A DNA stretch of 64,000 nt from Ryuthela nishihirai. Taxonomy: Eukaryota > Arthropoda > Arachnida > Araneae > Heptathelidae. Every line of letters begins with the position of its first letter. Position 1 is the first letter of the stretch. Positions 1-64,000 of this stretch are shown here, piece by piece. The DNA is taken from assembly GCA_038380435.1 (NCBI GenBank), contig JAWZYU010000005.1, positions 35,734,001 through 35,798,000 on the forward strand. The letters are read 5' to 3'. A program made the translations under genes and the position numbers. A model generated the notes under the pieces. That model was given only the letters and a program-made list of their open reading frames with translations, was not told where the DNA came from and did no database searches.

Positions 1-184
1 ATACCCCCTCAAGCAGCTGCTTGCCACAGAGGTCTAACAGTTTATATGCCATAGTAGAAGGTCTGAGAGGATAGCAAGACCTCAGCAGAAACACGACACA
101 AACAGCCATGCCTTACCCGGGGCTCGAACCCAGGTCCCTTAGATCAGTAGCCAAGCGCGCTAACCACTCGGCCATGGGACGGCT
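1..184 (-). mobile_element. SINE-A copy, cut by window edge
   Basis: Minus-strand copy with the tRNA-like head at the right (B-box complement near 120-132, A-box complement near 167-177). It lacks part of the usual GACAGG/CCTGTC palindrome of the 3' region. Its tail lies beyond base 1. Confidence 0.85.
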
Positions 185-262
185 ATAATATACTACTATA
201 CCTATAAAATGATCAGTTTTTACGTGGACTCTTAATATTATGTTATAATAAAAAAATAATAA

Positions 263-369
263 ATACCCCCTCAAGCAGCTGCTTGCCACAGAGGTCTGAC
301 AGGAGACTGTCAGTTTATATGCCACAGTAGGAGATCTGAGAGGATGGCAGGACCTCAGCAGAAAAACAA
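263..369 (-). mobile_element. SINE-A, 5'-truncated
   Basis: Only the 3' half of the family is present; the tRNA-like head is missing. It forms an inverted pair with the next copy. Confidence 0.85.
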
Positions 370-388
370 TTACATAATATTAATACAG

Positions 389-490
389 GCCTCTCAGATC
401 GTCTACTGTGGCACATAAACTGACAGGCTCCTGTCAGACCTCTGTGGCAAGCAGCTGCTTGAGGGGGTATTTATTTATTATTTTTATTTA
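389..490 (+). mobile_element. SINE-A, 5'-truncated, inverted partner
   Basis: The 3' half in plus orientation, ending in a TTTATTTATT tail. With the preceding copy it makes arms of about 100 bp around a roughly 20-bp spacer. Confidence 0.85.
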
Positions 491-544
491 CTCCACTTAT
501 AAAAACATTACCATATGATGATGGTATATTGGCTATTATACCCG

Positions 545-590
545 TATGTTTCTGAGAGACGTGGGTTCGAATCCCATACAGCGCAAACCA
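545..590 (+). other. tRNA-like 3' half (B-box remnant)
   Basis: A T-arm-like hairpin with GGTTCGAATCC stands after an anticodon-stem-like stretch, but no matching 5' half or acceptor stem is visible. It is probably the remnant of another tRNA-derived SINE. Nothing else is recognised between 491 and 820. Confidence 0.3.
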
Positions 591-821
591 ATTTTTTTTC
601 AATTAATTATTTCAAGTCTTTCTTGTCTACAGGACATTTTCCTTTGTTTTTTTATTGCTGAATCATATACCTATTTAAGTATGAATAACTTCAAACTTAC
701 ATTCATAACAATTTGTATTTTTATGATTACTAAGCTTTAACAAATCAGCATTCTTACTATTATAAATATTATTTCCTGAACAGTCATTTTTTTCAAAATC
801 GAAATAGTAAATTAATTCAGA

Positions 822-1312
822 TATTAGAATGTTATAGAGGAAATATTGTCATTAGCCTGTGGGATCTGAACTAACGACCTACTGATAACATGTCAGGTGC
901 TCTGCCCACTGAGCTACCAGCCTCCGAACAATCATGTTCGAGTCCCAGCTGGGTCAGCGTTGAGATTTATCTCCGCAAAATTCCCCGCCCTGCCCACGGT
1001 CAGTAGGGGACACCGATGGGCTTGGAAAGGCCGCCGTCCGTCGGATGGGACGTTAAGCCGTGGCCCCGTGTGCGGGAGAGCCATACACTGTGCACGTTAA
1101 AGAACACGCTGGATGGCCTTGACGGGAGGCTGCCATCTGTCTCCCAACAGCTGTTCCAGTGGGTCCCCTCCCCCAACCTTCTCTGAGCCTTCGGGGTCCA
1201 TGTGACCTGGCCATTTAGCCCATGGTGTGCAAAAAAGTGCCTGTCAGAGGTAAAACAACAACAACAACCGAACAATCATTATCTATTAGTGGCTTTAAGC
1301 ATTATACCATAT
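822..1312 (-). mobile_element. Family C tRNA-like fold-back element, copy 1 (split by SINE-B)
   Basis: A tRNA-like core on the minus strand (about 858-923) matches the copy at 1461-1629. The copy is interrupted by a SINE-B at 936-1267 and resumes at about 1268. Ignoring the insert and one copy of the 12-bp duplication CCGAACAATCAT restores colinearity with the other copy, so the insertion order is certain. The outer part after 1280 is strongly diverged. Confidence 0.65.
936..1267 (+). mobile_element. SINE-B, 5'-truncated, with 12-bp TSD
   Basis: The copy starts inside the B box, so the A-box half of the head is missing. The body is full and the tail is (CAA)n. The TSD CCGAACAATCAT is at 924-935 and 1268-1279. 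Confidence 0.92.
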
Positions 1313-1460
1313 AATAGTCATTGGAAATGTAGTTGACTGTAATTGAAGTCTCTGGTCTCGATGATATCTTCCAGTCCAGTGCACACGGTCAGCCCACGTG
1401 AAGTAGCATGGTGTTTTTATCTTTTAAGCCAACACGCCGCAAACTCCGGCGTAAGCGTGT

Positions 1461-1629
1461 ATTCATTAGAATGTTTTAGAAGAAAAATCGTCATAAATGG
1501 CACTATAGAGGATGATTGCTCGGCGGCCGGTAGCTCAATGGCCAGAGCACCTGACATGTTATCAGGAGGTTGTGGGTTCAGATCCCACCCGGCTAATGAC
1601 AATTTTTCCTCTAAAACATTCTAATGAAT
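1461..1629 (+). mobile_element. Family C tRNA-like fold-back element, copy 2
   Basis: Terminal arms of about 31-34 bp (1461-1494 and 1596-1629) are inverted copies with a few mismatches. Between them lies a tRNA-like core (1525-1594) with an A-box-like GTAGCTCAATGG, a 5-bp anticodon-type stem and a T-arm GTGGG/CCCAC around TTCAGAT. The position equivalent to U33 is A, so a functional tRNA gene is unlikely. It could be a tRNA-derived SINE with inverted ends, or two partial copies fused head to head. Confidence 0.6.
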
Positions 1630-1831
1630 TACTACCAGGTGTATATCGGAGAGATTCTAATGTTGTAATTCAGACATTTCATTCATGATAATTAAACTTA
1701 ACCAATAGATTGCTTAAGATTCATGAAATCCAGGAGGTTCGTAATCACAGCATCGGTGTTTTCTCTTCTGAGCATAAAAATTATGAAATTACAAAACCTT
1801 TATAAATGCGAAGCCCAGATCCCTCTGTTTA

Positions 1832-1970
1832 TAAATAAAAAAATAAATACCCCCTCAAGCAGCTGCTTGCCACAGAGGTCTGACAGGAGCCTTTCAGTTT
1901 ATATGCCATAGTAGAAGGTCTGAGAGGATGGCAGGACCTCAGCAGAAAAACGACACATACATCCATGCCT
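1832..1970 (-). mobile_element. SINE-A, 5'-truncated
   Basis: The 3' region with AAATAAATA tail is present; the copy ends before the B box. The adjoining 1630-1831 holds nothing recognised. Confidence 0.85.
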
Positions 1971-2226
1971 TTTTACACAACCTGAAATAATAATTGTTCA
2001 TTCTCACTCACAGGTGATCATTAATGTAAATTCTGGATTAACTACATTTTCCATTAATATCATCAGCATTCAGTGCTTTTCATTGGCGTAGCCAAAAATT
2101 TCCAATGGAAGTCGGACTTGGGGGAGGGGGCGCTTATTGACTTACAGTAGAGGGGTATACCTTCTCAGCATCAATAATATTCAAATTGCATTGAGAAATA
2201 ATTGTACCCATCTGGTTATTCTTGAG

Positions 2227-2886
2227 CAGTGTCTCGCAAACTGTGCAGTGTCGCAAACTGAGCAGTGTCTCGCACAGTGGTGTGCCGCGAGAGATTTTCA
2301 AATTGACACTAGTTATTCCAAAGATTTTATTTTGACTTGACTTGTGTTATCGACGTGCTTTAATATCGACATGCTATCGATGTGCTTTAATAAAAATCTT
2401 TCAGATTTTATCAACTGCGATCTTGTAAGTATTTATCAAGCTTTTTCCAAATTTTGGTATTAATTTTTGATTATTTGAAGCCATAGAATGGACAAATATT
2501 TAAAACAAACACCGAGTTATGAATTAAAAAACGAGAGCAAATCTTCAAGTAAAACCAGGTTGATGACTTCAAAAAAAAATAAATAAATACCCCCTCAAGC
2601 AGCTGCTTGCCACAGAGGTCTGACAGGAGCCTGTCAGTTTATATGCCAGAGTAGAAGGTCTGAGAGGATGGCAGGCCCTCAGCAGAAAAACGACACAAAC
2701 AGCCATGCCTTACCCGGGGCTCGAACCCAGGTCCCTTAGATCAGTAGCCAAGCGCGCTAACCACTCGGCCATGGCGCAAATATAATGACGATTTTATAGA
2801 GTTTGCTTTTATTTTTTTTTAAGTGTGCTGTGGAAAAAAAAATTAGATTCAGTGTGCCGCAGAGTAAAAAAGTTTGCGAGACACTG
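2227..2886. mobile_element. hAT-type MITE with 8-bp TSD
   Basis: The ends are inverted repeats beginning CAGTGTCTCGCAAACT, with CGCGGCACAC-type inner sequence. They are flanked by a perfect 8-bp duplication TTCTTGAG (2219-2226 and 2887-2894), the size expected for hAT elements. There is no transposase. The left end has an extra internal duplication of the CAGTGTCTCGCA motif. A SINE-A interrupts it at 2575-2775. Confidence 0.85.
2575..2775 (-). mobile_element. SINE-A, near full length, inside hAT MITE
   Basis: Head and tail are both present in minus orientation. It lies between the ends of the hAT-type MITE and is therefore the younger insertion. Confidence 0.88.
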
Positions 2887-3187
2887 TTCTTGAGCATTCA
2901 TTGTCTGATTATCAGGGCTTCGTTTAGAAAAAATACGTTATATTGCTCCATTTTTTTTTCCTAAGTGTTTTTATTTTCCTGGATGCAAACTGGACAGTAA
3001 TAGGGCGAGATCTTTTATGATTGACTATATACTGTGAGGACCTTTAGCTATAGAAGAATCAAAATTTAATTTTAAAAAAAGGTACAAGCTTGCCAACTGC
3101 ACCATCCTTGCCAACTTCACCGTGGTATGTAAATGAGAATCTAACTTTGAAATGCTTTAGCTTTTAAAATATCGTATATGTTTAATA

Positions 3188-3393
3188 GCCGTCCCGTGGC
3201 CGAGTGGTTAGCACGCTTGGCTACTGATCTAAGTGACCTGGGTTCGAGCCCCGGATTAGGCATGGATGTGTGTGTCGTTTTTCTGCTGAGGTCCTGCCAT
3301 CCTCTCAGATCTCCTACTGTGGCATATAAACTGACAGGCTCCTGTCAGACCTCTGTGGCAAGCAGCTGCTTGAGGGGATATTTATTTTTTATT
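3188..3393 (+). mobile_element. SINE-A, full length
   Basis: Complete from GCCGTCCCGTGGCCGAG to TTTATTTTTT. A and B boxes are intact in sequence. It carries the ATTAGGCATGG variant just after the B box, shared with the copies at 26957 and 51140, which marks a subfamily. Confidence 0.92.
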
Positions 3394-3595
3394 ATATGTT
3401 TAATGGGGGAATGTGACTGAATTAAAGATCACAATGAAATCTATTTAATTTTAAATTTTCAAACCTTTTTAAATCAAATCTATTTGATTTTCAGCAATAT
3501 TCATTCAATAGTTAAAGAAAAAGCATTTTTAAAACCAAACAATTTACTGTCAAATATTCCATTTTCCAGAACTTAGCTAGAATATTTAAATAATA

Positions 3596-3794
3596 AATAA
3601 AAATAAATGAATACCCCCTCAAGCAGCTGCTTGCCACAGAGGTCTGACAGGAGCCTATCAGTTAATATGTTAGAGTAGAAGGTCTGAGAGGATGGCATGA
3701 CCTCAGCAGAAAAACGACACAAACAGCCATGCCTTACCCGGGGCTCGAACCCAGATCCCTTAAATCAGTAGCCAAGCGCGCTAGCTACTCGGCC
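3596..3794 (-). mobile_element. SINE-A, near full length
   Basis: Minus orientation with AAATAAATGAA tail. The head is cut a few bases short at GGCCA. Confidence 0.88.
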
Positions 3795-4410
3795 AGGATT
3801 TAACAATAAATTATCTTGTTTTATAAAAAATATTTCTAATTACTTAACATTGAAATAATCATTACACAAATTCCTAAAAATGTATATTTATTTTATTAAT
3901 TGGTTTGAAGCAATACTTATTACTTAAATTTTAATTACTTCCTGAAATAAATTCTTAAGACTCATTACCGCTGTGAAATATTCCAGCTTCCATAAGGCCT
4001 TAAATACTAAACGAATAGAGTTGAAAAATCGAGATTTAAATAGATTTGATTATAATCTTTAATTCATCCTCCATACCATTTTTCCGTCAGATGCATGTTT
4101 TAGAAGTTCTAAAGTTTCAAAGTTAGATTCCCATTAACATAACATGGAAATTCTCTAAATGTGTTGGGGAGGCAGTGTTGCATATCGAAGACATCATCCG
4201 TCATTTCCTGAATTACACATATCTCGATCTGTTGATTTCTCGTGTTTTGTTGCAGGTGATTTAGCCTAATTTTTGGTTCGTTAACTTCCCTTTCAAGAGA
4301 AGATTAGACTTTTTTATTAATCTGAATTTTATCACTTTGTACCGTTATTTGTTTCATAAGATCAAATACTCATCCATTTTGTTTGAGCAAAATTAAATGC
4401 TTTTCCTACA
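3795..4410. other. AT-rich stretch, no gene seen
   Basis: No ORF of interest, tandem array or repeat family was recognised here. Confidence 0.6.
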
Positions 4411-4578
4411 CCCTTAAAGAACATGATAGTTGGCCTTTATGGGATGCTTCCATCTGTCTGCTAACATCTGTGATTGGAACCCCTTCCCAAATCTTCTCTG
4501 AGCCCTTGGGTCCTTGTGACCTGGACATTTAGCCCATTGTACGCAAAAAAAGTGACGCTCAGAAGTAAAACTCAACTC
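4411..4578 (+). mobile_element. Old, diverged SINE-B 3' fragment
   Basis: It can be aligned to the family from TTAAAGAACA to the AAAACTCAACTC tail, with many substitutions and small gaps. It is older than most other B copies in the window. Confidence 0.75.
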
Positions 4579-4663
4579 CGATTGTGAAACTCTTGAGATG
4601 TATTTAAAAATGATGTTTCGTGAAAGAAAATATATTGCTGTAATGCTACAGGTCAAATGATGG

Positions 4664-4673
4664 TTTATTTATT
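4664..4673 (-). terminator. Poly(A) signals of the SOCS-box gene
   Basis: On the minus strand two overlapping AATAAA hexamers lie about 50 nt after the stop codon of the SOCS-box ORF. This is a usual distance for 3' processing. Confidence 0.55.
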
Positions 4674-4720
4674 GTTCCTGCGTTTTACACAAGTGATATT
4701 ACTTTCGATTAAAGTCTCTC

Positions 4721-5824
4721 TCAGTCGTCATCAAGATCGACGTAGTTTTTCATCACTGTGGGCAAAGGTAACTGACGGATCCCGTGCGGGAGTTGCCAAC
4801 AGTATCGGAGGTGCTGTCGAATGGCGCACCTGCACAAGTGTTGCAGTTCCGAGGGCTCGAGACACCTGCTTGCGAATTTGGGTGTCATGCCCTGTTCACT
4901 CATCTCGCGTACCATCAGGATCGCTTCGTCTGATCTCAAGAGGCGGTAACCGTTGGTGTAGTAGCACTTGAGCATCAAGGATGAGATCTGCAGCTGAGGA
5001 ATGACTCTCAGGATGATATTGATGCAGTTGAGCAGCAACGCTTTGAATTGCCACTGAACGGAAGGAAGGAGATAGACCGATCCGTCCACGGAGTTAGTTC
5101 GTATCAAACTTCGTAAGTACCAAGCCAGTAAAGCGTATACCCAACCGTTGTCATTGTAAGGACGAGCATTATCCGTGGACTTCAAAAGCGCCCCGTGCCG
5201 AAGCACCGTTATCAAAAGATGACAGTTCAAGAACATGGCAGCCATGCAGCATGGTGTCAGCCGCGATGGATGATGGAAACTGCTATCCAAGAAACGGCTT
5301 CCTGCCACTGTGAAGCGTGAACGACTGGCATGCTCCAAGAAGTAGACAAAAGGGGTTAGAAGACGTCCGTCAAGATAGTATCTGGCATTTTTCGTCCACG
5401 GCCACAGAGGTTCAGCTGTCTGTACTATTTCATGGTCAAATATCGCCCAGAAATGTCCGTCCGTCTCGTACACGAAACGCAAAACGTCGGTGACAAGATC
5501 ACTATCGGAAATCTGGCGCTCGAAGCATAATCTAGCGACGGAAGAGGTGACAAATTTGACGAATTCTCCCTCTCTGTCGTAGTTTTGCCATCTCAGCCAC
5601 TGACGCGATTGGTGAAGAACCCTCTTAAGACATTCCTCGCTCTCTATCGAAGGAATCGTACGATGGACCGCAGGAGAGAGGGCGTCACTCAGAAATCGGT
5701 GGAGACAGATCTTTTCCGTAAAACATTGCACATACCTGAATAAATGGCCGAGGAAGGATCGAATGCTTTCTGGTATGCCATTTCCGTGATGGTGGGCATC
5801 GTTCTGCTGGCTTGGAACCACCAT
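4721..5824 (-). CDS. SOCS-box protein, 367 aa
   Basis: The C-terminus is a recognisable SOCS box. A BC-box-like segment (about residues 322-340, with ELQHLCRCAIRQHL) would bind Elongin C. It is followed by a Cul5-box-like LPLPTVMKNYV (352-362). Such proteins act as substrate receptors of Cullin-RING ubiquitin ligases in the cytoplasm. The upstream 320 residues show no domain I can name with confidence. One stretch (around LTPCCMAAMFLNCHLLITVLRHGALL in the middle third) looks like a decayed ankyrin repeat. The ORF is open from ATG to TGA without introns, and AATAAA lies just downstream, so a complete single-exon gene or a retrocopy is likely. No repeat lies inside it. The substrate is unknown. 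Confidence 0.75.
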   Translation of the reverse strand: MVVPSQQNDAHHHGNGIPESIRSFLGHLFRYVQCFTEKICLHRFLSDALSPAVHRTIPSIESEECLKRVLHQSRQWLRWQNYDREGEFVKFVTSSVARLCFERQISDSDLVTDVLRFVYETDGHFWAIFDHEIVQTAEPLWPWTKNARYYLDGRLLTPFVYFLEHASRSRFTVAGSRFLDSSFHHPSRLTPCCMAAMFLNCHLLITVLRHGALLKSTDNARPYNDNGWVYALLAWYLRSLIRTNSVDGSVYLLPSVQWQFKALLLNCINIILRVIPQLQISSLMLKCYYTNGYRLLRSDEAILMVREMSEQGMTPKFASRCLEPSELQHLCRCAIRQHLRYCWQLPHGIRQLPLPTVMKNYVDLDDD

Positions 5825-6171
5825 GTCACACAGGAAGTGTGATAAATACCATCTTGTGACGTATCTTCCTCTTTATCTCTCTCTCTACATCGCTGAGTGC
5901 TTTGTCATATCGAACAATGTTCACACATTTGTTGTGGAACCTTTGTTATACAAAGGTCGACAATCGTCATTCAAAGTTCATTTTTGACCTCCAAGGAAAT
6001 TTCGCAACAGTATTCAAATGAAATGGCGTTGTTTAAAAGAGAAGTGAGAAATGTGTGTATTTAGTGGTTCATCCACACGTTCTGTTTTACCTTAAGTTTT
6101 ACCTGTAGGTGATTAAACTGCACAGGCAGAAAAAATACATTTGGGAAAATAAAGTATTTTGTTAAAAAAAA
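5825..6171. promoter_or_regulatory. Upstream region of the SOCS-box gene
   Basis: This is 347 bp with no repeat or ORF. If the gene is single-exon, its 5' UTR and promoter should lie here, but no clear TATA box or initiator was recognised. Confidence 0.25.
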
Positions 6172-6286
6172 TTGCATCTCAAGCAGCTGCTCGCCACAGA
6201 GGTCTGAGAAGAGTTTTACAGTCTAATGAGTCACAACAAGATCTACGAAATAGGTGAGATCCTAGTAAAAGAATAACAGAAGAAAC
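6172..6286 (-). mobile_element. Highly diverged SINE-A fragment
   Basis: CTCAAGCAGCTGCTCGCCACAGAGGTCTGA and a decayed inner part are recognisable; the head is absent. It is an old copy. Confidence 0.65.
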
Positions 6287-6394
6287 ATCAGTACCTTCTC
6301 TGAGGACCGTAAATATGAATGCTGCTCTTGATATGTTCACCTTCTTTTATGACATGATATCATTTGTCGTTACGTCGTGACGCGACAGATCCTT

Positions 6395-7330
6395 TCCGCC
6401 TTTTTTTTATGTCCCGTCTTTTTTTTTATGCTCCGTCATTTTGTCATGCTCCGTCAATTTTTTATGCTCCGTCATTTCTTCATGCCCCGTCTTTTTTTTT
6501 TTTCTACGCTCCGTCATTTTTTTTTTCTACGCTCCGTCATTTTTTTTTTTCTACGCTCCGTCATTTTTTTTTTCTACGCTCCGTCATTTTTTTTTTTCTA
6601 CGCTCTGTCATTTTTTTTTCTACGCTCCGTCATTTTTTTTTCTACGCTCCGTCATTTTTTTTTCTACGCTCCGTCATTTTTTTTCCTACGCTCCGTCATT
6701 TTTTTTTTCTACGCTCCGTCATTTTTTTCTACGCTCCGTCATTTTTTTTCTACGCTCCGTCATTTTTTTCTACGCTCCGTCATTTTTTTCTACGCTCCGT
6801 CATTTTTTTTCTACGCTCCGTCATTTTTTTTTCTACGCTCCGTCATTTTTTTTCTACGCTCCATCATTTTTTTTTCTACGCTCCGTTATTTTTTCTACGC
6901 TCCGTCATTTTCTCTACGCTCCGTCATTTTCTCTACGCTCCGTCTATTTTTACTCTCCATTTTTTTTCGCTCCGTCATTTTTTATGTTCTGTCTTTTTTT
7001 ACGTTCCTTTTTTTCTATGCTTCGCCTTTTTTACTCTCCATCTTTTTTACGCTCTTTTTACTCTCTTTTTACGCTCGTTTTTTACCTTCCTCTTTTACGC
7101 TCCGGCTTTTTTTAACTGTGTCTTTTTCAAGCTCAGCATTTTTTTACGCTCCATCTTTTTTTATTATGCCCCTTTTTTGCGCTCCATCTTTTTATTTGTA
7201 CTCGGCCTTTTTGTACACACCGTCTTTTTTTATACTCTTTCTTTAATTCTCCGTCTTTATTTTTCTGCTACTTCATTTTTCTTTCACGTTCCGTCTTGTT
7301 TTTTTTTTTACCTTCCATCTTCCTTTACGC
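6395..7330 (+). repeat. T-rich minisatellite, about 20-bp unit
   Basis: More than 40 units of CTACGCTCCGTCA followed by 6-11 T. Units in the middle (6500-6920) are nearly identical and the edges decay. Variable T-run length changes the frame between units, which is why all three plus frames stay open for 220-325 codons. None of these frames is credible as protein. Confidence 0.93.
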
Positions 7331-7794
7331 AGAAGAAATGATGATTTCAAAAAATATTTGTGAGATTTCATCATAAAAAATTTTAAAATTTCCATTCATA
7401 TGGCAGATTAAGATTTCTCTATTATAATTTTTTTATGTAGAGAATTCCTTAAACGACCAGCTTCATGTTGTTTTCAGTTTAAAAAATGCATAAGTTAAAA
7501 AATTAAAAAACAAATATCTTCCTATATGCGTCTTAAAAAGCAAAAAGGAAAAGTAACACGTGCCAATAATGAAATCCCTTACTCAATTTATGCCAACTTC
7601 GAAGGTAGATGAGTTTCTGATAGAAATCAGATTTGACACCCTCTTTTCATTTCAAGTTAATATAATTTTCTTGTTTTTATTTAAATATAAATTTTATTAG
7701 TTTTCCTGAATATCTGTTATAAATACTGATATTCATATTTTTATTTCGTGTACTGTTTAACAGTATACGTATAAAACATATATGTATACATCTT
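7331..7794. other. AT-rich stretch, no gene seen
   Basis: No recognised repeat or coding sequence. Confidence 0.6.
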
Positions 7795-7915
7795 ACAAAA
7801 ACTGCCTCAGTGATGCAGTGATAACGCGTTCCGCTTCCGAGACAGGGTTCGAATCCGGGATCGCATGGTTTTGTGTTCGTGTGTTTGTTTGTATAATAAA
7901 CCCGGGCAAGGCTGA
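7795..7915 (+). mobile_element. tRNA-derived SINE head, single copy in window
   Basis: GCAGTGATAACGCG resembles an A-box region and GGGTTCGAATCC at about 7844-7855 is a good B box. The sequence after it does not match families A, B or G. It may represent another SINE family, with the body running to about 8060. Confidence 0.4.
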
Positions 7916-8102
7916 TAGAGATTCTAAGTTACCTCCGTCCTATGCGTGGTTTCAAAAACACAGACTCTTTAAACTGTCACTGAGAACCCGCGAAGCCAAA
8001 AGCTTACAGCCAATTTCAGTTACAAATTGTTTTCAGCCTTTTGCATCTGCTTTTCATTGCAAAGTTTTCTTATATATTTATATATATATACCTTGTTTTC
8101 AT

Positions 8103-8490
8103 GGGGCGGTGGTGGCTCAGACGGTAGCGCGCCAGGCTCGTAATCTGCAATTCTCAGGTTCGAGTCCCAGCTGGGTCAGCGTTGAGATTTCTCTCCTCAA
8201 AAATTCCCACCCTGTCCACGGTCAGTAGGGGACACCGATGGGCTTGGAAAGGCCGCCGTCCGTCGGATGGGACGTTAAGCCGTGGCCCCGTATGCGGGAG
8301 AGCCATACCCTGTGCACGTTAAAGAACACGCTGGATGGCCTTGACGGGAGACTACCATCTGTCTCCCAACAGCTGTTCCAGTGGGTCCCCTCCCCCAACC
8401 TTCTCTGAGCCTTCGGGGTCCATGTGACCTGGCCATTTAGCCCATGGTGTGCAAAAAAAGTGCCGCTCAGAGGTAAAACAACCCAACCCA
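8103..8490 (+). mobile_element. SINE-B, full length
   Basis: Complete head, body and CCCAACCCA tail. The A-box region reads TGGCTCAGACGG. A TSD could not be fixed. Confidence 0.92.
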
Positions 8491-8610
8491 GCCTTTGTTA
8501 TTGTGCAGGATACGGCAACCATGAGTAGAGCTGTCACCTCCAGGACTATCTGGGCTATCAATTGTGAATGAAAAGTTATCAGTGAACAAATCTGCCGGAG
8601 CAGACATTCC

Positions 8611-8695
8611 TTTCGCGCCAAACATTTGGCGGACTGTAGCCGCCTTTTTTCGGGTGTGGCCAGCCCGCCAAAAGTTTGGCGAAAACGGATTTGTT
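8611..8695. promoter_or_regulatory. Cluster of E2F-like sites
   Basis: TTTCGCGCCAAA (8611-8622) is close to the E2F/DP consensus. It is followed within 75 bp by ATTTGGCGG, CCGCCAAA and TTTGGCGAAA, all of which share the TTTGGCG core in alternating orientation. The cluster lies outside recognised repeats and about 400 bp from a GC-rich block. Regulatory function is inferred. Confidence 0.4.
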
Positions 8696-9049
8696 GCTTC
8701 AGTTTATGTTTCGTTTTAGCTATTTTAGATTTACTCGCAAAAACTGTAGGGAAATTTTGGCCTTTTCTGAAAATTACCTCTGGATATTTTAAAAATTTTT
8801 AGAACAATACTTTTGCCTTCTTCTTAGAAACATTATTTGAAATAATAATGTGGGGAAATGGTAGAGCACGCCTTTATTGTGATACCCATGTAACATCGCC
8901 TTTTCTTTGCACGAACCCGCTGATTTTTAAATAACAATTCCATTTCTTACAACCAAATTTCTTGCTACTTACATAAACAAATACCTTCACAATGCTTAAG
9001 AACGTTCACATCAACAGAGTCTAGGTTTCCTGACTTTATCAGAAGCGTA

Positions 9050-9720
9050 GAAAACCGTCATCTGAATCCTCGTTCCCAAATGCGAGCAATGACTTTCACC
9101 TGCGGAAACGCCAACTGTTACAGATTCCGAAGAAGTTTTCCGCCACTCTGGGCATTGAATCGATCGCATGATTGCAAGAGAGGCCACATCCGAGTGACAT
9201 CACGAGAGCATCCATTCCTTCAGGAATTAAGGCACTCGCTCGTGGCCACGTGAGAGTGTTCTCCCTCCCCACATACACTCCCCGCATCCTCTCTCTTGCG
9301 CACGACGCGAGAACGCGTGCGTACCTGGTCGGCCACCTGGAGACGGCCATCTTTCTAATGACCCTGCGGGGTCAGCGCGGCTCCATTAGTGGCGGACGTG
9401 CGGGACGCGCTTGTTTATCGGAGCAGCGGCGAGCGGTCTTGCGGTCTCCCATCTCAACCCTACACCGCACACCCAACCACTGCTCGAGATTTCTCTCTCT
9501 TGCTGCGTGTAGATGTGTCAGTCAAATCCTGCTTCGCTTCAATAGACCAACGGCTACGGCATGCCTCGATCCGTGGTTCGAAACGTCGGGAGGTGAAAGA
9601 GTTCATTACGGAGAGAGCGGAGGAGCTAGAGAAACCTTTCTTACCTTAGAGGTTGTTTATGAGAAATCGTTTATATGAGGAGGGCGTTTTTACCGCTAGT
9701 TAAGGTTAGGAGTCGTGAAG
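9050..9720. other. GC- and CpG-rich non-repeat block
   Basis: It contrasts sharply with AT-rich flanks and is dense in CpG (GACGCGAGAACGCGTGCG and similar). Overlapping ORFs run on both strands (plus 9172-9678 and 9389-9649, minus 9096-9350), but none shows a recognised domain. It could be a CpG-rich promoter with a first exon, a conserved non-coding element, or a fragment of a repeat with only one copy here. Confidence 0.4.
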
Positions 9721-9784
9721 TTTCTTTTGCCCTATGGCCCTGTTGGGGGAAGGAAAAAGAAGATGAAGAAATCGCTGATCATGA

Positions 9785-9892
9785 TCTGCAGAGGAAGCAG
9801 AGCATTTTGGGGTGTTTTTTTTTCGAAATGGGAGACTGCAGAGCAAGCAGAGCATTTTGAGGTGTTTCTTTCCGAAATGGGGGACTGCAGTG
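9785..9892. repeat. Two-unit tandem repeat, about 54 bp
   Basis: Two copies of a unit with GCAGAGCATTTTGRGGTGTTT and CGAAATGGGRGACTGCAG lie head to tail. Confidence 0.75.
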
Positions 9893-9959
9893 TTAAGCAT
9901 CCTATTTCTACCGAATAGGAAAAGGACATGTTAAAACGGAAGCCTTTTAAAAGTATACA

Positions 9960-10500
9960 AACAACATAATTTGAAAATACAATCCGTTATTTTTGTACTC
10001 TTTATGTCAATAATATTTTTTGAAATTTTTTGTGAAATAGACAAAAATATTAAAGAAAAATTGAATTACATTTTAAAAATTGTTTAAAATTTTTGCCTCA
10101 AGGTCTAAGATAGGCTTGGAAAAACCTTTTCGCTGAAGGACCACATGGAAAACTGAAAGTGAATGGAAAATAGAAATATACGTATAATGAATTACGTATG
10201 TATAATCAATGGGAAAAGAAAAAGTCTGAAGTGAAACATAAACAATATAGTTTAATTCAAATTAATTATTTTAATGAGAATTCGCTTCGCCGAAGTTGAC
10301 TTCTTCTCCTCTATACGTTCTTTTACTATTTTCCAAATTTAATTTATTTGTCATGATTAGCTCGCAGACAGCACAAAAAACAAATGGTGGCCGGTTCTAG
10401 TTTGCCGGGCCTGGTCCAAGATAAACTAAATCTTATTTCTCTTTCGGAATGAAAATGGCATCGACAATTGCAGAAGTGGAGCAGAAAACTTACTCAATAA
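9960..10500. other. AT-rich stretch, no gene seen
   Basis: No recognised repeat or coding sequence. Confidence 0.6.
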
Positions 10501-10502
10501 TT

Positions 10503-11150
10503 AAAATCATCATCATCCTCAAGCAGCCATGGGCTACGGAGGTCCAACCAGACTATGCAATTTAGTTCTCCAAGCATATCTGTCCTGGATATATCTGCTG
10601 CATCTGGCCACTTCATACCAATTCTAACAGTCCTGTTTGACATTGTCTGCCCACCGCATCCTAGGTCTTCCCTTCTTTCTGAGGCCTTTAGGCACACTGT
10701 TCATAACGCTATTCGCTAATCTATAATTATCTATATTAGCAGCATGGCCAAACCAACGGAGTCTCTCTCTGTACAATATGCTGCTCAAAGGAGTTTGCCG
10801 ACTCCTTTGCCTAGCGTCATCATTACTTACAAAGTTGAACTACCTAATCCCAAGATACTACCTAAGCATGTAGAATCAAAAGCATCAAGTTTCCTGTTAT
10901 CTTGTTTACAAAGTGTCCAAGTTTTACTACCATAGCTAACCCTAGAAAGAACTAAACTATTATATAGTCTAATTTTAATTTTTAGGTGTATATGCCTATT
11001 TCTCCACACTCTCCATAGATTCTTAAAAGTCCGAGCAGCAGTCCCTATTCGTTTGTTTTATCTCATGCCGCACATCACCAGTATCTGTTACATAGATCCC
11101 AAGATATTTAAACTGAGACCTCCATTCACTTGGGGCTGTCATCTCACAAA
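10503..11150 (-). pseudogene. LINE-D, 3' part with reverse-transcriptase remnant
   Basis: On the minus strand, decayed frames give the end of a non-LTR reverse transcriptase. FKYLGIYVTDTGDVRHEI is a palm/thumb motif (about 11070-11120), then LYNSLVLSRVSYGSKTWTL (about 10900-10970), then the C-terminal WPDAADISRTD region. A short (GAT)n tail follows. The copy matches the LINE-D at 17685-18029 through its 3' 300 bp. It is 5'-truncated and broken by stops and frameshifts. The clade is not assigned. Confidence 0.75.
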
Positions 11151-11660
11151 CAAACAAAAAACACAGTGGAAGGTTTTCCCTCAACAGAAGCCCGCCTGTG
11201 CAACACATTCAGGATCCATAATCAAGCTCAGAGCCATTACTCCATTCCGGTTGGTGTATATGGTCAGCACAGGTCCCTGTGTGGTTGACCACATCTCAGC
11301 AGGGTAGGCAAAAAAGCAGGCAGAGTAGTCCAGATTAGTACGTAACACTGATCTGGCAGCCCTCCCCATCCATTCCCTTCCACAAGAGAGTATATCTTTT
11401 GAAAGGTACTACTGTCTGCACCACGAGAAGGCAAGGTCGGACTTCAGATGCTAGGCCTGGTCGGTTCTGTGCATCATCACAGGGGATTGGTGCATAGATC
11501 TCCTTCAGTGACTACCTAGTTGCCATTTACAGATCTTAACAAAATATGTTAAATAGTTATAGTTTCACATATTGTATTGATTTTGCTAAGTCGTCAGTCT
11601 TACTGAATATTGTGCCGGTAGAGTGAATACTAAGGCAGCAGTGGGTATATTCAATCAATC
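11151..11660. other. Unassigned stretch
   Basis: A 62-aa minus ORF (11181-11369) lies here without recognised similarity. No repeat family was recognised. Confidence 0.5.
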
Positions 11661-11664
11661 AATT

Positions 11665-13800
11665 AATCAATTTTATTTCATCATCATATACTATTTATAA
11701 CATAGAAAAATATGAGTGAACTCAAAAACCACATGGTTTGTCTGGGCCACTAAAGGAAATTAATACAAAAAAACAACACAAAACTTACTCACTACAATAC
11801 AAAACTTACTCACTACAAAATATGTGTCAATTTTCCGATATATGTACAATGCATTTTTACTTCACACTTGATTGTTTAACATAGGTGCAACATCTTTCAA
11901 AGAAAAGAGAAAGCTTTTTAAATTCTGCTTGAACATATTGAAATTTTTTCACTTCTAATTTCAAGAGGCAACTGATTGAAGATTTCAGGTGCGATATACG
12001 AATAATGCTTATGAGCAATTTCTCTTTTGGTCAAAGGAACTGAGTATTTTGGACCTTTCTTTCTGAAGTTGTGTAAATCCGGCTGAATGGGAAAATTAAA
12101 ACAATTCTGCTTAAAAAATATCATCATTCTAAAAGCAAATATATGTCTAATAGTTAGAATTTTTAGCATAGAGTGACGACTGAAATTGCTTAACCCTTTC
12201 AGGACCATAAGGTTTCTAAGAGTAAATATTAGTATGTAACTGTTTATTTTAGTTTGTTTAGACGTAAAATAAATAAAAATCATAAGAAAAATGCATAACA
12301 ATGTGTAGTTTTTTTGGAATTTTATGGGAAATATTTTTCCCAATGGACTATAAAGGTAACACAAATTATAGTTAGGCTTATTATGTAATGTCTTTTATTT
12401 ATTGGTTTATTAGAACAAAATGTTAACTAAAATAATACAAAATTATGAAATAAAATTACTATACAAAATGATGTGCTAATTATGATATTCTGCGAAGCAA
12501 TTTCTTTTGGTTGTGAAGCAAAGATGGACATTGCACAGATGCAACAATATTGCAAAGATGGACATGGACTAAACGTTCCCGTTTACGTAATTGCGTTCGA
12601 CATACGTTCTATTTTGGCATTCTGTATAAAAAATGCAGATAAGGTTATAATTAAATACGACAATCACCAATTTTAAAATGGGAAAAATGTTTCCCTTAGT
12701 CGTGAAAGGGTTAAAATATCAGTGTTATTTTTTGCAATTAATTTAATAATTTTGTTTTGCAGAGACACCAGAGGTTTAAAAACCGAGACATAAGTTCCAC
12801 CCCAACAAACTATACCGTATTGAAATGCAGCTTGTATCCATGAGAAGTACAAATGTTCGCAGCATATTCAGATTAACTTTGTATTTCAAGTGGTGTAATT
12901 TGAGTAGTTTGTAGCGTGCTTTACCTGTGATGTAGTCAATATGTTTCTTCCATTTTAGATTATTATTTATGAAAATACATAAATATTTAATGCTCTCAAC
13001 CTGTTCTATGTCATGACAACAGCAATCAATATGTTTATAACATTGAGGTGAATTCAGTTTAATGGCAAAAATATTTACAGCATTTTGTATATTTTTCAAC
13101 TTGTATAAAACAAATTTAGTTTTATTCTTATTAATTGAGAGTTTATTATTTTCGAATCACATATTAACATTCTCAAGAACATTATTGATATTGGACAATA
13201 AATATGTAATAGTTAGGTTACTAAACGTCAATGCAGTATCATCTGCAAAAGGTAGTAATATTACAATTAATGTTCATTTCACAGAGGTCATTAATATAAA
13301 TATTAAACAATAGGGGGCCAAGAACAGAACCCTGCGGAATGCCATATTTAGTTTGTTTAGGATTGCTGAGACAGTTTTTTAATTTAACTAATTGAGTTCT
13401 ATTTGTTAAGTAACTGATAAACTATTCTAGAGCAATCCCTCTCATACCCAAATGCTCCAGTTTTTTCAAAAGCAATGAATGTGTTACGGTATCAAAAGCT
13501 TTTTCAACATCTAGAAAAACTAATAGAGTTAAATTTCCATGGTCAATTGATTTATAAATAAAATTAGTAAATGACCTTATCCTCAGTGAAGCCAAACTGA
13601 TTTGACGAAAAAAAATTTATTTTATTTAAATAACTCAATACTCTGAATTTTACTAGTTTTTAAAATATTTTGTTAAAAAAAACAGGCAAAAGTGAGATCG
13701 GTCTGTAGTTTGAAAAGCAGTTTTTATTTCCTTTCTAGTAAATCGGAAGTACAATAAAGGTTTTGACGACGTCTGGAAAAATCCCAGTTTGAAAATTTCA
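11665..13800 (-). pseudogene. LINE with (ATTG)n tail, copy a: decayed reverse transcriptase
   Basis: Minus-strand reading in several frames gives reverse-transcriptase blocks in order: FQTGIFPDVVKTF (about 13745-13795), GIPQGSVLGPLLFNIYIND (about 13285-13345), FADDTALTF (about 13228-13253), KYLCIFINNNLKWKKHIDY (about 12930-13000), and a C-terminal HYSYIAPEIFNQLPLEIRS block (about 11930-12010). The order and motifs fit a CR1/Jockey-like LINE. The 3' tail is ATTG repeats at about 11665-11690. It is 5'-truncated at 13800, split by a piggyBac-type MITE (12194-12710), and full of stops. Confidence 0.8.
12194..12710. mobile_element. piggyBac-type MITE
   Basis: It is flanked by TTAA on both sides (12190-12193 and 12711-12714). 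The ends start CCCTTTCA and share an AAGG-rich subterminal part in inverted orientation. TTAA plus CCC-type ends is the piggyBac signature. It carries no transposase. It lies within the LINE pseudogene, whose frame resumes on the other side. Confidence 0.8.
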
Positions 13801-13825
13801 TTTCAAACTGGGATTTTTCCAGACG
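13770..13825. repeat. Perfect 25-bp inverted repeat at LINE 5' truncation
   Basis: Arms 13770-13794 and 13801-13825 are perfect inverse copies around a 6-nt loop. The left arm is LINE coding sequence and the right arm is the point where LINE similarity stops. Confidence 0.92.
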
Positions 13826-14193
13826 ATCCGGACATTTTGTTCTCAATCTATTGATCTGCAATACACTGATTAAATTCTTTGATGACTTTATTACTGGATT
13901 TTTTTTTTTTCGGGTTGGTTACTTTGCACTTAAAAATGCCACGTCTTTTCGCCTTTCTATCAATTCGATATTAAATCTTTTTCCCACCCCTTAATGACAC
14001 GTTTTGCGCAAAAATTTTAAGAGGCATACGAAGATGATTTACCTCAGACTCTACATCCATCCAGCGTCTTCTCTGGGTATGACTAAGTCCCAAAAACCAT
14101 CATGAAACTGCTTTCATGGTTTCACATGATGCCCAATGGGCAAAAAATAGAGGTTTTGAGGCAAAAAATAGAGGTTGCAAGTATCCCAAGGTC
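13826..14193. other. No gene or repeat recognised
   Basis: AT-rich with a T-run near 13900. Confidence 0.5.
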
Positions 14194-14205
14194 CAAAACA
14201 GCGGA

Positions 14206-14592
14206 GGGGCGGTGGTGGCTCAGTCGGTAGCGCGCCAGGCTCGTAATCTGTAGTTCCCAGGTTCGAGTCCCAGCTGGGTCAGCGTTGAGATTTATCTCCA
14301 CAAAATTCCCCGCCCTGCCCACGGTCAGTAGGGGACACCGATGGGCTTGGAAAGGCCGCCGTCCGTCGGATGGGACGTTAAGCCGTGGCCCCGTGTGAGG
14401 GAGAGAGCCATACCCTGTGCACGTTAAAGAACACACTGGATGGCCTTGACGGGAGGCTACCATCTGTCTCCCAACAGTTGTTCCAGTGAGTCCCCTCCCC
14501 CAACCTTCTCTGAGCCTTCGGGGTCCATGTGACCTGGCAATTTAGCCCATGGTGTGCAAAAAAGTGCCACTCAGAGGTAAAACAACCCAACC
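14206..14592 (+). mobile_element. SINE-B, full-length reference copy
   Basis: The head is tRNA-like: A box TGGCTCAGTCGG (14216-14227), B box GGTTCGAGTCC (14260-14270) and an anticodon-arm region CTCGTAATCTG like tRNA-Met/Thr. A body of about 300 bp follows with GGGACGTTAAGCCGTGG and GCACGTTAAAGAACAC. The end is AAAACAACCCAACC. The TSD CAAAACAGCGGA lies at 14194-14205 and 14593-14604. The length is long for a SINE. Pol III transcription from the internal promoter is expected. The minus frames of about 70-100 aa across it recur with every copy and are not genes. Confidence 0.95.
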
Positions 14593-14665
14593 CAAAACAG
14601 CGGAAGAGGAAAAGTGTACCTTTCCATTAATGTGTCTTTTAATGTCATAGCTCTCCTTCACGCGG

Positions 14666-15033
14666 GTTGGGGTTGGGTTGTTTCACCTCTGAGGGCACAT
14701 TTTTAACACAATGGGCTAAATGGCCAGGCCAGAAGAACCCTCAAAGGCTCAGAGAAGATTGGGGACCCACTGGAACAGCTGTTGGAAGACAGATTCAGCG
14801 TGTTCTTTAACGTGCACAGGTATTGGCTCTTCCGCACACAGAGCCACGGCATGTCTCATTCGAAGACGGCGGCCTCTCCAAGCCCATCGGTGTCCCCTGC
14901 TGACTGTGGCAGGGTGAGCAGTTTTGCTGAGATAAATCTCAACGTTGTTCCAGCGGGACTCGAACCTGGGAACTGTAGATTACGCGCTACCCACCGAGAT
15001 GGCAGCTACCTACAGAGTCACCCGCCGCCCCTT
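14666..15033 (-). mobile_element. SINE-B, diverged, with TSD
   Basis: Full-length minus copy with more substitutions than its neighbour. TSD TCCTTCACGCGG at 14654-14665 and 15034-15045. Confidence 0.92.
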
Positions 15034-15045
15034 TCCTTCACGCGG

Positions 15046-15623
15046 AACCATGACTTACCATTCTATCAGACGGACAGAGTCATAATTTAATTAATTAAAT
15101 GTTGATTTTTCGGTGTCTGACTTGGGGATAATTTTATTCTATGCTGAGTGCTGCGCCACCAATAACTAGTAACCCTACGCCAATTATGATATTCGCATAT
15201 GTACGCAATTAAAAACGCTCAGAGGATAAATGATTAATACGAACACGAATACTGTAAAAACAAAGTGGGTAAAAAATGTATATTAACTCTGATAACACAT
15301 AAATCCCGGATATGATAGTCACAAAAAAATGCTCTAGGATAAAGCCACAATTTAAAGAGAAAAGCTTCTTTTATACGAAAGGAGCGATCATTTTGCTGAT
15401 AAACAGAATATAAGTTCAAAATATTATTGAGTGTTGTGTACAAAGCTGGAACTAAAATGCGAAAATTTCTGTTGTGATGATCACGAATTTTATAGCAAAA
15501 TTACAAGGTTATCTACCCATAATCGCGAATAACTGCATTTAAAAGAGCAAAGAAGAATTTGAATTAATTTCGTTTACCGAATTTTTTTTAAGACTCATTT
15601 TTATTACAGTATTTTTTCGATTA
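15046..15623. other. AT-rich stretch, no gene seen
   Basis: No recognised repeat or coding sequence. Confidence 0.6.
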
Positions 15624-15813
15624 ATTACCGAGTGGTTAGCGCGCTTGGTTTCTGATCTACGGGACCTGGGTTCGAGCCCCGGGTAAGGCATGGATGTGAA
15701 TGTTGTTTTTCTGCTGAGGTCCTGCCATCTCTCAGATCTTCTACTGTGGCATATAAACTGACAGGCTCCTGTCAGACCTCTGTGGCAAGCAGCTGCTTGA
15801 GGGGGTATTTTTT
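15624..15813 (+). mobile_element. SINE-A, short 5' truncation
   Basis: Starts at CCGAGTGG inside the A box. It is directly followed by a second copy in the same orientation. Confidence 0.9.
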
Positions 15814-16012
15814 AAGCCGTCCCGTGGCCGAGTGGTTAGCGCGCTTGGCTACTGATCTACGGGACCTGGGTTCGAGCCCCTGGTAAGGCATGGATGTTCG
15901 TGTTGTTTTCTGCTGAGATGCTGCCATCCTCTCAGATCTTCTACTGTGGCATATAGACTGACAGGCTTCTGTCAGACCTCTGTGGCAAGCAGCTGCTTGA
16001 GGGGGTTGAAAA
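15814..16012 (+). mobile_element. SINE-A, full-length reference copy
   Basis: The head is like tRNA-Ser/Leu: A box TGGCCGAGTGG (15825-15835) and B box GGTTCGAGCCC (15869-15879). A short body follows, then a hairpin-forming GACAGG..CCTGTC stretch, the palindrome CAAGCAGCTGCTTG and the end GAGGGGGT. It sits head to tail with the copy before it. The family is the most abundant short repeat here together with SINE-B. Confidence 0.95.
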
Positions 16013-16436
16013 AATAGTAAACCGTTAGACTGATTTATTCTGCTGGAATCATACATCGGACCTCAAGAATTTGCAAAACTTCGATTATTAAGTAACCAAT
16101 ATATACAGAGGCGAGTGCAAATAAGACATTACGGATAGAGACAGAAATTTTGTCAACCTCAGAGCTCTAACAATAACTACACGAGACTGCTAAAATTTTG
16201 TCTAAAGAAATTTTAGAACTTTGACATTTTATATATCCCATTGTCTGTGTAAAGAAAGTAGAAGCCGTAGTGCATTGCGCTTACAATAGAAAGACTTTGT
16301 TAACTCAAAAAAAATAAGTTATCAATTGCAGTTATATATTTATGGAGGATTGTTCATTTTTATTGAATAATTCGCGTTGGATTGCAGGGTTACGTCTCTT
16401 CTTAGGTAGAAGGGAGGCCTCTCTTGCAGTGCGGGA
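16013..16436. other. No gene or repeat recognised
   Basis: AT-rich, no recognised element. Confidence 0.55.
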
Positions 16437-16448
16437 TTCAAGATAGTA

Positions 16449-16837
16449 GGGTTGTGGGTTGTTTTACCTCTGAGCGGCACTTTTTTTGCACACCATGGGC
16501 TAAATGGCCAGGTCACATGGACCCCGAAGGCTCGGAGAAGGTTGGGGGAGGGGATCCACTGGAACAGCTGTTGGGTGACAGATGGTAGTCTCCCGTCAAG
16601 GCCATCCAGCGTGTTCTTTAACGTGCACATGGTATGGCTCTCTCGCACACGGGGTCACGGCTTAACGTCCCATCCGACGGACGGCGGCCTTTCCAAGCCC
16701 ATCGGTGTCCCCTACCGACCGTGGGCAAGGCGGGGAATTTTGCGGAGATAAATCTCAACGCTGACCCAGCTGGGACTCGAACCTGGGAACTACAGATTAC
16801 GAGCCTGGCGCACTACCGACTGAGCCACCCCCGTCCC
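16449..16837 (-). mobile_element. SINE-B, full length, with TSD
   Basis: TSD TTCAAGATAGTA at 16437-16448 and 16838-16849. The head ends CCACCCCCGTCCC instead of CCGCCCC. Confidence 0.95.
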
Positions 16838-16849
16838 TTCAAGATAGTA

Positions 16850-17324
16850 AATTTTTGATTTGTGAGCCCCTGTGTACTAGGGTTGCAAAATGGGCACAAA
16901 GGGAAAAATATATGGTTACTCAGTTAGAAAAAAAAGTGCTAATGGAAAATTAATTCGGTGGTTCAGCAAAAAGTAAGAAGCGTATCAAAAGACCAAACCT
17001 AGAACACGTTCTACTGGCGCTAGCGCTACACTTAAATGGCCACCCATAGGCAGCGTGGAATTAAGTTTTTTTAGGAAGTTGATGAAATTTTACCTATTAT
17101 TTTTTCTGCTAGTTTTGTATTTCGTAACAAATAAATAAGTTATTATTGTAAATTGCATGATATTTATTTTTATTTTTAATTTTTGTTCATATATACTTAC
17201 ACGTGTATTTTTCGAGAGGCGGTTCCAAAACATGTTTGACCTATGGCGCGGAAAAGTGTTAATCAACTGTAATAGTCTTATGACCGACTGATTGGATCTT
17301 TCCTACTCGCTACAGTTGTAATGT
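16850..17324. other. AT-rich stretch, no gene seen
   Basis: No recognised element. Confidence 0.6.
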
Positions 17325-17337
17325 TCCTATGGTTCTT

Positions 17338-18086
17338 GGGGCGGGGGTGGCTCAGTCGGTAGCGCGCCAGGCTCGTAATTTGTAGTTCCCAGGTTCCAGA
17401 CCCAGCTGGGTCAGCGTTGAGATTTATCTCCGCAAAATTCCCCCCCCCCCCTGCCCACGGTCAGTAGGGGACACCGATGGGCTTGGAAAGGCCGCCGTCC
17501 GTCGGATGGGACGTTAAGCCGTGGCCCCGTGTGCCAGAGAGCCATACCCTGTGCACGTTAAAGAACACGCTGGATGGCCTTGACGGTAGGCTACCATCTG
17601 TCTCCCAACAGCTGTTCCAGTGGGTCCCCTCCCCCAACCTTCTCTGAGCCTTCGAGGTCAATGTGACCTGGCCATTTAGCCCATCATCATCATCATCATC
17701 ATCATCCTCAAGCAGCCATGGGCTACGGAGGTCCAACCAGACCGCGCAGTTTAATTCTCCAAGCATATCTGTCCTGAGCTACATCTGCTGCATCCGGCCA
17801 CTGCACACCAATTCTAACAAGGTCCTGTTTGACATTGTCTGCCCACCGCATCCTAGGTCTCCCCCTCCTTCTGAGGCCTCTCGGCACACTGTTCATAACC
17901 CTATTCGCCAATCTATAATTATCCATACGGGCAACATGGCCAAACCAGCGGAGTCTCTCTCTGCACAATATGCTGCTTAAAGGAGGTTGCAGACTCCTTT
18001 GCCTAACCTCTCATTAGTACAAAGTTAATTTTAGCCCATGGTGTGCAAAAAAAGTGCCGCTCAGAGGTAAAACAACCCAACCCAAA
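17338..18086 (+). mobile_element. SINE-B interrupted by LINE-D
   Basis: The two parts 17338-17684 and 18030-18086 join into one full copy. The outer duplication TCCTATGGTTCTT / TCCTACGGTTCTT lies at 17325-17337 and 18087-18099 (12 of 13 identical). Confidence 0.93.
17685..18029 (-). mobile_element. LINE-D, 5'-truncated, inside SINE-B
   Basis: The minus strand encodes the end of a LINE reverse transcriptase with RLRWFGHVARMD and RRRGRPRMRWADNVKQDL, a C-terminal signature of several non-LTR clades. A short 3' part GGACCTCCGTAGCCCATGG..GCTTGAGG and a (GAT)n tail of about 8 units follow. TSD TTTAGCCCAT at 17675-17684 and 18030-18039. The frame 17723-17968 is open for 81 codons because the copy is young, but it is only the tail end of the protein. 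Confidence 0.88.
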
Positions 18087-18099
18087 TCCTACGGTTCTT

Positions 18100-18668
18100 A
18101 TCCTGTCTTATAGACTGTTGTATAGTTTTATGTCTGTTGTATCAATCGACTCGAGCAGAGGCGGAATGAAACCTTGACAATTTTTTCAGAATACCGATAC
18201 AATATAGAACACTGGGCTGTCTAGTCATTAATCTTCGCCTAGATTGCCAATCACGCTATACTCTACTAGCCGTAGATGATGCATAAATCATATGAATATG
18301 CTTGGATCTCTTCCCCCTTCGTTTCCAAGGGAGAAATCCAACGAGAGTACATGACGCTATTATTTCGAATCATTTCTCCGCGTTCACAGTCGATTTTCCT
18401 GACCACGTCACTGTCTCGGAGCACACTCATTCTCCTCTCTCCCTTTCACTTCCTTGTTAAATAGTTATGTTACCCTTGCCAATAACGCCTCAAGCCCCCT
18501 GGGCCCATACACATTAGCTGGCACTTTGAATAAATCTGCAGTTTAACCCCAGACAGCCCCCTCATTATGTTGACCCTCACCTTGACCATTAGCGGCATCG
18601 ATGCTTGTAGTTGACCGGAAGTCGATTATCTAAACTTCCATGTCAGCACGCCTGGCTGTCTAGCCAAA
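18100..18668. other. Non-repeat stretch
   Basis: Moderately GC-rich patches (for example 18360-18450), no recognised coding domain or repeat. Confidence 0.45.
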
Positions 18669-18680
18669 GAATTTTGGAAG

Positions 18681-19062
18681 GGTTGGGTTGTTTTACCTCT
18701 CAGCGGCAATTTTTTGCACACCATGGGCTAAATGGCCAGGTCACATGGACCCCGAAGCCAGAAAAGGTTGGGGGAGGGGACCCACTGGAACAGCTGTTGG
18801 GAGACAGATAGTAGCCTCCCGTCAAGGCCATTCAGCGTGTTCTTTAACGTTCACAGGGTATGGCTCTCCCGCACACGAGGCCACGGCTTAACGTCCCATC
18901 CGACGGACGGCGGCCTTTCCAAGCCCATTGGTGTCCCCTACTGACAGCGGCAGGGCGGGGAATTTTGCGGAGATAAATCTCAACGCTGACCCAGCTGGGA
19001 CTCGAACCTGGGAACTACAGATTACGAGCCTGGCGCGCTACCGACTGAGCCACCCCCGCCCC
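18681..19062 (-). mobile_element. SINE-B, full length, with TSD
   Basis: TSD GAATTTTGGAAG at 18669-18680 and 19063-19074. Confidence 0.95.
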
Positions 19063-19084
19063 GAATTTTGGAAGGTGCATTCCC

Positions 19085-20838
19085 ATTGTGATAATTATTT
19101 CTTACGCTGATGATATTGTTTTATTATACAAAAAAGTAACACTTATGAGCTATTGTACCAAATGGCAAACAGAGATATTTTCATCATCTCTATCAATGGC
19201 TAATGTTGAATAAATTAAGTTTAAATAAGGCTAAAACATGCTATATAAAATTCCAGTTGAAGGCAGTTTGGCAGAAGGCAGTTGAATTCCAGTTGGTAGC
19301 AGTAACTCTGGAGTGGTTTCTCATCACAAGGACTGTTACAACATCCTAAATTGCAGTTGCGAACGTCTTACGAAGGTTGATGAAATTAAATACCTAGGAG
19401 GGATTATTGATAAAAGCCTTTCATGGAAGTATCACACTGATTATACTGTGGATAAGATAAAACCATTCATAGCAAAATTTCATACACTAAGATTCTTACT
19501 CGATAAAACAAGTTTAAAAATGTTATATTCTGCTTGTGTATATGTTACCGCTAAAGCTCGAAAGCCGTTAATGTGCACATTGCCTAGCTAATCTGCAGAT
19601 TAACTGATTTGCTCCGTTAACGTGCGGAATCAAGAGTTTTCCGCATTTTACCTAGGTAATGTGCACATTAACGGCTTCCGTATCGTTAAAGTTCAAAAGT
19701 TTGTTTCTCTCATAGTGGTGAATCTCTTGAATATGAATCTTCGTGTCACGTGATTCAATCATCCGCATTATAAAAAACGCCCCGGATGAGCGGAGGCCAA
19801 GTGAGAACGAATCGGTAAAGTGATTCATTCTTGATAACGAATCACTAAAATGATTCGTTCTCACTTGGCCTGCTCATTTTGGGGGCGTTTTTTATAATTC
19901 GGACGACTGATTCATGTTGACAGAGGGATGATCCTGGTTTCAACTCTACTCTCGGACACTAGATAAATAACATTATGTTAATTTAAGCGTACAGAAACGT
20001 TCCTGTTGTTCCAGCAAAGATCTTATTTTCACTTTAACGAGTGCCTAGTAGGTAATGTGCAGATTATCCAGGTAATTTGCAGATTACTTAGGTAATTTGA
20101 GAAATGAAACAATTTTCGGCACGTTAACGGATCACCCTAGTTAATCTGCACAATACCTAGATAATCTGTAGAATAACTGATTTCTGCACTTTAGCGGTAA
20201 CATATATAGTCAGCTACAATATGCAATAAAAGCCTGGGGAGGCGCTGCAAAAACAAATTTACACAAGCTGTTGATTCTGAAAAAATTTATAGTTAGAATC
20301 ATTGACCATAAAGGTCGCTTCTCTGAATCTCGTCCTATATTTAAGAAATTGGGGTTACTGACTCTGTCTCAACTTTACATTTTAAAAGTTATTGAATATG
20401 TCCATTTCAATTTACATCTATTTCAGGTTCGACAGACATATATGTCACTTAGAGACTCATCATTTAAATTGCAAATACCACGTATATCAAAGCAAGCTAC
20501 TACTCGTAATATAAACTATATTGGGCCTAAATTATACAACAGTGTTCCAGAAACAATGAAGAAAATTACCTCAAAATATTTATTTAATAAATCTCTTTGT
20601 GAATGGATAATAAACAACGAATGATAACTGTATATAAAACTAATTTTTTGACTTCTACATTCTTTGATTGGTTCAATTATCAATTGTTGCCATGTTAATT
20701 TTTTGCATTTATATTTTTGTTATAATTATACACCAACGCTCAAGTATTCAGTTACTTTTGCTGGGTATATTTGTTGGTAAAATTTTGTATTGATACATAT
20801 CTGTGTTGAATAAAAATTGAATTGAAATTGAATTGGAT
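19085..20838 (+). pseudogene. LINE with (ATTG)n tail, copy b: decayed reverse transcriptase
   Basis: Plus-strand blocks in order: YADDIVLLYKK (about 19097-19130), IKYLGGIIDKSLSWKYHTDY (about 19384-19443), LKMLYSACVY (19515-19542), then after an insert SQLQYAIKAWGG (about 20209-20243), and a C-terminal NYIGPKLYNSVPETMK block (about 20511-20558). The tail is ATTGAATTGAAATTGAATTGG. Same family and 3' block order as the copies at 11.7-13.8 and 48.4-49.7 kb. It is 5'-truncated and interrupted at 19543-20202. Confidence 0.82.
19543..20202. mobile_element. Unclassified 660-bp inverted-repeat element
   Basis: The ends are perfect inverted copies, TGTTACCGCTAAAG at left and its complement at right. 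They are flanked by TATA on both sides (19539-19542 and 20203-20206). Without the insert the host LINE reads CVYSQLQYA in frame. Near both ends are repeated TAAT(G/C)TGCA(C/G)ATTA palindromes (for example 19589-19602 and 19657-19670), which could be transposase-binding sites. The centre is a further inverted repeat (19763-19826 with 19839-19902). No protein is encoded. A 4-bp TATA duplication does not fix the superfamily. Confidence 0.8.
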
Positions 20839-20860
20839 AATACATATAAAATATCAATAT

Positions 20861-22226
20861 ACATACACTGCACGACATCGAAATTTCCCCCACTCAGAAG
20901 GACTGAAGGGATAGGGATGAAATGTAGTACACATATAGCAATACATATTGCCATACTATGTTTTAATTTGCAGCCACTTACAGTGGTTGGAAGATGAGAT
21001 AATGCAGCACAATATGACTGCCTCAGTAGGTGGTTGCACCGCCGTGAATGGCAATACAGGCAGCAATATGGCGTGGCATGGAGTCATACAGTCGACGGAT
21101 ATGGTCCTGAGGAATTGCACACCAAGCAGAATTGACTTGCTCCCATAATTCATCAAGATTCCTCACCAGCTGGTGGGAGGATTGCACACGTCGTCCAATG
21201 TGGTCCCACAGATTTTCTATTGGGGATAAATTTGTAGATCGTGCTGGCCATGGCAATACTTGAACATGTTGCAAACATTGTTTAGAGACACTAGTAATGT
21301 GTACACAGGTGTTTTCATGCTGGAAAATGGGCTGCTGCAAGTTTCCCAGGAACGGTAACAAAACGGGCTTGCAGAACAGTGCTAATGTATCGTGCAGCTG
21401 TCAGTGTTATGTCTATCCAATAGCACCCCATACTATTATGCCTGGCTGAAGGGTGGTGTGCCGGTCATGAACAAAAGTTGGATCCGTCCTCTCACCAGGT
21501 TGTCGTCATGCACGAACTCCTCAATCGTCAGCACCCAGACAGAAACGGGATTCATCACTAAACACAACAGTGTTCCGTTCGTGGTCCCAGTTCGCACGAC
21601 TTGAGCACCAAGTCAGACGGAGCACTGCGATGGTTTGCAGTCAATGGCAGTCGATGTAACGGTTGCCTAGAGTTCAGATGGGCCTCATGCAACCTTCGAT
21701 TTACTGTTCGAGTCGTTATGGGGACTTCCATGGCTGCTATCGAATATTGTTATTGCCTGCAGTGATGATGAACTAGCATGTCGAACAACGCGCCTATCAA
21801 GCCATGCTGACATTTATCGAATGGCACCACTCCCTCTGCGATGCACGCTAGAACCTTCATTTCGCCACTGTTGCCAACAGCGTCGAACAGTAAGTGCATC
21901 CCGGTGAACATGGGCAGCGACACGATGTATAGTCCATCCAGCTTCACATAGGCCTATAATTCTTCTTCTTTCAAAAGCATCCAAAGGGTGATAAACCTGC
22001 TGATGGCGCGTACCAGGCATTTTCGGTCTTCGCTGAGCAATTTTCAAGTGGAACCACTTAACTTCAACAGTTCGCACGACTTCCACCTACATAAACACAA
22101 TACTATCCCTGTTCCTTCTTGCACCTTTTACCTCTTGATCTCAACTGCACACACACCTTTCTATTTGCATGTTTGTACGACATATCCTTCTGGATGGGGC
22201 ACTTTCAATTTCGAGCAGTGTATATT
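20861..22226 (-). pseudogene. Decayed Tc1-type transposon
   Basis: The ends ATACACTGC..GA..TCGAAATT and the inverse at about 22192-22223 form imperfect inverted repeats of about 45 bp. On the minus strand, 21814-22086 encodes the helix-turn-helix part (LDAFERRRIIGLCEAGWTIH). 21023-21361 encodes the end of the DDE domain (PARSTNLSPIENLWDHIGRR, then the C-terminal YDSMPRHIAA). In the DDE part the usual PDLSPIE is NLSPIE. Frames are broken between the two parts, so no active transposase is made. The length, about 1.37 kb, is normal for the family. Confidence 0.85.
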
Positions 22227-22377
22227 TATGTACATAGGTAAGTGACTGCGGAGCGAGTTGATCTCAGCCAAAGGTTAATTTAAGCTGCTAAGGTTCTGAC
22301 GTTTCTTGAGGGAATTTTGCCGGATACTTAAATGTTTGAGAGAAAGGTTTCAACACAAAGATCTCATGATCAACTGA

Positions 22378-22766
22378 GTTGGGTTGGGTTGTTTTACCTC
22401 TGAGCGGCACTTTTTTGCACACCGTGGGCTAAATGGCCAGGTCACATGGACCCCGAAGGCTCAGAGAAGGTTGGGGGAGGGGACCCACTGGAACAGTTGT
22501 TGGGAGACAGATGGTAGCCTCTCGTCAAAGCCATTCAGCGTGTTCTTTAACGTGCATAGGGTATGGCTCTCCCGCACACGGGGCCACGGCTTAACGTCCC
22601 ATCCGACGGACGGCGGCCTTTCCAAGCCCATCGGTGTCCCCTACTGACCGTGGGCAGGGCGGGGAATTTTGCGGAGATAAATCTCAACGCTGACACAGCT
22701 GGGACTCGAACCTGGGAACTACAGATTACGAGCCTGGAGCGCTGCCGACTGAGCCACCCCCGCCCC
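22378..22766 (-). mobile_element. SINE-B, full length, with TSD
   Basis: TSD CATGATCAACTGA at 22365-22377 and 22767-22779. Confidence 0.95.
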
Positions 22767-22779
22767 CATGATCAACTGA

Positions 22780-23237
22780 AAGCTAAAATGTCATTCAGAA
22801 GCGAAAATGATCCAAGATTTGTGTCGAGAAAAAGAAAAGTTTTAATCTTTTAGCTTTGTCTCAGGGAAACAGAAAAATCAAACAGAACGCCACGGAAGAA
22901 AATGATCTCTGTCCTAAGTTTCAAGGAATAAATCAATGGCACTATAAAAGGCGATGGAATCTCCAAGAAGGATTTTTTTTTTAATTCTCAAAGTAATATG
23001 AGTGCTTTAATCATCTCGCGAGTTTTTAAATTTTGGATCTTCGTATCGGATTCTTTCTTATCGAGTGTAGAACCAAATGAAATGTGGGGAAAAACAAACT
23101 TGCAACTATTAGAATTGGTAGTTTACGGACTTGGGATTACAAGACTTGCGTACTACAGCTTTAAGTCCATTATTAAAAAAAAAAAGTCACAGACTGAACT
23201 ATACGAATGGTTTAGATAATGAACAAATGGCATTGTT
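22780..23237. other. AT-rich stretch, no gene seen
   Basis: No recognised element. Confidence 0.6.
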
Positions 23238-23249
23238 CTCATAATATCT

Positions 23250-23627
23250 GGGGCGGGGGTGGCTCAGTCGGTAGCGCGCCAGGCTCGTAATCTGTAGTTC
23301 CCAGGTTCGAGTCCCAGCTGGGTCAGCGTTGAGATTTATCTCCGCAAAATTCCCCGCCCTCAGTAGGGGACACCGATGGGCTTGGAAAGGCCGCCGTACG
23401 TCGGATGGGACATTAAGTCGTGGCCCCGTGTGCGGGAGAGCCATACCCTGTGCACGTTAAAGAACACGCTGGATGCCTTGACGGGAGGCTACCATCTGTC
23501 TCCCAACAGCTGTTCCAGTGGGTCCCCTACCCCAACCTTCTCTGAGCCTTCGGGGTCCATGTGACCTGGCCATTTAGCCCATGGTGTGCAAAAAAGTGCC
23601 GCTCAGAGGTAAAACAACCCAACCCAA
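23250..23627 (+). mobile_element. SINE-B, full length, small internal deletion
   Basis: TSD CTCATAATATCT at 23238-23249 and 23628-23639. The GCCCACGGT segment after CCCCGCCCT is deleted. Confidence 0.95.
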
Positions 23628-23639
23628 CTCATAATATCT

Positions 23640-24185
23640 CAAGTTGATTTGTGACATTGAATTAAAGATTAACAATCCCAGAAAACAAATGTCTTTATAT
23701 GCCCATGGATAAACATTTTCTAAGGGAACTGATAAGTTGCAAATGCGAAATAGGTGCTAAAGCTGCAAAAGGCTATTTGAGTGATTACAAACACCCATAG
23801 TCCACAGATAAGTGTCTCCACTTGTCCACCAATTTAGCAGTGGTGGAGCCCCAAGTAATCGGAATCTTAAGAGAGGTAGCTCCTTCCCCCTTTATTTATT
23901 CACCATTCCGTGGACGTGCAGCGAAACTCGCTGCTTCCGCTTTCCCCAGGAGCGCAGATTGTTGCCATAATAACTAACGTTTCTCAACCGTCACACACCC
24001 AGCAAGAACCGTTCATCTCCGTCTATCAACAAAAGCGCAGTATGCTACTGGGGAGGGGAATCGAGTCATCGATCGACGCTCGCCAAGGTCACGTTCAATC
24101 GCTCAACCGCTTTGTGAATGAGTTTCTGAACGCAAACCCTGCATCTTCATTTCTTGCATATTTGCCAGTGAAGTAACTAGATATT
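23640..24185. other. Non-repeat stretch
   Basis: An 88-codon plus ORF (23910-24176) has no recognised domain. The sequence around 23900-24100 is slightly GC-richer than its surroundings. Confidence 0.4.
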
Positions 24186-25670
24186 TTTGAAGTCTTTTGC
24201 TACCTTCGCGAAATTTATTTAGCTCTTTGAAGTCTTTTGCTCACTGTGATAAGTATTTGATTCTTTGCCCCCGTTGAAATATTTTGTTGCGTTTGCAGAG
24301 CCTTTTGAGCCCTTTGCGAAGTCTTTATCGCTCTTTGATTGCTTCCTTTGCAAAGACTTTATCTCTCTTTGAAGTCTTTTGTTTCCTTTACAAAGACTTT
24401 ATCTCTCTTTTAAGTCTTTTGCTTCCTTTACAAGACTTTTTCTCTCTTTGAAGTCTTTTGTTTCCTTTACAAAGACTTTATCTCTCTTTGAAGTCTTTTG
24501 CTTTCTTTACAAAGACTTTATCTCTCTTTGAAGTCTTTTGCTTCCTTTACAAAGACTATATCTCTCTTTGAAGTCTTTTGCTTCCTTTACAAAGACTTTA
24601 TCTCTCTTTGAAGTCTTTTGCTTCCTTTACAAAGACTTTATCTCTCTTTGAAGTCTTTTGCTTCCTTTACAAAGACTTTATCTCTCTTTGAAGTCTTTTG
24701 CTTCCTTTACAAAGACTTTATCTCTCTTTGAAGTCTTTTGCTTCCTTTACAAAGACTTTATCTCTCTTTGAAGTCTTTTGCTTCCTTTAAATAAATAAAC
24801 AAATACCCCCTCAAGCAGCTGCTTGCCACAGAGGTCTGACAGGAGCCTGTCAGTTTATATGCCACAGTAGAAGATCTGAGAGGATGGCAGGACCTCAGCA
24901 GAAAAACAACACGAACATCCATGCCTTACCCGGGGCTCGAACCCAGGTCCCGTAGATCAGTAGCCAAGCGCACAAAGACTTTATGTCTCTTTGAAGTCTT
25001 TTGCTTCCTTTACAAAGACTTTATCTCTCTTTGAAGTCTTTTGCTTCCTTTACAAAGACTTTATCTCTCTTTGAAGTCTTTTGTTTCCTTTACAAAGACT
25101 ATCTCTCTTTGAAGTCTTTTGCTTCCTTTACAAAGACTTTATCTCTCTTTGAAGTCTTTTGCTTCCTTTACAAAGACTTTATCTCTCTTTGAAGTCTTTT
25201 GCTTTCTTTACAAAGACTTTATTTTCTTTGAAGTCTTTTTCTTCCTTTACACGGAATTTATCTCTCTCCTTGAAGTAATTTGCGAAGACTTCTATGAAGT
25301 CTTTTTCTCCCTTTGTGAAGTATTTTGCGTTTTTTGACGCCTTTGCGAAGTATTTTGTCCCATCTAAAGTCTTTTTCTCTTTTTTGCGAAACCTTTTAGT
25401 CTCTTTGAAGTATATTTCTTTCTTCGAAGCCTTTTACAGCCTTTGCGAAAGCTTCTGGACCGTTGAAATCTTTTGGTGCCTTTGGAGTCTTCGCGAAGTC
25501 TTTTTCTCTCTTTAAAGTCTCCCGCTCCCTTTGCAAAGTCATTTTCTCTCTTTGAAGTCTTTTTCTCCGTTTGAGAAGTCGCATGAGTTCTTTACAGTCT
25601 TCAACTCCTTTTGCGAAGTTTTTTGAACCCTTTAAAATCTTCAACTCCTATTGCGAAGTTTTCCATGATA
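24186..25670 (+). repeat. 40-bp minisatellite, interrupted by a SINE
   Basis: The core unit of exactly 40 bp contains TCTCTCTTTGAAGTCTTTTG followed by CTTCCTTTACAAAGACTTTA. Units in 24360-25200 are almost identical and the outer ones become more GC-varied and degenerate. A SINE-A splits it at 24789-24972. Short ORFs through it are repeats of the same 13 codons and not genes. Confidence 0.95.
24789..24972 (-). mobile_element. SINE-A inside the 40-bp array
   Basis: Minus copy whose head stops at AGCCAAGCGC; the array resumes at once with CACAAAGACTTTA. Units on both sides are alike, so the SINE came after most amplification. Confidence 0.9.
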
Positions 25671-26268
25671 AAATTTTTGATAACGAAGTTGCATTTAAAT
25701 AATAGAAATTATTATTGGAAGCATGTAAATTATCCTATTTTGTCGAAGGTAAACATTCCTGTTTAAATTTTTAATTCACTTGCTAAGAAACAACTTTTTT
25801 TAATTATTTAAAAATTAGCCTAACAAAACAAAAACGTTGCCTAAAATTCCAATTTTTTCGTAACAAATACAATTAGTAAAAACGATAGTAGATATGATTA
25901 AGCGTGTTTTAAAAAGGCAAGTCCAATTGTCTGAAAGAAATAGAAATGGCGTCTTTCGAAGATTCTTGCCTCCCCCCCCCCACCCCATCCACAGAGAAAA
26001 TCTGCTGACTCATATTTAACATATAGGCCGTTACGTTCTCCCCTTTCTAAATTTCTCTCCCCATTTTCGAGGGAGAAACTAGGCTAACTTTGTCACTCAA
26101 CCATGTCACAGTTTTTCATTTGAGCAGATAAATTACAGAAAATAAAATTTCGCATTACAAAAAATGAAATTTTGAGCAGATAATAATGATACTCAGGTTT
26201 CTTAATCAAGTAGAGTAACTCTCGGTTATTCACTATTCGAACATCCGGAATTCTCATGCAACCGGTCG
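25671..26268. other. AT-rich stretch, no gene seen
   Basis: A C-run at 25972-25982; otherwise nothing recognised. Confidence 0.55.
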
Positions 26269-26628
26269 CCAGGCTCGTAATCTGTAGTTCCCAGGTTCGA
26301 GTCACAGTTGGGTCAGCGTTGAGATTTATCTCCGCAAAACTCCCAGTCCTGCCCACGGTCAGTAGGGGACACCGATGGGCTTGGAAAGGCCGCCGTCCGT
26401 CGGATGGGACGTTAAGCCGTGGCCCCGTGTGCGGGAGAGCCATACCCTGTGCATGTTAAAGAACACGCTGGATGGCCTTGACGGGAGGCTACCATCTGTC
26501 TCCCAACAGCTGTTCCAGTGTGTCCCCTCCCCCAACCTTCTCTGAGCCTTCGGGGTTCATGTGACCTGGCCATTTAGCCCATGGTGTGCAAACAAGTGCG
26601 GCTCAGAGGTAAAACAACCCAACAACAA
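26269..26628 (+). mobile_element. SINE-B, 5'-truncated
   Basis: Starts within the head at CGCCAGGCTCGTAATC; the A box is absent. Tail CCCAACAACAACC. TSD not resolved. Confidence 0.9.
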
Positions 26629-26956
26629 CCGAATGACGCATCTTTTTCCTGATGCCATCGTCTTTCAAATATTGTTACATCCACCATATGACATGTTAGT
26701 TCCATTATGACCATTAAAATAACAGCTAGTTGAATTTTATGATGTTGTTATTCTGCTTATCGGAAATCTCACACCCCTCAATTTGGAATGCTGTCGAAGA
26801 AGAATACCACGCAACGAATACTAAAAATACGTACAAAAAACAATTATATTTTAGATGTTTCCATTTGCATTAAGGCATTATAATTCATTTTTTTTTATCA
26901 TTGTTTTCAACTGCATTTTTATTTCAAATGAGGTCGAATACAAGATTTTATCTACT
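26629..26956. other. AT-rich stretch, no gene seen
   Basis: No recognised element. Confidence 0.55.
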
Positions 26957-27160
26957 GTAGCCGAGTGGTTAGCACGCTTGCTACTGATCTAAGGAACCTG
27001 GGTTCGAGCCCCGGATTAGGCATGGATGTGTGTGTCGTTTTTCTGCTGAGGTCCTGCCATCCTCTCAGATCTCCTACTGTGGCATATAAACTGACAGGCT
27101 CCTGTCAGACCTCTGTGGCAAGCAGCTGCTTGAGGGGGTATTTATTTATTTTTATTTTTT
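26957..27160 (+). mobile_element. SINE-A, near full length
   Basis: Begins TAGCCGAGTGG with a one-base deletion in CGCTTGCTACTG. Belongs to the ATTAGGCATGG subfamily. Confidence 0.92.
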
Positions 27161-28834
27161 ATTTGATCTCTGTAAAATATTTCTCATGCAACCGGCAGAT
27201 TTATCCACCGACAACTCCCATTCCCCATGAATGCTGGATAACCGGCAGTTTACTATATTGGTGATATTTTTTTTTAAACTGGCAATACAAATAATATTTT
27301 TTGTGGAACACGTAATAGAGATAATTAAATCTCTTTTGTAGATATTGGACAAAGTTAATTTTGGTAATAGTTATTGCAGAAGATTAATTTTTTTCCTAAA
27401 ATAATCGTTATCATTTTGAAAAAAAAATAACAAGGATAATTTTTTCAAATAAATTTAAGACATAGTTTTTGTTATATGAGTTAATAGGGAATAACTGTGT
27501 TTTTTTCTTAAATTTGTTCAAAAATTAAATTAATAGGAAAAGTTGTTCGCTTTCTTCAACGGTATAAATTAAACTTTTCATTAAATAGTAAAGAAAATAC
27601 GAAAATAAACTTTTGATAATTAAATCCGATAGATAACGTTTTTTCCGTAAACAGATTTACTCTACCAATCTAGATAATCTAATGTTTTCTGGTTGTTTAT
27701 ATATATATTAAATAAACATTATGTTGAGAATAAAAATAATTGAAAATATTTGTTTCTCTTACAGGATAATATCAGTTAATCAGTAAGATTTAATTTTTCT
27801 CAGACAGACGGTAAATACAATTAAGTTTTTAACTAAATTATAAATGCAAGTTTTCGCTAAACCAAAAGTAGAATTAAAAAAGTTTTCTTTAATTATCAAC
27901 GTAATTAAAATTTTAAACATATCAGTAATGTCTAACTGTAAAGTGTTAAATGAGCAACATTGTATTCCTATCTTTCCACTTCATTAAGTTCCTTAGCTTA
28001 ATTGACTTAACAGAGCAGTTCAAATTACAATTTATTTCCTCAGTGCATTCTCATAATTTCCTCAGTACCTTGATTTCCTCAATCGAATTTCCAATGAATA
28101 GCGTCAAACACCTCGGTAACCCCACAGCCGGAAATTATTCAACGTTATTGCAGAAGCAGAGGCGCCCTCTACTACTTCCACCCTGCCCTCTCCATGAACC
28201 CCTCGACGAGTTGCTTTTACAAAAGAAAAGGCAGACTAGAAAGAGGATGGAGACAAGGAAGGGGAAGAGCAATGCCAGATGGGGGGAAGTGATTGAGCAT
28301 CGTGCCGCTACCCTGCCAGTCCGCTGATACGGTGTGGAAGTGGACCCAAGAGACAGATTCCATTGGCAAGAGGTGGGGAAAAAGTGTGTGTGTGTGTGGA
28401 GGCGGGTAAAGTCTGTTCCTGGGGAGCGGCAGGAATTATGGATGTAATTCATAAATCGCCCTCCCCCCATTCCAAGAAGAAACAATAAAAATGGAGAGGC
28501 GAAGGAGAAATTTTCAGTCACATTACACACCGCTTTCCAATCGGGTTGAAATGCTTTTCTGCCCTTTTGAAACTGTAGACGCTCTAACAGGTGGAGTCTG
28601 TTGAGAACCGCTCCTAAATGTCATCAGATGAAGTTCGTTTCTCCGAAGCATTAGACTGGAAATGGGAAAAAAATCAGTAATAGATCGCGGGATTACTTAT
28701 TTATTTCAATGTGAAACGATGGCTCGGAATTCTGTCTGCGAAGGAGTTTTATTCAGATCACGAGTATAATAAATAATATAATGGGAAAATGAAATGGCCG
28801 CTGTCAAATTCAAAGTTTTCTTTTAAAATGGTAC
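27161..28834. other. Long AT-rich stretch, no gene seen
   Basis: Repeat-poor. A short GT microsatellite lies at about 28384-28399 and the part 28100-28540 is less AT-rich, but no domain-bearing ORF was found. Confidence 0.5.
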
Positions 28835-28846
28835 GCATGTCGCACA

Positions 28847-29232
28847 AGGTTGGGTTGTTTTACCTCTGAGCGGCACTTTTTTGCACACCATGGGCTAAAT
28901 GGCCAGGTCACATGGACCCCGAAGGCTCAGAGAAGGTTGGGGGAGGGGACCCACTGGAACAGCTGTTGGGAGACAGATGGTAGCCTCCCGTCAAGGCCAT
29001 CCAGCGTGTTCTTTAACGTGCACAGGGTATGGCTCTCCCGCTCACGGGGCCACGGCTTAACGTCCCATCCGACAGACGGCAGCCTTTCCAAGCCCATCGG
29101 TGTCCCATACTGACCGTGGGCAGGGCGGGGAATTTTGCGGAGATAAATCTCAACGCTGACCCAACTGGGACTCGAACCTGGGAACTACAGATTACGAGCC
29201 TGGCGCGCTACCGACTGAGCCACCCCCGCCCC
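28847..29232 (-). mobile_element. SINE-B, full length, with TSD
   Basis: TSD GCATGTCGCACA at 28835-28846 and 29233-29244. Confidence 0.95.
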
Positions 29233-29317
29233 GCATGTCGCACATGCCGTATTAATATTCTGTAATATGGAGGTTACTAACAAGTTTATAAGGGATGAAG
29301 AAAGAATCGAATTACTT

Positions 29318-29452
29318 TACTGATGAGCAGCAATTGTTTTGCACACAATGTACTAAATGGTTAGGTCACAAGGACCCAAAAACTCAGGGTCAGGCAGTCA
29401 TTGGACAGCTCTTAGGAGGGCAGAGAGAAATTCCCATCAAGGCCATCCAGAC
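29318..29452 (-). mobile_element. Old SINE-B 3' fragment
   Basis: Aligns from GCAGCAATTGTTTTGCACAC through CATCAAGGCCATCCAG with many changes. Confidence 0.7.
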
Positions 29453-29490
29453 TGAGAGAAAGAGTTCCACCACTCCGGATTTTGCTTTTG

Positions 29491-29649
29491 CGGAATGGAT
29501 GTAATCTGTGTTTTACACAGATTACATGTAATTGTCCTTATGATTGCGGAATGGATGTAATCTGTGTTTTACACAGATTACATGTAATTGTCCTTATGAT
29601 TGCGGAATGGATGTAATCTGTGTTTTACACAGATTACATCCATTCCGCA
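29491..29649. repeat. 56-bp tandem repeat ending in a perfect hairpin
   Basis: Units begin CGGAATGGATGTAATCTGTG at 29491, 29547 and 29603. Each contains an inner inverted repeat around TTTTA. The last unit has a different 3' part that completes a perfect palindrome, 29601-29622 with 29628-29649, loop of 5 nt. Confidence 0.93.
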
Positions 29650-29832
29650 AATCCTTTTATTTAGATGAAATCTGTGTGTACAGTTCTTTTTGTGGATTAG
29701 CCAAATTTGATCTCTATTTTTTTTCTCTAAACTAGCCAAGACCTGAGAAGTGACAAAGATTTCCAAACAATAAGCAATCTTACTTTAAAAACTTTTAATT
29801 TTTTTAAATAACAGTGCGATGTTCTTGAATCA

Positions 29833-29860
29833 GTGGCGTACCCAGAAATATCCACTGGAG
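29833..29860 (+). mobile_element. Possible hAT-type element end
   Basis: CAGTGGCGTACCCAG resembles a common hAT terminal motif, but no matching inverted end or 8-bp duplication was found. A similar TGGCGTAGCCA occurs at about 2084. The rest of 29650-30150 holds nothing recognised. Confidence 0.3.
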
Positions 29861-30152
29861 TGGGAGTTGGCATATTTAAGTCTAAATGAGGGTGATGGGA
29901 GGAAGTTGACATTTGAGTCTCTGATTTTTGAAAATCCATAAAAAATATACGTTATTGAAGCCCTCAGGGGAATGTTATAACCCTCTTGAATATGCAAATG
30001 TTTAGGATTGTAGTAATTCAAATTATATACCGAAAGCACAATTTATTATACACACCGCACTCATCCACAAACCTGTCCTACACCACTACAATAATCCCTT
30101 GCGGGCTATAAATAGGTCAGGTTACCTGCTGTATAGTATACTTGCGACTGTT

Positions 30153-30284
30153 ATGATGGATAAACACGGCGACTTGACAGAGTTCGACGTGGGCAGATAG
30201 TCGGTGCGAGGAGGATGGAGTGTTCCATATCACAACTGCAGAAAGTTTGGGATTTCTGCATGAGAACCGTCGCACGTGTGTACC
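30153..30284 (+). pseudogene. Tc1-type transposase N-terminus, part 1
   Basis: ATG at 30153 or 30156 opens a frame with LTEFDVGR, then a stop, then IVGARRMECSISQLQKVWDF and RTVARVY. This is the usual start and helix-turn-helix of a Tc1-like transposase. The frame continues after the R1-clade insertion at 36933 with QDYI. At least one stop codon lies inside, so it was already dead or has died since. Confidence 0.7.
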
Positions 30285-30301
30285 TCTGGTTAATACGGGG
30301 T

Positions 30302-30331
30302 GGGGAGTGGGTCCCGAAGGACCCACTCCCC
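30302..30331 (-). other. 3'-terminal hairpin of the R1-clade LINE
   Basis: A perfect 13-bp stem (30302-30314 with 30319-30331) is closed on the RNA strand by C-UUCG-G, an exceptionally stable tetraloop. It lies 17 nt before the 3' end of the element. It may be what the element's own reverse transcriptase recognises. Confidence 0.85.
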
Positions 30332-30523
30332 ATGGGGAAAGCACGTGCTCCGTCTCACGACACTACACGTGCATAGCAACTAGAGGCTTGGAAATAGAAG
30401 ATGAAGTTTGTCTCAGAGGAGACCAGTCAGGACATGGAGTATGGGTGGCGTTAAAGGGGGTGCTGAGTGCAGCCCGGGGAGAAGGTAGGAAAATAAGTCA
30501 AAGAGAGAAAGCAGCCACGGAAC

Positions 30524-33500
30524 TCAAAGGAGAGAGTCCCGAAGCCGGCAGACAAGCCAGCCTATGTCCCTCAAGTGTGCCCTGACACGGGCACTCTCGA
30601 TGGACACCGAGACCAGTTCGCCTGCTACCTCATTGATCGCTTGGGAGTCCCTGAGTTCGTTAGCGAACCCTTCAGTAATCGGACATCTGAGGATATAGTG
30701 CCCGACATCTGCATCTGGAGCCCCACAGCCGCAGTAACTGTGGGCAGAGATTTTGAAACGCTCCAGGTATTTGGGGAAGCTCCCGTGTCCTGTTAGGACC
30801 TGCGTCAAATAGTGGTCAGAGGATCTCAGGGATAGACTGACCCTTTTCAAGAATGTCTTTGTTTGAAGACCATTCTCAGTCGTATCCCAGAGCCTCTGCC
30901 ACTCCTGAATGGTACCTTGGCCAATTATAGACTTCAGGGTAGTTTTTAAAGTCTTTACCGCTATCACAGGTTGAGTGTTATTACCTGCGGAACGGGCCAG
31001 TTGGTCGGCCCGCTCGTTTCCTTCATGTCCTACGTGTGCCTTAATCCAGGAGAAAGATACCCTGGGCATGCTCTGACTGCCCAGGATGCACTTGATCTCA
31101 TTCACTATTTGATGCCTGTTGGTTGCATCTTCAAGTGCATGCAGAGCTGCTTGGCTGTCTGTGTACAGCCTTATGTCGTTGTTCAGACCACCGTCATTGA
31201 GGGCCCAGTTAAGGGCCTCTCTGATAGCGAGCAGCTCTGCTTGGAAGGCCGAGCCATTATTTGAAACCTTCCTCTGAAAATCATACACTTTGGCCCCTTG
31301 ATTGAAGACAGTGAAGGCTAAGCCCACACCCTCCTCGCTCTTGGAACCGTCGGTGTATATTTCAGTATCTGTACCTGATGGTAACTCCGTGGACCAGGGC
31401 ACACATAGTCTCTTTGTGGGATGCAGATCCCACTTAGCGGTATTTACCTCATAATCCTCAGGGTCATATTGGACTCCGAGGAATGTTGCCTTTTCCTTAG
31501 CCTGCAGGACTCTGAATATGGTCGCTTCTTTACCGACCGTCAAAAATAGCGGAGGGATCCCTGCGAGTACCAGAAGGGCATCCGTAGATGTCGTCCTGTA
31601 TGCTCTGGTAATTCGCAGTAAAGCTGGTCGTTGGGCTGCAAGCAGCTTTCTACACATTATGGAGTGGTCCGTCGGGCGCCACCAGGCACCCGCACCATAT
31701 GTTAGGATCCTCTCCGTTCCCCTAAGATAAATTTCTTTGAGGACCTTGCTTCTGAGTCCCCATGAGACGCGAGCCATACGCCCCAGCTTACACATAACAT
31801 TTGTGCATTTAGCTTTTAGATCCTGCAGGTGTGGGATCCAGCTCATCCTCTCATCCAGAGTGATCCCTAGGTACTTTAATGTTGTCGCGTGGCGGATATT
31901 TTCGCCTTTTAGTTTGAAAATAGGATATCTCTTCTTGAGGACACCCTCCTTAGCAATAGTCATTGATGTAGTCTTTGCAACGCTGAACCCAAGCTTATTG
32001 CGCAGACACCATCCTTCCAATATTTTAATTGCTGCGTTGCCAGCATCCTCCAGCTTAGCTCTGGAGGACGCTGTTATGGCAAGCAGCAAGTCATCTGCGT
32101 ACGCCTGGAGCCAGACTCCCTCGGGCAAAGTCAACTCCAGAACAGAATCAGCGACTAAGTTCCAGAGGAACGGTCCGCTGCACGACCCTTGTGGGCAGCC
32201 TCTTTCCAAGTTTCTTGAGGCAGTCCCGCTAGCATGTGAGTAGGTGACCACCCTCTCGCTGAGGTAATTGGCCACTAGAGTGAAAATGTTCCTGGGACAG
32301 GAACTTTCCTTCAATTTATTCAAGATTGCAGGCCACCAGACGTTGTCGAACGCGCCTGTCACATCCAAGGCAATGAGAGAGGTGTGCAACTTGTGCATTT
32401 TATTTATCTGAACAATGTCCACCACCTGTTTGATAGCGGCGGTGGTGGACTGGTCTGTTCTGAACCCAAATTGCTTGGGATTCAAGAAACCGTTCTTATG
32501 ACAGTGGTAGTACATCCTGTTTGTCAGGAGTTTATCTAGCACTTTTCCCAACACCGGCAGCAGACATATCGGTCTGTAGGATCTTGCATCTGCCGGATCC
32601 CTACCTGCCTTGTTGAAGAGGACAAGGTCCGCCTGTTTCCAGGCGGTTGGGAAGGCTCCCAGATTCAAGCACTTGTTGAAGAGCTGGGTGAACAGGCTTT
32701 TATGTTCGTTAAACACCTGAGAAACGATCTCCACTGTCAGACCATCGTTACCCGGGGCTTTGCCCTGGGCCATTTCCCTGATTACCTCTCTCACCTCCTC
32801 TTCTGTAAACGGGACGTCATCCGGCGTATCCGGTGGAGTCCTACAATTTTCCCTAAGGAGTTGATGTTCTGCATCATCAGAGCTCCTGTCATCTTTAGGG
32901 AATAAGTTATCTAATAGTACCTGGATGGTCTCGCCAAAGGAAGTGGTCTTGGATCCATCTTCCTTGCGAACGTAAGCAATTTCCAGGGGTTTAAAATCTT
33001 TATCCGTAGCTAGCCTATACTGTAACGTGAAAGGGTTCTGTGCAGAGACCTCGCTGCAGAACTTCTGCCAGGAAGTCAGCTGCGCCTCTCGTATGGCGAG
33101 CTTATACTTTGCTTGTTCCTTCCTGTACAGTTCCTCTCTGGCACTTCTCTCCACATTGCGGCACCTTTGATATCTCCGTCTGAGAGCTCTTACTCTTTTC
33201 CTTCTAATTGTGAGCTCAGGTGTCCACCAAGGCACTGATTTATTGCCCGCTCTGGGTCGCCCTTTAAACCCGAAGGTCATCTCACATCCAGTACATAAAC
33301 ATTCAGTCAGTTCTCCCAAGATGTTATCTAGAGAACTGCTATCTCCTATGTCACTGATGCGCTGGCCGATCTTCGCCAGTTCCGGTGACACACAGCGCAT
33401 GAGCTTGCACCAAACAGGAGCTTTGCCCACCGCAAACCGTCGTGCATGTTGTGGCGGAGATGATGTTCCGCCCACCTGGAACATGATGTAATTATGGTCG

Positions 33501-34150
33501 CTGTTAGAGACCATGTCGCTGACGCACCAGCCCTGAATCAGGGGAAACAACCGAGGTGATACCAGGGTCAAGTCTATCCAGCTCTGCCCTCTTGGGCCAG
33601 TAAATGTAGCTGGAGTATCCCAATCATTTAATAAATACAAGTCAGCCGAGTTGATAAAATCAAGAGTCATATCTCCTCTGACATCTTGTCGGTTTGAACC
33701 CCACAGGGGATGCTTCGCATTGAAGTCCCCGCCGATAATTACGGTCTTAGAGTTAACCCGAGCCAGGACGTTTTGCAGCTCGTTTAACAAGTCCTCAATG
33801 TTGTTGTTTGGAGGACAGTAAATGGAGATGGCGTGTACTATTAACCGTCCATACCCAATCTCCACTACTACAATTTTATCTGTGTGATATGCCAAGATGG
33901 CATTCACCTTGGGGTTCAAAACAACAATTCCAGCTTTTGGCTTGGTGCCTTTTTCGCAAAAGTGCCTGCTAGTCAGAGGGAGCCCTCTAATGACGTTCTC
34001 TGTGCAGTAGGGTTCCTGCACAAGAGCAACATCGACTCCTTCCTCTTTTATCACCTGGCTGAACTGGGCCATTGCGGCCCTAGCCCCATTTAGATTTATT
34101 TGAACAAATTTAAGACTTACCCCTCGAACACCTGGAGGCCTACTGCCCAT
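30524..34150 (-). CDS. R1-clade LINE ORF2: endonuclease-RT-RNase H, 1208 aa
   Basis: The N-terminus (about residues 13-225) is an APE-type endonuclease with QINLN, QEPY, GGDFNAKH (140-147) and SDHN (217-220). It would nick the target strand. The reverse transcriptase (about 450-830) has SYRPICLLP, ALDVTGAFD (594-602), GCPQGS (651-656) and YADD (684-687). RNase H (about 928-1056) has all four acidic residues D934, E972, D998 and D1049, and the HVGHEGNERAD motif. A C-terminal zinc knuckle has C1140, C1142, H1151 and C1156. No stop or frameshift is present. The ATG overlaps the end of ORF1 by 11 nt in another frame (ATGGGCAGTAG), suggesting coupled translation. It mediates target-primed reverse transcription. 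RNase H is found in only some R1 relatives. Confidence 0.95.
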   Translation of the reverse strand: MGSRPPGVRGVSLKFVQINLNGARAAMAQFSQVIKEEGVDVALVQEPYCTENVIRGLPLTSRHFCEKGTKPKAGIVVLNPKVNAILAYHTDKIVVVEIGYGRLIVHAISIYCPPNNNIEDLLNELQNVLARVNSKTVIIGGDFNAKHPLWGSNRQDVRGDMTLDFINSADLYLLNDWDTPATFTGPRGQSWIDLTLVSPRLFPLIQGWCVSDMVSNSDHNYIMFQVGGTSSPPQHARRFAVGKAPVWCKLMRCVSPELAKIGQRISDIGDSSSLDNILGELTECLCTGCEMTFGFKGRPRAGNKSVPWWTPELTIRRKRVRALRRRYQRCRNVERSAREELYRKEQAKYKLAIREAQLTSWQKFCSEVSAQNPFTLQYRLATDKDFKPLEIAYVRKEDGSKTTSFGETIQVLLDNLFPKDDRSSDDAEHQLLRENCRTPPDTPDDVPFTEEEVREVIREMAQGKAPGNDGLTVEIVSQVFNEHKSLFTQLFNKCLNLGAFPTAWKQADLVLFNKAGRDPADARSYRPICLLPVLGKVLDKLLTNRMYYHCHKNGFLNPKQFGFRTDQSTTAAIKQVVDIVQINKMHKLHTSLIALDVTGAFDNVWWPAILNKLKESSCPRNIFTLVANYLSERVVTYSHASGTASRNLERGCPQGSCSGPFLWNLVADSVLELTLPEGVWLQAYADDLLLAITASSRAKLEDAGNAAIKILEGWCLRNKLGFSVAKTTSMTIAKEGVLKKRYPIFKLKGENIRHATTLKYLGITLDERMSWIPHLQDLKAKCTNVMCKLGRMARVSWGLRSKVLKEIYLRGTERILTYGAGAWWRPTDHSIMCRKLLAAQRPALLRITRAYRTTSTDALLVLAGIPPLFLTVGKEATIFRVLQAKEKATFLGVQYDPEDYEVNTAKWDLHPTKRLCVPWSTELPSGTDTEIYTDGSKSEEGVGLAFTVFNQGAKVYDFQRKVSNNGSAFQAELLAIREALNWALNDGGLNNDIRLYTDSQAALHALEDATNRHQIVNEIKCILGSQSMPRVSFSWIKAHVGHEGNERADQLARSAGNNTQPVIAVKTLKTTLKSIIGQGTIQEWQRLWDTTENGLQTKTFLKRVSLSLRSSDHYLTQVLTGHGSFPKYLERFKISAHSYCGCGAPDADVGHYILRCPITEGFANELRDSQAINEVAGELVSVSIESARVRAHLRDIGWLVCRLRDSLL

Positions 34151-35495
34151 AGTCGGTGCGTCGTCGCAACAACTTCATCTCACGACAGTACGATGGGCAC
34201 TTCGTGTCCATCGCACTGTGGCCAATGTCATACTTGGCCCCATGCTCCCTATTGGCGGTTTTACAAACAATGCACTTTGGTTTGGGCTTCGTGCACTCCT
34301 TGTAAGAGTGCTTGCCCGCACACTGTGAGCACCGTTGCGTCTTTAACTCGCACTCGGTCTGCTTGTGCCCAAATGCATAGCACTTGTAGCACCGCAGAAC
34401 CCTGATGTAGTCCTTGACTATACATCTAGACCAACCCACATTTAGCTTACCTACAGCTAATATTTTCCTGTGCGAGGCACTAGTGGCCTCCACCACCCAG
34501 TGGACCGTGTTCTCCACTCGGGCCTTTATCGAGAAGAGTGGGTTTATGTCCACCTCTTCTTCACCTAGACTATTTTGGCTGCGGATAATCTTCTGGAGGT
34601 CCTCGCGGGGAACGTCCTTATCCACACTACAGATCATTATCTTAGGCTTCAGTCTTACGGCAGATTTGGCCTCTAGAGTATTCTTGAGCGATTCATGGCT
34701 GTCCACTGCGTTTTTAAGACAGGCCATGTCACTCTCCGAGCTACATTCCACTATTACTCCGTTTGCCCTCATTGGTTTAACGGTCATAACCCCCAGATTC
34801 AGGTCTGCGGGGTTGATGTTACTCTTCAGGCTATCCCTTACCTGCAATGCTGTCGTTTCCTTGTTTTTCGAATAGATCAGCAGGGTATGCCTGGTTTTCT
34901 TTACAGGGGGGGTGGGCTTTGGAGCTACCACCGAACCTCCCTTGCCCTTTCCTTGACCACCAACTGCCTTCGCGTAAGTTGGTGGCCTTTCCTTTACTAC
35001 TTGTGGACGTGTAGCTCGCTCCTTCAGCTGTCCACTCATGGTCGCGAGTTCTATCTCTTGCTCGCAAATTATGGTGTGTAGCTTTCGTGCTACACCCATG
35101 ACCATGCTCTTCAGATCTGTGTCTACCCTGTGGCGGAACAGCTCCACCGCGAGTTCCTCCAGCAGGCCAGCCGCATTGGCCAACCTACCTGAGCCCATCT
35201 CGTTTCCGTTGGGCTCTTCTTGTGTATCCGGGGCTGCCTCTTTGGCTATGCACCCTTCATCCCCGCCTATATTTGGGTTCTCTCCTTCCTTTGGAGGACC
35301 CTTTACCTCTTCCGTATCACTTGTGGTGGGAGGGGGAGTCTCTGGGACTTCCTCCACTACCACTTCTAGATCAGCAGCCTCCTTGGGCTTGCTGTCTTTT
35401 CTACTGGTCCTTTTGTCTCGATCACCTGAAGCCGTCGTTACGCGTTGATATCTCATGTTGAGGTATATTGTTCGACCCAGGCGGTCTCCACCCAC
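34140..35495 (-). CDS. R1-clade LINE ORF1: Gag-like RNA-binding protein, 451 aa
   Basis: The C-terminus carries zinc knuckles of the type common to R1, TRAS and Jockey ORF1 proteins: C-X2-C-X4-H-X4-C (369-382), C-X2-C-X3-H-X4-C (389-401), and a third, longer one starting CIVC at 408. The N-terminal third is charged and rich in E, P and T. The middle (about 200-350) would hold the RRM-like and multimerisation part of such proteins, but no residue proves this. It packages the element RNA. ORF2 begins within its last codons. Uninterrupted reading supports recent activity. Confidence 0.92.
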   Translation of the reverse strand: MGGDRLGRTIYLNMRYQRVTTASGDRDKRTSRKDSKPKEAADLEVVVEEVPETPPPTTSDTEEVKGPPKEGENPNIGGDEGCIAKEAAPDTQEEPNGNEMGSGRLANAAGLLEELAVELFRHRVDTDLKSMVMGVARKLHTIICEQEIELATMSGQLKERATRPQVVKERPPTYAKAVGGQGKGKGGSVVAPKPTPPVKKTRHTLLIYSKNKETTALQVRDSLKSNINPADLNLGVMTVKPMRANGVIVECSSESDMACLKNAVDSHESLKNTLEAKSAVRLKPKIMICSVDKDVPREDLQKIIRSQNSLGEEEVDINPLFSIKARVENTVHWVVEATSASHRKILAVGKLNVGWSRCIVKDYIRVLRCYKCYAFGHKQTECELKTQRCSQCAGKHSYKECTKPKPKCIVCKTANREHGAKYDIGHSAMDTKCPSYCREMKLLRRRTDYGQ

Positions 35496-36919
35496 AACGG
35501 AGCCCTACAAGGGGAGGCCTCAGAGTTAAATTCGTCGCTCGAGGTACCTCAGAGATACGCCCAGGTTATACCCAGACTTTGGCTCTCCCCTCAGACCAGA
35601 GCATGATCCGGGCCGAGGCCCGGAACTCGTCCGGGCCCAGGTCCGGAACTCGTCCGGGCCCAGGTCCGGACCCAACCCCTATCGTCAAGAATCACCTCCA
35701 CCCGGTTGACTCAGCAACAGCCCCTGACCCATCCCGGTCAAGGGGTGGGACAGGGGATGCCTCACGTACCGATTGATCCGAGTGAGCCAGCTCGGACCTC
35801 CCGTTTTACTGAAGCGGAGGCCAAGGACGGTGTATTGGGATACCAGCTTGCCTGTCCCTCAACCGCCAGGACCCTCTTTTCCATGTTACGGGTCTCCACC
35901 CACGGTAGAACAGGTGGGCCACTGATAGGTGTGGCGACCATGATATATTCTCCCCACCTTGCCCATCAGGGCACAATCTAAACCTAAACACTGGCCGCTT
36001 TTGCCTATTAGATAAGTTGTTCAATTTGAACAATCTCGGCCAGTCTCCTTCCTTGAGTCCAACTAGGAAGTAGGCCTGCGCCATCGGGACGTCTTGAGGC
36101 GCGTACTCCGGGTAGAGTTCATCCTAACCTCCACCCGGAAATGGAAAAACCAGAGGCGTAATAATGGGGGAGGACGGAAGTCCCCTGTCCAAAGGACCAG
36201 GACTCCCATCCTCCCCCGTGTTAATGAAACGACCTCAGCCTAATCTCTACGAATGATCTGATTTTGAGACCAGTGAACCTAAAAAGAAAATAAAAACGGG
36301 TTGGAGAGGAGCCTGTGCCTTTCGACACAGGCCGCCTCTCCCCTTTGACAACAGACCTGTAATATCGGCTCTCCTCATAGCCACAGGCGTCTGTACGCCT
36401 TTACCTCTGTAGTGTGTTCACCCTCCACACTTTCCATTTCCTAAACTTTACTGCAGTCATTCTAAGAACCTTGACTGCAGTAATTAAAAATTTTCCTTAA
36501 CAAATTTCGTCCGTCTCATCAACCTTTCTTCACACCTCCATTCCAATCATACTCCCTTCATTCGTGCTGCCTTTTGCACTGTTCTAACTCTCCTGTTCTA
36601 TCTTACTCCACATCTCTTCTCTCCAATCCTCAGTCCTCTTTCACAGCCCACCTCCAGCTGTACTCAAGTAATAACATAGTTGGCCTTGCCAACTGACCAC
36701 CACACACCTTGGTATTCTCCTGTGGGGTCCCACTTTCCTCACCACCATTCACCACATCTCTTTTCACTCTCTTCCTTCGTCTGTCCTTACTTGGGAACTC
36801 TTAGTCTGGCCTTTCCATCTCGGCCTGTCCGACATGAGTAACTCTGGTCGGCATAGCCCTCGACTTCATTAAGGCACGCAAGCCCCCCCACCACGACAAG
36901 GTGGTTCCCTTCGAGGGGG
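35496..36919 (-). promoter_or_regulatory. 5' UTR of the R1-clade LINE
   Basis: On the RNA strand the first about 75 nt hold a C6 tract, GGGAACCACCTTGTCGTGG, a G7 tract and GTCGAGGGCTATGCCGACC, able to form a stem around an inner hairpin. Further inside are a hairpin at 36303-36341, one at 36166-36217, and a 23-bp direct repeat (about 35621-35666, CGGAACTCGTCCGGGCCCAG). As in other LINEs, an internal promoter should lie at the very 5' end. A self-cleaving ribozyme is possible but was not shown. Confidence 0.7.
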
Positions 36920-36932
36920 GCACGTGTGTACC

Positions 36933-37010
36933 AGGACTACATCTAAACCAGAAAAACCTGCAGCCACCGGAAAAAGTGTAGACATAACTGAGCCATTGAT
37001 GTTCGAAGTG
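36933..37010 (+). pseudogene. Tc1-type transposase N-terminus, part 2
   Basis: Continues the frame broken at 30284 with QDYI, a stop, TRKTCSHRKK, as expected for the linker after the first DNA-binding helix bundle. Similarity ends soon after. Confidence 0.6.
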
Positions 37011-37051
37011 AGTTCCGCCTCTCCAGTATCGTAATGTCAGATATATGGATC

Positions 37052-37136
37052 CTTTACCTAGATATGCAAGAAAAAGATATCAGGAAGGCAGCTTAGTTGG
37101 CTACCTCATATCTTTTTCTTGCATATATAGGTAAAG
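37052..37136. repeat. Hairpin with 29-bp arms
   Basis: Arms 37052-37080 and 37108-37136 are inverse copies with one or two mismatches; the loop is 27 nt. It lies at the 5' edge of an old SINE-B. Confidence 0.88.
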
Positions 37137-37778
37137 TCCACCATCCATCGTATGGGATATTAAGTCGTTGCCACAAGTGCAGAAGAGCCATACCCTGTTC
37201 ATTTTGAAGAACATTCTGGATGGACTTAATTGATGGCTACCATCTGTCCCCTAAGAGTTGTCCAGTCGATCACCTTCCCCCAGCCTTCTCCGGGCCCTCA
37301 GGGTCCTTATGATTTAGCCATTTAGCCCATTGTGTGCCAAAAGTACTACTCAGAAGTTGGGTTGGGTTGTTTTTCCTCTGAGTGGCACCTTTTTGCACAC
37401 CATGGGCTAAATGGCCAGGCCACAAGGACCCCAAAGGCTCAGAGAAGGTTGGGGGAGGGGACCCACTGTAACAGCTGTTGGGAGACAGATGGTAGCCTCC
37501 CGTCAAGGCCATCCAGCGTGTTCTTTAACGTGCACAGGGTATGGCTCTCACGCACACGGAGCCACGGCTTAACGTCCCATCCGACGGACGGCGGCCTTTC
37601 CAAGCCCATCGGTGTCCCCTACTGACCGTGGGCAGGGCGGAGAATTTTGCGGAGATAAGTCTCAATGCTGACCCAGTAGGGACTTGAACCTGGGAACTAC
37701 AGATTACGAGCCTAGCTCGCTACCGACTGAGCCACCCCCGCCCCACTACTCAGAAGAAAAACAACCCTATCCAAAACA
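37131..37778 (+). mobile_element. Old SINE-B split by a young SINE-B
   Basis: The diverged plus-strand copy runs 37131-37356 and resumes at about 37757 with its AAAAACAACCC tail. Its sequence differs from younger copies throughout. Confidence 0.82.
37357..37744 (-). mobile_element. SINE-B, young, inside older SINE-B
   Basis: TSD ACTACTCAGAAG at 37345-37356 and 37745-37756. Confidence 0.95.
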
Positions 37779-38038
37779 CATATTGGTGGATCCAAGCTTA
37801 GTATTAGCTGATAAAATGAATATACAGTAATTAATTAACAAAGCCCCGCTAACAGAGTAACCAGGATCCTAATTGTAGTAAATAACAATAAAATATTCAG
37901 TAATAAAGTATCACAGGAAAACGTCCTGTAGATAAGAAACACTTGAAATAAATAATTGAAAAAAAAAATTGGCTGTTCCAGTCAGGGCAACCAATTCAAG
38001 ACAACCAATTTTTATTTTCAACTAATTGTTTCAAATGT

Positions 38039-38425
38039 AGGGCGGGGGTGGCTCAGTCGGTAGCGCGCCAGGCTCGTAATTTGTAGTTCCCAGGTTCGAG
38101 TCCCAGCTGGGTCAGCGTTGAGATTTATCTCCGCAAAATTCCCCGCCCTGCCCACGGTCAGTAGGGGACACCGATGAGCTTGGAAAGGCCGCCGTCCGTC
38201 AGATGGGACGTTAAGCCGTGGCCCCGTGTGCGGGAGAGCCATACCCTGTGCACGTTAAAGAACACGCCGGATGGCCTTGACGGGAGGCTACCATCTGTCT
38301 CCCAACAGCTGTTCCAGTGGGTCCCCTCCCCCAACCTTCTCTGAGCCTTCGGGGTCCATGTGACCTGGCCATTTAGCTCATGGTGTGCAAAAAAGTGCCG
38401 CTCAGAGGTAAAACAACCCAACCCT
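38039..38425 (+). mobile_element. SINE-B, full length
   Basis: Complete with GGGCGGGGGTGGCTCAG head and CCCAACCC tail; TSD not clear. Confidence 0.93.
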
Positions 38426-39080
38426 GTGCGACATTTCGTATTGATATAAAATGGGGTTGTATAAAATTGTTTTGCATTCCAATGTACTTCCATTAACTAC
38501 TTTTTCTCATTATGAAAGCTTGTTATTGCCATTGTTATAATTCAGACTTCACTGATACTTTTTGATCTGAGAAATTTGGTTCTTCAGTTAATAAACAAAT
38601 TAATACTGCTGTGTCAAAAGAGATTTCAAAAGAGAAATTTGTGGCAATAATACTTTAATTAAAGGGTTTTTAAGATATCTCTAAATTGCACTCCTTTGAA
38701 CTTGCCCATTTCAATTGTCTTAGAAAAACTGGATTATATTTGAAACTAAATTCAAGAAAACGTTTGGATGATGACTCAAAAGAGTATGTTTGATTTCACT
38801 TACATGTGTAATAAATGTAATGAAACATTCAATTTACATGTAATGAAACATTTCATTTACATGTGTAAATGCAATGAATCTCAAATGCAAAACTCTCTTT
38901 ACTTTACTTGATGTACGAAATCTTAAGTAAAAATAAATATATATTTTAGAAACTCCGTAAATTCCTAAATAGTTGTAAAATGAAAAGATTAGCCCGGGCC
39001 ACACTTTATTCTTTCTTGCTTCTATCTAACTGCAATTCAAGCACATGCTGCTATTTAGGCCCTGTCATTTAATATGTCAT
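38426..39080. other. AT-rich stretch, no gene seen
   Basis: A weak repeat of TTTACATGTAATGAAACATT-like sequence occurs at about 38800-38875; nothing else recognised. Confidence 0.55.
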
Positions 39081-39271
39081 ATAAATACCCTCTCAAGCAG
39101 CTGCTTGCCACAGAGGTCTGACAGGCACCTGAATTACTGACACAAACTTCTGAAGATCTTTGAGGATGGCAGGACCTCAGCAGAAAAACAACACGAACAT
39201 TCATCGGGGTCTCGACCCCAGGTCCATTAGATCAGTAACCAAGCACGCTAACCACTCGGCCACGGGAAAGC
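39081..39271 (-). mobile_element. SINE-A, diverged
   Basis: Full extent, with a small deletion just before the B box and a changed palindrome region. Confidence 0.88.
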
Positions 39272-39327
39272 TGTATGTCATATACGGTATATTAAAAAAT
39301 AATATACAATCTACAATCTTTTATATA

Positions 39328-40797
39328 CAGGGTGTCCCAAAATTATAGGTACAAACTTTTAGGGGAGGTAGATAACATCTAAAGGAATGAGAATTGCATA
39401 GGAACCCATAATCGGAAACGTCACCATAAGTCAATAGGCGGCGCTGTTCATCAGTGCGCTAGAGGAGAAATTTCGGATTTCCTCATTCGAGCGGTAGTCG
39501 GCTGAAGAGCATGCAAAGGTATTCGAACAGGGAGCTGGCAGACATGCACTTAGTGCATGGAATAGCTGAGGGCAACGGACGAGCCGCTCAACGAATGTAT
39601 CAAGAACGCTTCCCACACAGATATGTACCGGGCCACCGTTTGTTTGCGCGTGCGCATCAAAATTTGCGCGATTATGGGTCATTAAGAGGTAGCAGAAGTG
39701 AGGGCAGGCCACGATTGACGCGTACTCCCGCCATGGAAGAAAGTGTGTTGGATGCCGTGGAGACTAATCCTAGTACCAGCGCACGTGTCGTTGCCTCTGC
39801 CTTAGGAGTGTCTCGTTGCAGTGTACAGCGTGTTTTGAACGGCGAATCCTTACACCTCTTTCATCTCCAAAGGGTTCAGTTACTTCTCCTTGCAGATCAT
39901 CCTGCACGTGTGCGTTTTGCGCAGTGGTATCTCCAAGAAAGTGCCCAAAATGTGAATTTCCCAGCTTATGTTTTGTTTACTGCTGAGGCCAGTTTCACTC
40001 GGGATGGCGTATTCAATCAGCACAATGCGCATTTGTGGGCTCACGAGAACCCCCACGGTGTGCGCACCCATGCGGCACAACATCGTTTCGCAGTAAATGT
40101 GTGGGCAGGTTTGGTCGGCGACTGTTTAGTCGGGCCATACCTTTTACCATCCCGCATGACCTCCGCGAAGTATCTGATCTTTCTGCAACAGATTCTACCA
40201 GGCTTACTTGCCCATGTTCCAGCAAATGTGAGACGCAATATGTGGTTTCAACATGATGGGGCGCCTCCCCATTATGGAAGGTGTGTTCGTGCGCATTTGA
40301 ACATGTCTTTTGGGCAACGATGGATTGGGCGTGCTGGACCAGTTGCCTGGCCCCCACGCTCACCTGATTTAACGAGCGTTGATTTCTTTCTGTGGGGGGC
40401 CCTCAAAGCTACTGTGTATGAATCGCCTGTGGAGTCTGACATAGATCTCGTGGCAAGGCTTGTCTGCGCTGCTGCTACTATCAAAGAAACTCCAGGTGTG
40501 TCCGACCGTGACCGGCAATCAATGCTACGTCGGTGTCACGCATGCATCGCATCACATGGTGGAAACTTCGAGCATCTGCTGTAACATTATGAAATGTATC
40601 ATCTAGTACGCCATTTGTAATAATTATGTCCAATAAATGTTTTCCCATTAATCACTGTCTTTTGTCATTTCAGAACTTGTACCTCTGTTCCCACTTTCCC
40701 ATGACGTTTTCGGTTATGGGTTCCTATGCAATTCTCATTCCTTTAGATGTTATCTACTTCCCCTAAAAGTTTGTACCTATATTTTTGAGACACCCTG
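39328..40797 (+). mobile_element. Mariner-like DNA transposon, full length
   Basis: It is 1,470 bp, flanked by TA on both sides (39326-39327 and 40798-40799). The ends start CAGGGTGTC and are inverted copies over about 98 bp with few mismatches, much longer than in classical mariner. One transposase ORF fills the middle. The ends and ORF are hardly decayed. Confidence 0.93.
39511..40584 (+). CDS. Mariner/Tc1-type transposase, 357 aa, first catalytic Asp changed
   Basis: The N-terminal half has a DNA-binding part starting MQRYSNRELADMHLVHG, with the second helix-turn-helix near 75-115 (SARVVASALGVSRCSVQRVL). The DDE domain follows. Its second acid is D249 in WFQHDGAPPH. The third is D291 in PDLTSVDFFLWG. 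Where relatives have FTDEA, this protein has FTAEA (156-160), so the first metal-binding Asp is Ala158 (codon GCT, one base from GAT). Cleavage activity should be lost, although DNA binding could remain. The ORF is otherwise intact. It may act as a dead or repressor form, or simply be the first step of decay. Confidence 0.9.
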   Translation: MQRYSNRELADMHLVHGIAEGNGRAAQRMYQERFPHRYVPGHRLFARAHQNLRDYGSLRGSRSEGRPRLTRTPAMEESVLDAVETNPSTSARVVASALGVSRCSVQRVLNGESLHLFHLQRVQLLLLADHPARVRFAQWYLQESAQNVNFPAYVLFTAEASFTRDGVFNQHNAHLWAHENPHGVRTHAAQHRFAVNVWAGLVGDCLVGPYLLPSRMTSAKYLIFLQQILPGLLAHVPANVRRNMWFQHDGAPPHYGRCVRAHLNMSFGQRWIGRAGPVAWPPRSPDLTSVDFFLWGALKATVYESPVESDIDLVARLVCAAATIKETPGVSDRDRQSMLRRCHACIASHGGNFEHLL

Positions 40798-40799
40798 TA

Positions 40800-41182
40800 T
40801 GTATTCAAGTTTATCTATACTATATATATATAAATATATCTATACAAATACATATACAAAAAGAATATGTGGGATTTAAAAAAATAATCTTTACATCGCA
40901 TTCTGTGTTTTAAATTAAATTATCAGTAAATAAACCTTTTGTTTTAGGTATAGCTTAAATATAATCTACTCGGCAGCATTGAGAAAAATAGCGAAAAGAA
41001 AATTGAGTGAACAAAATCCTGCGCTTTACAACTCTGAACAGATGTATGAACTCATTGCAAAGAGAATTATTCTGGCTATTAATTACCTCTCCAAGCAATA
41101 CATTGCTATATTGAATTGAATTCCATATACTTATTAATAAATGTTATTTGTGAACATATACTATATAATAAAATAAAAAAAT
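40800..41182. other. AT-rich stretch, no gene seen
   Basis: TA-rich short repeats near 40815-40860; nothing else recognised. Confidence 0.55.
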
Positions 41183-41380
41183 AATAAATACCCCTTCAAG
41201 CAGCTGCTTGCCACAGAGGTCTGACAGGAGCCTGTCAGTTTATATGCCATAGTAGAAGATCTGAGAGGATGGCAGGACCTCAGCAGAAAACAACACGAAC
41301 ATCCATGCCTTACCCGGGGCTCGCACCCAGGTCCCGTAGATCAGTAGCCAAGCGCGCTAACCACTCGGCCACTGTACGGC
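41183..41380 (-). mobile_element. SINE-A, full length
   Basis: Head GCCGTACAGTGGCCGAG carries a change; GGTGCGAGCC weakens the B box (C to G at a conserved base). Confidence 0.9.
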
Positions 41381-42534
41381 TGCATACTATATACATATAA
41401 TTAAATTCGCTATTATTTTTAGAAAGATACATCATAAACGAAGAGTACATGAATTCATACTTTTCAAAACTATGACGTATTCCAATGAACTGCCGATGAG
41501 CTTTCTTTATTGTGCTATTGTCCCCTGTTATTCACCTGAGTGAAGAGTATATAATTCGCTGCCTGCTTCTAAAAGCATTAATATTCTTTATCTATAATGA
41601 CATATGCCATTACATCTCCATAAATTATAAAATTACAACAGCATTTGTACACGGATTCAATTATCTGCTATAATTTTTCATATTCCGAATTCGAACATCG
41701 GATTAGATCATCCGATAGTTAATCCACTTACAAAAGTTACTCGCTCTGGCAACGCCAATTTCATGACTACCATTAGCATCTTAAATTATTTTTCTACTCT
41801 TAAATGTAATTTCCTCATTAACAAGTACCCGGTGGGATGATTTCCATTAACGAACACGTGTCACAGGCAAATTTATTACTTCGAGGTTCAATTAGTTGTT
41901 TCCAGCAATCAGCTAGACAACATCGATTAGGCAAACATCAAAAGCAATCTTTTCCGAACCTGTCTCGAAGTATATCGCGAAACTTAGAGCGGATTTCTCT
42001 TTTGCTACTGTTCGTTTCAATATTATCCTAAAGAATTATCTTGAACTTGAATTTACTCCTAGGTTTGTGACTTGAAATTAGCGTGCAAGTCTGCTCTGAA
42101 ATGTAAAGCTCTTATCGAACTCACCTTTTCGTTATCTTAAATCTTAATTAAAAACTAATAAATTCCAGTGTCTAAAGTAAAAATTGAAGCACTGTCATTT
42201 TCGGCTGCACGCAGTCGTTTGACCTACTCCCACGAATAAAGGTGATCATTTGACCTGGTTTCACGAATAAAGGTGGTCATTTGACTACGTTCGGCGAATA
42301 AAGGTGATACCTGAGATAGAAATAAGCTCTATAATGCTGACAGGTGTTTAAAATAAGTGCGCAACAACCCATTGGCTATTTCCCCAAACCTGTCTTTGTA
42401 AATAAATGTTGTTTTATGAGAACTGGCTGCTGAGCATTAGTCGACGGAAGCAGATATAGAACATCAGCTGCACGAACCAAGAATTGATTTAATAAAGCGA
42501 AGAGGCGAGTAAAAAGCCTTAGTAAACTTTAAAA
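41381..42534. other. Long non-repeat stretch
   Basis: No recognised gene. A three-unit 31-bp repeat (42218-42310) is listed separately. Confidence 0.5.
42218..42310 (+). repeat. Three-unit 31-bp tandem repeat
   Basis: Units start TTTGAC and share CGAATAAAGGTGRTCA. Confidence 0.85.
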
Positions 42535-42737
42535 TAAAATAAATAAATACCCACTCAAGCAGCTGCTTGCCACAGAGGTCTGACAGGAGCCTGTCGGTTT
42601 ATATGCCAGAGTAGAAGGTCTGTGAGGATGGCAGGACCTCAGCAGAAAAACAACCCACACATCCATGACTTACCCGGGGCTCGAATCCAGGTCCCTTAGA
42701 TCAGTAGGCAAGCGTACTAACCACACGGCTACGGACG
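42535..42737 (-). mobile_element. SINE-A, near full length
   Basis: AAATAAATACCC tail at left; the head carries changes (CACACGGCTACGG). Confidence 0.9.
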
Positions 42738-42994
42738 TCGCGAAATATTTATGTTTATGGCAATTAGATTTGGATTCTAAAAATTATGGTGTGGGCTCAA
42801 AAGATTCGTTATTGCCCTTTAACCACTTGGACACAGAGAAGTCATTATTAAGATATTACGATGCGCATTTTCAGCATTTTCCAGTAGCTTTAAATTCCAC
42901 CGCTAGCGGGCTCTAAAGATGGAAAATAAAACTTTAAACTAATACTAAGAGTAATCTGTTCTAACTAGTAAATTTAAAACTTAGCTGATAAAGT

Positions 42995-43160
42995 CTGGGT
43001 TCGAGCCCCGGGTAAGGCATGGATGTTCGTGTTGTTTTCTGCTGAGATCCTGCCATCCTCTCAGATCTTCTACTTTGGCATATAAACTGACAGGCTCCTG
43101 TCAGACCTCTGTTGCAAGCAGCTGCTTGAGGGGTTATTTATTTTATTTTTATTTTTTTTT
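42995..43160 (+). mobile_element. SINE-A, 5'-truncated at the B box
   Basis: Begins CTGGGTTCGAGCCCC; long T-rich tail. Confidence 0.9.
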
Positions 43161-43246
43161 AAAGAAGTATACATTGGCAACAGCTGTTCCCCCCTCTTTC
43201 GAAGAAACTCAACACTTTTTTCAACTTGTTTCAAAGAGCATATTTT

Positions 43247-43922
43247 TGCCTCAGAGGATAGTGCGTTAGGCTCACAACTTGATGTTCCTAGGTTCAAGTG
43301 TGTCTACTATGCCTGACCATCACAGGGCCACAGAGCGGTGGTTAGCAGAGAAATACTGACCTTTGTTAAGGCCATCGTCCATCACATGGGACGTTAAGCC
43401 AGGGCGAGGTGTACAAGGGAGCCCTACTCTTTACACAAACTCCGAACCTCTGGGTTCCTTATGACCTGGCCATTTAACTCATTGTGTGCAAGGGCGGGGG
43501 TAGCTCAGTCGGTAGCGCGCCAGGCTCGTAATCTGTAGTTCCCAGGTTCGAGTCCCAGCTGGGTCAGCGTTGAGATTTATCTCCGCAAAATTCCCCGCCC
43601 TGCCCACGGTCAGTAGGGGACACCGATGGGCTTGGAAAGGCCGTCGTCCGTCGGATGGGACGTTAAGCCGTGGCCCCGAGTGTGGGAGAGCCATTCCCTG
43701 TGCACGTTAAAGAACACGCTGGATGGCCTTGACGGGAGGCTTCCATCTGTCTCCCAACAGCTGTTCCAGTGAGTCCCCTCCCCCAACCTTCTCTGAGCCT
43801 TCGGGGTCCATGTGACCTGGCCATTTAGCCCATGGTGTGCAAAAAAGTGCCGCTCAGAGGTAACCCAACCCATTGTGTGCAAAAGAAAAAAGTGCTGATC
43901 CGAGGTAAAGAAATCCAAGACA
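43247..43922 (+). mobile_element. Old SINE-B relative, split by a young copy
   Basis: A head-like TAGTGCGTTAGGCTCACAAC and TAGGTTCAAGTG precede a shortened body (GGGACGTTAAGCCAGGG, TGACCTGGCCATTTAAC). The copy breaks at 43491 and resumes at 43883 with AGAAAAAAGTGCTGATCCGAGG. It lacks the middle of the standard body, so it may be a separate subfamily. Confidence 0.65.
43492..43870 (+). mobile_element. SINE-B, young, inside the old relative
   Basis: TSD CATTGTGTGCAA at 43480-43491 and 43871-43882. Confidence 0.94.
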
Positions 43923-44029
43923 ACAAAAGCCCCCCAAAAAATAAATTCGTAGATTGTTCTTTGCGAAGTAGTCTAAGTTGGTTAGTCAGAACGAAGTGAA
44001 GTAAACAGGGCGGCACTAAATGATTAATC

Positions 44030-44480
44030 TACCAGCAAGATGAAATTCTATAGCTGGTCGAGAGGAAGAGCGGGAGAGGCGATCACCTGCAGCCAGCCTC
44101 AGCTGGCTCGTGACAGTTGCTGATGGACCGGCAGGCGTCCCCGCACGCGCTCTCTGGGCCCCGCCGATATGACACCACATTAAAAATTGCGGAGTCCGCC
44201 GATCTCTCCGCTCGGACTCGGCCTTCCGTTTATCACCGCTAATCGAGGCAAGCGGCAGGGCGCGTCTGTCACTGGCCGTCACGAGCGCCCCATCGGCCCT
44301 CATTTATAACCCGGAAAACAATGACGGAATCTGGCAGCAGCTGCTCCCATTATCGAACAGAGCGAGGACGGATGGAACGACGGGGTAGGGAGGGGAAAAT
44401 TGGAGAGGGGGAGGGTGTCACGACAGGGCAAAGTTCGATAGGCGTTGAGAAACTCAATTCGTACGGTAGTCGTGGGAGCT
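44030..44480. promoter_or_regulatory. GC-rich non-repeat block
   Basis: CpG-rich and purine-rich parts lie between AT-rich flanks, with TTTATAAC at about 44302, several CAGCTG/CAGCTGCTG sites and TAAT-type motifs. A 95-codon minus ORF (44016-44303) and a 60-codon plus ORF have no recognised domain. It may be a promoter, an enhancer or the edge of a first exon. Confidence 0.35.
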
Positions 44481-44893
44481 TGAGGACGGTTTTGTGGATC
44501 TAGAGGTTGGATAAAATGAACATTTGAATGTTGGTGCCAAAAATGGAGCTTGGGTGTGGAGTTGGGGTTTTCCGACCTGATGGGAAATTTAGCGGGGGGG
44601 GGGGGAGATTAGGGTTTAAATGTCTATTTATCATGGGACTGTAAAAATAAATTTATCTTAGGTAGGAGTTGCAAATATTAGTCTAGAAATTTATGGGGAG
44701 GGTTGCTGCTGCAAATATCCCCTCCTCTAATGGTTAGTGAGGTAGAGTCCTATTCATTAAAGTCCGTTAATGATTTGTGATGAGACATAGATAGTTGTCT
44801 TCTTTAAAATATTCAGTTTTACGGATTTTTTTTTTCCTTGATACTCTAACGGGATACCTTTTGTTCAAATCAACTCAGTGATTGGTAGTTATC
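44481..44893. other. No gene or repeat recognised
   Basis: A G-run at 44593-44606; otherwise AT-rich. Confidence 0.5.
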
Positions 44894-44895
44894 TA

Positions 44896-45113
44896 CAGTC
44901 GCTCAAAAAAGTATCCGAACACTATGGTTGATTACAGAATTCAGAAAATAATATCTGGCAACGATTTTTTTTTTTTAGAAATTAGTGATCTGACTACCTT
45001 ACGTGACACGAAGGTTGCCAGATCACTAATTTCTTTAAAAAAAAAATCGTTGAAAGATATTTTTTCTGAATTCTGTAATCAACCATATGTTCGGATACTT
45101 TTTTGAGCGACTG
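44896..45113. mobile_element. Mariner-type MITE, copy 1
   Basis: TA on both sides (44894-44895 and 45114-45115). The ends begin CAGTCGCTCAAAAAAGTATC, and about 100 bp of the left half is the inverse of the right half, so the whole element can fold into one long hairpin. No coding sequence. Confidence 0.9.
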
Positions 45114-45398
45114 TACAATTCGATGAAGTACTGAGAGGTCTCGTAATTCCTACGTTTGGGAAGGCAACTGAAAACAGAAATGCAAAATTTATGGGGAAAC
45201 TTGATATGCAAATGGTGATATTTATTTAGCACGGAATTTTTTTTCTGCAGCTTTCAATGAATAATAACGGAATCGAGAACAATAAACTTTGTTTTCCCAA
45301 CTAGATACTCCACTCTGCTTCTGGACCAGAACTCATTGTCTCAAAGCCTTCTTTAAGGAACGAAATTTACACGATATGATTAACTTTTGGATAAGTGG

Positions 45399-45780
45399 TT
45401 GGGTTATTTTTTCTCTGAGCGGCACTTTTTTGCACACCATGGGCTAAATGGCCAGGCCGCAAGGACCGCGAAGGCTCAGAGAAGTTTGGAGGAGGGGACC
45501 CACTGGAACAGCTGTTGGGAGACAGATGGTAGCCTCCCGTCAAGGCCATCCAGCGTGTTCTTTAACGTGCAAAGGGTATGGCTTTCCGCACACGGGGTCA
45601 CGGCTTAACGTCCCATCCGACGGACGGCGGCCTTTCCAAGCCCATCGGTGTCCCCTACTGACCGTGGGCAGGACGGGGAATTTTGCGAAGATAAATCGCA
45701 ACGCTGACCCAACTGGGACTCGAACCTGGGAACTACAGATTACGAGCCTGGTGCGCTACCGACTGAGCCACCCCCGCCCC
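45399..45780 (-). mobile_element. SINE-B, full length, with TSD
   Basis: TSD about ATAAGTGGTT (45391-45400 and 45783-45792, boundary uncertain by a few bases). Confidence 0.92.
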
Positions 45781-45792
45781 AAATAAGTGGTT

Positions 45793-46934
45793 TATAAGCA
45801 TTTGGTATAGGTATAAAAAATAAAATAATCGTTTGAATCAAAATGCACACATGTGTATTTTATGCAGGAAAGCGTAATAATTTTGACTTTCTGTGAAATA
45901 TTTGTGGGTTCTTAAAAAATTAAAATTTTTTAGAACTACAGAAAATCTTAAAACAAAAGTATTAATATAAATCTGTTTATAAAATTTTCATGATTGGAAG
46001 TTATGAATTTTCAAAAAGCCCCTCCCCCCCACCAAAAAAAAAAAACATTTCTTGTGAAGAGGTCCAGAGATTTTTTTCCAGTGAGCCACTGCTACAACTA
46101 CAATGCAATCCTTAATATAGTGTTATGCACACCTCGCGGTTGCAAGCACTCTTCCAGATGTGTGAAGTATAAAAACTTAAATATATGTTTGTTTTGCGTT
46201 GTGTTTCCTGCATTACCCAATTACCGATCATTCCCTTAATTAGATAATGAAGGCCGCTAAAATCCCAGGCTGTCTCCTTAGGGGAAGACGTTTTATAATG
46301 AAGTCCAATGACAAACGAAAACAACTCAGGTTTATAAAAAAACACAATAATAACAACATTTAATGAGAAATAAAAATATCTAAAGGCAGAACAGTTACTG
46401 TTCCAAAATTACATCATATATATTAGAACTTAAGAAAGAAAGAACTTAAAGAACTAAATGGACTATGGAACCCCTTTTTTAAATATTTAAATCTTAAAAT
46501 TAAGGATAGCAACCTTTAAATCAAAGGAAGGATAAGCGTACCGTGTTTATCTGTCCTCCTTAGTTCGTCCGACAGCTGCATCATCAGGTTGTGGTCCGCG
46601 ACGCTTCAGCTCTGGATAGGGGTCATCTTCTTATAGCACCCTTTTGCCGAGAATGGGGACGACATCCCCGTCGCACTGCGGCTGCTGTGGAGACGGACCC
46701 TCAGTTGACCATCACATAAGCAGTTGGGTAATTGGTTGCGAAAGGGAGGCGGCTGCATCATTCTGGTTCTGCTACAAGGGGAGTTTGCCCCTTACTGGTC
46801 AAACGATCAGAAAGTATAATCTCAGTTTCGCATCAAAATCCACAAAACCACTCATTAGCAGAGGTATGATGATGCTAAGTTATTGTCGAATTCGATTTGA
46901 AAGCAGTCTTAAATTGGCCACATTCACTATACTT
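45793..46934. other. Non-repeat stretch
   Basis: 46550-46820 is less AT-rich; a 103-codon ORF (46644-46955) shows no recognised domain. Confidence 0.45.
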
Positions 46935-47697
46935 CCTTACACATATTTCCAATGATCCGATATGTAGATACTTCATTTCCGATGATTCCGATACGTTGAT
47001 ACTTCATTTCCGATGATTCCGATATGTAGATACTTCATTTTCGATGATTCCGATATGTAGATACTTCATTTTCGATGATTCCGATATGTAGATACTTCAT
47101 TTCCGATGATTTCGATATGTAGATACTTCATTTCCGATGATTCCGATACGTTGATACTTCATTTCCGATGATTCCGATATGTAAATACTTCATTTCAGAT
47201 AATCCGATATGTAGATACTTCATTTTCGATGATTCCGATACGTGATACTTCATTTCCGATGATTCCGATATGTAGATACTTCATTTTCCGATGATTCCGA
47301 TATGTAGATACTTCATTTTCCGATGATTCCGATATGTAGATACTTCAATTTCGATGATTCCGATATGTAGATACTTCATTTCCGATTATTCCGATATGTA
47401 GATACTTCATTTCCGATGATTTCGTTATGTAGATACTTCATTTCCGATGATTCCGATACGTTGATACTTCATTTTCGATGATTCCGATATGTAGATACTT
47501 CATTTCCGATAATCCGATATGTAGATACTTCATTTCCGATGATTCCGATACGTTGATACTTCATTTCCGATGATTCCGATACGTTGATACTTCATTTCCG
47601 ATGATTCCGATACGTTGATACTTCATTTCCGATGATTCCTATATGTAGATACTTCATTTCCGATGATTCCGATATGCAGATACTTCATTTCCGATAC
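46935..47697 (+). repeat. 31-bp minisatellite
   Basis: About 24 units of TAGATACTTCATTTCCGATG followed by ATTCCGATATG. Two variants alternate irregularly (ATATGTAGA and ATACGTTGA), and a few units lack 1-3 bases. Confidence 0.95.
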
Positions 47698-48369
47698 TCA
47701 ATCTGCCCGGGGCAGACCAGAGCTCTGGTCAGCCCATGCCGCACTCGTTCCGGATCAAACTCTCCACTCTGTCCAAAATCTCGGATCCAACTAAAGTCCT
47801 CCTCTACCTCACTATCTATTTCCCACGTTCCTTCCCCCTTTGTTTTACACAAATAGGTGCTATGTGCAAGCGACCATCTATAGCATCTGCAGATGAACTT
47901 ACGAGTCAAAATTCCACCCGGGGGGGTCTGTCTCTGCACTAGGCGTTGACATCGCCGCCTGGTAGAAGGGGATTTCTCGTTGGTGAATATAAACACTGGA
48001 TGATGTTGTCCAGTTCTGAGGCTGCAGTTGGGGCATGGGTACGATTTTCCGGATACGACTTTCCATGTGAAGTCGCATTTTAGCTGTCTGCATTCATTCG
48101 CACCACCAAGCAGTTCCGTGTCTGACCTTACACTGTAAGGTAATAACTTGGGGTTCTGCTTGTCGTTCTGTCTACGGGGTATTAGTTTCGAGGAGTTGGA
48201 GTGTCGTGTTGTTTATCGGAAAGGGATTCCTGGATGTGACAAATGGACACTTGGTGTACTGTGTGTGTGGGCTTTCGTCTGCAGCTGTGAATTCTATCAT
48301 TCCCCCCTAAAGTTTCCCCCCTAACTAACGTTGCATCTGTTCGTCTGTTCCCTCTGTATTGGTAAAAAT
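47698..48369. other. Non-repeat stretch with two overlapping minus ORFs
   Basis: Minus ORFs 47685-47996 (103 aa) and 47899-48093 (64 aa) overlap in different frames. Base composition is near-coding, but no domain is recognised and the first ORF starts within the array's edge. It may be a frameshifted pseudogene or chance. Confidence 0.35.
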
Positions 48370-49745
48370 CTCAATTAAGTGGGAAATTGATAAAAAATAA
48401 ATGAATCGTTATTCCTGATGCAAATCAGAGCATAACAATAGTACAATACAAATACAATACAAATGCAGATACAGTAGAAAACAGCTGATAAAGGAAACAG
48501 AATTTTGATCATAACTATTTTGAGCCAAAGAGATTTACAACTCGTCGAGGTTCTAAAGACATGCATAATTAAACAACAGTAGTAACAGATAATTCCCAAG
48601 CACTATTTAAAATCGATATAATAAGATGTTAAGTTTGTTTAATCTAAAATCCCGAATTAATTAAATCTCACGAAAATTTCAATATTTTTATGTTAAAGCA
48701 ATAAAAAAAACTCTAATTTTCTGCATAAAGCTTTGCAAACTAGTGTCATTTTTTAGGTTATTTTCTAGATAATTATAAATTTTTGTTCCCAGAAAAATGA
48801 AATGTTTTTCGACATACTGTATTTTTATGAGATAAAGTCACTATGCAATGATTATTTCTTCTGATGTTGTAGGGAAGATTTACAGTATATTCTCTAACCA
48901 ATCGTAGTTCATATGAATATACAGGAGGATTTTAAAAACATAAATTTGTATTATAAAAGGAAATTAATTTCAAGGATTTAATATCTGTGTAATTTTTTAC
49001 ATTGAATAAAATCTTACCTATTTTCTTGTGAATATTGCTTAGATTAATTAATTTTGTCTCATAATTTCTGACGACAAATTCCATATTGTATAGAATAAAA
49101 CGAAGAAACAGATAAAGAGTGAAGAACTTATAACAATATTTGTAAGTGATAGGGTATACATATATATATTGTGTTTGTAAATATCTGATCATGCATCTTT
49201 CACTTCACCTTTTTGTGATTACACCTAAATATATATGAATTTTTACTCTCTGTATTACAGAACAATTACAAACTTGTGTTAAGTTGCAACGCAATTCTTG
49301 ATATTTGATTTCAAAGTCAGCGTATATATATATTTAGTTTTTTTCAGCATATAATCATAATTTATTTTCAGTAAACCCAATGCTTATTTTTTTTAAATCA
49401 AGTTCAGTTTTATCTTTTAGCTTATTTATTTGTCTGCAATTATGCACAATTGCCGTACCATCTGCAAAACATCTTAGTGATCCATATAGATCAAAAGAAC
49501 AGAAATTATTTATAAATATTAAGAATAAAATTGGTTGCAGTATAGAAACCTAAGGGACCCCTTTCTTTAAAATTTAGATAGTTACTTAATTAATTGCCAA
49601 TACAAATTGCTTGTTTTCTAATTGCTAGGTAGCTTTTGAATCATTAATATTCAGTACCTCTTATTTTACTATTATATAAATCCATTGAATCGAATGCTTT
49701 CAACAGAATAACTTTTAAGCTTGAAAATGAGCGAAGTAATCCAGA
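48370..49745 (-). pseudogene. LINE with AT-rich tail, copy c: very decayed reverse transcriptase
   Basis: The minus strand gives KAFDSMD (about 49685-49705), a KGVP-type block (about 49535-49560), CFADGTAIVHN (about 49443-49475, the catalytic ADD changed to ADG) and FILYNMEFVVRNYETKLINL (about 49030-49090). The order matches copies a and b. The tail may be the TTGTA repeats at about 48440-48470. Older than the other two. Confidence 0.65.
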
Positions 49746-51111
49746 AACGCGAAAGAGACGATTTTATTGTAAATAAATTATAAGTATTAAATGTAACAGT
49801 GTGTTATGTGCAAGTAAAACGGGGTCTTTTCAATGAAGTGTGAGGAATCACAAAGTGTTTCTTCTTTGTGTAATATGACATCGCTGGAAGAATTTGCGAA
49901 CTGCATGTGGCACCTCCCTTGTAGACGTTTTAGAAAAAGAACTCACATCAACAAATGAGAGCCAAAGGGAGTATGGTAAAAAAAACTTGCATTATTATTA
50001 TTAAAAAAAAAGTACCAGCCATTTCGTAGAGTAAAGGTATTGAAACCTATCCTCCTACCTATCTAGAAATACATTTGAGCACTGAATTTGTGATAAATGA
50101 TTTTTTTTTTTTAATTTGTTCAAATACGCTCGGGCAACGATAATTAGCAAAATGAAGAATAATTATATTCACTAACAACCAATTTTTTTTTTTATTCTTA
50201 ATCTTTTGTTTAGCTTTGATTGCACTTTCTTCCTGCAAAAAAGGGCCAAGAAAAGGGGTAGGGCAGGAGAAACAAATTTAGGAAACTGATAACAAAAATT
50301 CGGCTGTTTTACAAATTTTTGCTTATAATGATATATGAGAAGATGACTAAATGTAACAATGCTTATATTAGCGCCTATAAATACGATGACTATTTAATTT
50401 TCGAGGAAAATATAGGACACTTATTGAAAAATATATTTTCTGGTAATATTTGTCATTAATGCTATCTGTTCCTCATTATTTTGTCAAAATACTATTAATT
50501 TTATGCTCTGTCTAGCAAAGTCATCCTCTAAAAGTGGTAAATATTCTAAAAGCTCCAAAATGAAACAAATAATATGTGGACGCTAATTTTATTTAAAAAC
50601 AAAAAAATTGTTCAACAATGTAAAAAGTAAGAAGCATATAAATTTCGATTTGTCAACCATTCACACTATTACAAGAATTATTCGATAATTTTGTACAATT
50701 AATTCATTCTGAAATAAAAAAATATCATAATTATGTGTTTATTAATTCCTCAATCGCCTTAGCAATAATAAAAGAAATTATCAGAATTAGTGATAAGAGA
50801 GACCGATTTTTATTTAGTATCAAAAACATAGGACAAAAACATCTTTCTGAAATTTTTTTATATAGGATAACGCCCAAAAATATGACTGTCGTAAAAAATA
50901 TAGAACAAGCGGTCACTGTACCTATAAAACATAAAACGTTTTTCTGTTGAAACGAAAAGTTACTTTTCCCCAAACCCTCTACTGTAAGAAGGAATAATCT
51001 TTGCTCTCAATGTAAAGCTCTCGTTTTTCAACTCTACCACCAAAATTTCGAATTTCTACTATAAATTGATCGCTTGCTGTATTTTTTAAAAGTTTTATAT
51101 TTTTCCAACCC
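49746..51111. other. Long AT-rich stretch, no gene seen
   Basis: Only short chance ORFs. Confidence 0.6.
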
Positions 51112-51380
51112 TAGACCTCTGTGGCAAGCAGCTGCTTGAAAATACCCCCTCAAGCAGCTGCTTGCCGCAGAGGTCTGACAGGAGCCTGTCAGTTTATATG
51201 CCATAGTAGGAGATCTGAGAGGATGGCAGGACCTCAGCAGAAAAACGATACACACATATCCATGCCTAATCCGGGGCTCGAACCCAGGTCCCTTAGATCA
51301 GTAGCTAAGCGTGCTAACCACTCGGCCACGGGACGGCAAGCAGCTGCTTGAGGGGGTATTTATTTATTTTATTTATTTTA
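51112..51380 (+). mobile_element. SINE-A 3' end, host of a nested SINE-A
   Basis: The plus copy's GACCTCTGTGGCAAGCAG part (51112-51139) is separated from its GGGGGTATTTATTTATTT end (51352-51380) by the copy at 51140-51336. Confidence 0.88.
51140..51336 (-). mobile_element. SINE-A, full length, inserted in another SINE-A
   Basis: The repeat CAAGCAGCTGCTTGA on both sides (51125-51139 and 51337-51351) is the TSD. It is itself the conserved palindrome of the family. Confidence 0.92.
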
Positions 51381-52060
51381 GTGAGCGTTATTAAGGAAAT
51401 TGGAAAAATGCGAATCGTACTAAACTGGTGATCAAAATTAAAGGATAATGTATAAATTCTTACATAACTCAAAGTATTTTTAAGGGAATGCAATGAAATT
51501 TGGTGAAGAGATTTATTATTGCTTTACAAATGTAAATCAAACAGGAGAAATTCATAATCATATAATGTGTATGCGTTAAGATCATGGCCCCCACAAGGGT
51601 GGGGCTAACAGGGCTCTAGCCTGGGGGCCCGAGATTAGAAGGGGGCCCGGTGTAGCGGGTCGACCAGCTAAGTGAGATGAACAAAAGACAAAAAGCGACT
51701 TTATAAAATATTGACTTTTGTTTTGTCCATCCAACAAAAATTAATTATTTAATTAGGCATATTACATTTTCCTCTCATCATACCGACTTTTTGTTTCGTC
51801 TTTGTGATTTATCGCCATTCATACCTTATTTATGTCGATGGACAACTCGTGCCTGTTTTGATATTTTAAAAAGAAAATCAATCGCTTTTTGATTTAAAGC
51901 TCAAATTTGAAAACACAATTCAAAACGCGGCAAGCAACCTCAATTTCCCGAAAACCGAAAAACTTCTATAGAACCTGAACAAGATTTCGGAATTTCCATA
52001 GTTTACCCAGTATTGGATTTTATTATCAATGATTTAAAGACAATATTTGAAGCAGCAGAT
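51381..52060. other. No gene recognised
   Basis: A GC-rich piece at about 51590-51670 (GGGGGCCCGAG, GGGGGCCCGG) could be part of an unidentified repeat. Confidence 0.45.
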
Positions 52061-52061
52061 A

Positions 52062-52228
52062 CAGTCACTCAAAAAAGTATCCGAATGCTATGGTTGATTA
52101 CAGAATTCAGAAAAAATATTTGCCAACGATTTTTTTTAGAAATTGGTGATCTGGCAACTTTCGTGTCACGTGACACGAAGGTTGCCAGATCACCAATTTC
52201 TAAAAAAAATCGTTGCCAGATATTTTTT
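52062..52228. mobile_element. Mariner-type MITE, copy 2, right end lost
   Basis: Same family as 44896-45113, preceded by TA (52060-52061). Its centre is a perfect palindrome GTGTCACGTGACAC. It breaks at about 52228 and is followed by short GTGCTGTCCA repeats. Confidence 0.85.
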
Positions 52229-52408
52229 ATATCTGGTGCTGTCCAGTGCTGTCCAGGTGCTGTCCAGTGTAAAAAAGTGCTGTCCAGTGGAACCCACCCC
52301 AACCTTCTATGAGACCTCAGGGTCCTTGGGACCATTTAGCCATTTTTTTACATACAATGTGCGTAAAAAAATTGGCTCTCAGTTTCGGTTTGGTAAAACA
52401 ACCCAACA
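52229..52408 (+). mobile_element. Old SINE-B 3' fragment
   Basis: CCAACCTTCTATGAGACCTCAGGG to AAAACAACCCAAC. It starts in a threefold GTGCTGTCCAG repeat of the SINE's own CTGTTCCAGTG segment. Confidence 0.7.
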
Positions 52409-53100
52409 AACAGCACCTAAAAAAAATGCCTCCTCAAGCGATCTTTTGGACAACTTGTGCTTCGAGGAAAGCCCTGGTTGTTTTAAAATTATCTCTCTAT
52501 CCCTCAAAATAAGCAAATAACTTTGTTATAATAACTGAATGGCATTTGGGCTTCTCAGAAGCCAATGAGATTAACACCACATTTTGCATATAGAAACTCT
52601 CCGAGTTACGAACGTTCGACTTATGAACTTACGTAATTGAAATGGGAACTATTACCCACTTTAACATTTTGATGGTGCGATCATATGAACTCAATTCATG
52701 CTACAAACGAGTCGTAGCTCTGGGAATTACTTGTAGCGTCGGAGCGTAGCGTCTACCTTCCGTGGGAGGTTCAGTGAGATTCATATCAAAGAAAATGGCT
52801 GAGGCCTTTAGATAATTGACGGAGTGGGAGGGATTTGAGTTGCTTGAGAAGTAAGAGCTAATTGTTGAGTGTTTGCCCGTCTTCAAAACTGTCTCAAGTG
52901 CCATCACTTGTTACCAACTATTTACCGTGAGAAAAAGGAGGTGATTGTCAAAATCTGCCTTAAGAGTATTTAAGAAATGGCTTTAACAAGCCAGCGCCAT
53001 TTAAATCGCTACATCTCTTGAGAGAACATTCAGAAGATCCCTTCAATGTCTCTAGAAAGTCACCTTCTACCTTCCCCCCCCGTAATTAAACCTGTTCCCC
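52409..53100. other. Non-repeat stretch
   Basis: No recognised gene or repeat. Confidence 0.5.
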
Positions 53101-53112
53101 CCTCAAGAAAAG

Positions 53113-53765
53113 GGGCGGGGGTGGCTCAGTCGGTAGTGCGCCAGGCTCGTAATCTGTAGTTTCCAGGTTCGAGTCCCAGCTGGGTCAGCGTTGAGATTTA
53201 TCTCCGCAAAATTCCCCGCCCTGCCCACGGTCAGTAGGGGACACCGATGGGCTTGGAAAGGCCGCCGTCCGTCGGATGAGACGTTAAGCCATGGCCTCGT
53301 GTGCGGGAGAGCCATACCCTGTGCACGTTAAAGAACACGCTGGATGGCCTTGACGGGGGGCTACCATCTGTCTCTCAACAGCTGTTCCAGTGAGTCCCCT
53401 CCCCCAACCTTCTCTGAGCCTTCGGGTCCATGTGACCTGGCCATTTAGCCCATGGTGTGCAAAAAAGTGCCGCTCAGAGGTAAAACAACCCAACCCAACC
53501 CACGGTCAGTAGGGGGCACCGATGGGTTTGGAAAGGCCGCCGCCCGTCGGATGGGACGTTAAGCCGTGGCCCCGTGTGCGGGAGAGCCATACCCTGTGCA
53601 CGTTAAAGAACACGCTGGATGGCCTTGACGGGGGGGCTACCATCTGTCTCCCAACAGCTGTTCCAGTGGGTTCCCTCCCGCAACCTTCTCTGAGCTTCGG
53701 GGTCCATGTGACCTGGCCATTTAGCCCATGGTGTGCAAAAAAGAGGTAAAACAACCCAACCCAAC
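53113..53765 (+). mobile_element. SINE-B, head-to-tail dimer with one TSD
   Basis: A complete unit (53113-53497) is joined at its CCCAACCCAACCC tail to a second unit without tRNA-like head, starting at CACGGTCAG and running to a second CCCAACCC tail. The only TSD, CCTCAAGAAAAG, flanks the pair (53101-53112 and 53766-53777). Confidence 0.93.
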
Positions 53766-53819
53766 CCTCAAGAAAAGCATCTACCGAGAAGAAAGGAAGT
53801 GCAGCATTCAAGCAAATTA

Positions 53820-54112
53820 ATAGATTTGCTGTTGAGTCTGATTCTGAGCTTTACAGATTATTATTCTCCAACATAGAATATCGCTGATTATTGCTTTATT
53901 AGAGAGAGTATTAACAGCTATCGCTCTCAGAAACACAGCATCACAGATCTTTGCTTTCTTGCACTCATCATTACAGGTGATTGCCCTTTTACTTACGATA
54001 TCATTGATTATTGCTTTGCTATGCACATCGCTTAATAATTTTTCCTACATTCAGTATAGCGAATTATTCCTTCCTTTACATACAACATCACAGGTTATTC
54101 TTGTAGTGGTTA
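53820..54112 (-). repeat. Degenerate minisatellite, about 30-bp unit
   Basis: About nine diverged units around ATCACAGATTATTGCTTT with variable ends. The period is close to 30 bp, so one minus frame (53817-54026) stays open and shows 10-residue periodicity; this is not evidence for a protein. Confidence 0.7.
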
Positions 54113-54165
54113 GCTTGGCTGAAGATCACAGGGACCTGGATTCGAGTAACTAATAAGGCCTGGTC
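54103..54165 (+). mobile_element. SINE-A head remnant
   Basis: GTAGTGGTTAGCTTGGCTG and GGACCTGGATTCGAGTAAC match the tRNA-like head; the body is missing. Confidence 0.6.
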
Positions 54166-54187
54166 ACTTATTTCTTTGAGTCACCTT

Positions 54188-54515
54188 CCCAGCTGGGTCA
54201 GCGTTGAGATTTATCTCCGCAAAATTTCCCGCCCTGTCCACGGTCAGTAGGGGACACCGATGGGCTTGGAAAGACCGCCGTCCGTCGGATGGGACGTTAA
54301 GCCGTGACCCCGTGTGCGGGAGAGCCATACCCTGTGCACGTTAAAGAACACGCTGGATGGCCTTGACGGGAGGCTACCATCTGTCTCCCAACAGCTGTTC
54401 CAGTGGGTTCCCTCCCCCAACCTTCTCTGAGCCTTCGGGGTCCATGTGACCTGGCCATTTAGCCCATGGTGTACAAAAAACTGCCGCTCAGAGGTAAAAC
54501 AACCCAACTCAACCA
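54188..54515 (+). mobile_element. SINE-B, 5'-truncated, with TSD
   Basis: Begins CCCAGCTGGGTCAGCG, right after the B box. TSD TGAGTCACCTT at 54177-54187 and 54516-54526. Confidence 0.94.
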
Positions 54516-54562
54516 TGAGTCACCTTGCTGTGAGGTCTCGCCTTCCTCACAATCCTGTAGTG

Positions 54563-54894
54563 CATTGGTTCTCAACCTTTCATGCTTCACGTATCCCCCG
54601 GAAATGTGTATGTAACTGACGTACCCCTTGTATAGGGAGATAAAACTATAGTTATAGTATAATAATGGGAATAAAATAAAACATATATATATATGCACAT
54701 TAAATTTTGTATTCGTAAATTTCATATATCGATAAACACAAAAAAAACATAAACAATTTAACAAATCTTATAAAATTATAAACATTTTACTGGGTAATCA
54801 ATGAAATAGACTTGTTACTAGATCTAACGACTTTTGAGCTCTCACGGCATACCCAAAAAAATTTTACCGCGTATCCCACGTTCAGAACCCCCTA
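54563..54894 (-). mobile_element. hAT-type MITE, GGTTCTCAAC family, copy 1
   Basis: Ends ATTGGTTCTCAACC and the inverse of GGGGTTCTGAACGTGGGATAC. The 8-bp duplication CTGTAGTG / CTGTAGAG has one mismatch (54555-54562 and 54895-54902). Inverse in orientation to the copies at 57780 and 62399. No ORF. Confidence 0.85.
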
Positions 54895-55080
54895 CTGTAG
54901 AGTTTTATATATTATGCTAATAGACTACCTCATCAGACTTCTGAAACAAACAACTATTCAGGGCAGTTCATTTTATTTATTAAGCACAACACCACGGATA
55001 TTGCTCTCTTTTACTCTATACGGAATAAGAGATTGTTGCTCTCCGAAAGTTCCCCTAAACACTAAAAAAAACAATAATTT

Positions 55081-55195
55081 AAGCTTGAAACAGCTGCTTC
55101 TATAGAGGTCTGACAGGAGTTTGTCTTCATAATACGCAATGGAAAATTTCTGTGAGGAAGGGAAACTTCAACAGAAAGACAACCAAGAAAAGAAA
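55081..55195 (-). mobile_element. Diverged SINE-A fragment
   Basis: AAACAGCTGCTTCTATAGAGGTCTGACAGGAG-like start (longer than shown parts are decayed) and AGGAAGGGAAACTTCAACAGAAAG. Head absent. Confidence 0.65.
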
Positions 55196-55293
55196 TATTT
55201 AAAAATATACTGACTAACATGGAAATTATAATACCTCGAAGAAAATGAGGGAATCCCATGAAATCGTTTGCATATAAGAGGGAACATCGGGAG

Positions 55294-55620
55294 AAGAAAG
55301 CTGGAGATCGAAACGCTCACTTCTAGTCAAATAAAGCTGGAGATCGAAACACCCACTTCTAGTCAAATAAAGCTAGAGATCGAAACACCCACTTCTAGTC
55401 AAATAAGGCTGGAGATCGAAACAACCACCTCTAATTAAATAAAGCTGGAAATAGAAATGCCCACTTCCAGTTAAATAATGCGGGATATAGAAACGCCCAC
55501 TTCTAGTTAGATAATGCTAGATATAGAAACGCCCCTTCTAGTTAGATAATGTTGGATATAGAAATGCCCACTTCTAGTTAGATAAAGCTGGACATAGAAA
55601 CGCCGACCTCTAGTCAGGAT
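55294..55620 (+). repeat. 36-bp minisatellite
   Basis: About nine units with AAAGCTGGAGATCGAAAC and CCACTTCTAGTCAAAT. The first four are alike; later units carry ATATAGAAACGCCC and TAGTTAGATAAT changes. Confidence 0.93.
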
Positions 55621-55929
55621 ACAGTTGCAGATTTACCGGTGATACAGGCACCGGGACAGCGATGCTTACTGTCGATCAGACCATTATTCGCATCCTGGGA
55701 GATGTTTGTCCAAGCATCATCGAACTGTACTTGCAATTCCTATAAGGTGCGAGCAGGGGTGTCCCTGCTCGCAGCTTATAGGAAGAATGCAAAAAGGGGT
55801 GTCCTTTGTTGCAGTTGCTCTGGTGGCCTCTAACCCAAACGACACTAAAAGCATTTTGGATTTCCGAGCCTCACAGATCAACCAGTGATCAATAGCTTTC
55901 ATTAATAGTCTTATCTGCTGCAATTACTA
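55621..55929. other. No gene recognised
   Basis: Contains an inverted pair GAGCAGGG..CCCTGCTC with TATAAGGTGCGAGC / GCTCGCAGCTTATA at about 55740-55782. Confidence 0.5.
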
Positions 55930-56155
55930 ATAGCCTAAACTGGCATAGTGGTTAGGCAGCTAGCGACTCTTCCAGCAAGGCAAACTTTGTGTGTAGTGTT
56001 AGCTCTAACTAAGGCAGTGGTCAGCAGTGACTTCGGTCTTAGTAGGGCATGTCCTTGCATGAGAAGGCCTGTAAAAAGCTAGGAGTAGCTTCTAGGATTC
56101 TTCTCTGTCCTATATGTCGCAAATCAATTCGATGAACTTCACACACCCAGTGTTT
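55930..56155 (+). mobile_element. SINE-G, copy 1
   Basis: TGGCATAGTGG at about 55940-55950 is a perfect A-box match. No clear B box remains. The body has AAGGCAGTGGTCAGCAGTGA and the 3' end is TGTCGCAAATCAATT. It matches the inverse copy at 62505-62715 over about 190 bp. Confidence 0.8.
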
Positions 56156-56239
56156 GTTACATGTTGATATGGCGGGACGTTGCCATAAATTTAGACATTG
56201 TGGTATTTCATAGGAACCCCACATATTTCCTATCAATTG

Positions 56240-56778
56240 ATCTCTTTTGTTGCGATCTTATGCAACCACGACAATTCCCGGTTCCGCTTGTAGAGCACTA
56301 CCTGGTTATGAAAAGCCGTGCTTATCTAGAGCCGGGGGCAAGGAATACGACCTATAGGCGCACCTCAACCTCAGCCTCACATGGCAGCAGTCCTATAAAA
56401 GGAAAGCTGACCACCGGAAGAAACCTTACTTTAATCTATTCTCCGGTTAGCCATGAACAAGGATATATAGATCTAAGTTCGCTCGGCGTCCGTGGTGGAG
56501 ACTCTTAGTAAGACCCAGACTTTTTTGAGGGCTCATGCCTACTAGGCGGGCTCAGACCGTTCAGCAAAGCCCTCGAACTGCTCACCCAGAGCACCTGAGG
56601 TTGAGGCCATGGACACCGTCACCATCCAACCGGCCTTCCGACTGGTCAGCAGCATCGTTAGCCTCGGTTGGCCTTGGCTATGTCCAACCGGGGGACCAAT
56701 CCGGTCGGCACAGCCTTCGACCGGTTTGCTGGGCCCTAGGCCCCCCCACCACAACAAGGTCGTCCCCTATTGGGGGGG
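56240..56778 (-). mobile_element. 539-bp non-autonomous element with R1-clade 5' end
   Basis: Flanked by the 15-bp duplication ATTTCCTATCAATTG (56225-56239 and 56779-56793). Read on the minus strand it begins with a C7 tract, GGGGACGACCTTGTTGTGG, a G7 tract, and GTCGAAGGCTGTGCCGACC. This matches the first about 75 nt of the R1-clade LINE at 36919. The rest does not match that LINE, has no ORF with a known domain and no poly(A). It may be a SIDE-like passenger of a related LINE, or an internally deleted relative. Confidence 0.75.
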
Positions 56779-56849
56779 ATTTCCTATCAATTGCTGTTTT
56801 AACTCCAATGTCCAATGTCAATTGATTTTTATGCTCGGCAACAAAAACG

Positions 56850-57054
56850 AAATAAAAAATAAATATTCCCTCAAGCAGCTGCTTGCCACAGAGGTCTGAC
56901 GAGAGCCTGTCAGTTTATACACCATAGTAGAAAGTCTGTCAGGATGGCGGGATCTCAGCAGAAATACAACACAAATATTCATGTCTTACCCAGGGCTCGA
57001 ACACAGGTTCCTTAGATCGGTAGCCAAGCATGCTAACTACTCGACCATGGGACA
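56850..57054 (-). mobile_element. SINE-A, full length, diverged
   Basis: Complete from the AAATAAATATTCCC tail to GTTGTCCCATGGTCGAG head. Confidence 0.9.
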
Positions 57055-57771
57055 ACACTCTCTGCAGAAAGGATAGCTAATTCGTGTTACTGTCATATCC
57101 TACTCCAGAGCTGTCGTAGAAAGAGCAGACTTTTGGGAAATACACAGAATGATATTTTTGTTTCTATGATCTGCCAAATAACATGTCGCCAAGGGAAATT
57201 TCATATCTGCAATCATTGTAGGCCGTGGTCTTCTTCCTCTCTCAAACTGGCCGTGCAATTCAGTAAATCTAACAAGAACAACTACGTCACACGAGAAAAC
57301 TGGCTTATTCCTAATTTGATAAACTAATCACAAAATGAAACTGTTTTGTTCATCATTTGATAATCACTGCATAAATGGGCAGTGACAAAGCAGAAATCGA
57401 TTTCTAGTGCAGCCACAACCTGAAAGACTAAAATTTGCTGATTCAGATATCAAGACTTGGAAAGGGGGCAGACAAAACAGACCACAAACTGCATTATCTC
57501 ACATTCTAATCCTGTTGTTACTGGGAGAAGAAGCTCAAGTCCTCAACTCAGTAATGCTCTTTGGTCCCAAAGCATCCTACAGGGCTTGGCCATTTTCGCT
57601 ATCAGTCACATGGCCAGAGATCAACTGCAGGTGGTGATGGAGAGGATTCTACTCTGGCTCATTGACTTCTCCTCAGTGGATTTATAGAATCATTTTCCTA
57701 ATTCTGCAGGTATAGCTTATGTTTTCTCTCTCTGGGGCAGGACAGGAGACGCACATCACGTAGCCTACATT
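57055..57771. other. Non-repeat stretch
   Basis: No recognised gene or repeat; ORFs at 57407-57687 overlap in two frames without a known domain. Confidence 0.5.
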
Positions 57772-57779
57772 CTTCACAA

Positions 57780-58523
57780 TAGAGGTTCTCAACGTGGGGT
57801 ACGCGATAAACGTTTTTTGGGATACGCCTTGAGACCTCAAAAGTCACTAGATCTAGTAACAAGTCCATTTCACTAATTACCCAGTAAAATGTTTATAATT
57901 TTAAAGGTTTGTTAAATTGTTTAATTTAACAAACCTTATAAAAGTGTTACCGATTTTTTTTATGTTTATTCGATATATGTAATTTATTGATACAAAAATG
58001 TAATTTATGAATACAAAATTTAATATGTATATAGATATATGTCTTATTATATTCCCATTGTAATACTATAACTATAGTTTTATTTATCTGTACAAGGGGT
58101 ACTCCAGTTACATACCCGCCCTGCCCATGGTCAGTAGGGGCACCGATGGGCTTGAAAAGGCCGCCGTCCGCCGGATGAAACTTTAAACTGTGGCCCAGTG
58201 TGCGGGAGAGCCATACCTGTGCGAAACCCCCTTCTCGAACTCTGTATATTCTGTACTGAAATATTCTGTGCGAAACCCCCTTCCTGTGCACGTTAAAGAA
58301 TACGCTGGATGGTCTTTACGGGAGACTACCATCTGTCTCCCAACAGCTGTTTCAGTGGGTCCCCTCCCCCAACCTTCTCTGAGCCATTGGGGTCCTTGTG
58401 ACCTGGCCATTTAGCCCATGGTGTGCAAAAAAGTGCCGCTCAGAGGTAAAACAACCCAACCCAACTCCAATTACATACACATTTCCAGGGGGTACGTGAA
58501 GCATAAAAGGTTGAGAACCACTG
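57780..58523 (+). mobile_element. hAT-type MITE, GGTTCTCAAC family, copy 2
   Basis: Ends AGAGGTTCTCAACGTGGGGT and inverse of CAGTGGTTCTCAACCTTTTA. The 8-bp duplication CTTCACAA / CTTTACAA has one mismatch (57772-57779 and 58524-58531). A SINE-B sits inside at 58116-58463. The AGGTTTGTTAAAT stretch at about 57903 is followed by its own inverse. Confidence 0.87.
58116..58463 (+). mobile_element. SINE-B, 5'-truncated, inside hAT MITE, with filler
   Basis: TSD ACTCCAGTTACATAC / ACTCCAATTACATAC (58101-58115 and 58464-58478). Between CATACC and CTGTGCACG it carries about 60 extra bases (about 58217-58278) bounded by two CTGTGCGAAACCCCCTTC repeats. Confidence 0.9.
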
Positions 58524-58764
58524 CTTTACAACATGAAGACAGACTTCCAAACGGGATGAGCCAGAGCATATAAAAACAAGTGGGATCAATGAGGAAGCCT
58601 GAAGAGATTGTCAAATGTTTATTCGATTGTGGTTGGTCCATCAGATGGGTCTAGGGTGACATGAGGAGAGAAATATGAAGTGCATTTTGCTCCTTCCTGG
58701 AATTTCTGCAGCCTAAGATCTTTCGAGAAGGGGGTTTCTTCGAGAAGTTCGTAGCCTGAGAGAG

Positions 58765-59022
58765 TTGGGTTGGGTTGTTTTACCTCTGAGCGGCACTTTT
58801 TTGCACACCATGGGCTAAATGGCCAGGTCACATGGACCCCGAAGGCTCAGAGAAGGTTGGGGGAGGGGACCCACTGGAACAGCTGTTGGGAGACAGATGG
58901 TAGCCTCCCGTCAAGGCCATCCAGCGTGTTCTTTAACGTGCACAGGGTATGGCTCTCCCGCACACGGGGCCACGGCTTAACGTCCCATCCGACGGACGGC
59001 GGCCTTTCCAAGTCCATCGGTG
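58765..59022 (-). mobile_element. SINE-B, 5'-truncated, with TSD
   Basis: Stops at CATCGGT in the middle of the body. TSD AGCCTGAGAGAG at 58753-58764 and 59023-59034. Confidence 0.94.
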
Positions 59023-59034
59023 AGCCTGAGAGAG

Positions 59035-60139
59035 ATTCCTTCTTCAACGCACAATAGAGGGAAAAGGGAAAGTCAATTACCGAGATCAAGGAGGGAGACA
59101 AGATGGAGCAGTCAGGAGTGGGTTCAGGAAAAATATCAAGTCCATATTATAAAGGAAAATATAGGTATGACACTACCATCCATAATAATCAACAGTCACC
59201 ATGATTTCATAATAAAAACGTTTATTTCATTTTAAAAACGAGTTATGGGTTTTAGCAAGTTACAGAGAAGCAGCCAGTGGCAGCAATTGAACTGTTATGG
59301 AGATACTATTTGACTGGTCACCGCTGTAGAATGTATTTAATTCTGGTAGCTACTACATTACGCATTACAAAATTATGAATACTGTAGAAGTATGGGTTAC
59401 TTCATCACAAAGATCATATCAATCCACATTGAGCAAATACCACTGCTCGTTCACAAAGCATTATCCCACAGAAAATCGTCTTCTTATCAGCTCAAAACTT
59501 CATCCAACCTTTCTCAGGGGTCGTTTTCCTCAAAAACTGCCAGGTACATGTTCCCTTATAGAACAAGATGATAAACTTCCCTTTAGTCAGGTGACAACTA
59601 GTTCAGTGACTCACACAATGTCAAGCAGCATCTGCCCACTCCCCTAATCTCACTCCCCCATCTCCCTAACACACTTTATAGGTAATGAGCGAATGTGCTC
59701 TCCGTGCAACACCAATAAAACTATACACTTAACAAATAAATTTACTGAATAGAATAATCCAGAGAAACAAACCCCATACCTTTAATCAACTTAATTTGAC
59801 TATTAAGTAACTATTGCCAACATGAGCAAACTTATCCTTTCGTTCCTCTAATTCAAGCTTTTGTTTTTGCCATTTTATCTCTGTCAGCGTTGACCCACCG
59901 CGGACTTAAAGGCTAAACCTGGGCCCATGCATAAACAACACAGACAAACACAGCTTCATTACATTTGTTTCCTATAGATGACTAAAAAAATGAAATTTTT
60001 CAAGTAGGGAATTCGGCTACCACATCTTGGCAGACATATCCTGTTCTTTCCACAGCACTGCAAAACCTCTAATCCAACAGCATGGCTTGCCAACGTTCTT
60101 TTCACAGATACAACAGTCTCCCATATGATCACTCGCTGC
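59035..60139. other. Non-repeat stretch
   Basis: No recognised gene or repeat. Confidence 0.5.
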
Positions 60140-61245
60140 GAAATTGCAAGCGTGCATATACACTGCATCGCAATTTGTTACTGTCCTATACATCGTATGT
60201 TGTACTGTCCCATTAACAGCATCACATGTTGTTAATGTCCCATACACAGCATCACGTGTTGTTACTGTCTCATACACAGCATCACAGTTTGTTACTGTCC
60301 TATACATGGTATCACATGTTGTTACTGTCCCATACACAGTATCACGTATTGTTATTGTTCCATACACAGCATCACGTGTTGTGGACGTTGTGTATGGGAC
60401 AGTACAACACGGACATGTGATGTTGTGTATGGGACAGTACAACATGTGTGTATAGGACAGCAACAACATGTGATGCTGTGTACATTCTCATACACAGCAT
60501 CGCAGTTTCTTACTATCCCATATGCAGCATCACATGTTGTTGCTGTCCTATACACACAAGTTGCACTGTCTCATAAACAACATCACATGTTGTTACTGTC
60601 CATACACAGCAACACAGTTTGTTACTGTCTTACATATACAGCATCACCTGTTGTTACTGTCCCATACACAGCATCACATATTGTTATTGCCCCATAACAG
60701 CATCACATGTTGTTATTGTCCCATGCACAGAATCATAGTGTTTACTGTTCCATACACAGCATCACGTGTTGTTACTGTTCCATACACAGCATCACATGTT
60801 GTTACTGTTCCATACACAGCATCACGTGTTGTTACTGTTCCATACACAGCATCACGTGTTGTTACTGTCTCATACACAGCATAAGAGTTTCTTACTGTCC
60901 TATACACAGCATCATATGTTGTTACTGTCCTATACACAGCATCATATGTTGTTACTGTCCTACACAAAGCATCACATGTTGTGGTGTCCCATACCCAGCA
61001 TCACATGTTGTTACTGTCCCATACACAACATCATGACTTGTTACTGTCCTATTTACAGCATCACAGTTTGTTACTTCCCATACACAGCATCACATGCTGT
61101 TACTGTTCCATACACAGCATCACATGCTGTTACTGTTCCATACACAGCACCACATGCTGTTACTGCCCCATATACAGCATCACATGTTGTTACTATCCCG
61201 TACACAGCATCACATGATGTTATAGTCCTATGTACAACATCGCAA
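60140..61245 (+). repeat. 30-bp minisatellite with an inverted block
   Basis: Roughly 35 units of CATACACAGCATCACATGTT followed by GTTACTGTCC. A block at about 60378-60482 consists of units in reverse orientation; order then returns. The 30-bp period keeps frames open on both strands. Confidence 0.95.
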
Positions 61246-61315
61246 TAAGCATATCCGAAAGAACCTATTTTTCGAAGGACGGCCACAAAGCGGACTCTAA
61301 TACTTGTGTTTCTTC
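61200..61315 (+). repeat. Array edge and flank, duplicated at 62952-63067
   Basis: The last units plus CATATCCGAAAG..CCTATTTTT and GGACGGCCACAAAGCG recur in the same order 1.75 kb away. Confidence 0.88.
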
Positions 61316-61774
61316 TAAGCCGTTCTAACATCAGCTCGGGCAATCATTGAGAAATATTAATCGACAAATTTCGGTGCCCTGTATTTCCACAGGTACTTGA
61401 CCGAATGGTCTCAAATTTCGTAAGCAAGTGTCCTCTGTGTGACCTCGTGTTGGGTGAAAAGATCCGGTCTGTACCTGCCAGGAGACGGGTTAATCCCTTT
61501 GCGAATGTCGGGAATCTAAGGGCCACTGGCATCGCCTCGGCTACGTTGTGGTAAAAGTAATGAATAGGATACCATGTAATTGTAAATTATCAACGTGTCA
61601 AACTTTCGGCTGGGAAAGTTATCAAAGAAGATCAAAGGTACGTATCTCGCCATATGTTTGTTGGTGGTCTATAGCTGTTATTTTTCAATAATCTGTAAAA
61701 GATTATTTTTCGCCAAAATTATTTAATATATTCTGTTAACCTTTAACCAACGAGGTGCTGTCTCGCAGATAACT
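61316..61774. other. No gene recognised
   Basis: Moderate GC at 61380-61550; no domain. Confidence 0.45.
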
Positions 61775-61981
61775 AAAAAAATAAATAAATACCCCCTCAA
61801 GCAGCTGCTTGCCACAGAGGTCTGACAGGAGCCTGTCAGTTTATATACCACAGTAGAAGATCTGAGAGGATGGCAGGACCTCAGCAGAAAACAACACTAA
61901 CATCCATGCCTTACCCGGGGCTCGAACCCAGGTCCCGTAGATCAGTAGCGAAGCGCGCTAACCACTCGGCCACGGGACGGC
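61775..61981 (-). mobile_element. SINE-A, full length
   Basis: Complete with GCCGTCCCGTGGCCGAG head; directly abuts a second copy. Confidence 0.94.
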
Positions 61982-62146
61982 ATAAAAATAAATAAATACC
62001 CCCTCAAGCAGCTGCTTGCCACAGAGGTCTGACAGGAGCCTGTCAGTTTATATGCCATAGTAGGAGATCTGAGAGGATGGCAGGACCTCAGCAGAAAAAC
62101 GACAGACACATCCATACCTAATCCGGGGCTCGAACCCAGATCCCTG
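61982..62146 (-). mobile_element. SINE-A, 5'-truncated
   Basis: Same orientation as its neighbour; stops at GGGATCTGGGTTCGAGCC (inverse). ATTAGG subfamily. Confidence 0.92.
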
Positions 62147-62398
62147 GTGATGAATAAATTAATATGTTTATCTCAATAGTTTGAATGCCTCAAATTAACT
62201 CATTTATAAGTTCTAGGAGCATTTTCACAAGTATAGGCTGAATTATTTAAGAAAAAAAATGAATTGTGTTTAAAAACTTACAACTGGTATCAGACTCTCA
62301 TCGTTAGCGTGTTTTTTTTTTTTTCTCTCTCTTTTGGGGGAAAACGTTTTTATTGTATCATGCTATTAAAACAGTTTTTTTTTTACATTACAATAGAG

Positions 62399-62822
62399 CA
62401 GAGGTTCTCAACGTGGGGTAGCGGTAAAATTTTTTGGGGTACGCCGTGAGAGCTCAAAAGTCGCTAGATCTAGTAACAAAATCACTAAGTTGGCATTATT
62501 GATTTTCGACATTGATTGATTGATTTGCGACATATAGGACAGAGAAGAATCCTAGAAGCTACTCCTAGCTTAATGCAGGCCTTCTCATACAAGGACATGC
62601 CCTACTAAGACCGAAGTCACTGCTGACCACTGCCTTAGTTAGAGCTAACACAACACACAAAATTTGCCTTGCTGGAACAGTCGCTAGCTGCCTAACCACT
62701 ATGCCAGTTAAGGCATAGTGGTTATTATACTATAACTATAGTTCTATCTACCTATATAAGGGATACGCCAGTTACAAGAGGTTGCAGGGGGTACGTGAAA
62801 CATAAAAGGTTGAGAACCACTG
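62399..62822 (+). mobile_element. hAT-type MITE, GGTTCTCAAC family, copy 3
   Basis: Perfect 8-bp duplication CAATAGAG (62391-62398 and 62823-62830). Ends CAGAGGTTCTCAACGTGGGG and inverse CAGTGGTTCTCAACC. A SINE-G lies inside, and some host sequence is lost at that site. Confidence 0.93.
62505..62715 (-). mobile_element. SINE-G, copy 2, inside hAT MITE
   Basis: Inverse of 55930-56155. Its 3' tail here is (AATC)3-4, seen on the plus strand as ATTGATTGATTGATT at about 62510-62525. The end repeats TGGCATAGTGGTTA as a short inverted pair. Confidence 0.85.
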
Positions 62823-62889
62823 CAATAGAGAGTATCCCAGTTCTGAGCAATCCACGTGGTTGCTTGCTCTAATCAAGAATTCAGCTTTT

Positions 62890-63067
62890 CCTATGCACAG
62901 CATCATAACGTCGTAAAATAACATCACATAAACATCATCACATATTGTTAATATCCCATACACAGCGTCACATGTTGTTACTGTCCTATGCACAGCATCA
63001 CAATAAACATATCCGAAAGGACCTATTTTTAAAAGGACGGCCACAAAGCGAACACTGATGCTTGTGA
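62890..63067 (+). repeat. Second, short copy of the 30-bp array with its flank
   Basis: Four or five decayed units followed by the same unique flank as at 61245-61315. Confidence 0.88.
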
Positions 63068-64000
63068 AAACTGTTGAAAAGCGAGATTTAGATATATTTG
63101 AGTAAGATATTCGATTTCCAAAAGGAAGCTACCAATTTAGGGAAATACATGAACTTTTTTACAATACACTTTAGGTATAAGATAACCATTTGTTAAATTC
63201 TTCGCAATGCTATTATATATAGATTAATAATTTTAAAGTAGTAACTCTTGTTTTTATGAGAGTATTTTTTTCCTATATTATAGTATACATTATCCGAGAC
63301 AAAAAAAATATTGCAAAGAAACTGGAACGGAACTTGAAAGTTAGAAACTTTTTATTAAACAAAAAGCGCGTCACTGAGTCTTTGTTTTATTATATACTTT
63401 TTATTTTCTTGAAGTATGCTGCTTCTAGCTCAGAAATATTTCATCCAGGACAAGAAATATTTAATCGAACAAGCTGTCTTTTAAAAGAGTTTTCCTTTAG
63501 AACGTCGTAAAATTGCCATGAAAAACAACTAGTGGCACTGTCTGCGTTTGCAATAGCTGTTCCTTCCTGTAAAGTTGAATGGTTTTTAGCGTGATGGATG
63601 AATAGTAATAAAAAGTAAAATATGAATGAGAATGGATCATCCACTTAAGGGAATTTGAAACTTTGGCTCTCAAACATATTCCCTAAGTCCTGCAAAGTAC
63701 TCACAGGACAGCGCAAGGTCACAAAAACATAAAATCGGCCAGTTTGGAATGTAAAATGCACATTGTTATATTGTATTCTATGGAAATTTATTAATATCTG
63801 ATAAAAATTTGGTTTTACAATCATATTTTTAATGCAGTAGGTTTTAAAAGTCATTTTTCTGTTCTTATTATTTATTTTTATTTGTATCATCAGAAACGAA
63901 CTTTTTTTTAAAGCAAGTCCAGGGTTACTGTAAATGTTGCAAGAGAAGTCACAAGTAATTAAATTAAATTGAGTCGTACCAGACCAAAACGTCATTCTGG
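63068..64000. other. AT-rich stretch to the window end, no gene seen
   Basis: ORFs of 67-116 codons lack recognised domains. Confidence 0.55.

Follow-up and report, generated by a model that had tools for sequence, protein, structure and literature searches.

An apparently intact R1-type LINE in an old Tc1-like transposon, from a family with copies at the 28S R1 site

Among the LINEs of the R1 clade, Waldo and Mino have (ACAY)n and (AC)n targets, and TRAS is telomeric. The R1 elements of Drosophila and Bombyx, the "ancestral type", reside in the 28S rDNA, and PMC2718515 describes for them an insertion point 60 bp downstream of the R2 site, a 14-bp TSD (11 or 13 bp in some species), a constant 3' junction, an endonuclease and reverse transcriptase, and tandem copies. 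That paper also describes R1 insertions outside the 28S gene that share bases with it: in Drosophila there are 118 unique ones, those with two known junctions sharing 4–9 bp with the 28S site, and in B. mori they are called frequent.

The window analysed here is the whole 64,000-nucleotide stretch G000:C5:35734001-35798000 of a 3.11-Gb genome assembly. A 6.6-kb LINE occupies its minus strand from 36919 to 30285, flanked by 13-bp TSDs (GCACGTGTGTACC at 30272-30284 and 36920-36932); the element's terminal GG is also the opening dinucleotide of the 3' TSD (30283-30284). The features of the locus, in window coordinates, are as follows.

30285..36919, minus strand: R1 LINE insertion, 5' end at 36919 and 3' end at 30285, with a 13-bp TSD and termini common to the 28S-located copies
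30272..30284, no strand assigned: TSD copy at the element's 3' end, GGTACACACGTGC in element sense
36920..36932, no strand assigned: TSD copy at the element's 5' end, a 13-bp direct repeat
34140..35495, minus strand: ORF1, 451 aa counted from a GTG, the first ATG being codon 14; three zinc knuckles
30524..34150, minus strand: ORF2, 1208 aa, with endonuclease, reverse transcriptase, RNase H and CCHC
33482..34102, minus strand: AP-type endonuclease domain, residues 17-223 (Pfam; PDB sequence matches to TRAS1 and R1Bm)
31856..32587, minus strand: reverse transcriptase domain with YADD (Pfam and motif)
30986..31369, minus strand: RNase H domain (Pfam and motifs)
30683..30733, minus strand: C-terminal CCHC motif (motif reading)
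35607..35675, minus strand: 23-bp tandem repeat in the 5' UTR
36166..36217, minus strand: second strong hairpin, within the 5' UTR (z -6.5 for 101 nt)
30301..30332, minus strand: 3'-terminal hairpin of 14 bp closed by a UUCG loop, lying 16 nt in from the 3' boundary (last 100 nt, z -6.3)
30023..30271, plus strand: host Tc1-like copy before the insertion, decayed (similarity to Tc1-like relatives)
36933..37050, plus strand: host Tc1-like copy after the insertion, end approximate (alignment with relatives)

Both ORFs are open in the window copy, ORF1 overlapping the start of ORF2 by 11 nt. Pfam recovered RVT_1 (1e-35), Exo_endo_phos_2 (2e-28) and RNase_H (5e-17) in ORF2, and the motifs QEPY, GDFNA, SDHN, YADD, TDGSK/AELLAI/TDSQ/ADQLA and a C-terminal CCHC can be read along it. 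A helicase domain was not found in ORF2 by Pfam, unlike in the R1 LINEs with a C-terminal helicase (PMC4686597), whose ORF2 is homologous: some matches of the window ORF2 in a protein collection carry PF01443. Among PDB sequences, the closest solved endonuclease is that of TRAS1 (1wdu, 3e-24), followed by that of R1Bm (2ei9, 2e-18), and the L1 endonuclease region reached 5 bits against the window endonuclease in this search. ORF1 had no PDB relative at 0.001, and its zinc knuckle gave a Pfam match below the cut-off. A search of a protein collection returned 352 relatives among 7990 scored candidates; the 120 listed are 29–37% identical, and the named ones among these come from arachnids and insects, several being called R1DM. 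The AP-type endonuclease of R1/TRAS type, the reverse transcriptase and the ORF1 with zinc knuckles are those of an R1-type element. The coordinates, Pfam and motif reading thus bear out the original prediction of a 6.6-kb LINE with a 13-bp TSD, two open ORFs and the catalytic motifs, and the window copy appears to be a young and intact R1 element.

Alignments to other genomic copies break at the 23-bp tandem repeat of the 5' UTR, so its copy number probably varies among copies. The structure at the 5' end is not unusual, and an Rfam search gave no match to a 5' self-cleaving ribozyme of the HDV type. The bases flanking the 5' UTR hairpin resemble those beside the 3' hairpin; it may be the remnant of an older 3' end taken up into the 5' UTR. 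The terminal UUCG hairpin is unstable across copies: L015 has a fold-back copy of the adjacent 3' UTR together with a palindrome of the terminus, L058 has the hairpin duplicated, L057 ends exactly at it and L029 has its loop inverted. Snap-back reverse transcription at the RNA 3' end could generate such instability.

Tc1-like relatives of the sequence around the element were found in 39 other places with at least one match scored from 2250 candidates, the main matches being 76–82% identical. The empty site (the flanks with one TSD copy) aligns across the insertion point with six of these relatives, which indicates that the insertion is real and agrees with the earlier reading of an intact R1-type LINE inside a Tc1-type element. 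None of the six, all of which read through the position, carries the insert there; the 13-bp target sequence, present in a single version in each of them, varies among the Tc1 copies. The flanks had also been read as the continuous start of a Tc1-like transposase with homology from 30153. This continuity stands for the DNA and fails for an open frame, since the host copy lacks one base found in all six relatives and has an early stop in frame; the homology is likewise real, with its beginning moved to near 30020. Judged by its sequence, the host copy is old and broken. Pfam gave nothing useful on two short stop-free fragments of the relatives, and the Tc1 label rests on the continuity of the repeat family, one relative of which (L059) carries the motif DLNPIEHL that we take to mark a Tc1-type element, and on the first reading of the sequence. 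Directly past the Tc1 remnant lies a 42-nt inverted repeat with a 1-nt spacer (37052-37136). Elsewhere in the window, a 357-aa ORF (39511-40584, plus strand) has weak, below-cut-off matches to helix-turn-helix and Tc3-type transposase domains, and a 367-aa ORF with a SOCS box (4721-5824, minus strand; PF07525, 1e-14) is probably a host gene or exon; a search with the latter gave one hit, covering 11% of the ORF.

The original prediction implied a contrast between this element and the classical R1 of 28S rDNA, which does not survive for the family: the canonical 28S site holds copies that share its termini, and two of these appear to be full length. When the 5' 500 bp served as query, 40 of 1029 candidates were scored, and flanks were obtained for 19 of the 39 other copies. 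One of these, L071 (C51:1500929), matches the window copy at 96% across those 500 bp and has a 5' flank of 28S rDNA ending in TGTCCCTATCTACT; 50 bp of this flank match Rfam LSU_rRNA_eukarya with an E of 1.3e-10 and a score of 46 against a gathering value of 50 bits, a shortfall expected for 50 bp. A search with L071 as query, which gave 42 matches from 40 scored of 185 candidates, returned five exact 81/81 matches to 28S joined at the canonical R1 site to the first 31 bp of the element (C86, C31 and three on C51), and further 28S matches without the element start. The 3' junction, CCAGAGG followed by TGTCCCTATCTACT, occurs exactly three times, always on contig C51 (control, 0). Two of these occurrences pair with a 5' junction 6.6 kb away on C51, giving the two apparently full-length copies (C51:805376-811984 and 2818884-2825491); in the third, the 28S match ends at the same base (2486565) and the element's 3' end is near 2490647, 4.1 kb away, which looks like a separate 5'-truncated insertion. 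The TSD at 28S is 14 bp long, TGTCCCTATCTACT standing before the 5' end of the element and after its 3' end; we take these 14 bases to be the R1 TSD, which fits the published 60-bp distance. From the shared 28S junction of CCAGAGG with the 14 bp it follows that the element's 3' end is ...AACCAGAGG. In both position and TSD length the 28S insertions are as in the R1 of Drosophila and Bombyx described in PMC2718515, with which the family also shares the constant 3' junction, the endonuclease and reverse transcriptase, tandem copies and off-28S insertions at sites having bases in common with 28S; the window copy itself lies elsewhere, and in the assembly, where the rDNA may be collapsed, the family is mostly dispersed. 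The 3.5-Mb contig C51 has six listed 28S matches separated by hundreds of kb, a spacing that does not fit a normal rDNA array, and three of the six have an R1 5' junction.

When the query was extended by the 28S flank to 316 bases, 40 3' ends were scored out of 2010 candidates and not one of them matched over the full length: 39 stop by 309, and that at C15:24423565 reaches 313 of 316 at 97%. The three exact C51 junctions fall outside these 40 and hence lie farther from the window copy than do its closest kin, of which the known 28S copies may represent a sister subfamily. Since the top 40 3' ends include no full 28S junction, the dispersing copies may form a subfamily of their own. The measured link between the window copy and 28S is one copy, at 96% over 500 bp; by this comparison their membership in one family is well supported, and direct descent between them is not. 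The dispersed copies may descend from 28S-resident ones.

Over about 1 kb of 3' end, all 40 scored copies (of 2314 candidates), spread over many contigs, show an identity of 98% or more with the window copy. The 29-nt 3'-terminal sequence has 409 exact matches in the assembly (control, 0), a figure that misses mutated ends and contains at least one palindromic pair, so that the copies it counts are slightly fewer. The 3' flanks of 30 of the 40 scored copies gave 27 distinct junctions, in 23 of which CCAGA continues with GGT. Reading 20 of the 40 over 8.5 kb, we found 7 full-length and 13 5'-truncated copies (11 distinct). All seven full-length copies, read at both ends, have a TSD, of 13–14 bp in six; L050 shares 16 bases, with a boundary blurred by a C run. 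Off 28S the TSD is mostly 13 bp, as against the 14 bp of R1. Among the truncated copies, L038 has a 13-bp TSD found by script and L045 one read by eye (TGTTCATTGATGA), whereas 9 of the 11 distinct ones yielded no 13-bp TSD, which suggests another way of completing the 5' end. The copies without it are L032, L033, L035, L037, L039-L042, L044, L048 and L049. Both ORFs are open in two of the 20 copies (the window copy and L036), and ORF2 is whole in five, these two included. L036 and L050 have longer runs of C at the 5' junction than the usual five, possibly through slippage or non-templated addition. On contig C88, L067 and L068 form a head-to-tail tandem, in which a 3' end is followed by the 13 bp TGTCCGTCCTTGT and then by the next 5' end, and L024 lies about 20 bp from the 5' end of what seems to be a relative, distinct from this element yet similar to it at the 5' terminus.

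The target was studied in 24 distinct full-length 5' flanks, comprising 17 of the above 19 (L071 included; L066, with a shifted start, and L068, with the same flank as L067, were left out) and the 7 full-length copies read over 8.5 kb. A GT starts 11–13 bases before the junction, where the 28S site also has GT, in 21 of the 24 (18 when terminal Cs are left untrimmed), compared with 2–6 of 24 in untrimmed control 3-base windows farther upstream, the offsets having been picked after inspection; the flanks without it are L070, L072 and L077. A finer comparison used 22 sites, namely the GT-bearing ones with L038 and L045 and without L071; these were registered on GT, which is therefore no evidence in it. 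C is enriched at -1 and at +5 (13/22 and p 3e-5 at both positions, relative to the base composition of 15 flanks), T at +7 (13/22, p 0.005) and pyrimidine at -4 (20/22, p 4e-5), with p values uncorrected over 19 positions, most of which have no signal. The 28S site has C at -1, +5 and -4 and T at +7. For the whole TSD minus GT the match to 28S has p 0.07, suggestive but not significant, and for the upstream part p 0.30, likewise not significant, so the likeness is to a core of the 28S site and not to the whole of it. The target bias seen in these alignments is thus a short motif centred on GT and similar to the 28S R1 site. The GT offset and the C at -1 and +5, both as in 28S, suggest that the dispersed copies arose by target-primed insertion at a relaxed version of that site. 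The telomeric repeats targeted by TRAS were not seen among the flanks examined by eye; as with Waldo and Mino, the strand that would be nicked reads AC where it is cleaved, but the flanks of this family, by eye, are not microsatellites.

We assign a probability of about 0.85 to the reading that this is a recently mobile R1 of a family that uses the 28S site with a 14-bp TSD and lies mostly elsewhere in the assembly, the window copy having entered the Tc1-like transposon by chance. The DNA would be nicked at Y/DGT, with priming on the RNA 3' end, and the top strand would be cut 13–14 bp away; the window copy would thereby have landed at its site T/GGTACAC, with cuts presumably made by its own ORF2. 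The target would pair with an RNA that ends in CCAGAGG and might continue into 28S: where the site is GGT or AGT, the element lacks terminal bases that the target supplies (CCAGA/GGT, CCAG/AGT), and at the two TGT sites for which both flanks were read (L043, L045) CCAGAGG is complete, a pattern that fits such pairing. A read-through tail is proposed for Drosophila R1 in PMC2718515, and the element RNA here might have one.

Pairing of this RNA end (...CCAGAGG, perhaps on into the TGT of 28S) might be the sole source of the junction GT, with no preference of the endonuclease. The 2-nt overlap of element ends with the target at GGT and AGT sites speaks for this, as does the GGTGT of 28S at 10 of the 27 3' junctions; we nevertheless find it doubtful, as the biases to C at -1 and +5 and to T at +7 fall outside that overlap. 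The GT in the 5' target copy (21/24) belongs to the target, and by itself does not separate cleavage from pairing; the bias would come from the endonuclease beyond any pairing. The original prediction left it between chance and a preferred multicopy target in Tc1-like transposons, to be decided by aligning the flanks of other copies. Apart from the one copy within a Tc1-like repeat, these flanks give the second option so little that we consider it extremely improbable: within the sample read, it is rejected because 1 of the 27 distinct 3' junctions, the window copy's own, lies in Tc1 and none of the six relatives is occupied at the site, and the 13 bp are themselves variable among Tc1 copies. 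This comparison took in 3' flanks of 400 bp and incomplete Tc1 copies, and could miss a very diverged Tc1 remnant; other flank similarities to Tc1-relative loci were read as further dispersed repeats in those loci. Insertion into Tc1 thus looks like chance, with the short GT-centred bias in place of a Tc1 preference.

It would also be conceivable that this is a generalist LINE of the R1 clade, never 28S-specific, whose 28S copies arose by chance among hundreds of GT sites. The 409 exact 3' termini do far exceed the assembled 28S junctions (five and three), and none of the 3' ends closest to the window copy is a complete 28S junction; but for five 28S junctions to share a single position, the one published for R1 and with its 14-bp TSD, would be a remarkable coincidence when the site varies elsewhere, and we judge this unlikely. 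Their origin in a single duplicated event is less likely, given the C51 junction pair 2486565/~2490647 that looks like a separate 5'-truncated insertion. Within our preferred reading of a recently mobile 28S-site R1, the further step that a 28S-specific R1 gave rise, in one genome, to a dispersing subfamily that retains, of the 28S recognition site, only the core (GT at +2/+3, C at -1 and +5) and accounts for hundreds of young insertions is tentative, with a chance that we put a little below even.

Insertion of R1 outside 28S is already known, and the striking feature here is how widely the family has dispersed while keeping its 28S insertions: 409 3'-terminal matches against a handful of assembled 28S junctions, compared with the 118 unique off-28S insertions given for Drosophila in PMC2718515. 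Searches of open-licence papers listed no report of a comparable case. The gain and loss of specificity in site-specific retrotransposons is an old question, and the R1 and R2 proteins serve as models of targeted insertion. A family with strict 28S insertions and many relaxed ones documents, as a natural experiment, the bases of the target that count, and its 28S-resident and dispersed copies offer a clear comparison for testing their importance. If the proposed history is true, one genome would preserve the passage from strict to relaxed targeting, and the accompanying changes in the endonuclease would be readable from it.
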